Part shown: piece after piece, positions 1-43,442 of the stretch
Layout: every line of letters starts with the position of its first letter
Position numbering within the stretch: the first letter of the stretch is position 1
Source: Bacteroidales bacterium
Lineage (GTDB): Bacteria; Bacteroidota; Bacteroidia; Bacteroidales; UBA932
Assembly (NCBI GenBank): GCA_017617715.1
Contig: JAFZVQ010000050.1
Span: forward strand, 1 to 43,442
Direction: 5' to 3'
Length of the DNA stretch: 43,442 bases
The notes under the pieces: model-generated
What the model saw: the letters and a program-made list of their open reading frames with translations, nothing else
What the model was told of the DNA's origin: nothing
The model's database searches: none
Position numbers and translations under genes: made by a program

Positions 1-11
1 CCATTTTTGTC

Positions 12-49
12 GAAAAGACCAAGTATAACGCCTTGCAGGCGGTCTTTTC
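12..49. repeat. 9-bp inverted repeat (hairpin) at left edge
   Basis: GAAAAGACC at 12-20 is the exact reverse complement of GGTCTTTTC at 41-49, with a nested CGCC/GGCG pair between them. The arms could form a hairpin in RNA from either strand. It may be a terminator or part of a gene that runs off the left edge; a leftward frame is open from 118 to 1 but I do not recognise its product. The function is unknown. Confidence 0.45.
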
Positions 50-158
50 TACAAAACCGCCAGGCTCTATGGATTGCCTAACAGAACAAAAAAGGCGTCC
101 TAAAACAAGTGTATCCATCCTACTTTTTGTCCAGGTGACCCACTTTTGTTATTTGCCG

Positions 159-166
159 CAAAGATA
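159..166 (-). promoter_or_regulatory. Possible leftward -7 box (TATCTTTG)
   Basis: The minus strand reads TATCTTTG, a full match to the Bacteroidetes -7 consensus TAnnTTTG. It points left, away from the ATPase gene, so it would serve something beyond the window edge. No clear -33 TTTG is visible at the expected spacing. The stretch 1-208 holds no gene that I can support. Confidence 0.4.
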
Positions 167-208
167 ATACGTGACGTAGGGTACGAGTCAAGAGAAAAAT
201 GAAAAAAG

Positions 209-1522
209 TTAAATGAACTTCAGCGCCCAATCGGCCAGCGGGTTGGGAATACTATAGAGTCCGTCATTGAACTGAAGGTTATTCATCGAGATACGAATAC
301 GCTTAGCGGGGTTGAATCTTTGGGTATAAACAGACAAGCTGCGGCCGTTAGTGTTGCCTTCGGCCTTGACTTCAACGGGGATTACCTCGCCCGCTACGTC
401 AATCAGGAATTCAATCTCGGCGCGGCCTTCGGAGGTCCAGTAATAGGGCTTGTCAGGCCCTATCTGCGGCAGAAGGGCTTGGAGGACGGCATTCTCGGCC
501 ATCGCTCCCTTGAACTCCGTGTAACCGGCGTTTCGGTTTTGGATGACATCGGCTTTTACACCGGCCAGGCGGCGGAGCAGACCGCAGTCGCAGGCGTAGA
601 GTTTGAACGCCTCCCGGTCTTCATATCCGCTGAGCGGAATGCCCGGCTTGGTAACATTGAAGATCTGATAAACCAAACCTGCATCAGCTAGCCAAGTAAG
701 AGCGGACTCATAGTCCTTGGCCCGGGCCCCAGTGCGGATGACCTTGTATATGAACTTGCGGTTTTCCTTGCTCAGTTGTGCCGGTAGCGAATGCCAGACG
801 GCGCGGATACGGGTAACTTCCGCTGGCTCGGCATATTTGGAGAAGTCAACTTCGTCTAGCGCCAGGATGTCCTGCAGGGTAGCATCAATTTCCGCCATGC
901 CGGCTCCATCCAGCATTAGGGAAGCCGCCTCCGGCATCCCGCCGCAAATCTGATAGCGCCGATACTCGGAAGCCAGCTTGTTGAAGATGACCGTTGGCAG
1001 ATGCTCGGGTGATGTGATCCCTTCGACATACTCGAACGTTGATGGATCGGCCATCCTGAGGAATTCCCGGAAGGTAGCGGGATACATGTCAATCCTGTTT
1101 ACCTGTCCTACCGGCACCTTCATATTCTTGCGCTTGACCGCTACACCAAGAAGCGAACCGGCCGCAATGATATGATACTGGGGTGCATCCTCGCAGAAAT
1201 ACTTGAGCGAATTGAAAGCCTCCTCGCTCTCCTGAATTTCATCCAGAAAGATGAGTGTTTCTCCGGGCAGGAGCGGGACATCGCTGTAGGCCTGCAGTTC
1301 CTTGATGATTCGAGCTGGCTCCTTGGAAATGCGGAATGCGTCAATCACCTCCGGACTGCGGTCCAGGTCAAACTTGATGAAGTATTTATAATGCTCCTTC
1401 CCAAACCTCTGGGCGGCCCAGGTTTTACCAATTTGACGCGCTCCCAGCAACAGCATAGGTTTCCGACGGGGCGATTCCTTCCAGCGGAGGAAGGTTTCCA
1501 GTATATCTCTTTTAATCTCCAT
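209..1522 (-). CDS. ATP-binding protein, AAA + DUF4143 family
   Basis: This 437-residue protein belongs to the large family of bacterial and archaeal ATPases with an N-terminal AAA domain and a C-terminal DUF4143 (nuclease-like) domain. Walker A is GARQIGKT near residue 27, Walker B is LIFLDEIQ near 91, and the AAGSLLG sensor segment follows near 120. The C-terminal part carries the usual EFKGAMAEN, YYWTSEGRAEIEF and VIPVEVKA motifs, the last resembling a PD-(D/E)xK core. Length and motif order are normal, so it appears intact. It stands alone, with its own promoter at 1580-1610. The cellular role of this family is not settled; such genes are often scattered, strain-variable accessory genes. 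No toxin or partner gene is seen next to it. Confidence 0.9.
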   Translation of the reverse strand: MEIKRDILETFLRWKESPRRKPMLLLGARQIGKTWAAQRFGKEHYKYFIKFDLDRSPEVIDAFRISKEPARIIKELQAYSDVPLLPGETLIFLDEIQESEEAFNSLKYFCEDAPQYHIIAAGSLLGVAVKRKNMKVPVGQVNRIDMYPATFREFLRMADPSTFEYVEGITSPEHLPTVIFNKLASEYRRYQICGGMPEAASLMLDGAGMAEIDATLQDILALDEVDFSKYAEPAEVTRIRAVWHSLPAQLSKENRKFIYKVIRTGARAKDYESALTWLADAGLVYQIFNVTKPGIPLSGYEDREAFKLYACDCGLLRRLAGVKADVIQNRNAGYTEFKGAMAENAVLQALLPQIGPDKPYYWTSEGRAEIEFLIDVAGEVIPVEVKAEGNTNGRSLSVYTQRFNPAKRIRISMNNLQFNDGLYSIPNPLADWALKFI

Positions 1523-1579
1523 AATTCATCATTAAGTGCAGAAAAATGTGACTATTGAACACTTTTTCGCGGTTAATCG

Positions 1580-1610
1580 CAAAGATAGACTACTTTCCCG
1601 AATTATGCAA
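1580..1610 (-). promoter_or_regulatory. Promoter of the DUF4143 ATPase gene
   Basis: On the minus strand TTTG (1607-1610) is followed after 19 bases by TATCTTTG (1580-1587), a complete Bacteroidetes -33/-7 pair. The start codon lies at 1522, leaving a leader of roughly 50 bases. The remaining bases 1611-1781 show no gene. Confidence 0.7.
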
Positions 1611-1781
1611 ATAGTAATAGAATTAAAAGATAATGCAGTTCAATGCAACAAACAAATAGATGCTAAATGATTGTTGTGCAACGATTTGCAAGGTAGCTGA
1701 GCAAGAGACAGGCAGCCCCAATGAATCTGAAGGCAGTGATTATGTTGGGAATATGCTTCACCCTTCGACGCTAACCCGTTT

Positions 1782-2027
1782 TTACCAGATAAATGGAATC
1801 GCCCTGTACTTCACCCGGGACTTATACTCCTTGTATCCCTCCAAACCTTCCTCAAGGACCTTCTCCTCATTCTTGATGCGGATTACAATGAGAGGAATAT
1901 ACAGCAGCATAATGGCAAATGAGATGGGAGAGGCCAGCACCAGTGGCATGGCCAGGAAGACCACGCCCAGAAGGAATTTGGGACCAAGTCCAATAAAATA
2001 TACTTTTGAGTGAAGCGTTCTTCTAGA
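1782..2027 (-). pseudogene. C-terminal remnant of an ICMT-like methyltransferase
   Basis: The minus frame reads about 80 codons ending KSRVKYRAIPFIW, with FLAMPLVLASPISF and NEEKVLEEGLEGYKEY upstream. This is the C-terminal membrane segment and tail of isoprenylcysteine carboxyl methyltransferase-like (phospholipid methyltransferase) proteins, which are normally about 190-230 residues long. The frame is closed by a TAG at 2028-2030, has no ATG, and lacks the conserved RHPMY-type motif and the N-terminal membrane helices. Within the surviving part the reading near LGPKFLLG looks scrambled. I read it as a 5'-deleted, decayed gene. It lies directly after the TIGR04076 gene, so a deletion between the two is likely. 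No intact gene lies between 1523 and 2033. Confidence 0.7.
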
Positions 2028-2033
2028 CTAGAG

Positions 2034-2354
2034 TTATTTGATTGCCGCTTCAATATTGGTGACTTCGATATAGAAACTGAATGGACGAAAGCCGTCATTG
2101 CAACTAATCATGGCGCTCATCGGGTTTTTCATCCATCCATCATAAAAATTGCCGTCTCCTTTGGCCAGGGACTCTACGAACTCACGCATGGAAGACCATG
2201 CGGAAGGACACATCCCCTCGGGGCATTTGCCGTCTACGGAAATCCACTGCTGGCCCACCCGCACATCGCAGGTATGCTCAATGGGATTCTCGTATTGCGC
2301 CATTAAGTCCTGATAAACCGTCTGCCGTATTGCAGTAATACGAACTTTATACAT
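2034..2354 (-). CDS. TIGR04076 family protein
   Basis: This 106-residue protein matches the TIGR04076 family, small soluble proteins of unknown function found in anaerobic bacteria. Recognisable blocks are an N-terminal YKVRITAIRQT, a CDVRVGQ segment, the PEGMCPSAWSSM block and the NFYDGWMKN...MISCNDGFRPFSFYIE end. Cysteines near residues 29, 44, 49 and 85 are typical of the family and could bind a metal or be redox active, but I do not know this. It has its own -7 box at 2376-2383, so it is probably transcribed apart from trkH upstream. Confidence 0.85.
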   Translation of the reverse strand: MYKVRITAIRQTVYQDLMAQYENPIEHTCDVRVGQQWISVDGKCPEGMCPSAWSSMREFVESLAKGDGNFYDGWMKNPMSAMISCNDGFRPFSFYIEVTNIEAAIK

Positions 2355-2375
2355 AATAACCTCTGTTTATCGGAC

Positions 2376-2383
2376 CAAATATA
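2376..2383 (-). promoter_or_regulatory. -7 box of the TIGR04076 gene
   Basis: The minus strand reads TATATTTG (TAnnTTTG), 21 bases before the ATG at 2354 and just after the trkH stop at 2391. The -33 element is not obvious. Confidence 0.5.
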
Positions 2384-2390
2384 CACATTA

Positions 2391-3914
2391 TTATGCAATC
2401 TTTTGTTTTATCAACCTTTGCACAACAGGTTTCTGATGAATGTGCCTTCTTGGTCTGGCGAAGCCCTCTGCACCCCTTACGGACTGGATCAGATACAATA
2501 CGGGGAATATTTCCAGACGGCCTATAAGCATCTCTGCCATGCCAGTACACTTGAGTATCGCGGGGAAATCAGCGTAGTTGGACATGGAACCGACATCTCC
2601 GAAGCCGGGGCCGACATTGCCGATGCTGGCAATTGAAGCGGTGACGCCAGTTAAGAAGTCAAGCCCGAAGGCGATGTTGACGGCAGCGAACAACACCATG
2701 ATAAACAGGTAGCAGAATATGTAGCGGAAGGCGTCATTGACCTGTCCCTCGGAACGGATATGACCATCTACCCGGACGCACTGTATACTGTGAGGGCTTG
2801 TGGTTTGAGCCACCTTCCTGTGTACGCCTTTTGCTGCCAGAATGGCCCTGTCTATCTTGATTCCTCCCGATGTGGAGCCGGAACAGCCGCAGATGAATGA
2901 ACAGAAGATAAGGGTTGCCATACTGAGCGGGGGCCATAGCGTAGTGTCCTGTGTAGCGAAGCCGGTTGTAGTGGATATGGAAGCGACCTGGAAGGATGCA
3001 TCCCTAAGCGCAGCCCCGAATGAAGAATAATCCCCGTTTATAATAAGGTCTCCTGTCACGATAACGATGGCTATGCCGACAAGGGACAGGAACACCTTGA
3101 CAGTCTCAGATTTCCATATATAGTTCGGTTTCCCTTTGAGAAATGCCAGGAAGAGTATGCCGAAGTGCACTCCGGCCGCGAGCATCGTGATGGTGAGAAC
3201 GATCTCAGCCGCAGGATTCGAATAAAAGGCAATGCTCGTATTACGGGTACAGAATCCGCAGGTGCTGCAGGCAGACATGGCATCGGTCGCGGCATCAAAC
3301 CAACTCAATCCCGTCAGTTTCAAGGCCAGGAAGGATACAAGCGTCAGCACGACATAGGTGCTGAGCATCTTGTTGGCAAAACTTTCACTCTTCTCCCCTT
3401 CAAATGATTCCCGCGCCACGGTCGATATCTCGGCCCCGGACAGCATCGACTTGTCTGAGCGTACAGTCAGCATCGAGAACAACGTCACTATACCTACTCC
3501 GCCAACCCATGCTGTTGAAATCCGCCAGAACTGGAGTCCCCGGGGAAGAGCTTCAATATCGTTCAGGATTGAAGCGCCTGTGGTTGTGAACCCTGAAACG
3601 CTTTCGAACATGGCGTTGACAAACGTAAACTCACCGCCGTAAAACAAATAAGGGAGCAGTCCGAAAATGCAGGCACACAGCCACGCTCCCACGACGATGC
3701 AATTCCCCTCCCTGAAATTCAGCTTATGCACCCCTTTTCTCACGAATATCAAAGGATAAAAGCCAACGATGCCGGTAAGGGCCGCCGACAAAAGGAGTGG
3801 AAGGCTGCTTTCATCACCAGGCGTACAGAACGCGATGATGCAGGATATGGTCATAAGCGCAGCTACAAGCAGCAGCGATACGCTTATATACCATATGATA
3901 ATCTTCCAGTTCAT
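2391..3914 (-). CDS. trkH: TrkH/KtrB-type potassium uptake channel subunit
   Basis: Membrane subunit of Trk/Ktr potassium uptake, 507 residues from the ATG at 3914. The four P-loop repeats are visible as TTTGAS, SACSTCGFCTRN, TTTGFATQD and IGNVGPGFGDVG, separated by hydrophobic helices, and the family ending GRLEIFPVLYL is present. After that ending about 35 extra basic residues follow (RPRRHIHQKP...), which is longer than usual. A start at 4004 is possible in frame but would lie upstream of the -7 box at 3935-3942, so I prefer 3914 (MNWKIIIWYIS). No TrkA/KtrA regulatory subunit is nearby. The divergent neighbour is a LysR-type regulator, which may control it. Confidence 0.9.
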   Translation of the reverse strand: MNWKIIIWYISVSLLLVAALMTISCIIAFCTPGDESSLPLLLSAALTGIVGFYPLIFVRKGVHKLNFREGNCIVVGAWLCACIFGLLPYLFYGGEFTFVNAMFESVSGFTTTGASILNDIEALPRGLQFWRISTAWVGGVGIVTLFSMLTVRSDKSMLSGAEISTVARESFEGEKSESFANKMLSTYVVLTLVSFLALKLTGLSWFDAATDAMSACSTCGFCTRNTSIAFYSNPAAEIVLTITMLAAGVHFGILFLAFLKGKPNYIWKSETVKVFLSLVGIAIVIVTGDLIINGDYSSFGAALRDASFQVASISTTTGFATQDTTLWPPLSMATLIFCSFICGCSGSTSGGIKIDRAILAAKGVHRKVAQTTSPHSIQCVRVDGHIRSEGQVNDAFRYIFCYLFIMVLFAAVNIAFGLDFLTGVTASIASIGNVGPGFGDVGSMSNYADFPAILKCTGMAEMLIGRLEIFPVLYLIQSVRGAEGFARPRRHIHQKPVVQRLIKQKIA

Positions 3915-3934
3915 TTCTTTTTGTTTTGACGGGG

Positions 3935-3942
3935 CAAAGATA
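3935..3942 (-). promoter_or_regulatory. -7 box of trkH
   Basis: The minus strand reads TATCTTTG about 20 bases before the trkH ATG at 3914. It sits back to back with the rightward box at 3978-3985, so the divergent genes share a region of about 100 bases. Confidence 0.55.
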
Positions 3943-3977
3943 TTTCGCCAAAACCCATTTATCAATACAAAAATTTT

Positions 3978-3985
3978 TATATTTG
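3978..3985 (+). promoter_or_regulatory. -7 box of the LysR gene
   Basis: TATATTTG matches TAnnTTTG, 29 bases before the ATG at 4015. No perfect -33 TTTG is present at the usual distance. Confidence 0.55.
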
Positions 3986-4014
3986 CATTGATAAAATCAA
4001 TCAAAACAGGCCTT

Positions 4015-4938
4015 ATGACACTTCAACAACTGCGTTATATCATTGCAATAGACGACTTTAGGCATTTTGGGAAAGCGGCTGAAGCTTGTGGGCTCACACA
4101 ATCAACCCTGAGCCTTATGGTCAAGAAAATGGAAGAAGAACTGGATGTGCGGCTATTTGACAGGGACTCTCACCCGGTGGCGCCCACTGAAATCGGCCGG
4201 AGAGTTATAGACCGGGCCAAAGTCGTCCTGTATAATGTGGAGCAAATAGCCTTGATGACCCGGTCGGAAAAAGAGCTTCTTTCCGGGCCCCTCAAGATTG
4301 CCCTTATTTCCACGGTCTCCCCTGTACTCGTCCCCGGTCTTTTTAAGTATTTCGGCTCGAATTATCCGTCCATAGCCCTGCAGACGGAAGAGATGCTGTC
4401 CGGCACAATTAAATACAAACTCAGAAAAGCTGAAGTGGATATGGGTATTCTTGCCGGACCTCTTCAAGACTCCGATCTTTTGGAAATTCCGCTCTACCAC
4501 GAGCGTTTTATGGCCTATGTATCTCCGGAAAACCCGGCCTTTGCCCTGGACAGTATCACGACAGACAAGCTCTATGAGCAGCCTATTTGGATTATAGGCG
4601 ACGGCCTCAGGCAAATGGCTCCGGGTGAAATGAAAGCAAGTGATTTGAACTACGAACGTTTATTTGAAGGCGGACGGGTCGGAATACTGATACAGGTTGT
4701 TAACGACAATGGCGGCATCACCATTATCCCGGAAACCCATAAAGACTTGATTATGTACAGCCAGCAGCGCTGCCTTCGCCCCATCGTCGACCCGGTGCCC
4801 AGCCGTACAATCTCCCTGGCTATACGCAGCGACTACATACACGAGGCGAAACTGAACGCCGTTGTGGACGCCATCAAGCATATCATACCCGGAACTTTGC
4901 TCGACAATGTCGTCCGGAAAGAACGCCTTATCCTATAA
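4015..4938 (+). CDS. LysR-family regulator, OxyR-like
   Basis: A 307-residue LysR-type transcription factor. The N-terminal winged helix-turn-helix (residues 1-60: MTLQQLRYIIAIDDFRHFGK, then TQSTLSLMVKKMEEEL) and the following substrate-binding fold (from about 90) resemble OxyR. Where E. coli OxyR has the peroxide-sensing Cys199 and Cys208 in GHCLRDQ..., this protein reads GDGLRQMAPGEM near 195-206, with no cysteine; the only cysteines are near 25 and 253. It is therefore unlikely to sense peroxide by the OxyR disulphide. The ATG at 4015 begins the canonical domain; an open frame reaching back to 3769 only overlaps trkH. It is divergent from trkH and its 3' end overlaps the convergent patB gene by 11 bases. 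Confidence 0.85.
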   Translation: MTLQQLRYIIAIDDFRHFGKAAEACGLTQSTLSLMVKKMEEELDVRLFDRDSHPVAPTEIGRRVIDRAKVVLYNVEQIALMTRSEKELLSGPLKIALISTVSPVLVPGLFKYFGSNYPSIALQTEEMLSGTIKYKLRKAEVDMGILAGPLQDSDLLEIPLYHERFMAYVSPENPAFALDSITTDKLYEQPIWIIGDGLRQMAPGEMKASDLNYERLFEGGRVGILIQVVNDNGGITIIPETHKDLIMYSQQRCLRPIVDPVPSRTISLAIRSDYIHEAKLNAVVDAIKHIIPGTLLDNVVRKERLIL

Positions 4939-6121
4939 TCCGTTTGAGCCCGGTTACTATACGCCGGAGGCCCTCCTGACAAAGGCTGCGGGGGCATGCA
5001 AGGTTGATGCGCAGGAAAGCGTCATCGCCATACAGGGCTCCGGATCCGGGACGCACATGCTCATTAAGAATGAGGCTTTGGACAAGTTCCTCAGATCCAA
5101 GGCCTATCGCCGACACATCCACCCAGGCCAGGTATGTGCCCTGAAGGTCCACCACCCCGCATTGGGGCAGCTCCCGCGCGAAGAGGTCCCGTAAATCACA
5201 GTAATTCTGCCAGATATAAGAGTTGAGTTCCTTAAGCCACGGCTCCCCTTCATTGTATGCGGCCTCGAGCCCCGCAACGCCGAACGGGCCCACGTCGCAG
5301 ACCTCATAGATGTTGATCACCTTATCTATCCGTCGGCGCCACTCAGGATTGGAAGATATTATGTTTGCTATCTGGAGACTTGCCGTGTTGAAGGATTTGC
5401 TGGGCGAATTCATTGTCACGCAGCAGGAGAGATTCTCATCCGAAACGGCGGCAAACGGCGTGAAAACATGCCCCGGTATCTCAAGTTCACAATGTATCTC
5501 ATCGCTAAGGACCACCAGGCCATGGCGGCGGGCAATATCTCCAAGGCGCGTAAGCTCATCCCTGCTCCAGATGCGCCCCGTCGGGTTATGAGGATTGCAG
5601 AGCAGAAGCACCTTTGCGCGGGTGTCCCGGCAGCGGCCCTCAAGATCCTCCCAATTTATTGATACGGAGATGGTTGAGCCATCGTGGGTGTAAATCAGCT
5701 TACTCTCCGAGCAGACGCAGCCGGCGTTACGGACGGAAGAGAAGAAACAATTGTAGGCCGGAGTGAGGAAGACCACCTTGTCTCCAGGCTCCGTGAAGGC
5801 TTTGATGCAAACGGAAAGGGCGGGGACCACGGCCGTGGTGTATATAATCCAGTCACGCTCTATTTCCCAGCCGCGGCGTCTGCGGAACCAGGAAATGACT
5901 GAAGAGTAATAGCTCTCCGGGACGGCGGTGTAGCCAAAAACCCCATGCTCCACCCTCCGGCGAAGGGCCTCGATGATGCAGGGGGCAGTGCGGAAGTCCA
6001 TGTCGGCCACCCACATAGGGATAACATCGCCTGACGGCACTCCGGCCCCGTTCGGGGCGTCCCATTTCACGCAGGCAGTGCCTCTGCGTTCCACGATAGA
6101 ATCAAAGTCGTATATTGCCAT
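4928..6121 (-). CDS. PatB/MalY-family pyridoxal-phosphate C-S lyase (aminotransferase class I/II)
   Basis: A 397-residue fold-type I PLP enzyme of the MalY/PatB group (cystathionine beta-lyase-like), which cleaves C-S bonds in cystathionine or related thioethers. Group motifs are the N-terminal DFDSIVERRGTACVKWD, PMWVADMDF, the LCNPHNPTGRIW loop, the SDEIHCELE segment, and SPSKSFNTASLQ with the PLP lysine near residue 243. C-terminal RPGSGALYGDDAFLRIN fits as well. The length is normal. Its promoter (6141-6171) matches the consensus fully. The true substrate cannot be told from sequence; cystathionine, cysteine or a modified amino acid are all possible. Confidence 0.88.
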   Translation of the reverse strand: MAIYDFDSIVERRGTACVKWDAPNGAGVPSGDVIPMWVADMDFRTAPCIIEALRRRVEHGVFGYTAVPESYYSSVISWFRRRRGWEIERDWIIYTTAVVPALSVCIKAFTEPGDKVVFLTPAYNCFFSSVRNAGCVCSESKLIYTHDGSTISVSINWEDLEGRCRDTRAKVLLLCNPHNPTGRIWSRDELTRLGDIARRHGLVVLSDEIHCELEIPGHVFTPFAAVSDENLSCCVTMNSPSKSFNTASLQIANIISSNPEWRRRIDKVINIYEVCDVGPFGVAGLEAAYNEGEPWLKELNSYIWQNYCDLRDLFARELPQCGVVDLQGTYLAWVDVSAIGLGSEELVQSLILNEHVRPGSGALYGDDAFLRINLACPRSLCQEGLRRIVTGLKRIIG

Positions 6122-6140
6122 TGTCTTTTTAACCTGAATA

Positions 6141-6171
6141 CAAAAATACGGAGTTTCCCCCAGAATGCAAA
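6141..6171 (-). promoter_or_regulatory. Promoter of patB-like gene
   Basis: On the minus strand TTTG (6168-6171) precedes TATTTTTG (6141-6148) with a 19-base spacer. The start codon is at 6121, giving a leader of roughly 15 bases. Confidence 0.7.
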
Positions 6172-6197
6172 ACCTTGCGCTTTTGATGGAAACTTGT

Positions 6198-6205
6198 TAA
6201 TTTTG
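6198..6205 (+). promoter_or_regulatory. -7 box abutting the MATE gene start
   Basis: TAATTTTG ends 8 bases before the ATG at 6214. A transcript starting at the usual distance from this box would begin almost at the start codon. An imperfect -33 (CTTG near 6174) lies about 20 bases upstream. Confidence 0.55.
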
Positions 6206-6213
6206 GCACCTTG

Positions 6214-7614
6214 ATGAACCAGTCCCGAAAAGACTATCTCCTGTCACTTATCCGTGACGGCCGGGAGATGACTTTTGGTCAGCAGCTCCACCTCACGGCG
6301 CTGCTGGCCGTGCCGGCTATCCTTGCGCAGTTCTCATCGGTGATGATGCAGTACATAGACACTGCCATGGTGGGACGGCTGGGCGCAAATCCTTCGGCAT
6401 CAATAGGCCTGGTGGCCACCAGCACCTGGATCTTTGCCGGGTTCACGATGGCAGTTGCCACCGGTTTTTCCGTCCAGGTGGCCCACAGGTGCGGCGCGGG
6501 AGACTTTGCCGGCGCAAGGAAAGTGCTCAGGCAGGGCCTCTTCTCCACTTTTGCCGTCTCCATGTTTTTCTGCCTACTCGGCCTTGGAATAAGCCCTGCC
6601 CTCCCCCGCTGGCTTGGCGGCAGCCCGGAGATCAATGCCGATGCATCGGCCTACTTCCGCATCTATTCGGCCTTCATCCCCTTTGGCGCCGTCGGGTACG
6701 CGGCAAATGCGATGCTCCAGGGAAGCGGCAACATGAAAGTGCCAAGCATCCTATATATTTCAATGTGCGCGCTGGACGTGGTCCTGAATTACGTATTCAT
6801 TTATGGCATGGGGATGGGCGTTCCGGGCGCGGCGCTCGGCACCGGGCTGTCTGAATTCATCACGACCGCCGTGTCCCTCTGGTTTGTCCTTTGCCGGAGC
6901 AAGGAGCTCAGGATCAGCGGGGAAAAGGGCTCATTCGCACCCACCAGGGACATCGTTTCCCACGCCGCCGGCATCACCGGACCAATGTGGCTCCAGAATG
7001 TGGTGATGAGGGGGGCTCACGTTGCAAGCACAGTCATCGTGGCGCCGCTGGGGCCGATATCCATCGCCGCCAACGCATTTGCCATCACCGCTGAAAGCTT
7101 CTGCTATATGCCGGGATATGGCCTGGAGGAAGCAGCGACCACACTCGTAGGCCAGAGCCTCGGGGCCCGGCGCAAGGACGTTGCCAGACGCTTCGCCCGC
7201 ATCACCATATGGATGGCCGCAATTATTATGACCATCCTTGCTGCGGCAATGTTCATCTTTTCCAGAGAGCTGATGGAACTTCTGAGCTCAGACCCTGACG
7301 TTGTGGCCCTCGGAGCGCGCGTTCTTAGAATCGAAGCCTTTGCCGAAACCCTTTATGCCGTGTCGATAGTGGGATACGGGTCCTGCGTTGGCGCCGGAGA
7401 CACAATGGTGCCGACAATCCTCAACTTTGCCGGCATGTGGGTCATCCGTATCGGCCTGGCAATCATCCTCACACCGCGACTTGGACTTGTGGGCTACTGG
7501 ATAGCGATGTGCATCGACCTCAACGTCCGCGGGCTCCTGTTCCTCGGCCGCATCAAAGGCAACGGCTGGATGCGGAAAGGCGCATTACTCACAACTGATA
7601 ACAATACGGAATAA
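6214..7614 (+). CDS. MATE-family efflux transporter
   Basis: A 466-residue, twelve-helix membrane antiporter of the multidrug and toxic compound extrusion family, NorM/DinF-like. Two MatE repeats are visible: residues about 25-190 (LLAVPAILAQFSSVMMQYIDTAMVGRLG...) and about 245-410 (GPMWLQNVVMRGAHVASTVIVAPLG...). It exports organic cations or other solutes in exchange for sodium or protons; the substrate is unknown. I take the ATG at 6214 over the TTG three bases earlier. It is followed after 11 bases by the heparinase-like gene, so the two may share a transcript. Confidence 0.92.
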   Translation: MNQSRKDYLLSLIRDGREMTFGQQLHLTALLAVPAILAQFSSVMMQYIDTAMVGRLGANPSASIGLVATSTWIFAGFTMAVATGFSVQVAHRCGAGDFAGARKVLRQGLFSTFAVSMFFCLLGLGISPALPRWLGGSPEINADASAYFRIYSAFIPFGAVGYAANAMLQGSGNMKVPSILYISMCALDVVLNYVFIYGMGMGVPGAALGTGLSEFITTAVSLWFVLCRSKELRISGEKGSFAPTRDIVSHAAGITGPMWLQNVVMRGAHVASTVIVAPLGPISIAANAFAITAESFCYMPGYGLEEAATTLVGQSLGARRKDVARRFARITIWMAAIIMTILAAAMFIFSRELMELLSSDPDVVALGARVLRIEAFAETLYAVSIVGYGSCVGAGDTMVPTILNFAGMWVIRIGLAIILTPRLGLVGYWIAMCIDLNVRGLLFLGRIKGNGWMRKGALLTTDNNTE

Positions 7615-7625
7615 TCGCATCTCCC

Positions 7626-9626
7626 ATGAAACGTTTCTTGTTCCTCCTGACTTTACTGACCATATGCCTGAGCGGGTACTCCACTTCGGCGACTGACGAC
7701 ATGCCCGCATGGGACTCGGCAATCGAGAAGGCGCACCCGCGGCTGCTGATGAGCGATGCCGAGATAAAGACGCTGCGAAAGAACATCTGCCGCAACAAGG
7801 ATGTGAAATTGCTGCACAAGTCCATACTCTCCCACGCCGACGAGTGCGTGGATGACACGCTGCAACTCTCCTACAGGCTCGATGCGTCCGGCAAAAGGCT
7901 GCTTGAGCAGTCCCGTTATGCTCTTGAAAGGATCTTTTTCTGCGCCTACGCATGGAGGATGACCGGGAAGGAAAAGTATCTTTCCCGGGTCAGGGAGGAT
8001 ATTCTGACCGTATGTGCGTTCCCCGACTGGCACACGCAGCATTTTTTGGACACGGGGGAAATGGCCCTTGCCGTCGCCATCGGTCTCGACTGGTGCTACG
8101 GAGGCCTTCCACCGGCAGTCCGCGATGAGGCCGCGGCTTCATTGGAGCGTTTCGCACTCAGCCAATACAAGGGGCAATGGTTCACTACCCAGCTGACCAA
8201 CTGGAACCAGGTGTGCTACTGCGGCCTGGTAGCGGCGGCCTTGGCTGCATACGAATGGTATCCGTCGATAAGCAGGGACCTGCTCGAATCCGCCGTAGTC
8301 GACAACAGGAAAGCCATGACGATGTATGGCCCCGACGGAATCTATCCGGAGGGATATGTCTACTGGGCCTACGGCACCGGCTTCGAGACCATGCTGCTGG
8401 AAATGCTCCACGGAGTCTACTCGACCGACACCGGGCTTTCGGACGCTCCCGGCTTCATGCGCACGGGGACTTTCATGAAATACATGGTCGGCACATCCGG
8501 CAAGTGCTTCAGCTATTCTGACAGCGATGAGGAGTTGTATCCGCTGTACGCCATGTGGTGGTTCGCGGCGAAGCTGTCCCGGCCGGACCTTCTGGACGGA
8601 GAGATTGCCCTGCTGCGCAGCGGAAGATACTTCGACGACCGGGACTGGATGCGCTTTGCCGTCTTTTCTGCATGCATGGCATCGAAATTCTCGATGCCGC
8701 GCAAGATCACCGCTACCGACGGCGCGAAATTATTCTCCGGCGACGGCCCGGAGCCCCTCGTCCTGATCAGGACAGGCTGGAAGGGGTCTCCGGATGAAAG
8801 GTATCTCGCCTTCAAGGGCGGGAAAGCATCATACAACCACGGCCATATGGACGCTGGCTCCTTCGTATTCGACGCATTCGGTTTGAGATGGGCCTGCGAC
8901 TTGGGAACCCAGCCGTATGCGCCGGCAGAAAAGGCTTTCAAGAAATACAAAAAGAGTTTCTGGAGCATGAAGCAGACCTCATTCCGCTGGAAAGTGTTCC
9001 GGCTTGGCAACAAAGCGCACAACACGCTGACTGTCAACGCCCAGCAGCATAATGTGGGCGGCGATGCGAAGATATTCGACATCATGGACACGGATGAAGC
9101 GAGAGGCGGGAGCATCGACCTTACGCCCGTTTTTGAAGGGCAGTTGTCTTCCGCTATCAGGAAGATAATGCTAATCGGCGGCGACTACCTGTCGGTCTCG
9201 GATTCCCTGACAGCCCTTCCAGACATGCCGGCAGACATCGAGTGGCGCATGGTCACTGATGCCACGGCAACATTGACGCCAGATGGTATCCTTCTGGAGC
9301 AAGGGGGATACAGCATGCTGCTTTCCAGCGAATACGACGATCCTTCCATAGACGTGGAATACAAGATCTGGCCGGCCGCCGGTACGGAGGAATGGGACAT
9401 TCCCAACCCCGGGAAGTGTATTGTGGGTTATTCCACAGCCATTCCTGCAGGGAAATCCTGCACCATCCGCTCATATTTGAAGCCGGCAAACAGGTCGGGG
9501 TTCATGCTCAGGCCGATGGGCTTGCCGCTGGAGGTGCGGACGTTGTCAAGCAGTAGCGTGCCTTCGACGGGATACGGCTCCAGCCCGGTAGCGTGGGCGT
9601 CGCGCGAGAACGTGCCGAACAGGTAG
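7626..9626 (+). CDS. Heparinase II/III-like secreted protein
   Basis: A 666-residue protein with an N-terminal signal peptide (MKRFLFLLTLLTICLSGYS), an alpha/alpha-toroid (about 30-370) and a C-terminal beta-sandwich, the fold of heparinase II/III and alginate-lyase-like polysaccharide lyases. Motifs include TNWNQVC, YPEGYVYWAYGTG and NHGHMDAGSFVFD (His/Asp). It probably breaks down an acidic polysaccharide outside the cytoplasm; the substrate is not identifiable. The domain seems to end near SCTIRSYLKP; the last 45 or so residues are read through the antisense of the neighbouring gene and look unlike protein sequence of this family. The overlap is 199 bases, so the original stop may have been lost. 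Confidence 0.85.
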   Translation: MKRFLFLLTLLTICLSGYSTSATDDMPAWDSAIEKAHPRLLMSDAEIKTLRKNICRNKDVKLLHKSILSHADECVDDTLQLSYRLDASGKRLLEQSRYALERIFFCAYAWRMTGKEKYLSRVREDILTVCAFPDWHTQHFLDTGEMALAVAIGLDWCYGGLPPAVRDEAAASLERFALSQYKGQWFTTQLTNWNQVCYCGLVAAALAAYEWYPSISRDLLESAVVDNRKAMTMYGPDGIYPEGYVYWAYGTGFETMLLEMLHGVYSTDTGLSDAPGFMRTGTFMKYMVGTSGKCFSYSDSDEELYPLYAMWWFAAKLSRPDLLDGEIALLRSGRYFDDRDWMRFAVFSACMASKFSMPRKITATDGAKLFSGDGPEPLVLIRTGWKGSPDERYLAFKGGKASYNHGHMDAGSFVFDAFGLRWACDLGTQPYAPAEKAFKKYKKSFWSMKQTSFRWKVFRLGNKAHNTLTVNAQQHNVGGDAKIFDIMDTDEARGGSIDLTPVFEGQLSSAIRKIMLIGGDYLSVSDSLTALPDMPADIEWRMVTDATATLTPDGILLEQGGYSMLLSSEYDDPSIDVEYKIWPAAGTEEWDIPNPGKCIVGYSTAIPAGKSCTIRSYLKPANRSGFMLRPMGLPLEVRTLSSSSVPSTGYGSSPVAWASRENVPNR

Positions 9627-10999
9627 ACAGGGTCGGAAGCCTCGCAGCAAATATCGTCTATCAGGAGATTGTGGCACTCTATCGAACGCGGCAGACGGCA
9701 GGTGTAGCCGAAGTCGTGGTCGCCGTTGTTGGCCCCGTCGATAAGCGAAATGGACGGAGCTCCGAAATAGGGCTTGTGGACGCAGTCCTTCAGATAAATA
9801 TCGCCGTCCCAGGAAGATCCGTAGTCATCCCGGAGGAGGATGAACGAACGGTAATGCACCTCGCAGTTCTCCATGTGCAACTTGCCGAAACCTACGCAGC
9901 GCATGCCCATATGCCCGAACACGCAGTCCTTCAGCGTGACGTTCTCCACCCCCATGTGCGCATCGAAACGCGAAATCCGGCAGCGTTCCATCTTAAGGTT
10001 CTTGCAATGGTTGGAAGTGTAGAGCCCCCAGTATGACGTGTCGTCTATGTCGATGGTCTGCTGCACATTCTCCCAGACTATATTCACGCAGGAGTTTGCG
10101 CCAAGGTCGTATGAGCCCATGCGGGAAGGAATGCCGGCGGAGCCTATGGTCCAGTAGATGCGGTGGGGAGTGAGCAGGCAGTCCTTCACGGTCACGTCGG
10201 CAGCTTCGATGGGCCAGATGAAGGCATAATACGGAGCCCCGTGATCCTGCTCCCCTTCCACATAGTGCGTCACGCCCTCCACGAGCACATTGGAGCGGTT
10301 CACCACTATGCCCCTCACATAATACCAGTATCTTGACGGGGCGCGGTTGGCTATGGTGGTGAAAACGCCTCCGCGTACAGTGAGCAGAGTGGTGTCCACA
10401 GGCCATGCCGTAGCCTTGGTGATGCGGTCGTAGTCCCAAATAATGGCAGACGTCTCCTCTATGTTACCGTCGGCATCGGCGAGGAGCATCTCCTGCTGCG
10501 GCACGCCGTTGTTACGGTTCTCCCCTTTGCGTATATAGACACGCCGGGTGTCGTTCTCCAGGCGGATGAGGCTGCGGCACGGCAGCTTCACGCCAAGGGA
10601 CTTCTGACCTTTGCGGAGCCCGCCTTCAAGGCCCTCGATCTCATAAGGTTCCATGGCCGATGCCACCCGGAAAACCGGGACCTTGAAACCCCGCGGATAG
10701 TCCGTGGTATCGGGCACAACGACGGTGTCGTCAATTATGAACCTGGCGTCGCCCCAGTCGGTGTCGGTGCGGATCACGGCGGTCTGCCTGCCGCTTTCGA
10801 TGTAATATGTGGCGCCGTGCCTTGCCTTCACCGGAAGGCCTTTTTCATTCGCGGCATCATGTGCCGCAACGATGGCGGGCATGTCGTCGTGACGTCCGTC
10901 CCCTCTGGCGCCAAACTGCTCGTATGTCACGTATCCCCTGCTGCAGGACACCACCGCAAGCAGGGTCAACATGGCGCCGAAATAGCGTATTCTGTCCAT
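9428..10999 (-). CDS. Right-handed beta-helix lipoprotein, pectate-lyase-like
   Basis: A 523-residue lipoprotein: signal peptide with lipobox LAVVSC, then the pectate-lyase-3 type start (YVTYEQFGARGDGRHDDMPAI...) and a series of beta-helix turns (repeats such as NVLVEGVTHYV, DVTVKDCLLTP, NLKMERCRISRF, NVTLKDCVFGHM). This is the architecture of surface glycan-binding or glycan-cleaving proteins (PF12708-like). Residues that would prove lyase activity are not evident. It is the last gene of a tight leftward operon; its ATG overlaps the upstream stop by one base (TAATG). Its 3' end overlaps the convergent heparinase-like gene by 199 bases. Confidence 0.82.
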   Translation of the reverse strand: MDRIRYFGAMLTLLAVVSCSRGYVTYEQFGARGDGRHDDMPAIVAAHDAANEKGLPVKARHGATYYIESGRQTAVIRTDTDWGDARFIIDDTVVVPDTTDYPRGFKVPVFRVASAMEPYEIEGLEGGLRKGQKSLGVKLPCRSLIRLENDTRRVYIRKGENRNNGVPQQEMLLADADGNIEETSAIIWDYDRITKATAWPVDTTLLTVRGGVFTTIANRAPSRYWYYVRGIVVNRSNVLVEGVTHYVEGEQDHGAPYYAFIWPIEAADVTVKDCLLTPHRIYWTIGSAGIPSRMGSYDLGANSCVNIVWENVQQTIDIDDTSYWGLYTSNHCKNLKMERCRISRFDAHMGVENVTLKDCVFGHMGMRCVGFGKLHMENCEVHYRSFILLRDDYGSSWDGDIYLKDCVHKPYFGAPSISLIDGANNGDHDFGYTCRLPRSIECHNLLIDDICCEASDPVYLFGTFSRDAHATGLEPYPVEGTLLLDNVRTSSGKPIGLSMNPDLFAGFKYERMVQDFPAGMAVE

Positions 11000-12309
11000 T
11001 ATTTGTTCAGCGCTATCCTGGCCTGGAGCTCCCAGGTGCGGATGCGGTCTTTGTAGAGATTGTTGGCGTTGACCTTTTCCACGTCGAGGGCAGTGTCGGA
11101 GTTGCCTCCCCAGCGGCGGCAGTTGTACATCACGTCATAGATGCGGCCGATGCGGTATTCGCGGCTGATGCGAAGGGCCACGGCGTAGTCTTCGCCGTAC
11201 TTGGTGGTCGGGAAATTGATTTCCCGCAGGAGCGGGGTCCAGAAGCCGCGGGGAGCACCGAGGCCGTTGACACGGAGGGCGTTGTTGCGGCCGTTGTCCG
11301 GGGTCCACTCGCGATGGTCTATTATTCCCGGAGGCAGCTCCCGCATCTCGAAATCGGTGATACGGTAGGTCCCCACCACCATGGCGCAACGCTGCTCGCG
11401 GAAAGCGTCCACGAACTTCTGTACGGTGTGGCTGTCGGAATAGACGTCGTCGGAGTCCAGCTGGAGGGCAAAGCGGCCGCAGCCGGGATGGTGAATCGCG
11501 GCGTTCCAGTTGCCGCCTATAGCATGATAGGTCTTGTCCTGCGCTATATAGATCAGCCTGGGGTCGCTTTCAAAAGAACGGATCACGTCCACCGTGCCGT
11601 CGTCGGAATTGTCGTCCACTACTATCACGTTGTAGGGGAAATCAGTCTCCTGGCCGAGGGCGGAACGTATGGCATCGCCTATGGTCCGCACCCTGTTCTT
11701 GCAGGGAATCACCACGGACGCTTCCACTTCAAAAGGCACGCTCTCGAGATCCACTTCCTTGAAAACAGGCTCCAGATAGCCTCCGATACGCTTCAGATAT
11801 GAGGTACACACTGCTTCCATCTCCAGCTGGACGGCCCTGTTGCGGGGATCTACGTAGTCGAAAAGCTTCTCTCCGGAATCGCGCCTGTCAGTCTCCGTCT
11901 CATAATAAAGCAGTTCGTTCACGTGGACTATGGGGCCAAGCTCGGAGACGCGGAGGCGAAGGTCGTACATGGCAGCATATTCATAATCCTTATCCATGGC
12001 CGCCACCGCCTTCTTGAGAAGGTCCGTCCTGTACACCTGCACTCCCCCGAAATCGAACTCGTCACGGACGGAACCAAGCTGGTAGTCAATTACCGGAGAA
12101 GGCTTGCCGGCGTCGAAATGGTCGGCGTAGATCATGGCCGCACCGCTGTCCGCCGCAATCTGCAGCAGGCGTTCAAGGCCGAAAGAGACCCAGTCCAGAC
12201 GCGTCTGGCGTGTGTATATCAGGGTATATGGAGAGTCGGCACGGGCCGCCAGGCCGCGTATCCGTTCGGTTGACGCACGCATGGGCACGTCGAATCTGCA
12301 TATATTCAT
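10999..12309 (-). CDS. Glycosyltransferase family 2 protein with a second GT-like half
   Basis: A 436-residue cytoplasmic protein. The C-terminal half (from about 190) is a clear GT-A family 2 domain: SVVIPCKNRVRTIGDAIRSAL, VIVVDDNSDDGT, and the metal-binding LQLDSDDVYSD, with GEDYAVALRISREY later. The N-terminal half (about 1-180) looks like a degenerate GT-A fold as well (SPYTLIYTRQTRLDW, AAMIYADHFD, GGVQVYRTDLL), with a YADHFD motif in place of DxD. I chose the ATG at 12309 (MNICRFDVPMR), two bases after the cstA stop; an extension to 12411 would lie inside cstA. Donor and acceptor sugars are unknown. Confidence 0.82.
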   Translation of the reverse strand: MNICRFDVPMRASTERIRGLAARADSPYTLIYTRQTRLDWVSFGLERLLQIAADSGAAMIYADHFDAGKPSPVIDYQLGSVRDEFDFGGVQVYRTDLLKKAVAAMDKDYEYAAMYDLRLRVSELGPIVHVNELLYYETETDRRDSGEKLFDYVDPRNRAVQLEMEAVCTSYLKRIGGYLEPVFKEVDLESVPFEVEASVVIPCKNRVRTIGDAIRSALGQETDFPYNVIVVDDNSDDGTVDVIRSFESDPRLIYIAQDKTYHAIGGNWNAAIHHPGCGRFALQLDSDDVYSDSHTVQKFVDAFREQRCAMVVGTYRITDFEMRELPPGIIDHREWTPDNGRNNALRVNGLGAPRGFWTPLLREINFPTTKYGEDYAVALRISREYRIGRIYDVMYNCRRWGGNSDTALDVEKVNANNLYKDRIRTWELQARIALNK

Positions 12310-12311
12310 AT

Positions 12312-13781
12312 CTATTTCCTGCTCAAAGCCTTGCGGCGGTTGGTAGCGATGAATGCGACCAGTATGGCCGTGGCCAGCACAGCCCATCCTGCGGCGAACC
12401 ACCTGGTCCATTCAAGCGGAAGCCCGAGGCAGGTCTTGTCCACGCAGAAGAAGGTAAGGCAGACCGTGAACATGAACACCGCCGGGATACCGCCGATGAG
12501 GAACTGCCATCCGGTGGGGTTCTTGCGGGCCAGCCAGACCGTGATAGTGGCGAGGAAGAACACCGCCAGGGTCTGGTTTGACAGGCCGAAATAACGCCAT
12601 ATGATGTTGAAACCGTCTTCATTGCTGATGTTGAACCACAAAAGCACGGCAACTCCTGCGAAGATCGGCAGGCTTATGACGAGGCGGTTCCAAATCTTGT
12701 CCTGCTTGATGTGCAGGAAATCGGCGATGTTCAGGCGGGCTCCGCGGAGTGCGGTGTCGCCGGAGGTGATGGGCGCCGCCACGACGCCGAGGATGGCTAG
12801 GATGCTGCCCACGATGCCCAGCCAGTGCTTGCTCACGGCCGTCACGACCTGGGGAGCGGAGGCGCCCTGCAGGCCGCACTCTGCCATGCCGCCGTCGAAG
12901 AAGAACCATGAGCTCACGGCCGCCCAGATCAGGGCCACGATGCCTTCAGTGATCATGGCGCCGAAGAAGATAGGACGTCCCATGCGCTCGTTTTTCAGGC
13001 ATCTTGCCATAAGGGGGCTCTGGGTAGCGTGGAAGCCGCTCACGGCCCCGCACGCCACGGTGATGAACAGGCAAGGGAAAATGTTCTGCCCTTTCACCCC
13101 CACCGAAGGCGCCCTGTTCTGCAGGCCGTCCCAAAACTCCGGCAGCGAGGGCCACTTGGTGAAGAGGCTCACCATCATGGCCACGGCCATGAACAGCAGC
13201 GCGATGGCGAAGATCGGATAGATGCGCCCTATGAGCTTGTCGATGGGAAGCAGCGTGGCAATTATGTAATACACAAGGATAATGATGGCCCAGATAAGGA
13301 TCCACTTCGAAGTGCCGTCGCCGGCCAGGTCGCCGAGTATGAGGGCTGGACTGTACACGAACACCGTGCCGACCATCAGCAGGAGGAAGGTGGTGAACAC
13401 CACTATTACCACGCGGCTTCCGCGGATTTCGGAACCTATCACTTCAGGGTAGGTGGCGCCACCCTTGCGGATGGACAGCATGCCTGAGAAGTAATCGTGG
13501 ACCGCGCCTGCGAAGATGCTTCCCAGCACTATCCAGAGGTAGCAGGAAGGCCCGAACTTGGCGCCCATGATGGCGCCGAAGATGGGTCCGGTGCCTGCGA
13601 TGTTGAGGAACTGGATCATGTACACCTTCCAGGACGGCATGGGCACGTAATCGACCCCGTCCTTCATGGACACGGCGGGAGTCACCCTTGACGGGTCGGC
13701 CCCGAAAATCTTCTCGACCACGCGGCCGTAGATCAGATAACCGACAATAAGTACGGCTATGCTAATGAGAAAAGAAAACAT
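12312..13781 (-). CDS. cstA: Carbon starvation protein A, short form
   Basis: A 489-residue polytopic membrane protein of the CstA family, made of about a dozen helices. Family motifs are MPSWKVYMIQFLNIAGTGPIFGAIMG, VHDYFSGMLSIRKGG, SGFHATQSPLMARC and PITSGDTALRGARL. It is shorter than the 700-residue enterobacterial protein, as usual for this phylum. Members are known to take up pyruvate or peptides under carbon limitation; which applies here cannot be told. It sits 6 bases after galM and 2 bases before the GT2 gene in one operon, which ties it to sugar use. Confidence 0.92.
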   Translation of the reverse strand: MFSFLISIAVLIVGYLIYGRVVEKIFGADPSRVTPAVSMKDGVDYVPMPSWKVYMIQFLNIAGTGPIFGAIMGAKFGPSCYLWIVLGSIFAGAVHDYFSGMLSIRKGGATYPEVIGSEIRGSRVVIVVFTTFLLLMVGTVFVYSPALILGDLAGDGTSKWILIWAIIILVYYIIATLLPIDKLIGRIYPIFAIALLFMAVAMMVSLFTKWPSLPEFWDGLQNRAPSVGVKGQNIFPCLFITVACGAVSGFHATQSPLMARCLKNERMGRPIFFGAMITEGIVALIWAAVSSWFFFDGGMAECGLQGASAPQVVTAVSKHWLGIVGSILAILGVVAAPITSGDTALRGARLNIADFLHIKQDKIWNRLVISLPIFAGVAVLLWFNISNEDGFNIIWRYFGLSNQTLAVFFLATITVWLARKNPTGWQFLIGGIPAVFMFTVCLTFFCVDKTCLGLPLEWTRWFAAGWAVLATAILVAFIATNRRKALSRK

Positions 13782-13787
13782 AAGAAC

Positions 13788-14834
13788 TTATTTTTCAACA
13801 CCGAAAGCGAAAATGATGGCTTCGTGGAACAGTTTGCCGGGCCTGAGCACCACGGGCGGATACTCGGGATGGTTGGGGCTGTCGGGATAGTGCTGGCACT
13901 CAATAGCCACGCCGTAGTAGTCGTGGTAGATGCGGCCGCGCTTGCCCTTGGGGCAGCCGTTGATCCAGTTGCCGGTGTAGATCTGCACGCCCGGCTGGGT
14001 GGTGGTGACGGTGAGCGTGCGGCCGCTGCGTGCGGCCTTAAGCACCGCCGCTTCCTGCAGCTGGCCCTTCCTGTAGCCGTCTATGAGCCAGCAGGCGTCG
14101 TAGCCCTTGCCGGTCTTGAGGGCTGGGAAGTCCTTGCGTATGTCCTTGCCGAGGCGCTTGGGATTGAGGAAATCCATCGGCGTGCCTGCCACGGGCTCTG
14201 ATTCGCCGAGCGGGATCAGGGTTTTGTCTGTGGGAAGGTACTCGGAAGCGTTGAGGCGGAGGCGGTGGTTAAGCACGGAGCCTTTGCAGTCGAGGTTGAA
14301 GTAGGCGTGGTTGGTGAGATTCACCACGGTGGGGGCGTCGGACTTGGCCGTGAAGGTGAGACTGAGCACATTGTCTTCGCTCCATGCGTAATGGGCCACG
14401 ACGACCATCCTGCCGGGATAGCCCATCTCGCCGTCGGCTGCGACGTATTTGAATTCCACGGCTCCCTTCTTCTTGCGGGAGTCCCAGACCTGGTTCTGGA
14501 AGCCCTTGGGGCCGCCGTGCAGGTGGTTGGGGCCGTTGTTTATCGGAAGCTCATATGTCTTGCCGTCCAGCGTGAAGCGGCCAAGGGCTATGCGGTTGGC
14601 GTAGCGGCCGGGGCATTTGCCGAAGCACGGGCCGTCGGCTATGTAGTTTTCCGCCTTGCCGTAGCCGAGCACGACGTCGCCCAGCCTGCCGTCTTTGTCG
14701 GGCACTTTGACGGCAACGATTGCAGCGCCGATATTGGACAGCACTACGGAAGCGCCGGAAGAATTCGTTATCGTGTAGCGGTAGATGGCCTTGCCGTCTG
14801 CGGTCCTGGACCAGAGTTTTCTTGAAACTGACAT
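13788..14834 (-). CDS. galM: Aldose 1-epimerase
   Basis: A 348-residue mutarotase that interconverts alpha and beta anomers of aldoses. Catalytic landmarks are NGPNHLHGGPKGF (about 98-110), LTNHAYFNLDC with the second catalytic histidine, and the catalytic glutamate in GVAIECQHYPDSPN near 310. Also present are CPGRYANRIA and QVWDS. No signal peptide is seen, so it should act in the cytoplasm. It lies between the FAD oxidoreductase and cstA in the same leftward operon. Confidence 0.92.
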   Translation of the reverse strand: MSVSRKLWSRTADGKAIYRYTITNSSGASVVLSNIGAAIVAVKVPDKDGRLGDVVLGYGKAENYIADGPCFGKCPGRYANRIALGRFTLDGKTYELPINNGPNHLHGGPKGFQNQVWDSRKKKGAVEFKYVAADGEMGYPGRMVVVAHYAWSEDNVLSLTFTAKSDAPTVVNLTNHAYFNLDCKGSVLNHRLRLNASEYLPTDKTLIPLGESEPVAGTPMDFLNPKRLGKDIRKDFPALKTGKGYDACWLIDGYRKGQLQEAAVLKAARSGRTLTVTTTQPGVQIYTGNWINGCPKGKRGRIYHDYYGVAIECQHYPDSPNHPEYPPVVLRPGKLFHEAIIFAFGVEK

Positions 14835-14855
14835 AGTGTTATCGATTTAAATTGG

Positions 14856-16262
14856 TTACACGAAAGCGCCGAGGGCCCGGAGCTGCTCCACGAGGGCGGC
14901 GGTGTCGATGTCCTGCACGCCGCAGGCTTCGCGGATGGCGCGCACGGCGGCGAGGCCCGCTGCCTGCCCTATGCCCATGCAGCTCGCCTGCACACGAAGG
15001 GAGGCCAGGGCCTTGCGGTCGGCTGAAATGCAGCGCCCGGATACAATAAGGTTGGGGAAGCCGGAAGCTATCAATGCCCTGTAGGGCACGTAGGCAGCTT
15101 GCTTGAGCTTGATAAGCACCTGCCCGGAGCCCTTGCTGGAATGCATGTCGATCTGATGCGCGCCACGGGAAATGCTGTCGGGATAGTGCTCGCCGGCCAC
15201 GTATTCTTCGGCCGTGACGGTGTGCACGCCCAAGATGCGGCGGGACTCACGTATGCCGGCCTGCGGGGCGCAGGAGGCCACATAACAGCCTTCAAACTCC
15301 TTGAAGTGCTTGCGCAGCAGGGCCGTGAAAGTGAATATGTCTTCGCGCAGGCGGCATTCGGCCTGGGTGAAATTGCGGTTGTCGGTGGAGTCGGCGGCAG
15401 TGCGGGTGATGTTCACCGCAACGCTGCCCCTGTGCATCACGCTGTTGAACCAGGGGCCGCCGAAATCCGGGATCGGAGCGCCGGCGGCCTTGAGGGCCAG
15501 CAGTTTTTCACGCACCGGCTTGCATTCGCTGGAGCCTTTGCGGCCGCTGTGGTACATGTAGCGGGTCAGGAGCTCGCTGTCGGTGTCCACTCCGGAGAGC
15601 ACGAAGCAAAACGAAGACGGCTGGAGATCACCGTCTGCGTTGGACTGCATGGGCACGCCGGCAAGATGCGCGAGGTCGCCGTCGCCTGTGGCGTCGATGA
15701 ACACGCCTGCGGCAAGGGATTCCAGGCCGTTCTTGTTCTGGATAATTACCCTGCGCACGATGCCTTTTTCCATTTCGCAACCGACCAGCGACGAGTGCAT
15801 GAACATATCGACGCCTGCCTCCAGCACCATGCGCTGGGCGCAGAGCTTATAGAGTTCGATGTCGAAATCGACGTTGCCTTTCGGCCACTCCACGAAGGCG
15901 CCGCCCATGGATTCAAGGCGTTTGATGAATTCCCAGGGGATGCCGCCGATCACGCGCTCGCCGGCGAAGGCGAATTCGCTGATCGGGGCCACATAGCCCA
16001 TGGTGGCCATGCCTCCGAGAAATCCGTAACGTTCTATTATTGCAGTCTTTGCGCCTTGCCTGGCGGCGGCAATGGCGGCGATGAGGCCGGAGGGACCGCC
16101 TCCGCACACCACGACATCATATCTTCCGGCTTCTGGGGCGGCTTTGGAGATATCGCCGCTGAAGGCGGCCCTGTCGGAGCCTGCCGCCTGAAGCTTTCCG
16201 GGAGCAAGGGCCAGAGCCAGGGCTCCGGCTGCGCTGCCCTTTAAAAACAGCCTTCTGTCCAT
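14856..16262 (-). CDS. FAD-dependent oxidoreductase with twin-arginine-like signal
   Basis: A 468-residue flavoprotein of the FAD_oxidored (PF12831) type. After MDRRLFLKGSAAGALALALAP, which resembles a Tat signal (RRxFLK followed by a short hydrophobic stretch), comes the dinucleotide-binding site DVVVCGGGPSGLIAAIAAARQG, then FLGGMATMGYV, the FIDATGDGDLAHLAGVP motif and the C-terminal SGRCISADRKALASLRVQ...GIGQAAGLAA block. Such proteins often occur in polysaccharide-use loci; the substrate is unknown. I use the ATG at 16262, not the GTG at 16268, because a TAnnTTTG box ends 5 bases upstream of it. It is the first gene of the five-gene operon down to 9428. Confidence 0.88.
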   Translation of the reverse strand: MDRRLFLKGSAAGALALALAPGKLQAAGSDRAAFSGDISKAAPEAGRYDVVVCGGGPSGLIAAIAAARQGAKTAIIERYGFLGGMATMGYVAPISEFAFAGERVIGGIPWEFIKRLESMGGAFVEWPKGNVDFDIELYKLCAQRMVLEAGVDMFMHSSLVGCEMEKGIVRRVIIQNKNGLESLAAGVFIDATGDGDLAHLAGVPMQSNADGDLQPSSFCFVLSGVDTDSELLTRYMYHSGRKGSSECKPVREKLLALKAAGAPIPDFGGPWFNSVMHRGSVAVNITRTAADSTDNRNFTQAECRLREDIFTFTALLRKHFKEFEGCYVASCAPQAGIRESRRILGVHTVTAEEYVAGEHYPDSISRGAHQIDMHSSKGSGQVLIKLKQAAYVPYRALIASGFPNLIVSGRCISADRKALASLRVQASCMGIGQAAGLAAVRAIREACGVQDIDTAALVEQLRALGAFV

Positions 16263-16267
16263 ATTCA

Positions 16268-16275
16268 CAAAAATA
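16268..16275 (-). promoter_or_regulatory. -7 box abutting the FAD oxidoreductase start
   Basis: The minus strand reads TATTTTTG, ending 5 bases before the ATG at 16262, so the operon transcript could be nearly leaderless. It lies back to back with the trp leader box at 16308-16315. Confidence 0.5.
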
Positions 16276-16307
16276 CAAAAAAAACTTGGATTTTATTTTT
16301 TTGTTCA

Positions 16308-16315
16308 TATATTTG
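16308..16315 (+). promoter_or_regulatory. -7 box of the trp leader / trpB2 transcript
   Basis: TATATTTG matches TAnnTTTG, with a TTGG at 16286-16289 as a possible -33 (18-base spacer). The leader-peptide ATG at 16323 follows 7 bases after the box, so transcription would begin right at or just before the start codon. Confidence 0.6.
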
Positions 16316-16322
16316 CAGAAGT

Positions 16323-16394
16323 ATGTGTCGCGCAAACATATTTGCTTCCAACTGCTGGTGGCGCCTGAAGGATATTTCCGGACAGGCTCTATAG
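16323..16394 (+). CDS. Tryptophan leader peptide with tandem Trp codons
   Basis: A 23-codon frame starts with ATG TGT at 16323 and ends at TAG 16392-16394. Codons 12 and 13 (16356-16361) are TGG TGG, in the local context SNCWWRLKD. It sits in the leader of trpB2, between the -7 box and the terminator at 16439. A ribosome waiting at the two Trp codons would cover the 5' arm of the following stem (16363-16367 pairing with 16383-16387). This is the textbook layout of a trp attenuator leader peptide such as TrpL. Too short for routine gene finders; it probably has no function as a product. Confidence 0.85.
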   Translation: MCRANIFASNCWWRLKDISGQAL

Positions 16395-16467
16395 TTTGTG
16401 CGCATAACCGGTCGAAGACCGGCATAAGATGCAAGAGAGGCTGCCCGGAGACGGACGGCCGTTTTTT
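16330..16467 (+). ncRNA. trp attenuator leader RNA of trpB2
   Basis: Alternative pairings can be drawn by hand. With free-running translation: stem GCCTG (16363-16367)/CAGGC (16383-16387), hairpin CCGGTC/GACCGG (16408-16422), and a terminator whose 5' arm is 16439-16447. With a ribosome stalled on the Trp codons: CCGGACAGGC (16378-16387) is freed and can pair with GGCTGCCCGG (16439-16448), 8 of 10 positions, which is the 5' arm of the terminator. An outer pairing GCGCAAAC (16330-16337) with GTTTGTGCGC (16394-16403) could close the fold. I recall a Bacteroidetes leader class named Bacteroid-trp RNA; whether this belongs to it needs a covariance search. Confidence 0.75.
16439..16467 (+). terminator. 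Attenuator terminator upstream of trpB2
   Basis: The stem GGCTGCCCG (16439-16447) / CGGACGGCC (16452-16460) has 8 of 9 pairs (one U-G) around a GAGA loop and is followed by T6 at 16462-16467. It lies about 28 bases before the trpB2 ATG, inside its leader, so it is a conditional terminator rather than the end of a gene. Confidence 0.8.
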
Positions 16468-16494
16468 ATGTAATTAACACAAAACCATATTATT

Positions 16495-17865
16495 ATGAAA
16501 CAGAAAAAATTCATGCTTCCGGAATCAGAGATTCCTACCCATTACTTCAACATCCAGGCTGTGATGCCCAACAAGCCTCTCCCGTTCCTCCACCCCGGCA
16601 CGAAGCAGCCGCTCAAGAGCGAGGACCTGTATCCCATCTTCTGCAAGGCCTGCGCCGACCAGGAGCTGAACCAGACGGATGTGTGGATTCCCATTCCGGA
16701 GGAAGTGCGCCAGCAGTATGCGGCCTACCGCTGCACCCCGCTCGTGCGCGCTTATGAATTGGAAGCGGCGCTCGGCACCCCCGCCCATATATATTACAAG
16801 AACGAAAGCGTGAGCCCTGCCGGAAGCCACAAACTGAATTCCGCCATTGCCCAGGCATACTACGCCAAGGAGCAGGGTATCACGAATCTCACCACCGAGA
16901 CCGGCGCCGGCCAGTGGGGCGGGGCGCTCAGCTACGCCACGAAGAAGTTCGGCATTGAATGCGCAGTGTACATGGTAAAGGTGAGCTATGAGCAGAAGCC
17001 TTTCCGCCGCTCGATCATGCAGGCCTTCGGCGCCGCTGTGACGCCTTCCCCTTCCATGTCCACACGCGCCGGCAAGGACATACTGACCCGCAACCCCAAC
17101 GACAGGGGCTCTCTCGGCTGCGCCATCTCCGAAGCCATCGAGCTTGCCGTGTCCACCCCCAACTGCAAATATGCCCTGGGGTCAGTGCTGAACCATGTGT
17201 GCCTGCACCAGACCGTCATCGGCCTCGAAGCGGAGAAGCAGATGGAGCTCACGGGTGAATACCCCGACATAGTGGTGGCATGCTTCGGAGGCGGTTCCAA
17301 CTTCTCCGGCCTGGCGTTCCCGTTCATGAGGCACAACATACTCGAAGGCAAGAAGACACGTTTCATCGCAGCAGAGCCTTGCTCTTGCCCCAAGCTGACC
17401 AAGGGTAAGTTCGAATACGATTTCGGCGACGAGGCAGGTATGACTCCCCTCCTCCCCATGTACACCCTCGGCCACACTTTCAAGCCCGCCTCCATCCACG
17501 CCGGCGGCCTCCGCTACCACGGCGCGGGCGTCATCCTCTCCCAGCTGATGAAGGACGGCTACATGGAAGCCGTCGATATCGAGCAGCTTGATTCTTTCAA
17601 CGCAGGCGTGCTGTTCGCCCGCACCGAGGGTATCATCCCCGCACCGGAATCCTGCCATGCCATCGCCGCCACCATCACCGAGGCCCTGAAATGCAAGGAG
17701 ACCGGCGAAGCCAAGACCATCCTGTTCAACCTTTCCGGCCACGGCCTGGTGGACATGGGAGCCTACGACAGCTACTTCTCCGGCGAGATGCAGAACTACC
17801 ACGTCTCCGACGCCGACCTGCAGACCTTCATCTCCAGCGCCGACGCCCTGAACCAGTCCCGCTAG
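16495..17865 (+). CDS. trpB: Tryptophan synthase beta subunit, TrpB2 type
   Basis: A 456-residue PLP enzyme that joins indole and serine to make tryptophan. It belongs to the longer TrpB2 class: N-terminal FNIQAVMP...PLPFLHPGT, RCTPLVRAYELE, the PLP-lysine motif GSHKLNSA near residue 113, TETGAGQWGGAL, the phosphate-binding CFGGGSNFSG near 265 and HAGGLRYHG. TrpB2 usually works without TrpA and salvages free indole. No trpA or other trp gene is next to it, which fits salvage. The ATG at 16495 follows the attenuator by 27 bases, so expression should rise when charged tRNA-Trp is scarce. Confidence 0.95.
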   Translation: MKQKKFMLPESEIPTHYFNIQAVMPNKPLPFLHPGTKQPLKSEDLYPIFCKACADQELNQTDVWIPIPEEVRQQYAAYRCTPLVRAYELEAALGTPAHIYYKNESVSPAGSHKLNSAIAQAYYAKEQGITNLTTETGAGQWGGALSYATKKFGIECAVYMVKVSYEQKPFRRSIMQAFGAAVTPSPSMSTRAGKDILTRNPNDRGSLGCAISEAIELAVSTPNCKYALGSVLNHVCLHQTVIGLEAEKQMELTGEYPDIVVACFGGGSNFSGLAFPFMRHNILEGKKTRFIAAEPCSCPKLTKGKFEYDFGDEAGMTPLLPMYTLGHTFKPASIHAGGLRYHGAGVILSQLMKDGYMEAVDIEQLDSFNAGVLFARTEGIIPAPESCHAIAATITEALKCKETGEAKTILFNLSGHGLVDMGAYDSYFSGEMQNYHVSDADLQTFISSADALNQSR

Positions 17866-17889
17866 ACGAGTCATTTATCCTTAAGTTGA

Positions 17890-17916
17890 CGCAATCGGGA
17901 GAGAAAACGGCAAAAT
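17890..17916. repeat. Left arm of a 27-base inverted repeat
   Basis: This stretch starts CGCAATCGGGAG and continues GAAAACGGCAA; it matches the reverse complement of 18523-18549 at 25 of 27 bases. It ends on the start codon of the unknown gene at 17915. Confidence 0.75.
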
Positions 17917-18445
17917 GATTTCTGCTGAACAACAATATCGCGAAGACCTGACCCAGTGCCTTCTGGATGTGGCGACGGGGAAAGGATTCCTGAAAGGCAC
18001 CCTTCTCGGGACACCCGACCTGGACGAAGCCTGGCTGCGCTACGCCCCTTCTTTCTACGGAGACGCCGTACGCGAATTCAACGCCTACCCGGAATACTGC
18101 CTGGCCTGCGCCGGCTACATGGGGATGGCCGTGGCCCTGTTGTGGGATAAAGACTGGGAGAAACACAAAGCTACTCCGTATTCCTTCTTCCAGGGGGAGC
18201 GGCGCTTCGACGATATGGACGACCACATAACGGACAGCATCCTTAAGGAACGCAAACACAGCGTCGCCGCAATGATGGCCTGCTCCTCGGCAGCGTATAA
18301 CTTCCTGATGAAGTCGCGTGCCGAACCGGGCACCGCAGAGGCCTACAGGCTCTTCCTTATCAGCACTGAGGTAATGTACAAAATCGGCACGGCAATCGAA
18401 TTGCAGCACCTCGGGTACAAATTTGAAGCCCTACCGATAGTGTAA
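17915..18445 (+). CDS. Conserved-looking protein of unknown function
   Basis: I do not recognise this 176-residue protein. It is predicted to be soluble and mostly alpha-helical, with no signal peptide. Notable segments are KGFLKGTLLGTPDLDEAWLRYAP near the start, EFNAYPEYCLACAGYMGMAVALLWDKDW around 54-80, and a C-terminal helical stretch STEVMYKIGTAIELQHLGY. Four cysteines occur (near 15, 62, 65 and 122), one pair as CLAC. It follows trpB2 by 49 bases on the same strand, so it may be read from the same transcript. It is bracketed by the two arms of a 27-base inverted repeat. The codon use looks like that of its neighbours. Confidence 0.72.
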   Translation: MISAEQQYREDLTQCLLDVATGKGFLKGTLLGTPDLDEAWLRYAPSFYGDAVREFNAYPEYCLACAGYMGMAVALLWDKDWEKHKATPYSFFQGERRFDDMDDHITDSILKERKHSVAAMMACSSAAYNFLMKSRAEPGTAEAYRLFLISTEVMYKIGTAIELQHLGYKFEALPIV

Positions 18446-18511
18446 TCTCTTCCAACCGTTATTTGGGAGCGTTTTCACTACATTCCCGCCCAAACGACAG
18501 GTTTTTCCTCG

Positions 18512-18546
18512 AATCGGGAGAAATATTGCCGTTTTCGCTCCCGATT
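18512..18546. repeat. Hairpin with 9-bp stem between convergent genes
   Basis: AATCGGGAG (18512-18520) is the exact reverse complement of CTCCCGATT (18538-18546). The 3' arm is part of the right arm of the larger inverted repeat. It lies between the ends of the unknown gene and aroG and could stop transcription, although no T-run follows. Confidence 0.55.
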
Positions 18547-18549
18547 GCG
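18523..18549. repeat. Right arm of a 27-base inverted repeat
   Basis: Reverse complement of 17890-17916 at 25 of 27 bases. The two arms enclose only the 176-codon unknown gene, 606 bases apart. Confidence 0.75.
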
Positions 18550-18560
18550 GGATGGGGAGC

Positions 18561-18587
18561 AGATCCTTCGCTTCGCTCAGGATGACA
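18561..18587. repeat. Short interspersed hairpin repeat (ATCCT...AGGAT)
   Basis: The segment begins AGATCCTTCGCTTCGCTCAG and ends GATGACA; ATCCT at 18563-18567 pairs with AGGAT at 18579-18583. I recall near-identical sequences as dispersed intergenic repeats in many bacterial genomes. It lies just downstream of aroG, between convergent genes. A role in transcript ends is possible but unproven. Confidence 0.6.
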
Positions 18588-18593
18588 AAAGAG

Positions 18594-19622
18594 TCAGAGC
18601 AGGTCGGCGAGGTCGAGGACGAGGCGTTCGGTCTTGGGCCAGCCGAGGCAAGGGTCGGTGATGGAGCAGCCGTAGACGTGTTCGCCGGACTTCTGGGCGC
18701 CGTCTTCGATGTAGGATTCTATCATAAGTCCCTTGAAGATGCGGCGGACGGAATCGCAGGAGCGGGCGCTGTGGAGCACCTCCTTGGCGATCCTCCCCTG
18801 CTCAAGATACTTCTTCCCGGAATTGGAGTGGTTGCAATCCACTATAACTCCGGGATTGGTGTAATTCCCCTCTGCGTAGAGGTCGGCCAGACGACGGAGG
18901 TCCTCATAATGGTAGTTGGGATGGCTGGTGCCGTGGCTGTCCACGTAGCCGCGCAGGATGGCGTGGGCATAGGGATTTCCCTCGCTGGACACGTCCCAGT
19001 TGCGGTAGATGAATGAATGGCCGTGCTGGGCGGCGTTGATGGAATTCATCATCACTGACAGGTCGCCGCCGGTAGGGTTCTTCATGCCCACGGGGATGTC
19101 GAGGCCGCTCGCCACGAGCCTGTGCTGCTGGTCTTCCACGCTCCTTGCCCCGACCGCCACATAGGACAGCAGGTCGGAAAGGAACAGGTGGTTCTCGGGA
19201 TACAGCATCTCGTCGGCGCAGGAAAAACCAGTCGTCTCCAGGGCGCGCAGGTGCAGCTTACGTATGGACACAAGTCCCTTGAACAGGTCAGGGTCGGCTA
19301 TGGGGTCGGGCTGATGCAGCATACCCTTGTATCCTGCTCCCGTGGTGCGGGGCTTGTTGGTGTAGATGCGCGGCACTATGACTATCTTGTCCTCAACCTT
19401 CTCCTGCAGCGGACGCAGCCTGGAAATATAATCGAGCACCGAATCCTCCCGGTCGGCGGAACAGGGACCTATCACCAGAAGCATCTTGTCGGAACTGCCG
19501 TCCAGGATGTCCCGTATCTTCTTGTCATTGGCGGCCTTGCTTTCAGCAGCGGCAGGCGACGCTCCGTACATTCTCTTAAGTTCCTGCGGGCTGAACAGCT
19601 CGCGGTTGAATCGCATGTTCAT
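18594..19622 (-). CDS. aroG: 3-deoxy-7-phosphoheptulonate (DAHP) synthase, class I
   Basis: A 342-residue enzyme that condenses phosphoenolpyruvate and erythrose 4-phosphate, the first step of the shikimate pathway. It is of the AroF/G/H type: LVIGPCSADREDS near 50, VPRIYTNKPRTTGAGYKG near 83-100, VGMKNPTGGDLSVMMN, and the metal-site region VIVDCNHSNSGKKY near 268. The type is usually inhibited by aromatic amino acids; which one cannot be told. Start may be either ATG (19622 or 19616). It is the last gene of the leftward aromatic operon, 14 bases after tyrA. Confidence 0.93.
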   Translation of the reverse strand: MNMRFNRELFSPQELKRMYGASPAAAESKAANDKKIRDILDGSSDKMLLVIGPCSADREDSVLDYISRLRPLQEKVEDKIVIVPRIYTNKPRTTGAGYKGMLHQPDPIADPDLFKGLVSIRKLHLRALETTGFSCADEMLYPENHLFLSDLLSYVAVGARSVEDQQHRLVASGLDIPVGMKNPTGGDLSVMMNSINAAQHGHSFIYRNWDVSSEGNPYAHAILRGYVDSHGTSHPNYHYEDLRRLADLYAEGNYTNPGVIVDCNHSNSGKKYLEQGRIAKEVLHSARSCDSVRRIFKGLMIESYIEDGAQKSGEHVYGCSITDPCLGWPKTERLVLDLADLL

Positions 19623-19636
19623 ATCTTTTGCTCAAA

Positions 19637-20488
19637 TCATTTGTCAAACAATGCACGCTGCTCCGTGGAGTGGCGCATCAATTCCCTGAGTTTTTCCGTG
19701 TCCCCTTCTGCAACCGCATCCCGGATGGTGCCCATCTGGCCTATGAAAAGGTCCAGCTGGGCAAGCAGCTCGTCCTGGTTGAGCAGGAAAAGCTCGCTCC
19801 ACATCTCGTCGTTGATCCTTGCTATACGGGTAAGGTCCCGGAAAGAGTCGCCGGTGTAGGCGGACATGTGCCCCACATCTTTGCAAGTCATGAGGCCCAC
19901 CGCTATGCAGTGCGTTAGCTGGCTCAGGAAGCCTATCATCTCGTCGTGCTTCCCGGGCGAAAGCCGGCAGATGCGGGAGAAGCCGAGCACGCGGCCGAGC
20001 TCCTCTATCTCATGCACGGCCGCTTCGCTGTTGGCCGGGGTGGGAGTCACTATGTAATTGGCTTCCACGAAGATAGAGCAGTCGGCATTCTGCACTCCAT
20101 ACACCTCACGGCCGGCCATGGGGTGCGCGCCCACGAACTCCAGGTCGTCGCGGAGCATATCCTGCACCTTATAGACCACAGCCGACTTGACTCCGGTCAC
20201 GTCCGTCAGCAGGGCGCCCAGTTTCAGGAACTGCTGATACTTTTCAATCCACTCCAGGAACACATGGGGATAGAGGGCAAATACCACAAGGTCGTAGCGT
20301 CCCACGAATCCGGCAGTCACCTCTGTCGTGCCGCGGTCTATCAAGCCATGCTCCAGGGCATAATCCACGCTCGCCTGCGAACGGGTCACGGCCCCGACCT
20401 CGAAGCCCTTTCGCTTCAATGCCTGCGCATAACTGCCCCCGATCAGGCCGAGGCCCACAATCAGTATCTTTTTATCCTTAAACGGCAT
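19637..20488 (-). CDS. tyrA: Prephenate dehydrogenase
   Basis: A 283-residue NAD(P)-dependent enzyme of tyrosine synthesis, converting prephenate to 4-hydroxyphenylpyruvate. The Rossmann motif KILIVGLGLIGGSYAQAL is at the N-terminus, VGAHPMAGREVYG follows near 120, and SQLTHCIAVGLM lies in the C-terminal helical domain. There is no chorismate mutase or ACT domain, so it depends on the mutase fused to PheA in the same operon. I use the ATG at 20488 (MPFKDKK); a TTG lies 6 bases upstream. The 5' end overlaps aroE/K by 11 bases. Confidence 0.93.
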   Translation of the reverse strand: MPFKDKKILIVGLGLIGGSYAQALKRKGFEVGAVTRSQASVDYALEHGLIDRGTTEVTAGFVGRYDLVVFALYPHVFLEWIEKYQQFLKLGALLTDVTGVKSAVVYKVQDMLRDDLEFVGAHPMAGREVYGVQNADCSIFVEANYIVTPTPANSEAAVHEIEELGRVLGFSRICRLSPGKHDEMIGFLSQLTHCIAVGLMTCKDVGHMSAYTGDSFRDLTRIARINDEMWSELFLLNQDELLAQLDLFIGQMGTIRDAVAEGDTEKLRELMRHSTEQRALFDK

Positions 20489-21713
20489 ATTCAATCAATT
20501 TGTAAACGGTATGCTCAACCGGACCGTTGTTGGAAATTATGAAGTCAGCGGCTTTGGCATACAAAGGCATGCGTCTGGAATACAGCGCCATAAGCTCCTC
20601 CCGCGAACGCGACAGCGGGCGGTCGGCTGTCGGCACGAGCAACTCCGGATCCCTGTTCAGAAGAATCAGGATACCGTTGTGGCGGAGCAGGCGGCAGTTG
20701 GTTTCGGAAAGCACGGCACCGCCGCCGGTGGCAACCACAAGCCCCTGCTCCGGAGCTATGGACTCAATTGCCGCAGTCTCACGCAACCTGAAGGCGGCTT
20801 CACCCTCACGGGAAAAAATATCCGGAATCTCCATGCCTGCCTGCAGGGCAACTATCTCATCGGTGTCGACAAAACGCCGTCCGGTGTAACGGGCGAGTTC
20901 GGAGCCCACGGTGGACTTGCCGCAGGAGGGCATTCCGCAGAGCACAATGTTTCGTTTGGAGCGCATCAGATGCCGGAATTCCATTTCAACATCGCTCCCG
21001 GAGTAAGTCTCGCCGGCGAAGAGTTCACGCGCCTTTATAGCCTGTCCCACAAGCATATAGAGGCCTCCGTCAGCAGCGATCCCCCTTTCGCGGGCATCCA
21101 GGACCAGGGAAGTCCAGAGCGGATTGTAGATGCAATCCAGCACTCCCCGCAGCCTGGGGAATGAATCCAGGTCCACCAGGCGGCCCTGCCAGTCGGGATA
21201 CATCCCCACAGGCGTGGCGTTCACCAGTATGTCGCAATCCTTGAATGCAGCTATATCTGTGATCGGAAGCTGACCCTCCGCCCGGGGCGTACGGACGGCA
21301 TTGCGCACGGATGCAGCGCCCATGGAGCGGGCGGCGGCAGCCACGGCCTTGGCGGCTCCCCCGGCTCCGAGTATGACCACTCCGGCATCCCGGAAATCCA
21401 CGCTGGCGTGCCGTGCGAGCATGATGAAGCCATCGAAGTCTGTATTGTAGCCATACAGTTTGCCGTCCCGGTTCACTATGGTGTTCACGGCGCCGCTGCG
21501 GACTGCGGATTCGTCCAGCACGTCCAGATGCGGCATCACAGCCTGCTTGTAAGGTATGGTCACGTTGATGCCCCTGAAATCCCTTTCGCGAAGGAATCCG
21601 GGAAGCTCGGACGGGGCGAGTTCCCGCAGCTCATACGGGTCGGAAGAAAGCCTCCCGTGGATTTCGCGGGAGAAACTGTGGCCGAGGCGCTTGCCTATTA
21701 ATCCGTATATCAT
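20478..21713 (-). CDS. aroE/aroK: Bifunctional shikimate dehydrogenase / shikimate kinase (AroE-AroK fusion)
   Basis: A single 411-residue frame fuses two consecutive-step enzymes. Residues 1-245 are shikimate dehydrogenase: GKRLGHSFSREIH, VTIPYKQAVMPH with the catalytic lysine, YNTDFDGF and the NADP site ILGAGGAAKAVAAA, ending with GLYMLVGQAIKARELFAG. From about 250 shikimate kinase begins: NIVLCGMPSCGKSTVGSELA (P-loop), FVDTDEIV, FRLRETAAI and VVATGGGAV. The junction lies near FRHLMRSKRNIVLCG with no stop or frameshift. It would reduce 3-dehydroshikimate and then phosphorylate shikimate. Start at 21713 overlaps the aroC stop by 4 bases (ATGA). A longer open frame up to 22001 is only overlap with aroC. 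Confidence 0.93.
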   Translation of the reverse strand: MIYGLIGKRLGHSFSREIHGRLSSDPYELRELAPSELPGFLRERDFRGINVTIPYKQAVMPHLDVLDESAVRSGAVNTIVNRDGKLYGYNTDFDGFIMLARHASVDFRDAGVVILGAGGAAKAVAAAARSMGAASVRNAVRTPRAEGQLPITDIAAFKDCDILVNATPVGMYPDWQGRLVDLDSFPRLRGVLDCIYNPLWTSLVLDARERGIAADGGLYMLVGQAIKARELFAGETYSGSDVEMEFRHLMRSKRNIVLCGMPSCGKSTVGSELARYTGRRFVDTDEIVALQAGMEIPDIFSREGEAAFRLRETAAIESIAPEQGLVVATGGGAVLSETNCRLLRHNGILILLNRDPELLVPTADRPLSRSREELMALYSRRMPLYAKAADFIISNNGPVEHTVYKLIEYAV

Positions 21714-22810
21714 TTTAGGTAGTCGGTTCCGAATCTTTGGGCAAGCTGGTCGCAGAGCACTATGGCCACGAGGCTGGACACCACAATGCAGACACGGCGG
21801 ACTATGGCGGGGTCGTGGCGGCCGGTGACTTGCAGCGTGGCGGGCGACTGAGTGTCCATATCGACGGTCTGCTGAGGCTTTGAAATGGAGGGGGTAGGTT
21901 TCACTACCGCATTGAAAATAAGCGGCATGCCGTTGGATATGCCGCCATTGATGCCGCCGCTGCGGTTGGTGCTGGTGCGGACGGCACCGTCTTGCATGCA
22001 AAAAGCGTCATTGGCCTCGGAGCCGCGCATGCCCGCAAGGCTGAATCCGGCGCCGAACTCAATGCCCTTGATGCCGCCTATCGACAGCACCGCGTTGGCG
22101 ATCACGCCCTCGAGGGAACTGAACCACGGCTCCCCCACCCCGGCCGGCAAGCCGCAGACCGCTGTCTGCACCACGCCGCCCACGGAGTCGCCGTCCGCCT
22201 TGGCTTCCATTATTCGCGCCTCCATCGCTTCACGGCAACCCGTGAGCACAGGGAAATCCATGGCGGACACCGTTTCAATCTCCCTCTTCAGCGCTGACGC
22301 GTCCACGTCGCTGAACGGCGCATCCTGCACCCCGGCGCACGACAGTATATGGGTGCCTACAGTAATGCCTTTGCGTCTCAGGGCTTCGGCCGCGATGGCG
22401 CCGGCCGCAACTATTCCGGCCGTGATGCGCCCGCTGAAATGGCCGCCGCCGCGCCAGTCCTCGAAGCCTCCGTACCTGACATGTGCCACGTAATCGGCAT
22501 GGGAAGGGCGGGCAAGCAGATGCGAGCGCTCATAATCGGCACTCCGCACATTTTCGTTGGGTATTAGTATGCACACAGGAGCGCCGGTGGTGCAGCCGTT
22601 GAACACGCCGCTGACGATGCGGAAGCGGTCAGGCTCGCGACGGGCGGTATCGGCGGCACCTGAAGGCCGGCGGAGCGACAAACGGGCTGCGATAATCTCC
22701 TCGCTGACGGGTATGCCAGAGGCCATGCCGTCAAGCACGGCGACTATCATTTCTCCGTGCGACTCCCCTGCAAGGGTAAGGATCACGCTTGTGCCTATGC
22801 TGTTCTTCAT
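21710..22810 (-). CDS. aroC: Chorismate synthase
   Basis: A 366-residue FMNH2-dependent enzyme that makes chorismate from EPSP. Motifs include LTLAGESHGEMIVAVLDGMASG, RPSHADYVAHVRYGG, DWRGGGHFSGRITAG, SSLEGVIANAVLSIGGIKGIEFG and ISNGMPLIF. The GGGHFSGR form is the variant common in anaerobes. No separate flavin reductase domain is present. It shares 4-base overlaps with aroB upstream and aroE/K downstream, so translation is probably coupled. Confidence 0.95.
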   Translation of the reverse strand: MKNSIGTSVILTLAGESHGEMIVAVLDGMASGIPVSEEIIAARLSLRRPSGAADTARREPDRFRIVSGVFNGCTTGAPVCILIPNENVRSADYERSHLLARPSHADYVAHVRYGGFEDWRGGGHFSGRITAGIVAAGAIAAEALRRKGITVGTHILSCAGVQDAPFSDVDASALKREIETVSAMDFPVLTGCREAMEARIMEAKADGDSVGGVVQTAVCGLPAGVGEPWFSSLEGVIANAVLSIGGIKGIEFGAGFSLAGMRGSEANDAFCMQDGAVRTSTNRSGGINGGISNGMPLIFNAVVKPTPSISKPQQTVDMDTQSPATLQVTGRHDPAIVRRVCIVVSSLVAIVLCDQLAQRFGTDYLK

Positions 22811-23814
22811 TTGCGGGACTGTATTAACGATTCAAGTGAGGCCTGGTCGGCCCATTCGAAACGGAACGAGCCGGGAGTGTCCACACGCACGAGCTTGACG
22901 CGGCCACCGCTACGCTTCTTGTCGCGCACGGCGTAACGCATAAGCTCCTCTGTAGTAAAAGGATCGGAGACCGGGAGGGAGAATTTGCGCAGCAGGGCCT
23001 CGATGCGGGGCGCCGCCTCTCCTCCGGCCGTGTAGAGCATGCCTGCAGCCACTGCTTCGCCGTGGAAGAACGTCCCGGCGGAAGCCGCCTCGATGGCGTG
23101 CCCGACAGTGTGGCCGAAATTCAGCACCGCCCGAAGGTCCTTCTCTTCGGGATCCTGCTCCACAACCGAAATCTTTATGCGCAGTGCGGCGGCTATTATT
23201 TCCGGTAGCAGGGGCGTGATGTCCGGGCTTTCTTCCAGCAGCCGGAACAGGGCGGCATCGCTTGTGGCGGCCATTTTCACCACCTCGGCAAGGCCTTCGG
23301 AGACGAGCCTCGGGCTGAGGGTCGAAAGCGTCTGCGGGTCTATCAGCACTGCTGCAGGATGATGGAACGCCCCCACTATATTCTTGACTCCGTGGAAGTT
23401 GACGGCCGTCTTGCCGCCCACGGAAGAATCCACCTGGGAGAGAAGTGTAGTGGGCACGTTATAGTAATCTATGCCTCTCTGGTAGCAGGCGGCGGCGAAA
23501 CCGGATATGTCGCCCACCACTCCGCCGCCCACGGCCACCACGGCGTCGCGGCGCGTGAATCCGCAGTCCAGCAGGGCCGAGAGTATGGCTTCGAAATGCT
23601 TCAGGTCCTTCGCCCCCTCACCCTGCGGAAGCACCAGCAGGCTCCCCTCCGCGCACTGGGACAGGACGGCCTGCGGATAAGCTTCCGGCACGCCTTCGTC
23701 CGTGACCACCAGCACCTTGCGCCGCAGGTCGAAGAGGCGGCCGGCTTCGGAGAGCAGGCCGTTGCCTATGTGGATGTCACAAGCTATTCCGCCGGAATGG
23801 AACTGAAGGGTCAT
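22807..23814 (-). CDS. aroB: 3-Dehydroquinate synthase
   Basis: A 335-residue NAD- and metal-dependent enzyme that cyclises DAHP to 3-dehydroquinate. Motifs are VVAVGGGVVGDISGFAAACYQRG, VPTTLLSQVDSSVGGKTAVNF near 120-140, and the metal-binding LNFGHTVGHAIE near 230. The following FHGEAVAAGM is also typical. It starts 3 bases after the pheA stop and overlaps aroC by 4 bases. Confidence 0.95.
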   Translation of the reverse strand: MTLQFHSGGIACDIHIGNGLLSEAGRLFDLRRKVLVVTDEGVPEAYPQAVLSQCAEGSLLVLPQGEGAKDLKHFEAILSALLDCGFTRRDAVVAVGGGVVGDISGFAAACYQRGIDYYNVPTTLLSQVDSSVGGKTAVNFHGVKNIVGAFHHPAAVLIDPQTLSTLSPRLVSEGLAEVVKMAATSDAALFRLLEESPDITPLLPEIIAAALRIKISVVEQDPEEKDLRAVLNFGHTVGHAIEAASAGTFFHGEAVAAGMLYTAGGEAAPRIEALLRKFSLPVSDPFTTEELMRYAVRDKKRSGGRVKLVRVDTPGSFRFEWADQASLESLIQSRK

Positions 23815-23817
23815 GTC

Positions 23818-24912
23818 TCAGATTTTCAGGCTCTTGTAGGCGCCTACCATCTTCAGCCTGTCGCACACGGTCTCGAGCTGGCGCAGGAGGTCCTGTCCGT
23901 TTTCGGTCCCGACGCTACCTTCCAGTTCTGCGAAGAAATAGTGGTTCCAGAGGGGACCGGCCACAGGACGGCTGTGAAGGCTGCTCATGTTGAAGCCATG
24001 GGAACCTATGATATTCAGTATCTTGGCAAGCGCGCCGGCTTCGTTGCGCACAGTGAACACCAGTATGAAGTGCTCGCCTTCGGTCTCGGGCTGCGTGCTC
24101 CTGTTGCGGGCGCGGGAAAATACCGCGAAACGGGTGGTGTTGGCCACCGCAGAGTTGATGTTGGGCTCCAGCACCTCAAGGCCGTACATGGCGGCCGTCT
24201 GGCGGGAAGCTATCGCGCCGATGGTCTTGTCGCCCGCCTCAGCCACCTGCTTTGCCGCTGCGGCAGTGTTGGAGAACTCCCTGGCTTCAAGGCCACGGTC
24301 CGTAATGAAACGGGCGCACTGGGCAAGCGCCTGGGGGTGGCTCAGGACCGTGCGTATGTCTTCGGGGCGGGCGCCCGGGATGCCCAGAAGGTTCTGGGAC
24401 ACGTCCAGCTCAAGCATCAGGTTGATGTAAAGGCTGCCGTGGAAGGTAAGGTCCATCACGCCTCCCACGTCGCCTGCGAAACTGTTCTCTATCGGCAGCA
24501 CGGCGGTGTCGGCGTCACCCTTCTCGCATGCCTTGTAGGCACTTTCGAAATCGGGATAAGGCAGGATGTCGGCTTCCGGGAACACGCTTTCGGCGGCAAT
24601 GTGCGCAAAAGCACCCGGCACGCCGCAGTAGGCTATCTTCATCCCGTTCATCAGGCGCCCCTGGTAGGCTTTCGATATCTTCATCATGTCCCTGAGGAAC
24701 AGGACGTAGTATTCCTGGATGGCGGGGTCGGAGATGTTGTCCGTGTTGTTTGCTATCACCCGCGCCTCCTGGGCGGCGTCAAGTATGGGGAGACCGTTGC
24801 CTTTCTTGTAGTCCAGCACTTTGCCGGCCAGCCTCATCCTCTTCTCGAAGAGGACGGCCATTTCCTTGTCTACTGCCGCGATACCCCGGCGGGCTTCTTC
24901 CAATTCATTCAT
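23818..24912 (-). CDS. pheA: Bifunctional chorismate mutase / prephenate dehydratase with ACT domain
   Basis: A 364-residue enzyme for phenylalanine synthesis. An AroQ-type chorismate mutase helix bundle occupies residues 1-88 (EEARRGIAAVDKEMAVLFEKRM...). Prephenate dehydratase follows from about 93 (KIAYCGVPGAFAH, LPIENSFAGDVGGV, NTTRFAVF with the TRF motif near 262), and an ACT regulatory domain ends the protein (ILVFTVRNEAGALAKILNII, then SLHSRPV where ESRP is usual). Feedback inhibition by phenylalanine is expected. First gene of the aromatic operon; a terminator-like hairpin ends 11 bases before its ATG and no promoter is visible between the two. Confidence 0.94.
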   Translation of the reverse strand: MNELEEARRGIAAVDKEMAVLFEKRMRLAGKVLDYKKGNGLPILDAAQEARVIANNTDNISDPAIQEYYVLFLRDMMKISKAYQGRLMNGMKIAYCGVPGAFAHIAAESVFPEADILPYPDFESAYKACEKGDADTAVLPIENSFAGDVGGVMDLTFHGSLYINLMLELDVSQNLLGIPGARPEDIRTVLSHPQALAQCARFITDRGLEAREFSNTAAAAKQVAEAGDKTIGAIASRQTAAMYGLEVLEPNINSAVANTTRFAVFSRARNRSTQPETEGEHFILVFTVRNEAGALAKILNIIGSHGFNMSSLHSRPVAGPLWNHYFFAELEGSVGTENGQDLLRQLETVCDRLKMVGAYKSLKI

Positions 24913-24922
24913 ATCCTACAGT

Positions 24923-24952
24923 AAAAAACGCGGAAGCTTTCGGGCCCCGCGT
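24923..24952 (-). terminator. Hairpin terminator between rubredoxin and pheA
   Basis: On the minus strand ACGCGG (24952-24947) pairs with CCGCGT (24933-24928), followed by a run of six T. It is 21 bases after the rubredoxin stop and ends 11 bases before the pheA ATG. It may end the rubredoxin transcript, or act as an attenuator within the pheA leader. Confidence 0.75.
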
Positions 24953-24973
24953 CCTTGATGGTTGCGCGCAGGC

Positions 24974-25108
24974 CTACTGTTCAGGCTCGAACATATCCTT
25001 ACCAACTCCGCAGAGGGGGCAGAGCCAGTCTTCGGGAAGTTTGTCGAAAGGGACTCCTTCGGCGGCCTCGTCATAGACATATCCGCAAACTGTGCAAACG
25101 TATTTCAT
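24974..25108 (-). CDS. Rubredoxin, minimal form
   Basis: A 44-residue electron-carrier protein with one Fe(Cys)4 centre. The two ligand pairs are CTVCGY (residues 5-10) and CPLCGVG (30-36), and the fold-stabilising Trp28 and Tyr10 are present. It lacks the usual loop of about 8-10 residues between Tyr12 and the LPEDW segment ([16 protein letters not shown]), as in the short rubredoxins known from some Desulfovibrio. It likely passes electrons to oxygen- and peroxide-detoxifying enzymes such as the rubrerythrin at 31050. It has a complete promoter of its own at 25131-25161. Confidence 0.93.
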
Positions 25109-25130
25109 ATCAATAGTGTTTATATCCTTG

Positions 25131-25161
25131 CAAATATAATCAATCTCGGCCACAATTCAAA
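25131..25161 (-). promoter_or_regulatory. Promoter of rubredoxin
   Basis: On the minus strand TTTG (25158-25161) precedes TATATTTG (25131-25138) with a 19-base spacer, a perfect match to the Bacteroidetes consensus. The ATG at 25108 is 22 bases downstream. Bases 25162-25357 hold no gene. Confidence 0.75.
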
Positions 25162-25268
25162 CGGCCGGGCGGCCCGGCTCCGCCAAAATGTCGCAAATAC
25201 TGACAAAATGTCTTGATTTTCAGGTAGTTACAGCCATTTTTAGGACAAAAAGTACAAAAATGTCATGT

Positions 25269-25317
25269 GGTCCCGGTTTTGATATAAGTTTAATCGTTCC
25301 GCGACTTGCGCGGGACC
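25269..25317. repeat. Inverted repeats upstream of hsp20
   Basis: GGTCCCG (25269-25275) is the reverse complement of CGGGACC (25311-25317), and a nested CCGCG/CGCGG pair (25299-25303 / 25309-25313) overlaps the right arm. The pair could be an operator or alternative RNA folds in the hsp20 leader. It is not the CIRCE sequence. Confidence 0.5.
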
Positions 25318-25357
25318 TTGAAACAACAATGACTTTTAAAATATAGGAGGTTTTATT

Positions 25358-25798
25358 ATGTATCCAGTAGTCAGAAGGAACCAGACTTGGCTTCCAAGCA
25401 TCTTCAGCGATCTGTTCGATGATGATTTCAACGTAATGCCGGCAAGGCAGTTCGCTTCCCCGGCCGTGAACATCAAGGAATCCGAAAAGGAATTCAAGAT
25501 TGAGATTGCAGCTCCCGGAATGACCAAAGAGGACTTCAGTGTCCGTATCGACAACGACGACGAGCTCGTGATCGCCCTCGAGAAGAAGAACAAGAAAGAA
25601 GAGAAAGACGATAAAGGCACCAACTACCTTCGCCGCGAATTCTCCTACACTTCCTACCACCAGAGCTACACGCTTCCCGAGAACATCGACCTCGACAACA
25701 TCGTAGCCGAAATGGTGAACGGAGTGCTCAACATCACCCTTCCCAAGAAGGTCGAAGAGAAGAAAGTCCCCGCTTCCCGCCACATCGAAGTCAAGTAA
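25358..25798 (+). CDS. Small heat-shock protein, Hsp20/alpha-crystallin family
   Basis: A 146-residue ATP-independent holdase chaperone. The alpha-crystallin domain runs from about 35 to 135 (SPAVNIKESEKEFKIEIAAPGMTKEDFSVRIDNDDELVIALEKK ... ENIDLDNIVAEMVNGVLNITLPK), with the conserved G-L-L-like GVLNITLPK near the end. The N-terminal arm is short (YPVVRRNQTWLPSIFSDLF). An unusually clear ribosome binding site, AGGAGG, precedes the ATG, which is rare in this window. It is monocistronic, closed by the terminator at 25820. Confidence 0.94.
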   Translation: MYPVVRRNQTWLPSIFSDLFDDDFNVMPARQFASPAVNIKESEKEFKIEIAAPGMTKEDFSVRIDNDDELVIALEKKNKKEEKDDKGTNYLRREFSYTSYHQSYTLPENIDLDNIVAEMVNGVLNITLPKKVEEKKVPASRHIEVK

Positions 25799-25819
25799 GT
25801 CACTAGATGACTGATTCTT

Positions 25820-25850
25820 AGCCGGCAGTATTTCCTGCCGGCTTTTTTTT
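25820..25850 (+). terminator. Intrinsic terminator after hsp20
   Basis: AGCCGGCAG (25820-25828) pairs perfectly with CTGCCGGCT (25835-25843) around a six-base loop, followed by eight T. It separates hsp20 from the operon starting at 25891. Confidence 0.92.
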
Positions 25851-25890
25851 GGCAAAATAATTGCTTAACTTGTCGGCTAAACGATAGCTT

Positions 25891-27630
25891 ATGAAGCGTG
25901 TACTACCTGCCCTGCTGATTGTTTCCGCAGTTCTGTGCGGATGCAACAAAGACATAATATCCTATACGGAAGACCCCGTGGACACGTCCGCCTCGGCCAA
26001 CAAGGATCCCGATGAGGCCCTGGGCGAGAAGGATTCGATAGACGACGTCGCATTCGACCGCACCATCACTGTCACCTGGACCGAATCCGGAGCCAGCGTG
26101 GAAGGCGACGACACCGGCATAGTCAAAGTCAGCGGCACCTTCGTAACCACCGACAACAGCAACAGCCAGGACATAATACGTTACCGCCTTGGCGGAACTT
26201 GCTCCAACGGCTGCTTCAAGCTCTACAGCGCCCGCAAGCAAGCCATTGTGATGCAAGGGCTTAACCTCACCAACAAAAGCGGCGCCGCCATCAACAACCA
26301 GAGCCGCAAGCGCACCTTTGTGGTGCTCGAAGGTGAGAACAGGCTCGCCGACGGCCCCACCTACTCCGGCACGCCAAGCACCGAGGACGAGAAAGCCGCG
26401 TTCTTCAGCGAAGGCCAGCTGGTATTCAGCGGCAGCGGCTCCCTCACCGTCACGGCCACAGGCAAGGCAGGCATCACTTCCGACGACTACCTCCGTTTCA
26501 TGGGCCCCCAGAGCGTGAGCGCCACTTCCACCGCCGGACACGCATTCCGCGGCAAGGACGCGATCATGATCGATGACGGCATCATCAAGGCAAGCGCCTC
26601 AGCCGACGGCAAGAAAGGCCTCACATCGGACGGCGCCGTGACCATCAACGGCGGCACCATCGACATCAAGGTGAGCGGCGGCACGCTCACGGAACAAGTG
26701 ACCACGAACGGCTCCACCACCACGGAATACACCGGTTCCGCCGGCATAAAGGCAGATTCCACCTTCGTGATGACCGGCGGCGTGCTCACCGTGACCAACT
26801 CCGGCCAGGGCGGCAAGGGCATCACCGGCGACCAGAAGGCCTTTTTCGAAGGCGGCACCGTGAAAGTCACCGTCACCGGCAGTAATCTGAGCAGCACAAA
26901 AGCTCCGGGAGGCGGTCCGGGCTGGCCTGGCGGAGGTCCAGGCGGCCCCGGCGGCAGCTCCAACAACCTCAAGTCTGCCAAAGGCATCAAGTTCGACGGA
27001 GACGTGGTCGTGAGCGGCGGAACCATCGAAGTCTCCGCAAGCAGCCACGAGGCCTTCGAGACAAAGGGCACGCTCAAGGTGACCGGCGGCACGCTCTATG
27101 GCTACTCCACCGCAGACGACGCCATCAATTCAGCCGGCGACATGACCCTATCCGGCGGCTTCGTGTCCGGCTGGTCCCCCGGCAACGACGGCATCGATGC
27201 CAACGGCAACCTCTACGTGGACGGCGCCTGCGTGTATGCAGTATCCACGAAGGGCTCCCCCGAAGTGGCCTTTGACGCCAACACCGAAGGCGGCTATAAA
27301 CTCTATGTCAAAAGCGGCACGCTCATAGCGGTGGGCGGCCTCGAATCCGGCTGCGTCATCACCGGCAGCGCCTACAGCGCCAGCAACTGGTCCAGAAACG
27401 CCTGGCACACTCTCTACGACAACAGTTCCAATGCAATAATCTCCTTCATGACACCTGCTTCCGGCAGTTCCCTCGTGGTTTACTCCGGCGGCAAGAGCGT
27501 GACCCTCAAATCAGGCACCGCAGTCGAAAACGGCACAACCATCTGGGGCGGCAACGGCGCCACCGGAGGCAACGTGAGCGGCGGTTCCTCCGTCAATCTG
27601 TCAAGTTACTCTTCAAGCTCCCGCAGATAA
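25891..27630 (+). CDS. Cthe_2159-type carbohydrate-binding beta-helix lipoprotein
   Basis: A 579-residue secreted lipoprotein: signal peptide with lipobox AVLCGC at about residue 18, an acidic linker, then many beta-helix turns of the kind seen in the Cthe_2159 family (PF14262, carbohydrate-binding domain), with repeats such as DGAVTINGGTIDIKVSGGTL, DSTFVMTGGVLTVTNSG and DGDVVVSGGTIEVSASS. DDAINSAGDM and NDGIDANGN style loops are typical of the family, which is reported to bind calcium and polygalacturonate. A Gly/Pro-rich insert (GGGPGWPGGGPGGPGG, about 346-361) splits the helix, and the C-terminus is Gly/Ser-rich. First gene of a tight operon with the VTC and DUF4956 genes; its stop overlaps the next ATG (TAATG). 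Confidence 0.88.
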   Translation: MKRVLPALLIVSAVLCGCNKDIISYTEDPVDTSASANKDPDEALGEKDSIDDVAFDRTITVTWTESGASVEGDDTGIVKVSGTFVTTDNSNSQDIIRYRLGGTCSNGCFKLYSARKQAIVMQGLNLTNKSGAAINNQSRKRTFVVLEGENRLADGPTYSGTPSTEDEKAAFFSEGQLVFSGSGSLTVTATGKAGITSDDYLRFMGPQSVSATSTAGHAFRGKDAIMIDDGIIKASASADGKKGLTSDGAVTINGGTIDIKVSGGTLTEQVTTNGSTTTEYTGSAGIKADSTFVMTGGVLTVTNSGQGGKGITGDQKAFFEGGTVKVTVTGSNLSSTKAPGGGPGWPGGGPGGPGGSSNNLKSAKGIKFDGDVVVSGGTIEVSASSHEAFETKGTLKVTGGTLYGYSTADDAINSAGDMTLSGGFVSGWSPGNDGIDANGNLYVDGACVYAVSTKGSPEVAFDANTEGGYKLYVKSGTLIAVGGLESGCVITGSAYSASNWSRNAWHTLYDNSSNAIISFMTPASGSSLVVYSGGKSVTLKSGTAVENGTTIWGGNGATGGNVSGGSSVNLSSYSSSSRR

Positions 27631-28040
27631 TGAAAAAGATACTTGCCGTAGCGGCCGCTTTGCTGCTGATACTTCCGGCTCTCAATGCACAGGAAGTCCA
27701 AAAGATCGACAAGAAAAACCTTGTCATCAAGGAATGGAACACCGACGCCAGGACCAACGCCCGCGTGCTTGACCACGTGACCACCTACAACGCCGACGGC
27801 AAGAAGGTGGAAGAGATTGAATACGGCGGCAACAACCGCCAGAAATGGCGCAAGCGCTTCGAATACGGCGCCGACGGCAAGGTGAGCCGCGAGCTGGTCT
27901 ACGACGAATACAACAAGCTCTACGGCGTCAAGAAATTCACCTACAACGAATTCGGGCGCAAGCAGACCCAATACAACTACGACGGCAAGGGTAAACTCCA
28001 GACCATCAAGGTGTTCGAATACATTAGCGAAGATGCTTGA
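27630..28040 (+). CDS. Small secreted protein with YD/MORN-like repeats
   Basis: A 136-residue protein with a signal peptide (MKKILAVAAALLLILPALNAQ). The mature part is built from short beta-hairpin repeats with a Tyr-x-x-x-Gly-Lys pattern (TTYNADGKKVEEIEY, FEYGADGKVSRELVY, FTYNEFGRKQTQYNY, GKGKLQTIKVFEY), resembling Bacteroidetes secreted repeat proteins. The function is unknown. It overlaps both neighbours (1 base with the preceding gene, 8 with the VTC gene), so it is part of the same unit and may help assemble or anchor the system at the cell surface. Confidence 0.82.
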   Translation: MKKILAVAAALLLILPALNAQEVQKIDKKNLVIKEWNTDARTNARVLDHVTTYNADGKKVEEIEYGGNNRQKWRKRFEYGADGKVSRELVYDEYNKLYGVKKFTYNEFGRKQTQYNYDGKGKLQTIKVFEYISEDA

Positions 28041-28806
28041 TTCCGGGATCATAGAAGGCTTCTCTCCGGTGTCGCTCAGGGAAATGGATTCGGTCAAACT
28101 GATGAACCGCATCGACTCCAAGTTCCTGACCGACGAGAGCACCCTTGCCCGAATCCTTCTGGACGCCATGGCCAGGGGCTATATGGCCCTTGAGACCGAA
28201 GGCGGCAAGATAGCCTCCTACGACACCCTCTACTTCGACACACCCGGGCTCAAGATGTTCCTGGACCACCACAACCGCCGGCTTGTGCGCCAGAAGGTGC
28301 GCACCCGCGTGTACGTGGACTCCGGCCTTGCTTTCCTGGAAATAAAGCGGAAAAACAACCACGGCCGCACCCGGAAAAAGCGCATGGGCATACCCCGCGA
28401 AGAGTTTCATGACTTCAAGGCAGATGCCCGGGCCTGCGCTTTCCTTGCAGATAAATCAGATTACACGGCAGAGGGGCTGCTCCCATCCCTCGAAACCGTA
28501 TTCCGCCGCATCACGCTGGTCGATCCTGCCAAGACGGAAAGGATCACAATAGACAGCAGCCTGGCTTTCAGGAACTGCCGCACGGGGCGGGAAGCTTCGC
28601 TGGGCGGCGGCATCATAATAGAAGTCAAGCAGGACGGAAGGGCTGAAAGCACGATGCGGCGCATACTCCTGGAACACAGGGTGAAACCGGTGCGTGTGAG
28701 CAAATACTGCATAGGCGTCACCCTCACCGACCCTGCCGTAAAAGCCAACCGCTTCAAGCCAAAGGTCCGTATGATTGAAAAACAAATAAAACTCAAGCTG
28801 ATATGA
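28033..28806 (+). CDS. VTC-domain polyphosphate polymerase-like protein
   Basis: A 257-residue protein with a VTC domain (PF09359), the triphosphate-tunnel fold that in yeast Vtc4 makes polyphosphate from ATP. Tunnel residues can be seen: LMNRIDSKFL near 24-33, SYDTLYFDTPGLKMFLDHHN, RQKVRTRVYV, FLEIKRKNNHGRTRKKRMG (about 102-120), IIIEVKQDG near 197 and RVSKYCIG near 224. There is no signal peptide or membrane helix, so the catalytic domain is cytoplasmic, probably docked on the DUF4956 membrane protein encoded next. Activity as a polymerase is inferred from the fold. It overlaps DUF4956 by 4 bases (ATGA). Confidence 0.9.
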   Translation: MLDSGIIEGFSPVSLREMDSVKLMNRIDSKFLTDESTLARILLDAMARGYMALETEGGKIASYDTLYFDTPGLKMFLDHHNRRLVRQKVRTRVYVDSGLAFLEIKRKNNHGRTRKKRMGIPREEFHDFKADARACAFLADKSDYTAEGLLPSLETVFRRITLVDPAKTERITIDSSLAFRNCRTGREASLGGGIIIEVKQDGRAESTMRRILLEHRVKPVRVSKYCIGVTLTDPAVKANRFKPKVRMIEKQIKLKLI

Positions 28807-29564
28807 TTCTCCCCGTATTACAAGGCGGCTTCGATCTGGGCGACGAGAACGTGATCGACGTGCAGACCATCACCGACGCCATGATGACCACCGCCCAGAG
28901 CCTGACCGAACTCGGTATCAGGTTCCTGCTCAACCTGCTCGTGTGCTGGCTTCTGGTCCAGTTCTTCTACTACCCGAAGAGCCGCAGGCGCGACTACTAC
29001 TTCACCTTCATGGTGTTCTCGTCTGCCATGCTGCTGCTCCTGTTCATGATGGGCAACGCCGAAGTGGGCGTGGGACTGACACTGGGCCTCTTCGCCATCT
29101 TCGGGGTCATACGCTACCGCACCGAGACCGTGCCCATACGGGAGATGACTTATCTGTTCATCATTATCGCCGTGGCCGCGGTCAACGGACTCTCCCCGCT
29201 CTACAAGCTGGCAGGACTGACCTCCGACGCGCCGCACTATGAGCTCTCGACCGGGTCCCTTGCCGTCCTGGGCGTGTCCAACCTTCTGGTACTGGGCCTC
29301 GTGTGCGCCCTGGAATGCGGTTCACGCAAGCGCACCGCAACCCGCCTGGTGCTGTACGACCGCATAGAGCTAATCGTACCGGAGAGGCGCTCAGAGCTGA
29401 TTGAAGACCTCGAGAAACGCATAGGAGAAAAGGTCGAGGACGTGGAAATCGGCCATGTGGACTTCCTTCGCGACGCCGCCTTCATAAAGGTGCGGTACAC
29501 CCTCGCCAAAGGCGCGTCTTCCAGCATCGGAGAATTGACAAAAGCCAAAGACTTCGCGCAATGA
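28803..29564 (+). CDS. DUF4956 membrane protein
   Basis: A 253-residue protein with about four transmembrane helices (IRFLLNLLVCWLLVQFF, FTFMVFSSAMLLLLFMMG, VGLTLGLFAIFGVIRYRT, a further pair near 117-165) and a C-terminal cytosolic domain (from 185: RLVLYDRIELIVPERRSELIEDLEKRIGEKV). FAIFGVIRYRTETVPIREMTYLF is the family signature. DUF4956 genes regularly accompany VTC-domain genes; a role as the membrane or translocation partner of the polymerase is a reasonable inference but not shown. Overlaps both neighbours by 4 bases. Confidence 0.9.
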   Translation: MILPVLQGGFDLGDENVIDVQTITDAMMTTAQSLTELGIRFLLNLLVCWLLVQFFYYPKSRRRDYYFTFMVFSSAMLLLLFMMGNAEVGVGLTLGLFAIFGVIRYRTETVPIREMTYLFIIIAVAAVNGLSPLYKLAGLTSDAPHYELSTGSLAVLGVSNLLVLGLVCALECGSRKRTATRLVLYDRIELIVPERRSELIEDLEKRIGEKVEDVEIGHVDFLRDAAFIKVRYTLAKGASSSIGELTKAKDFAQ

Positions 29565-30367
29565 GACTGATACCCAAGCTATTAGCCCTTGCTTCCCTGA
29601 TCACTGTGCCTGCGATTGCCGCATCGGGGCAGAGTTCCGTGAGCGCCCTGTCCAGCGACTTCCGCACCCGCACTTCGCTCGACCTGGACTGGAAACTGGC
29701 CAGGGGCCTGCATCTTGAAGCCGGCTACGAACTGCGTTCGGAAGACAACCTGGGCCGCCTCGACCGGCACCAGGCATCCGTGGGGCTGAGCTATAAAATC
29801 ACCGACTGGATGAAGGCCGGGGCCTCCTACACCTATATCTACCACCACCGCAGCTCCGGGCCCTGGACTCCGCGGCACAGGCTGAGCGCCGACGTGACTT
29901 TTGCATATAAAGCCGGAGACTGGCGTTTCTCCCTGAAAGAGCAGCTGCGCCTTACCCACAAGACCGAGACCCTCAACCCATGCCAGGAAGTCCGGAATCC
30001 GCTGACGCTCAAATCCAGGCTGAAAGTACAATACAAGGGATGGAAGCCCCTGGAGCCATACGCATTCATCGAAGCCCGCAACATATTCAACGACCCCAGC
30101 TTCTCGGCCACATGGAGCACTACCAGCCAGGCTTTTGCGGACTATCAGTTCGGAGGCTACAACGATATGTACTTCAACCGCTTTCGCGGAGCAGTGGGAC
30201 TGGAATGGAAAGTGTCGAAACATTCCGCATTCGACATCTATGCCATGCTGGACTATTGCTACGACAAAGATCTCGACGTGGACAGGACCGGAACTTACCT
30301 CAACAAACTGTCCTACAACCAGGCCTTCAACACCATTGCCGGAATCGGTTATAAGTTTTCCTTCTGA
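29561..30367 (+). CDS. DUF2490 outer-membrane beta-barrel protein
   Basis: A 268-residue protein with a signal peptide (MRLIPKLLALASLITVPAIAAS) and alternating amphipathic strands (SLDLDWKLARGLHLEAGYELRSED, ASVGLSYKITDWMKAGASYTYIY, RFRGAVGLEWKVSK) ending in an aromatic residue (IGYKFSF), as in outer-membrane barrels. The layout fits DUF2490. It is the last gene of the VTC operon and its ATG overlaps the DUF4956 stop. It gives the operon an outer-membrane component. Confidence 0.85.
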   Translation: MRLIPKLLALASLITVPAIAASGQSSVSALSSDFRTRTSLDLDWKLARGLHLEAGYELRSEDNLGRLDRHQASVGLSYKITDWMKAGASYTYIYHHRSSGPWTPRHRLSADVTFAYKAGDWRFSLKEQLRLTHKTETLNPCQEVRNPLTLKSRLKVQYKGWKPLEPYAFIEARNIFNDPSFSATWSTTSQAFADYQFGGYNDMYFNRFRGAVGLEWKVSKHSAFDIYAMLDYCYDKDLDVDRTGTYLNKLSYNQAFNTIAGIGYKFSF

Positions 30368-30380
30368 GCGGGAAAAGTGC

Positions 30381-30388
30381 TATCTTTG
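30381..30388 (+). promoter_or_regulatory. -7 box abutting the tenA start
   Basis: TATCTTTG ends 6 bases before the ATG at 30395, so a transcript from it would be leaderless or nearly so. No perfect -33 TTTG is visible upstream. Confidence 0.55.
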
Positions 30389-30394
30389 CATATT

Positions 30395-31069
30395 ATGAGC
30401 AACACCACTTCATGGACCCGTGAGGCGTGGGTCGCCGCCGCAGATATTTACGACAGGATTCTTGAGCACCCTTTCATAAAAGAGCTTGCCGAAGGCACCC
30501 TCGCCACCGAAAAGTTCGACCGTTATCTTGCACAGGACGAAATCTACGTAGGAAACTACGGCCGCCAGATGTTCGAGCTGGCGGAACTAATGGACGATCC
30601 GGCCCAGCACGACATGTTCTATGAATTTGCCAAAGAGGGCATCGAAGGCGAAAAGGCCATGCACGCCCTGCTGATCGACCGGTTCGGAATAGACACGAAG
30701 GTACAGCCGTCGCCCGTCACCGCCGCCTACAACACCCACACCGAAGAAGCCATCCGCAGTGGCTCCAGGGAGCTTGGCCTGGCGGCCATGCTTCCATGCA
30801 TGTGGGTGTACAACGAGGTCGGGCTGCATATCCTGCGCTCAGCTAAGCTGGACGGCAACCCCTACCGCGAGTGGATACAGGAATACGGCAACGAAGCATT
30901 CACCCAAGGAGTCCGCGAAGTGCTGAAGCTGGCGGACTGCTATGCAGAAGCAGCTGACGCCCAGACGAGGAAACGGATGACCTCGGCATACGTCGAAGCC
31001 ACCCGTTTCGAATACCTTTTCTGGGACTACGGGTATTACGGAACCCGCTCTAGAAATTCTCTGCGGTAA
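30395..31069 (+). CDS. tenA: TenA-family thiamine salvage aminohydrolase
   Basis: A 224-residue helical protein of the TenA/thiaminase II family, which hydrolyses aminopyrimidine breakdown products of thiamine so that HMP can be reused. [26 protein letters not shown], the cysteine-bearing [15 protein letters not shown] near 133-147 (nucleophile) and the C-terminal [14 protein letters not shown] (glutamate) fit the TenA-C type. The start at 30395 (MSNTTSW) is preferred to 30377, which is upstream of the -7 box. It lies 1.4 kb from the thiE-thiM-thiD-thiL operon. Its 3' end overlaps rubrerythrin by 20 bases, tail to tail. Confidence 0.92.
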
Positions 31070-31589
31070 TCTCGAAGAAAGACTGGGGATGAGCGCACAC
31101 AGGGCAGACCTGAGGGGCTGCCTTGCCCACCACGATGTGGCCGCAGTTGCGGCATTCCCACACCTTCACCTCGCTCCTGGCGAACACTTCCTGGGCTTCG
31201 ATGTTCTTCAGGAGGGCGCGGTAACGCTCCTCATGGCGCTTCTCGATGGCGGCGACCATACGGAACTTGGCTGCAAGGGCCTTGAAGCCTTCTTCTTCCG
31301 CGGTCTTGGCGAAGCCCTCATACATGTCGGTCCATTCGAAATTCTCACCTGCAGCGGCTGCCGCAAGGTTCTCGGCGGTGGAGCCGATGCCTTCAAGCTC
31401 CTTGAACCAAAGCTTGGCGTGTTCTTTCTCGTTGTCTGCCGTCTTGAGGAAGATTTCAGCCATCTGCTCGAAGCCTTCCTTCTTGGCCACTGATGCGAAA
31501 TAGGTGTACTTGTTCCTTGCCTGGGATTCACCGGCGAATGCCGCTTCCAGATTCTTCTCGGTCTGGGTGCCTGAATACTTGTTTGCCAT
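31050..31589 (-). CDS. rbr: Rubrerythrin
   Basis: A 179-residue diiron peroxidase of anaerobes that reduces hydrogen peroxide. The four-helix domain carries the ligand motifs [14 protein letters not shown] near 15-28, [10 protein letters not shown] near 52-61 and [11 protein letters not shown] near 119-129. The C-terminal rubredoxin-like knuckle has CRNCGH and CPVCAHP (about 147-168). Electrons probably come from the rubredoxin at 24974 or a related carrier. It has its own leftward -7 box. Confidence 0.95.
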
Positions 31590-31627
31590 ATCTTATAAAA
31601 ATTTTTCCTGCACCGCGCAGGTATCTG

Positions 31628-31635
31628 CAAATGTA
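31628..31635 (-). promoter_or_regulatory. -7 box of rubrerythrin
   Basis: The minus strand reads TACATTTG, 38 bases before the ATG at 31589. It lies 11 bases from the rightward box of the divergent gene. Confidence 0.5.
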
Positions 31636-31646
31636 ACAATATTTAT

Positions 31647-31654
31647 TAATTTTG
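31647..31654 (+). promoter_or_regulatory. -7 box abutting the phosphodiester glycosidase start
   Basis: TAATTTTG ends 4 bases before the ATG at 31659, the tightest case in the window and a good candidate for a leaderless transcript. Confidence 0.6.
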
Positions 31655-31658
31655 CAGT

Positions 31659-32489
31659 ATGAAACGGTGGTTTTATTTGACTATTGTCCTGCTCTTTGCC
31701 GCCGCCCATCTTGCAGCGGCCCAGGACAGCGTTATTTCCTCCGGCCGCTTTAGCTGGACGGATTTGGGGAAAGGAGCGCAATCGGCTTATATCCAGGCTG
31801 AACTGTTCGGTACCGTGCAAAGCATCTCAGTGATACGCTACCCTGAAAAGAGGCTGCACCTGCATGTAATAAACGACCCCGGAGCCGATGCGGACAGCAC
31901 CAGCGCCCTGGCTGTCAGGCACAACGCCCTTGCAGCCGTGAACGGCAGTTATTTCAACGTGAAGACGCTCGTGCCTGTGACCTATGTCAAGGAAAAACGG
32001 CGCGTGGAAGGGCGCACCACCGTCCGGGAAACCTTCCGCACCGACGGCCTGCTGGCGGTCCGGGGGCATAAGGTGGACATCATCCGCTGCGACACCTTGA
32101 ACTACGATGAGGCCACGAAACGGTGCCGGGACGTGCTCGCGGCAGGCCCTGTGCTGCTTATCGACGGCTGGGAAGCCCGCGACGAGTGGCCGGACCAGTC
32201 ATTCTACACCAAACGTCATCCCCGCACCCTGATAGGCACCACCAACGACGGCTGGGTGTATCTCGTGGTCATAGACGGCCGCACGCCCGGCAAGGCAGAC
32301 GGAGCGTCCATCCACGAGACCGCCCTCATAGCCCGCCTGCTGGGCCTGGACAATGCCATCAATCTCGACGGCGGCGGCTCCAGCACGCTCTGGACGAGGC
32401 CCGGGGGTGTGCTTTCCAACCCGTGCGACAACAAGCGCTTCGACCACGCCGGCCAGCGGCGCGTGCCGAACATAGTGATGATACGATAG
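31659..32489 (+). CDS. Secreted phosphodiester glycosidase family protein (NAGPA-like)
   Basis: A 276-residue protein with a signal peptide (MKRWFYLTIVLLFAAAHLAAAQ) and a phosphodiester glycosidase domain (PF09992), related to the human uncovering enzyme NAGPA. Family motifs are LAAVNGSYFN, GPVLLIDGWE, RTLIGTTNDGWVYLVVIDGR and NLDGGGSSTLW near 241-251. It likely removes a sugar attached through a phosphodiester, or handles a cell-wall sugar, outside the cytoplasm; the substrate is unknown. It is monocistronic and ends 3 bases from the convergent thiE stop. Confidence 0.9.
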   Translation: MKRWFYLTIVLLFAAAHLAAAQDSVISSGRFSWTDLGKGAQSAYIQAELFGTVQSISVIRYPEKRLHLHVINDPGADADSTSALAVRHNALAAVNGSYFNVKTLVPVTYVKEKRRVEGRTTVRETFRTDGLLAVRGHKVDIIRCDTLNYDEATKRCRDVLAAGPVLLIDGWEARDEWPDQSFYTKRHPRTLIGTTNDGWVYLVVIDGRTPGKADGASIHETALIARLLGLDNAINLDGGGSSTLWTRPGGVLSNPCDNKRFDHAGQRRVPNIVMIR

Positions 32490-32492
32490 TCC

Positions 32493-33113
32493 CTACAGAA
32501 GACTGCGAAGCTCCCGGGCCGCCTCCTGCGGTTCGGGAGCGCCGCATATAGCGCTGACCACGGCTATCCCGTCGATTCCGCAGGCCATGGCGCCGGCGGC
32601 CGTGGTGCGGTTCATCCCGCCTATGGCCACTACCGGATGCCTTGTCATGGAGGCTGCCTTCCTGAGGCCGTCAAGCCCGAACGGCGGCGCCGTATCGGTC
32701 TTCGTGGGCGTGCCGAACACAGGCGAGACGGCAATGTAATCGACGTCAAGCGAGTTCGCTTCCTCAACCTCCTCCAGGTTCTCCACCGACAGTCCTATGA
32801 TTTTGTCCGGGCCGAGCAGGCGGCGGGCGATGTCGTACGGCATATCTGACTGGCCGATGTGCACACCGTCCGCATCGACGGCAAGGGCCACGTCCACCCT
32901 GTCATTAATTATCAGGGGCACGCCATAAGGCGCCAGAGTGCGTTTAAGGCTCAAGCCAAGCTCTATGAACTCCCTTGTGTCGAGCGATTTTTCGCGTAGC
33001 TGGACTATGGTGGCGCCGCCCTTGACGGCCTCCTCCACTATCCATTCGAGTCCGCGGCCGAGCGAAAGGGGCCGGTCGGTCACAAGGTAAAGGCGCAGTT
33101 GCTCGGGTGTCAT
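32493..33113 (-). CDS. thiE: Thiamine-phosphate synthase
   Basis: A 206-residue TIM-barrel enzyme joining HMP pyrophosphate and hydroxyethylthiazole phosphate to thiamine phosphate. Motifs are LYLVTDRPL, GGATIVQLREKSLDTREF (about 31-48), LIINDRVDVALAVDADGVHIGQSDMP near 83-108, IGLSV and VAIGGMNRTTAAGAMACGIDGIAVVSAI. Last gene of the thi operon; its ATG overlaps the thiM stop by 4 bases. Confidence 0.95.
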   Translation of the reverse strand: MTPEQLRLYLVTDRPLSLGRGLEWIVEEAVKGGATIVQLREKSLDTREFIELGLSLKRTLAPYGVPLIINDRVDVALAVDADGVHIGQSDMPYDIARRLLGPDKIIGLSVENLEEVEEANSLDVDYIAVSPVFGTPTKTDTAPPFGLDGLRKAASMTRHPVVAIGGMNRTTAAGAMACGIDGIAVVSAICGAPEPQEAARELRSLL

Positions 33114-33841
33114 TCGGAGAGGCTCAGTTCATCGATGAAATTCACGGCAAGGGAGCCGGTGCCCCTGGAGCGGGCGGCAGCAGCTTCGCCGGCCGTGCCC
33201 ATCAGGTCCATTGCATGCACCGCCGCCTCGAAAGGAGGCATCACGGCTGCAAAGGCGGCGCAGATTGCGGAAGCGCAGCAGCCCATGGTCGTGACTTTGG
33301 CCATAAGGGGGCTTCCCTTGTGGATTTCGGCCTCGCGGGTGCCGTCGGTTATGTAGTCCACCGCTCCGCTCACGGCCACGACGGTGCCGTGCTCCGCGGC
33401 AAATTCCCTTGCGCAGCCGCGCGCTTTTTCGACCGGCTCCACACTGTCCACGCCCCTGGTCTTGCAGGCAGTGCCGTGGAGGACCATTATCTCGGAAGCG
33501 TTGCAGCGCACTATGGACGGATGGTATTTTGTGATCAGATCCACCGCCGTATCCGTGCGGGCCTTGCTTGCGCCTACGCCCACAGGATCAATTACCCAGG
33601 GCTTGCCCAGGCGCATTGCTGCGGCCGCGGCCTTGTGCATGCCGGCAATCTCGTCGTCGTCGAGGCATCCTATATTGATCACCAACGAGTCAGCAATGGC
33701 GAGGAGGTCGTCCATCTCCTTGTCGTAGAACGACATAATGGGTGATGCGCCGATTGCCAGAAGGGCGTTGGCATTGAAATTCATTGCAAGATAGTTGGTG
33801 ATATTCACAACTATCGGAGTCTTGTCGCTGATTATCTTCAT
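33110..33841 (-). CDS. thiM: Hydroxyethylthiazole kinase
   Basis: A 243-residue kinase for salvage of the thiazole half of thiamine. The signature VVNITNYLAMNFNANALLAIGASPIMS is at the N-terminus, WVIDPVGVGASKAR near 95-110, and the anion-hole region with GCCASAICAAF near 195. Presence of ThiM, not ThiG/ThiH, shows the thiazole is recovered and not made here. Overlaps thiD and thiE by 4 bases each. Confidence 0.95.
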   Translation of the reverse strand: MKIISDKTPIVVNITNYLAMNFNANALLAIGASPIMSFYDKEMDDLLAIADSLVINIGCLDDDEIAGMHKAAAAAMRLGKPWVIDPVGVGASKARTDTAVDLITKYHPSIVRCNASEIMVLHGTACKTRGVDSVEPVEKARGCAREFAAEHGTVVAVSGAVDYITDGTREAEIHKGSPLMAKVTTMGCCASAICAAFAAVMPPFEAAVHAMDLMGTAGEAAAARSRGTGSLAVNFIDELSLSE

Positions 33842-34647
33842 TTCTTCAGGTTGTAAAAATGGTTAACCGGGCCATGTCCGTGGCCGATAGAATATGAGGC
33901 GCCGCTGGCAATGGCGGCATGTATATACGCAGTGGCAGCCCGGGCTGCTTCGTCCAGACCGCAGCCCTGCGCAAGGAAGGAGGCAAATGCCGATGAAAGG
34001 GTGCAGCCGGTGCCATGGGTATTCGGAGTATGGATACGCTCGGAAGGAAGCTCGATTATGCGGTCCTCTTCGGCGTTGTAGAAAACGTCCGTCAGGCGTT
34101 CTTCGGTGAGATGGCCGGCTTTCATGAGCACGGACACGCGACCGCCCCCTGACAGCTTCCGGGCCACGTCCGGCAGGTCTTTCTGGGAGTCTATTTTCAC
34201 GCCGGCAAGTATTTCTGCCTCAGGGACATTGGGAGTAATGACCCGCGCCAATGGCAACAGTTCTTCCTTGAGCACGGCTATGGCGGATTCTTCAATCAGC
34301 CGGTGCCCGGAAGTGGCCACCATCACAGGATCGAGGACTATATTCTTCTGGCCGCAGGCGGCAAGGACGTTCTTCACGGCGAGTATCACTTCCGCGCTGT
34401 GCAACATCCCAATTTTCACAGCATCGGCGCCTATATCGGAGAGTACGGCCTTTATCTGGGCCACGATAATCTCCACCGGCACCGGATGCACCGCCTCCAC
34501 GCCGAGCGTGTTCTGCACGGTCACCGCAGTGATCGCGCTGGCCGCATACGAGCCGGTGGCGGAAATGGCTTTGATGTCGGCCTGTATGCCTGCGCCTCCG
34601 CCTGAATCGCTGCCGGCTATAGTGAGTACTCTTGGGTATTGTTTCAT
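33838..34647 (-). CDS. thiD: Hydroxymethylpyrimidine (phosphate) kinase
   Basis: A 269-residue ribokinase-fold enzyme that phosphorylates HMP twice to give HMP pyrophosphate. Motifs are LTIAGSDSGGGAGIQADIKAISATG, GVEAVHPVPVEIIVAQIKAVLSD, IVLDPVMVATSGHRLI, ITPNVPEAEIL and the catalytic-loop HTPNTHGTGCTLSSAFAS near 207-224. Its pyrimidine may come from TenA. Start 34647 lies 1 base after the thiL stop. Confidence 0.95.
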   Translation of the reverse strand: MKQYPRVLTIAGSDSGGGAGIQADIKAISATGSYAASAITAVTVQNTLGVEAVHPVPVEIIVAQIKAVLSDIGADAVKIGMLHSAEVILAVKNVLAACGQKNIVLDPVMVATSGHRLIEESAIAVLKEELLPLARVITPNVPEAEILAGVKIDSQKDLPDVARKLSGGGRVSVLMKAGHLTEERLTDVFYNAEEDRIIELPSERIHTPNTHGTGCTLSSAFASFLAQGCGLDEAARAATAYIHAAIASGASYSIGHGHGPVNHFYNLKK

Positions 34648-34648
34648 A

Positions 34649-35608
34649 TCAAAAATGTGTGAATCCTTTGTATTCTTTATCAGTACCGTCCCATTTCAGG
34701 GCGTCCCCGGACGTGATGTACCCTATCCGGGTGCACCCTGGAGGGATAATGGTGCCCGGCGCGGCGGTGAAGAGCAATTCATAATCCTCTCCTCCTCCGG
34801 CCGCAAGCCCGGCGGCATCCCATCCCCGTTGTGCACAGACATGCTTCAGGCTTTCGGAGAGCGGAAGGAGGCGCACGTCCACCACCGCCCCGCAGCAAGA
34901 CGCATCAAGTATGTGCCGGAGGTCGGAAGCTATGCCGTCGGAAATATCCATCATAGCGTGCACACCATTCAGCGCTGCAAGGGCAATGCCTTCCCGGACC
35001 CTTGGCTCGGGACGGTAGTGGCGTCCGAGAAGGTATGCTTCATGTGTGCCCGGGATATGGCGGGAAGCGTCGTTCTCAAGCACCAGCTTCAGCCCTGCGG
35101 CAGAATCGCCTAGCGTGCCGGTCACGCACACCAGGTCTCCCGGGCATGCACCGGAACGCTTCACCGCGGTTCCGTGCAGGCATGAGCCAAGCACCGTGAT
35201 GTTTATGAAAAGTTTGTCCGGCGAAGCCGAGGTGTCGCCCCCGAGGAGCGCCACGCCATGCCGCCCGGCCAAATCCATGAACCCCGCAATGAAACGCTCC
35301 ACCCAGCCGCTGTCTATCCTGCCCGGCAGGGCAATCGACAGGAAAGCGGATTCCGGCGTGCCGCCCATGGCTGCTATGTCGCTGATGTTCACGGCCGCCG
35401 ACTTCCATCCAAGCGCCTCGGCCGGAATGTCGTCCAGCAGGAAATGCCTGTCTTCGACGAGCAGGTCTGTGGTCACCAGGGTGTCATAGCCGGACATCTG
35501 TGGCAAAACGGCACAATCGTCGCCTATACCGCAGACTCCGTCAGGTATTCTGTCTTTGACGGCGTCGCTTATACGCCCGATAAGATCGAATTCTCCTATA
35601 TGTGACAT
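34649..35608 (-). CDS. thiL: Thiamine-monophosphate kinase
   Basis: A 319-residue kinase producing thiamine pyrophosphate, the active cofactor. Motifs are GIGDDCAVLP near 27-36, VTTDLLVEDRHFLLD, NISDIAAMGGTPESAFLSIALP, LLGGDTSAS, MDISDGIASDLRHIL near 218-232 and GGGEDYELLF. It sits directly after folP (no gap) and 1 base before thiD in the leftward operon. Confidence 0.94.
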   Translation of the reverse strand: MSHIGEFDLIGRISDAVKDRIPDGVCGIGDDCAVLPQMSGYDTLVTTDLLVEDRHFLLDDIPAEALGWKSAAVNISDIAAMGGTPESAFLSIALPGRIDSGWVERFIAGFMDLAGRHGVALLGGDTSASPDKLFINITVLGSCLHGTAVKRSGACPGDLVCVTGTLGDSAAGLKLVLENDASRHIPGTHEAYLLGRHYRPEPRVREGIALAALNGVHAMMDISDGIASDLRHILDASCCGAVVDVRLLPLSESLKHVCAQRGWDAAGLAAGGGEDYELLFTAAPGTIIPPGCTRIGYITSGDALKWDGTDKEYKGFTHF

Positions 35609-36355
35609 TTACAGTTTTTCTGGAATTTCGTGGACCCGGAGTATGTCGGCGCCTCCTTCTATGGCCAGACGGTGGGCAACGTCGTTGCGGCCGCAGGTGA
35701 AGCGTTTGTCGGCGGCTCCGATAAGTATGGGACGGCCGAACACTTTGAGTTCCTGCAGGCGCCGGAGGATTTCCCAGTTCTGGGAGCTGGTCTTGGCAAA
35801 GCCCAGGCCGGGGTCAAGTATCCAGTCGGCGATACCGCATTGCTCAGCCTGCCTGGCAAACTTTTCGAAATAATTGACAAGTTCAGCAATTATTCCATGG
35901 GGATAATCCGCAAGGGAATCCATCGTGCGGGGGTTGCCGCGTTTGTGCATGGCAACGTAGGCCAGGCCGAGTTCTCCGACGGTCCCGAGCATCCCGGGAT
36001 CATCCTCCCCTGCCGATATGTCATTGACAATGAAGGGCCCCGCCACGTCATAAGCCCTCCTTACAATCTCCGCCGACGTGGTGTCTATTGATATCCTGAG
36101 GCCATCGGGCAGCTGCCTGGCAAAGAGGCGAAGGACAGGTTCAAGACGGCTCCACTCTTCTTCGACCGGCACGTCAGACGCTCCGGGACGGGTGGACACG
36201 GCACCCAGGTCAATTATGGATGCGCCTTTGGCCGCAAACGCCGAAGCACGTTCCAGGGCTTCGGCCGGATAACGCTCCCTTTCTTCATCCCACACTCTGC
36301 TCGGAGCGAAGAATGAATCCGGAGTGAGGTTGATTATGCCCATCCACTGCACCAT
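35609..36355 (-). CDS. folP: Dihydropteroate synthase, divergent
   Basis: A 248-residue TIM-barrel enzyme of folate synthesis. It starts almost on the first motif (MGIINLTPDSFF), followed by GASIIDLGAVSTRPGAS, ISIDTTSAEIV, FIVNDISAGE, VAMHKRGNPRTM, WILDPGLGFAKTSSQNWEIL and ADILRVHEI. Most substrate-binding residues are kept, but the loop usually read SRKS is ADKR (GAADKRFTCG), and the region after it is about 20 residues shorter than usual. First gene of the thi operon; the minus strand reads CATATTTG 7 bases before its ATG, one base off the -7 consensus. It and the radical SAM gene diverge with starts only 40 bases apart. Confidence 0.87.
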   Translation of the reverse strand: MVQWMGIINLTPDSFFAPSRVWDEERERYPAEALERASAFAAKGASIIDLGAVSTRPGASDVPVEEEWSRLEPVLRLFARQLPDGLRISIDTTSAEIVRRAYDVAGPFIVNDISAGEDDPGMLGTVGELGLAYVAMHKRGNPRTMDSLADYPHGIIAELVNYFEKFARQAEQCGIADWILDPGLGFAKTSSQNWEILRRLQELKVFGRPILIGAADKRFTCGRNDVAHRLAIEGGADILRVHEIPEKL

Positions 36356-36381
36356 AGCAGTACAAATATGATAAAAAGTTT

Positions 36382-36389
36382 TAAATTTG
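36382..36389 (+). promoter_or_regulatory. -7 box abutting the radical SAM start
   Basis: TAAATTTG ends 5 bases before the ATG at 36395. It lies inside the longer frame that could start at 36368, which supports the downstream ATG and again suggests a leaderless transcript. Confidence 0.55.
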
Positions 36390-36394
36390 CGGAT

Positions 36395-37147
36395 ATGTTA
36401 CGCGAAGAAACGGTATTCGGGCCCATCAAAAGCCGGCGGCTGGGCAGTTCGCTCGGAATCAACCTGCTCCCGACCAAAGGCAAAATATGCAATTTCGACT
36501 GCATCTATTGCGAATGCGGCTGGAATGCCGACGGCCGGGACGACACCACCCTCCCCAGCGCAGCCCGCGTGCGCTCCGCTCTTGAAGACAAGCTCTGCGC
36601 CCTGATGCTCGAAGGCACCCCGGTGGACTCCATCACCTTCAGCGGCGACGGCGAACCCACCCTCAACCCCGAGTTCCCGCGCATAATCGACGACACGCTC
36701 CGCCTCCGCGATACATTCTACCCGTCAGCAAAAGTGTCGGTGCTGTCGAACGCCACCCGCGCCCATGTGCCGGAAGTGTTCGAAGCGCTGCGCAAGGTGG
36801 ATAATCCCATCATGAAGATAGACGCACCCACGGACGTCCTCGCGGCTCTCATCAACCGGCCCGCTCCCGGATACAGCGTGAAGCGGGTAGTGGATGCGCT
36901 GCAGAAGTTCGACGGGGACTTCATACTCCAGACCATGTTCCTGAGATCCAACGGGTTCGACTCAGGAGCCCCGGAAGTGCTGGTGCCGTGGATGGACATA
37001 GTCCGCACGCTGCGGCCGCGCATGGTGCAGGTCTACACTATCGACCGTCCCGCTCCCATGCCGGGTCTGGAGAAATACACCACTGATGAAATGAAAGCCC
37101 TCGTCCGGCCGCTGCTAGACGAAGGCTTCAATATCCAGTTCAGGTAA
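36395..37147 (+). CDS. Radical SAM protein
   Basis: A 250-residue radical SAM enzyme. The 4Fe-4S cluster motif is CNFDCIYC near residues 31-38, followed by the SAM-binding ITFSGDGEPTLNP near 73-85 and SVLSNATRAHVPEV. The N-terminal FGPIKSRRLGSSLGINLLPTKGK is typical of the COG0731 (Fe-S oxidoreductase, wyosine-related) group that lacks the TYW1 flavodoxin domain. The substrate is unknown. It ends 4 bases before the convergent peptidase gene. Confidence 0.88.
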   Translation: MLREETVFGPIKSRRLGSSLGINLLPTKGKICNFDCIYCECGWNADGRDDTTLPSAARVRSALEDKLCALMLEGTPVDSITFSGDGEPTLNPEFPRIIDDTLRLRDTFYPSAKVSVLSNATRAHVPEVFEALRKVDNPIMKIDAPTDVLAALINRPAPGYSVKRVVDALQKFDGDFILQTMFLRSNGFDSGAPEVLVPWMDIVRTLRPRMVQVYTIDRPAPMPGLEKYTTDEMKALVRPLLDEGFNIQFR

Positions 37148-37151
37148 TACC

Positions 37152-38558
37152 CTATTCTTCCGGGAGATACATGGGATCCCAGGCCGGAAGCATTATCGGC
37201 TTCTGGTCCAGCATCGCCATGACGTCGGCGGGCACGAAACGTTTCTCCACCACGAGACGGAACATATAGTTGTCGAACCACTCGTCCGTCATGATAATGT
37301 TGCCCTTGTAGCCGCTGGCGGCGCCCCAGCTGTTCTCCACCATCCATTTGCAAGGCACGCCGTCCCTGAGGTCAACGGCAATGAGAGTCATGGCATGGCT
37401 GGAGCCGCTCGCGTGCGTACGTATGCGTTCGCTCTTGTCCATGGTGAACTCCACGCCGAGCAGAGATTCGTAATCGAAATTATTCAGGTCGGCCACGCCT
37501 TTCTTGCGGTCGAGGAATTTGCCCACGTCGCAGCTGAAATACATGGCCACGTCCGCCTTTATGGACGCGATGGCCATTTCCTTGATGCGCTCTATGGGGA
37601 GATTCACGTACAGCCAGTTCTGGCCGTCATACATGTGGCGGTCATACTGGATTTCATAGACTTTGCCGTATTCGCGGCTGGGGTCGTTCATCAGCATCAC
37701 GTAGCCGCCTTCGAGGTCGTAGCCGAGGAGTTCCTTGTAGAACTGCACGGGCGTGACCGTCCTGCCCTTCCATTCGAATTCGGCAGGAGGCACGCCGAGG
37801 CACAGGGCCAGCACGTGGTACACATCCTTGAGCATCGCAACCTTTTCCTTTTCCAGCAGGGCCTTCACCGACTCGGCATGCTTGCCTGCCTTGGAGACGT
37901 TGCGGGGGGCGTTGATCATGCCCTGCTCCCACATGTCACGCAGTTTCAGGCCGTCCTGGCGCAGCAGGTTACTCATGTGCGTGCGCATTTGGGCGGTGCC
38001 GTTTGCGACCGCCGTCTCAGGCATCACGTCCGCCGGCACAAGGCCGTACTTAGTGACCAGGTTGGCTACCCCGGTGAAGGTGCCGCCGTCCCCGATGGGA
38101 TGGGAAAACAGCCAGTCCACTTCACGGGAATCCAGAGGCTGCGTACGGGTGTCTATCACGGCCTGGAGGAACAGGTTGGCCTTTTCCAGCTGGTCCCAGA
38201 AGAAGCAGTAGTTCTGGCTGAACTGGAAGTCGCCCAGGTCGTGCTTGCTGATAGCGGCTGCGCGAAGCACGTTGAGCCCGGTGAACAGCCAGCATCGGCC
38301 GCTGGATTTCTGGTCGGTGATGCCGCGGGTCTTCACCCTGTCGCTGAAGTGGGTGTCGATCATCGCCGCGTTTTCGGCATTGACGGCCAGGGTGTTCAGC
38401 GGAGTCTGGCCTATGGCGTTGCGCAGGGCCTTGTCGGCGCTGCTGCCGCTCCATCCGGTGCTGATTTCGGAGAGCATTTCGGGGGTGATGCCACCAGGGG
38501 CCTGTGCTGCTGCCGCGATGCTGATCAGCGTCAGCGCAAGTGTCAGTCTGAGTCTCAT
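37152..38558 (-). CDS. C1B family cysteine peptidase (bleomycin hydrolase-like), secreted
   Basis: A 468-residue papain-fold aminopeptidase of the PepC/bleomycin hydrolase type with a signal peptide (MRLRLTLALTLISIAAAAQ), so probably periplasmic. The catalytic triad is visible: SSGRCWLFTGLNVL (Cys, near 80), SGSSHAMTLIAVDL (His, near 390) and WMVENSWGAASG (Asn, near 411). The C-terminal tail that blocks the active site in related enzymes is present as PIMLPAWDPM. I use the ATG at 38558, which overlaps the alr stop by 4 bases; an extension to 38720 lies within alr. Last gene of the leftward operon. Confidence 0.9.
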   Translation of the reverse strand: MRLRLTLALTLISIAAAAQAPGGITPEMLSEISTGWSGSSADKALRNAIGQTPLNTLAVNAENAAMIDTHFSDRVKTRGITDQKSSGRCWLFTGLNVLRAAAISKHDLGDFQFSQNYCFFWDQLEKANLFLQAVIDTRTQPLDSREVDWLFSHPIGDGGTFTGVANLVTKYGLVPADVMPETAVANGTAQMRTHMSNLLRQDGLKLRDMWEQGMINAPRNVSKAGKHAESVKALLEKEKVAMLKDVYHVLALCLGVPPAEFEWKGRTVTPVQFYKELLGYDLEGGYVMLMNDPSREYGKVYEIQYDRHMYDGQNWLYVNLPIERIKEMAIASIKADVAMYFSCDVGKFLDRKKGVADLNNFDYESLLGVEFTMDKSERIRTHASGSSHAMTLIAVDLRDGVPCKWMVENSWGAASGYKGNIIMTDEWFDNYMFRLVVEKRFVPADVMAMLDQKPIMLPAWDPMYLPEE

Positions 38559-39661
38559 TTGCGTATTATTATCCTTTCGATGCGGCGGGGCACCGAGGTG
38601 AGTATTTCGTAAGGTATGGTCCCGAGTATGCCGGCGATTTCGCTGACCGTGGGGTCCGAGCCGAAAATGGTCACGGTGTCGCCCGGCTCGCAGGGTATGC
38701 CGGTCACGTCCAGCATGCACATGTCCATGCAGATGTTGCCGATGGTCCTGGCCCGATGCCCGCAGACGCTGAAACTGGCGTTTCCGCAGCCCAGGTGCCT
38801 GTTGATGCCGTCGGCGTAGCCCACCGGTATGGTGGCGATACGGGTGCCTTCCGGAGCCACGATGCCGTGCCGCCCGTAGCCTATGGTGCCGCTGCTCAAT
38901 GTCTTGATTTGCAGGATTTTTACCTTAAGGCTCGCGACCGGGGCCAGGTGGACCTGGGGCAGCGAACTGATGCCGTAGATGCCTATACCCAGTCGCACCA
39001 TGTCGTGCTGGAACTGCGGGAAACGCTCTATGCCGGCGGAGTTGAGCACGTGCCACATGGGCCTGTATCCTATGGCTTCGCCGATGGAGGCGGCACCCTG
39101 TTCGAAGAGGCGTATCTGGCCAAGCGTGAACTCGTCCTCCGACGGGTCCTCGGCGGCTGCAAGATGGGAATAGACGGAACTCACCCGCACCTCTTCGTGT
39201 TCACTGAGGAAACTGGTCAGTGCCGGGATCTCTTCGGGCATGAAGCCCAGCCGGTGCATGCCTGTGTCGAGCTTGATATGGACGGGGAAGCCTTTGATGC
39301 CGCGGGCCCTCAGCGTGTCACATAATGCGCTGAGGGTGTAGAGGTTGGGGATTCCGGGCTCCAGCTTGTAATCTATTATTTCCGGGAAGAAATCGGTGCC
39401 GGCGGTAAGCACGAGAACGGGCAGGGACACGCCGGCGCGGCGCAGCTCCACTCCTTCGACCGGAAGCGCAACCGCAAGGTAATCAGCACCTTCCTGCTGC
39501 ATCATAGAGGCGAACTCCACGGCTCCGTGGCCGTAGGCGTTGGCCTTCACGAGCACGAGCAGTTTGGTGGCCGGCTTGAGCAACGACCGGAAGTAGCGGT
39601 AGTTGCGGCGGGCGGCAGGAAGGCTGAGCTCCAGGCGTGAAAAATCGTTCTCTCCCGGCAT
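38555..39661 (-). CDS. alr: Alanine racemase
   Basis: A 368-residue PLP enzyme that makes D-alanine for peptidoglycan. The PLP lysine is in LLVLVKANAYGHGAVEFA near 34-51; HIKLDTGMHRLGFMPEE, HVLNSAGIERFP, the catalytic-tyrosine loop region VRLGIGIYGISS, GYGRHGIVAPEGTRIATIPVGYADGINRHLG and NICMDMCMLDVT follow in family order. Placed between a HAD phosphatase and the C1B peptidase in one operon. Confidence 0.94.
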   Translation of the reverse strand: MPGENDFSRLELSLPAARRNYRYFRSLLKPATKLLVLVKANAYGHGAVEFASMMQQEGADYLAVALPVEGVELRRAGVSLPVLVLTAGTDFFPEIIDYKLEPGIPNLYTLSALCDTLRARGIKGFPVHIKLDTGMHRLGFMPEEIPALTSFLSEHEEVRVSSVYSHLAAAEDPSEDEFTLGQIRLFEQGAASIGEAIGYRPMWHVLNSAGIERFPQFQHDMVRLGIGIYGISSLPQVHLAPVASLKVKILQIKTLSSGTIGYGRHGIVAPEGTRIATIPVGYADGINRHLGCGNASFSVCGHRARTIGNICMDMCMLDVTGIPCEPGDTVTIFGSDPTVSEIAGILGTIPYEILTSVPRRIERIIIRK

Positions 39662-39667
39662 GGTCGC

Positions 39668-40564
39668 TTATTTATGGCTTTCGACGAGCAGTTCGCCAAG
39701 TTCGGCCACGTCCCTGACTATGAAGTCAGGAGCGTAGAATTCAGGGGTCACGCCGCGGGCCTCGCAGGCCTTTTCGTCGGCAGCCACCTCGAGGGCGGTC
39801 TGAAGCGTGGTCTCGCCGCTGAGCACGAGGCAGCCGACGGCAGAGGCGTTATGTGCCATCGCAGTGTCGGTGTAGATGCGGTCGCCGGCCATCAGTATTT
39901 CTTCCGGCTGAAGACCGTGACGCAGACGTATGCCGTCCAGCATCGTGGGATCGGGCTTGCCGAGCACTATGTCCGGCTTGCGCCCGGTGGCGTGCTCAAT
40001 GCATTTCTGGAGCGAACCGCAGTCCACGAGCACCGTGGGCTGGTCGGTAGGGCACACGCGGTCGGGGTTGGTGGCCACGTATGGAATGCCCTGGGACGCC
40101 CACCACGAAGCCCGGCAGAGGCGGGAATAGACAAGCGTGGGATCGAAGGCCACCACGAGCACGTCGGGGCGGTCGTCGGCGCTGTCTTCGCAGGATTCGA
40201 ATCCCGCTTTTTCGAACTGGGTGATCATGGACGGGGTGCCGAGCATGAAGAGGCGTTTCGCTTCCGGCCACTTGCGCTTTATGTAGTCAATGGCGGCAAG
40301 GGACGTGGTGTACATGTTATCCTCCCCCGCTTCTATGCCCATTCCGGCAAGTTTCTTCAGGTAGTCCGCCACCGACTTGGTCGGGTTGTTGGTCAGGAAA
40401 GAGTAGCTTATGCCGGCCTTGGTGAGCTTGTCCAGAAAATCTATGGTGTATGGGAAAATGTTGTTGCCCAGGTAGATGGTGCCGTCCATGTCGAGGGCCA
40501 CGTGTCTGACCCTTGACAGTTTGGCGCGCTGCTCCGCGCTGAGTGTCTTGTTGTAGTTATCCAT
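39668..40564 (-). CDS. HAD-IIA family phosphatase, NagD-like
   Basis: A 298-residue HAD hydrolase of subfamily IIA. Motif I is ALDMDGTIYLGN near residues 28-39, motif II SFLTNNPTKSV near 74-84, the C2 cap follows, then KPDPTMLDGIR and motif IV LMAGDRIYTDTAMA near 240-253. Such enzymes dephosphorylate nucleotides or sugar phosphates; the substrate here is unknown. Its ATG overlaps the oadA-like stop by one base (TAATG), and alr follows after 6 bases. Confidence 0.92.
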   Translation of the reverse strand: MDNYNKTLSAEQRAKLSRVRHVALDMDGTIYLGNNIFPYTIDFLDKLTKAGISYSFLTNNPTKSVADYLKKLAGMGIEAGEDNMYTTSLAAIDYIKRKWPEAKRLFMLGTPSMITQFEKAGFESCEDSADDRPDVLVVAFDPTLVYSRLCRASWWASQGIPYVATNPDRVCPTDQPTVLVDCGSLQKCIEHATGRKPDIVLGKPDPTMLDGIRLRHGLQPEEILMAGDRIYTDTAMAHNASAVGCLVLSGETTLQTALEVAADEKACEARGVTPEFYAPDFIVRDVAELGELLVESHK

Positions 40565-42345
40565 TATTCTGCGAATGCTACTATTTCACCTTTGACTACG
40601 TCCTTTCCCTGGGGAGCGGTGACGGCAACGATGCGGCCCGGTGCGGCAGATATGATTTCCTCCATCCCGTACCAGGTCTGGACATAGCCGCATGGGGCGC
40701 CCGCTTCCACCCTGGTGCCGGCCACAGGAGCCGCCGAAGTGTCTTCGACGTCTATCTGCCATAGCAGCTTGCCCTTGGCAGGAGCCTGCAGGGGGATGGC
40801 CTTGGGATATTTTTCCATGTACTTGTCTATGTCGAATGCGGGCATCTCGACGACGGGGCGCTTGACGGTGATGGGCGCTCCTGCCTTGGCTTTGAGTTCC
40901 TCCAGGTCGTGCTCGAAGCGCTCTTTCGCTATACCGCTCCTGTAGTCGCGGTACTGGCGCTCGTGCATGGCCATTTCGAAGAGTTCCTCGTCGTCCTCGC
41001 CGAAATCCCAGCCTTCCTGCTTCATCATCTCCCGGAACTTGGGAAGCTCGTCTGGATATTCGTCCTGCGGGTTGCCGGTGTAGAATTCGAATCCCTTTTC
41101 CCTGGCGAGTTCGATGATTTCGGGAGCGAGGGGGCCCGGAAGCTTGCCCATCTTGCCGAGTATCATGCCCCAGGTGTCCTTGTCGATGGTGCTGAAGCGC
41201 GGCTTGCCCTGGGCCATGGCAAAGAGGTTCATCAGGGCGGTGTTCTTGACATACTGGCTGAACGGGGTCACGAGCGGCGGGTATCCGAGGCGGGGCCACA
41301 CGTATTCGACCTCGCTGAAGAGCCGGACCATAAGGGTGTCGATTGAACTCTCAGGCTTGCCTGACGCCTTTTCAGCGGCGTTGATCGCGGCTTTGAAGCC
41401 CTGCAGGTCGGCCATCATCGAGCCCATCATGCCGCCGGGCAGGCCGCAGCCCACGAGCAGGGATGTCATCCTGGCATTGCTGGGATTGATCCAGTAGCCG
41501 AGGAAATCGTCGATGAATTCCTGGGTCAGGGCACGGACCTGCATATACGCGTCCATGTTGATATCCTTGACCAGGAAGCCGTCGGCGCGGAGCATCTGCT
41601 GGATTGTGATCACGTCCGGGTGGACCTTGCCCCAGGAAAGGGGCTCCACTGCCACGTCGAGGTAGTCGGCGCCGGCCCGGGCTACTTCAAGCATCGAAGC
41701 CGTCGAGAAACCGGGGCCGGTGTGACCGTGATATTGGACCTTGATGTGAGGATACTTTGTCTTTATTTCCTTCACCAGTTCTCCTAGCACGGACGGACGG
41801 CCCACTCCGGCCATGTCCTTGAGGCAGATTTCGTCGGCGCCGTAATCGACCAGGTGCCGGACCACGTCCATGTAGTATTCAACCGTATGGACCGGGGAAT
41901 GGGTTATGGAAAGAGCCGCCTGGGATATCATTCCGGCTTTCTTGGCGTATTCGACGCTCAGCTTGAGGTTGCGGTGGTCGTTGAGGCCGCAGAAGGAGCG
42001 CGCTATGTCGGTGCCCTGGGCTTTCTTGACCTTGAACATCAGCTCGCGCACGTCGGCCGGCACTGGGTTCATCCTGAGGGCATTGAGGCCGCGCTCAAGC
42101 ATGTGGGTCTGGATTCCGGCCTTATGGAAAGGGGCCGTCCACACGCGGACCGAACGGTTGGGGTTCTCGCCGTAGAGCAGGTTCACCTGTTCGAAGGCGC
42201 CGCCGTTGGTCTCCACGCGGTCGAAGCATCCCATGTCGATAATAGCCGGCGCCACACGGACAAGCTGGTCCGCCCTGGGCTGATATTTGCCTGACGATTG
42301 CCACATATCCCGGTAGACAAGGGAAAACTTTATTTCTTTAGCCAT
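40564..42345 (-). CDS. Carboxyltransferase (oxaloacetate decarboxylase / pyruvate carboxylase B-like) with degenerate biotinyl domain
   Basis: A 593-residue protein of the OadA/PycB family. The N-terminal TIM barrel (about 1-300) transfers CO2 between carboxybiotin and pyruvate: FSLVYRDMWQSSGKY, FDRVETNGGAFEQVNLL, CLKDMAGVGRPS with the active-site lysine near 196, VQYHGHTGPGFSTASML and DVAVEPLS. The conserved carboxylase domain follows (GGMMGSMMADL, YPPLVTPFSQYVKN). The last 80 residues have the beta-sandwich pattern of a biotinyl/lipoyl domain, but where AMKM should be it reads QTWYGMEEI, with no lysine. A separate biotin carrier protein, not in this window, would then be needed. First gene of the leftward operon, with promoter at 42370-42400. 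Confidence 0.88.
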   Translation of the reverse strand: MAKEIKFSLVYRDMWQSSGKYQPRADQLVRVAPAIIDMGCFDRVETNGGAFEQVNLLYGENPNRSVRVWTAPFHKAGIQTHMLERGLNALRMNPVPADVRELMFKVKKAQGTDIARSFCGLNDHRNLKLSVEYAKKAGMISQAALSITHSPVHTVEYYMDVVRHLVDYGADEICLKDMAGVGRPSVLGELVKEIKTKYPHIKVQYHGHTGPGFSTASMLEVARAGADYLDVAVEPLSWGKVHPDVITIQQMLRADGFLVKDINMDAYMQVRALTQEFIDDFLGYWINPSNARMTSLLVGCGLPGGMMGSMMADLQGFKAAINAAEKASGKPESSIDTLMVRLFSEVEYVWPRLGYPPLVTPFSQYVKNTALMNLFAMAQGKPRFSTIDKDTWGMILGKMGKLPGPLAPEIIELAREKGFEFYTGNPQDEYPDELPKFREMMKQEGWDFGEDDEELFEMAMHERQYRDYRSGIAKERFEHDLEELKAKAGAPITVKRPVVEMPAFDIDKYMEKYPKAIPLQAPAKGKLLWQIDVEDTSAAPVAGTRVEAGAPCGYVQTWYGMEEIISAAPGRIVAVTAPQGKDVVKGEIVAFAE

Positions 42346-42369
42346 AGCTTTCTTAAAAAATTCGAATCA

Positions 42370-42400
42370 CAAATATAATAATTATTGCGGGATTCTTAAA
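42370..42400 (-). promoter_or_regulatory. Promoter of the oadA-like operon
   Basis: On the minus strand TATATTTG (42370-42377) follows a TTTA at 42397-42400 after 19 bases (one mismatch to TTTG). The ATG at 42345 is 24 bases downstream. Confidence 0.6.
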
Positions 42401-42405
42401 GAATC
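42391..42405. promoter_or_regulatory. 15-base palindrome over the -33 region (possible operator)
   Basis: GATTCTTAAAGAATC is a perfect palindrome with one central base. It covers the -33 element of the oadA-like promoter and lies between two divergent promoters, which is where a dimeric repressor or activator would bind. No regulator gene is adjacent. Confidence 0.5.
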
Positions 42406-42435
42406 GTAAAAATGTGAAGGCGCCGGCGGTTTTCT

Positions 42436-42467
42436 TTTGGCAGGCTTGGCCTGGAAGCGTAACTTTG
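42436..42467 (+). promoter_or_regulatory. Promoter of radC
   Basis: TTTG (42436-42439) precedes TAACTTTG (42460-42467) with a 20-base spacer, a good consensus match. The radC ATG at 42526 lies about 58 bases downstream. Confidence 0.65.
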
Positions 42468-42525
42468 CAGGGCGTTTTCATAATTTAAGTTTAGTTATTG
42501 TGGTGGGAGGGTGGGCATTCAAACT

Positions 42526-43203
42526 ATGAAGATCAAAGATTTGTGCGAGGCGGAAAGGCCTCGGGAAAAACTGCTGGGGAGAGGTCCGGAGGCTTTGGCT
42601 GACGGCGAGCTGCTCGCCATCCTGCTACGCACCGGGCGCAGCGGGGAAAGCGCGCTTGAGCTGGCCGAGAGGCTGCTCGACATGGTCGGCGGCAAGCTCT
42701 CGGGGCTGTTCGCCTGCGATGCAGACTACCTGGCTTCCCTGCCCGGCGTCGGCGCGCCCAAAGCCGCCGCCCTGCTCGCTGCATTCGAGCTTGGCCGGCG
42801 CTTCATGCAGGAATCGGACAGTCCCGGAGAAAAGATCAAGCATCCCAGGCAGATCTACAAGCGCATGCTGCCCCGCCTCAAAGGCCTGAAGCACGAAGAA
42901 TGCTGGCTTATCCTCCTGGACGGCAAATGCACTATCAGGCGAATCCAGAAAATGACTGTAGGCGGAGCCGCCGTGACCATTATCGACATCCCGTCAATCC
43001 TCGGGAAAGCCGTCCACAGCGGCGCCAAATACATAATCCTCGTCCACAACCACCCCAGCGGCTCCCCCACCCCCAGCATCTCCGACATCCGCGAGACCGC
43101 CTCGCTCCGCGAGGCCTGCACCGCCTGCTCCATCAAACTTTTGGACCACATTATCATCTCGGATGATCATTTTTACAGCTTTGATGAAGAAAAAATGTTT
43201 TGA
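42526..43203 (+). CDS. radC: RadC family (JAB/MPN metalloprotease-like) protein
   Basis: A 225-residue protein: an N-terminal UPF0758 segment (AERPREKLLGRGPEALADGELLAILLRTGRSG), a helix-hairpin-helix (LASLPGVGAPKAAAL), and a C-terminal JAB1/MPN domain with the zinc motif VHNHPSGSPTPSISD near 180. Despite the name, a repair role is doubtful; the biochemical function is unknown. I use the ATG at 42526 (MKIKDLCEAERP), which fits family starts; a GTG at 42511 would add five residues. RadC-like genes are also often found near mobile elements, and a tRNA with possible integrase follows. Confidence 0.9.
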   Translation: MKIKDLCEAERPREKLLGRGPEALADGELLAILLRTGRSGESALELAERLLDMVGGKLSGLFACDADYLASLPGVGAPKAAALLAAFELGRRFMQESDSPGEKIKHPRQIYKRMLPRLKGLKHEECWLILLDGKCTIRRIQKMTVGGAAVTIIDIPSILGKAVHSGAKYIILVHNHPSGSPTPSISDIRETASLREACTACSIKLLDHIIISDDHFYSFDEEKMF

Positions 43204-43227
43204 AATAAAAAAAAGTTCTTATATTTG
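43199..43227 (+). promoter_or_regulatory. Promoter of tRNA-Ala
   Basis: TTTG (43199-43202, overlapping the radC stop) precedes TATATTTG (43220-43227) with a 17-base spacer, slightly short for the consensus. The tRNA begins 20 bases after the box. Confidence 0.5.
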
Positions 43228-43247
43228 CAATCCCGAACGGGAAACAC

Positions 43248-43320
43248 GGGGTATTAGCTCAGTTGGTAGAGCGTTTGAATGGCATTCAAAAGGTCAGGAG
43301 TTCGATTCTCCTATGCTCCA
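43248..43320 (+). tRNA. tRNA-Ala (anticodon GGC)
   Basis: A 73-base cloverleaf: acceptor GGGGTAT (43248-43254) with ATGCTCC (43313-43319) and discriminator A; D-loop AGCTCAGTTGGTAGAGC; anticodon stem TTTGA/TCAAA around ATGGCAT, giving anticodon GGC; T-arm AGGAGTTCGATTCTCCT. The acceptor has G3-U70, the alanine identity pair. The CCA end is not encoded. Its 3' end is a common integration site for mobile elements. Confidence 0.93.
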
Positions 43321-43323
43321 CGG

Positions 43324-43357
43324 AAGCGATTGATAATCAATTGATTATCAATCGCTT
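43324..43357 (+). terminator. 34-base perfect palindrome after tRNA-Ala
   Basis: AAGCGATTGATAATCAA (43324-43340) is followed at once by its exact reverse complement (43341-43357) and then TT. As RNA it makes a long AU-rich hairpin with a U-run, so it can end the tRNA transcript. As DNA it is a large symmetric site next to a tRNA and could also be a recombinase or regulator target. Confidence 0.65.
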
Positions 43358-43381
43358 TTCTTTGCTACGCATAAAAGAGGC

Positions 43382-43442
43382 ATGAAAAGTGACTACAAAG
43401 TGGCTACATTTGTCCACCGAAAGTATATTAGAGTGTCGGTAA
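43382..43442 (+). CDS. Partial gene at right edge, possible tyrosine integrase start
   Basis: An ATG at 43382 opens a frame of 20 codons (MKSDYKVATFVHRKYIRVSV) cut by the window edge. Position 62 bases after a tRNA and the beta-strand-like, basic start resemble the arm-binding N-terminus of Bacteroidetes phage-type integrases. The piece is too short to be sure; it could be another protein. Confidence 0.35.
   Translation, partial: MKSDYKVATFVHRKYIRVSV

Follow-up and report, generated by a model that had tools for sequence, protein, structure and literature searches.

A probable ribosome-mediated Trp attenuator with a predicted leaderless leader peptide upstream of trpB2 in Bacteroidales

The leader in front of a stand-alone trpB2 in a Bacteroidales bacterium very probably acts as a ribosome-mediated transcription attenuator of this gene, as judged from its sequence and from folding models. 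It lies at positions 16308 to 16494 of a 43,442-nucleotide contig (GenBank JAFZVQ010000050.1), the whole of which is referred to here as the window. The evidence consists of the anatomy of the leader, its conservation and covariation in relatives, and a predicted fold switch at a Trp codon, all obtained from sequence and computation. As in classical Trp attenuators, a tandem-Trp open reading frame (ORF) is located upstream of a Trp gene and is followed by mutually exclusive antiterminator and terminator pairings; in silico, stalling at the Trp codons freed the antiterminator element in the window and, at a weak threshold, in 85 of 85 truncated leaders. The leader is mechanistically ordinary, and what is unusual is its placing before trpB2, the likely leaderless sensor peptide, and the turnover of the RNA core. 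A search of the full-text literature, with most subscription journals and supplements outside its scope, uncovered among the papers listed neither a trpB2 attenuator nor any leaderless leader peptide from Bacteroidota.

Leader anatomy and predicted folding

The following features were recognized in the window.

16285 to 16288, + strand: CTTG, the −33 promoter element, read directly, with a 19-nt spacer to the −7 box
16308 to 16315, + strand: −7 promoter box TATATTTG, read directly
16320, + strand: predicted transcription start (+1), placed from the box position and giving a 5′ untranslated region (5′UTR) of 3 nt
16321 to 16337, + strand: 5′ arm of a start-region lock stem, including the AUG (minimum-energy fold)
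16323 to 16394, + strand: leader peptide ORF of 23 codons, MCRANIFASNCWWRLKDISGQAL, with ATG at 16323 and stop codon TAG at 16392 to 16394
16356 to 16361, + strand: tandem Trp control codons TGG TGG, read directly
16363 to 16367, + strand: element 1, GCCUG, pairing with 16383 to 16387 (from the fold)
16375 to 16390, + strand: element 2, UUUCCGGACAGGCUCU, whose partner is either element 1 or element 3
16394 to 16408, + strand: 3′ arm of the start-region lock stem, from the stop codon onward (minimum-energy fold)
16408 to 16422, + strand: spacer hairpin CCGGTC-GAA-GACCGG, read directly and found on folding
16433 to 16467, + strand: intrinsic terminator, a hairpin (−15.4 kcal/mol) plus T6, whose core stem covaries in relatives
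16435 to 16451, + strand: element 3, GAGAGGCUGCCCGGAGA, pairing with element 2 and also serving as the terminator 5′ arm
16495 to 17865, + strand: trpB2, encoding a TrpB-like PLP enzyme (NF009057/TIGR01415; profile match), the putatively controlled gene
18594 to 24912, − strand: aromatic amino acid cluster adjoining trpB2 (profile matches)

A preliminary description of this region had placed a promoter box, a 23-codon peptide and TGGTGG at these same positions, and direct reading found all of them there. The stem proposed directly after the Trp codons is also present, with GCCTG at 16363 to 16367 pairing perfectly with CAGGC at 16383 to 16387, as is the hairpin claimed at 16408 to 16422, which by eye is absent from some relatives and so is not universal. 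The terminator, claimed at 16439 to 16467, has a hairpin that runs from 16433 to 16466, with a core stem of GGCUG.CCG and CGG.CGGCC (16439 to 16460) and a T6 tract at 16462 to 16467. Pairing of 16378 to 16387 with 16439 to 16448 had been put at 8 of 10 positions, which is correct, and the full antiterminator is longer, with 14 pairs between 16375 to 16390 and 16435 to 16451 (−22.5 kcal/mol as a duplex). The lock stem closing the start region of the leader (−17.8 kcal/mol as a duplex) was additional to the elements listed previously. The fold of 16320 to 16470 had an energy of −59.3 kcal/mol (z = −4.2), and none of 200 shuffles was as low.

Ribosome stalling was modeled by masking the RNA as far as 15 nt past the first P-site nucleotide. 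The probability of the terminator in the window was 0.96 with no ribosome, 0.72 with the first Trp codon in the A site, 0.05 with the second, and 0.96 with the ribosome at the stop codon. Scanned along the ORF, this probability was 0.72 at codons 11 and 12, 0.05 at codons 13 and 14 (the second Trp codon and the next), 0.31 at codon 15, and 0.87 to 0.96 at all other A-site positions. The drop from 0.96 to 0.05 at the second Trp codon in this model supports the proposal that stalling at the Trp codons should allow read-through.

In the mechanism that we infer, which takes in the transcription start, the stalling itself and the direction of regulation in vivo, RNA polymerase would start about 3 nt before the leader AUG and produce a (near-)leaderless leader mRNA on which a ribosome would load and translate the 23-codon peptide. 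When charged tRNA-Trp is scarce, this ribosome would stall at the WW codons and cover element 1, leaving element 2 free to pair with element 3 (the terminator 5′ arm) and permitting read-through into trpB2. When Trp is ample, the ribosome would reach the stop codon and cover element 2, so that the terminator would form and transcription would stop before trpB2. On a ribosome-free leader, element 2 would be kept off element 3 by element 1 and the start-lock stem, and the terminator would again form.

Conservation, covariation and three architectures in relatives

The trpB2 gene was present in 51 of 61 genomes of the genus. Fifty upstream regions, from 49 of these 51 genomes (G010 and G029 were left out), were read, and a short leader ORF with WW or WWW preceded trpB2 in 35 of them; 14 of the 49 genomes had no such leader, and one of the 15 regions without the ORF was a contig end (L041). 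A wider set was made by adding 80 loci from named contigs, with titles indicating uncultured Bacteroidales and their kin, many from the rumen. The 130 merged regions comprised 119 distinct ones, with a Trp-rich leader ORF picked in 91 and not in the other 28. Two picks were false, namely L147 (the end of an upstream gene) and L133 (the wrong ORF, with a WWW stretch further on), and a WW or WWW leader ORF was thus found before trpB2 in 89 of the 119 distinct regions, with L041 (81 nt) and L128 (1 nt upstream, with L155, also 1 nt, merged into it) counted as misses. In a family-wide draw, trpB2 was present in 71 of 119 genomes, and a Trp leader ORF was found in 12 of the 27 new loci read, across 7 of 9 genera, with the gene start assumed at the match and some loci lying at contig edges. 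Six trpB2 copies without a WW ORF (L030, L033, L037, L038, L042 and L049) were preceded by a terminator-like hairpin, which by eye seemingly ended the upstream gene.

Terminators were found in 86 of the 90 leaders searched. One of these, in L048, was a wrong hairpin, and the search rule found none in L137, L139, L143 and L146, leaving a usable set of 85; L133 was kept in the pairing and folding sets with a hand-set Trp position. A model built on type A leaders (R1; types are defined below) gave 15 strong matches (63 to 99 bits) in the 61 genomes, all located directly before trpB2. Fourteen of these were training rows and one (G010) was outside the training set, and the next match, at 32 bits, and all weaker ones were taken as noise.

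One alternative is that the hairpin does no more than terminate an upstream transcript and that the WW ORF arose by chance. Intergenic terminators are common, and TGGTGG does turn up at random after TTTG and ATG, this pattern occurring at 20 places in the genome of the window. Just 2 of these 20 places are open and in frame, however (the second is on contig C57). In addition, the gene upstream is divergently oriented, and dozens of relatives share the WW ORF together with the promoter and the alternative pairings. A chance origin is largely refuted by this conservation and can be regarded as extremely improbable. As a genus-wide search, the pattern of box, ATG and TGGTGG was rejected as uninformative, since it matched 61 of 61 genomes and its reversed control also matched often.

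The 85 leaders with a usable terminator were sorted by element 2 into 24 of type A (including the window), 46 of type B and 15 of type C. In type A, an element 2 of the form UCCGGnCAG pairs with CUGnCCGGA, made up of the terminator 5′ arm and loop. In type B, ACUUGCAG, CUGUAAGU and ACUUACAG are elements 1, 2 and 3, respectively, and element 3 is located in the loop and 3′ arm, while the elements of type C are of the AGUCGUA kind. On a FastTree tree of trpB2 proteins (99 rows; L137, L139, L143 and L146 were typed by hand and L128 was labeled "none"), the states A, B, C and none needed at least 21 changes, compared with a minimum of 3 and a shuffled mean of 46.9, a count that may be too high for a quick tree of near relatives; well-supported branches alone forced 6 changes for A and 6 for B. 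These changes indicate that the RNA core seems to have been repeatedly exchanged, with three antiterminator architectures replacing one another before trpB2. With antiterminator designs swapped repeatedly in front of a single gene, these leaders offer a useful example of regulatory turnover.

For pair counts, alignments were made of type A (alignment A1, 24 leaders) and type B, with type C left out, and kinship was not removed from the resulting covariation tests. For the type A antiterminator, 87.4% of cells were paired, and changes on both sides were seen in 5 pairs and 19 cells; the shuffled value for such double-changed cells was 10.0 ± 3.0, the covariation score was 0.188 versus 0.121 in shuffles, and none of 500 shuffles was as high by either measure. 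The type A terminator stem was paired in 95.2% of cells, with a score of 0.248 versus 0.165 (0 of 500 shuffles as high), while stem 1:2, although paired in 92.5% of cells, covaried weakly (27 of 500 as high). Covariation was seen for both stem 1:2 and the terminator of type B. The type B antiterminator was paired in 94.4% of cells, and its score was 0.035 both as observed and in shuffles; it hardly covaries because it hardly varies. Element 2 and element 3 of the same leader paired better than cross-pairs (P = 0.0002, 0.0002 and 0.015 for types A, B and C, respectively, kinship uncorrected). With mononucleotide shuffles of element 2 as the reference, the element 2/3 duplex had mean z values of −1.4, −2.9 and −1.8 for types A, B and C, with a range of −4.4 to +1.1 within type A. 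Conservation of the Trp codons and of the pairing in relatives had been proposed as a point on which the attenuator would stand or fall; all 24 aligned type A leaders contain TGGTGG unchanged, and the pairing covaries.

Full-length leaders exhibited equilibrium switching in few relatives (10 of 24 type A, 10 of 46 type B and 1 of 15 type C). As the complete terminator usually wins at equilibrium in these relatives, a switch there would have to be kinetic. For nascent transcripts, the final 9 nt of the terminator hairpin were left off before folding, and the threshold was set at a minimum of 6 expected antiterminator pairs. With the ribosome at the Trp codons, antiterminator pairing was then found in 85 of 85 leaders, compared with 16 of 85 with no ribosome and 36 of 85 with the ribosome at the stop codon. 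The threshold of 6 pairs is weak by itself, as dinucleotide-shuffled spacers reached it in 1193 of 1700 cases, with a mean of 8.4 expected pairs versus 15.4 observed. For 58 of the 85 leaders, the expected number of pairs was reached by at most 1 of 20 spacer shuffles, and the Trp-stalled window had 16.7 expected pairs versus a mean of 6.3, a value reached by 6 of 500 dinucleotide spacer shuffles.

Promoter spacing, the start region and the trpB2 gene

The −33 and −7 elements of the window make up a promoter of the Bacteroidota type. The −7 consensus is given as TAnnTTTG in the text of PMC7366714, and in that of PMC9723704 the box is at −12 to −5 in a flavobacterium; this position puts +1 of the window at 16320 and hence predicts the 3-nt 5′UTR. 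In the window, TTTG is located 7 nt before the leader AUG. Among 89 leaders, the distance between TTG and AUG was 7 nt in 35, 8 nt in 23, 9 nt in 6, 6 nt in 4 and 5 nt in 4, so that the AUG followed the TTG of the promoter box by 5 to 9 nt in 72 leaders; three others had TTG at 3, 11 or 13 nt, and 14, one of them at a contig edge, had none within 13 nt. When 75 leaders were aligned at the box, it ended in TTTG in 70 and conformed to the full TAnnTTTG in 28, and a second conserved TTG was apparent upstream at about −33. The short spacing kept between box and AUG, together with the −12 to −5 position of the box, lends support to the putative leaderless leader peptide of the preliminary description, and the position of the leader AUG predicts a 5′UTR of a few nucleotides, that is, a likely (near-)leaderless leader mRNA.

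Transcription could instead start further upstream than TATATTTG predicts, giving the leader a normal 5′UTR, so that the attenuator would be right and its leaderless nature wrong. The start in the window is a prediction, just 28 of 75 boxes fit the full consensus, and seven leaders forming a subclade (L131, L135, L137, L139, L140, L145 and L151) have some 20 nt or more between box and AUG. Short leaders are also rare in the phylum, with 5′UTRs of <10 nt put at about 3.7% in B. thetaiotaomicron in the text of PMC7366714 and leaderless mRNAs at 5.5% in F. psychrophilum in that of PMC9723704. Against a normal 5′UTR are the spacing of 5 to 9 nt in 72 of 89 leaders and the TTTG in 70 of 75 boxed leaders with the conserved TTG at about −33, and we consider this alternative unlikely. 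Leaders of trp operons in the genus were mixed, with TTTG 6 to 7 nt from the AUG in G012, G008 and G058 and none so close in G016, G060 and G013.

In 72 of 84 leaders, the start region paired with the sequence following element 2 (at least 5 expected pairs; L137, L139, L143, L146, L048 and L133 were left out). Own pairs exceeded cross-pairs in this start-lock analysis, with P values of 0.015, 0.0002 and 0.034 for types A, B and C, kinship not being removed. On folding, the AUG of the window was unpaired with a probability of 0.34. The start-lock stem may hold the ribosome-free leader in the terminating state and limit reinitiation.

The product of the gene at 16495 to 17865 passed the cut-offs of both NF009057 (692.2 bits; cut-off, 366) and TIGR01415 (593.2 bits; cut-off, 518.85) but scored 144.8 bits against the trpB1 model TIGR00263, below the required 392.45 bits, demonstrating that it is TrpB2 and not TrpB1. 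Three PALP-family matches were detected in the assembly of the window, which is 76.6% complete, and as these were trpB2, cysteate synthase and threonine synthase, no trpB1 was found in it. Neither trpA nor trpC was found in this genome at that level of completeness; in the genus, trpA (over the cut-off) and trpC were each present in the same 8 of 61 genomes. The absence of trpA and trpC from most genomes of the genus suggests that TrpB2 makes Trp from indole, and its role is probably indole salvage. Conversion of indole to Trp in an archaeon with TrpB1 and TrpB2 is recounted in the text of PMC11085991. Control by Trp codons would mean that the cell treats the TrpB2 product as a supply of tryptophan, and the leader gives a likely function to a gene known in databases merely as "TrpB-like." If indole is salvaged, it could come from neighbors in the rumen or gut or from the cell's own tryptophanase-family enzyme.

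Several chorismate, Phe and Tyr steps are encoded in the window, as indicated by profile matches. The cluster at 18594 to 24912 encodes DAHP synthase, prephenate dehydrogenase, a shikimate dehydrogenase/kinase-like protein, chorismate synthase, dehydroquinate synthase and chorismate mutase/prephenate dehydratase. An ORF of 176 amino acids (17915 to 18445, + strand), without an NCBIfam or Pfam match, begins about 50 nt past trpB2 and is possibly cotranscribed. Elsewhere in the genome of the window, near a contig end, a tryptophanase-subfamily protein (L252; G000:C16:6-1127, minus strand) matched NF009709 at 449.5 bits (cut-off, 285) and fell below the TnaA and tyrosine phenol-lyase equivalog cut-offs; should it prove to be a genuine tryptophanase, the cell would be able to produce indole as well as reuse it. 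The trpB2 leader was present in 33 of 42 genomes without trpA and trpC versus 2 of 7 with them (Fisher P = 0.015, uncorrected). A link between the lack of a trp operon and a leader on trpB2 was set aside, with three independent pairs left after kinship control in a test in which 19 of 49 rows were 100-residue fragments.

A joint reading, which we put forward tentatively and rate as somewhat less probable than its contrary, is that the leaderless leader peptide would be a built-in timing device, combined with indole salvage by trpB2 and a swapped RNA core. As the AUG emerges almost first, loading of a ribosome at the 5′ end could precede synthesis of the pairing elements, and the start-lock stem would then shut the AUG to later ribosomes. 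The module would act on trpB2 in bacteria mostly bereft of de novo Trp synthesis, and three architectures would have been exchanged while the Trp codons, the short promoter-to-AUG spacing and the target gene stayed constant. Shine-Dalgarno sites are seldom used in this phylum, and dozens of natural leader variants without room for a ribosome-binding site are supplied here, so that the speed of ribosome loading for attenuation becomes testable.

Comparison with known Trp leaders

The Bacteroid-trp RNA is Rfam family RF01692 (Weinberg et al. 2010; text of PMC2864571). Membership of the window in this class, which had been suggested, was not borne out, as a covariance-model search with RF01692 gave no match at the gathering cut-off (49 bits) or with an E value of up to 10. 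In the genus, RF01692 matched 1 of 61 genomes (G012, 49.2 bits), before a trpB1-led trp operon and not before trpB2. In the order, it matched 11 of 149 genomes, with 7 matches over the cut-off; by eye, 9 of these 11 loci precede trpB1- or trpE-like genes, one precedes another gene and one was not read. A WW or WWW peptide was present at 11 of 11 loci, and TTTG was located 19 to 25 nt before the leader AUG in 9 of 11 and about 31 nt before it in L245; L249 was ambiguous, as its possible starts place TTTG at a distance of 5, 11 or 17 nt, and it has TATATTTG further up. The window leader shares with RF01692 a cis-regulatory position in Bacteroidota and a Trp-rich peptide but differs from it in preceding trpB2 instead of a trp operon, in having TTTG nearer the AUG, and in its pairing elements.

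The leader may still descend from RF01692 and be too diverged for the model, in which case it would merely be a new member of that family. Both occur in the same phylum with the same WW(W) peptide logic, the trpB2 leader peptide of G012 is similar to that of the 49.2-bit trp-operon leader in the same genome, and, by eye, leaders of type C (WWWRSLQL, AGUCGUAG) look like those of RF01692. Conversely, the window gave no match even with an E value of up to 10, the single match among the 61 genus genomes is at a trp operon, elements 1 to 3 of type A differ, and the 19 to 25 nt between TTTG and AUG in 9 of 11 RF01692 loci compares with 7 nt in the window. Descent from RF01692 is a real possibility, if a somewhat less probable one than a separate standing.

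Of the trp-operon carriers in the genus, which include G001 and G049, six had the region upstream of trpB1 read (G008, G012, G013, G016, G058 and G060); WW(W) leaders precede trpB1 in all six, and RF01692 detects just one of the genus WWW leaders before trpB1-led operons. WWW peptides (AYWWWRLLQL, SYWWWRFYNF and the like) were seen before trpB1-led trp operons at L168:1251, L170:1630, L171:1090, L172:1902 and L166 (minus strand).

The E. coli trpL attenuator contains tandem Trp codons and mutually exclusive 1:2, 2:3 and 3:4 pairings. Its Rfam family, RF00513 (Trp_leader), gave no match in the window at the gathering cut-off (41 bits) or with an E value of up to 10, and 0 of 61 genus genomes exceeded 41 bits. 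Type B leaders at trpB2 scored 30.0 to 39.4 bits in 5 of 61 genus genomes, the best at 39.4 and the four others at 30 to 36; a sixth match, in G059, was rejected as a tRNA gene with a terminator. Two type B leaders, L052:349-450 (−) and L050:428-530 (+), which scored 39.4 and 23.7 bits against the threshold of 41, have a WWRT peptide core, and E. coli TrpL has a similar one. The window leader is like RF00513 in its tandem Trp codons and mutually exclusive pairings and unlike it in its very short predicted 5′UTR and in having trpB2 as a single target in place of an operon.

According to the text of PMC7298713, the trpL RNA (rnTrpL) of Sinorhizobium meliloti starts directly at the AUG of its leader ORF, which makes it a known precedent for a leaderless attenuator peptide; this Trp attenuator is similar in that respect but is alphaproteobacterial and located before trpE(G). 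In the same phylum as the window, the text of PMC9723704, with supplements outside the scope, gives clues to attenuation upstream of amino acid biosynthesis operons in Flavobacterium psychrophilum, and trpB2 and a leaderless leader peptide were not found in that text. As the window matches neither RF01692 nor RF00513, it represents the textbook mechanism in a divergent form and is filed as a divergent variant of the ribosome-mediated Trp attenuators, outside both Rfam families.
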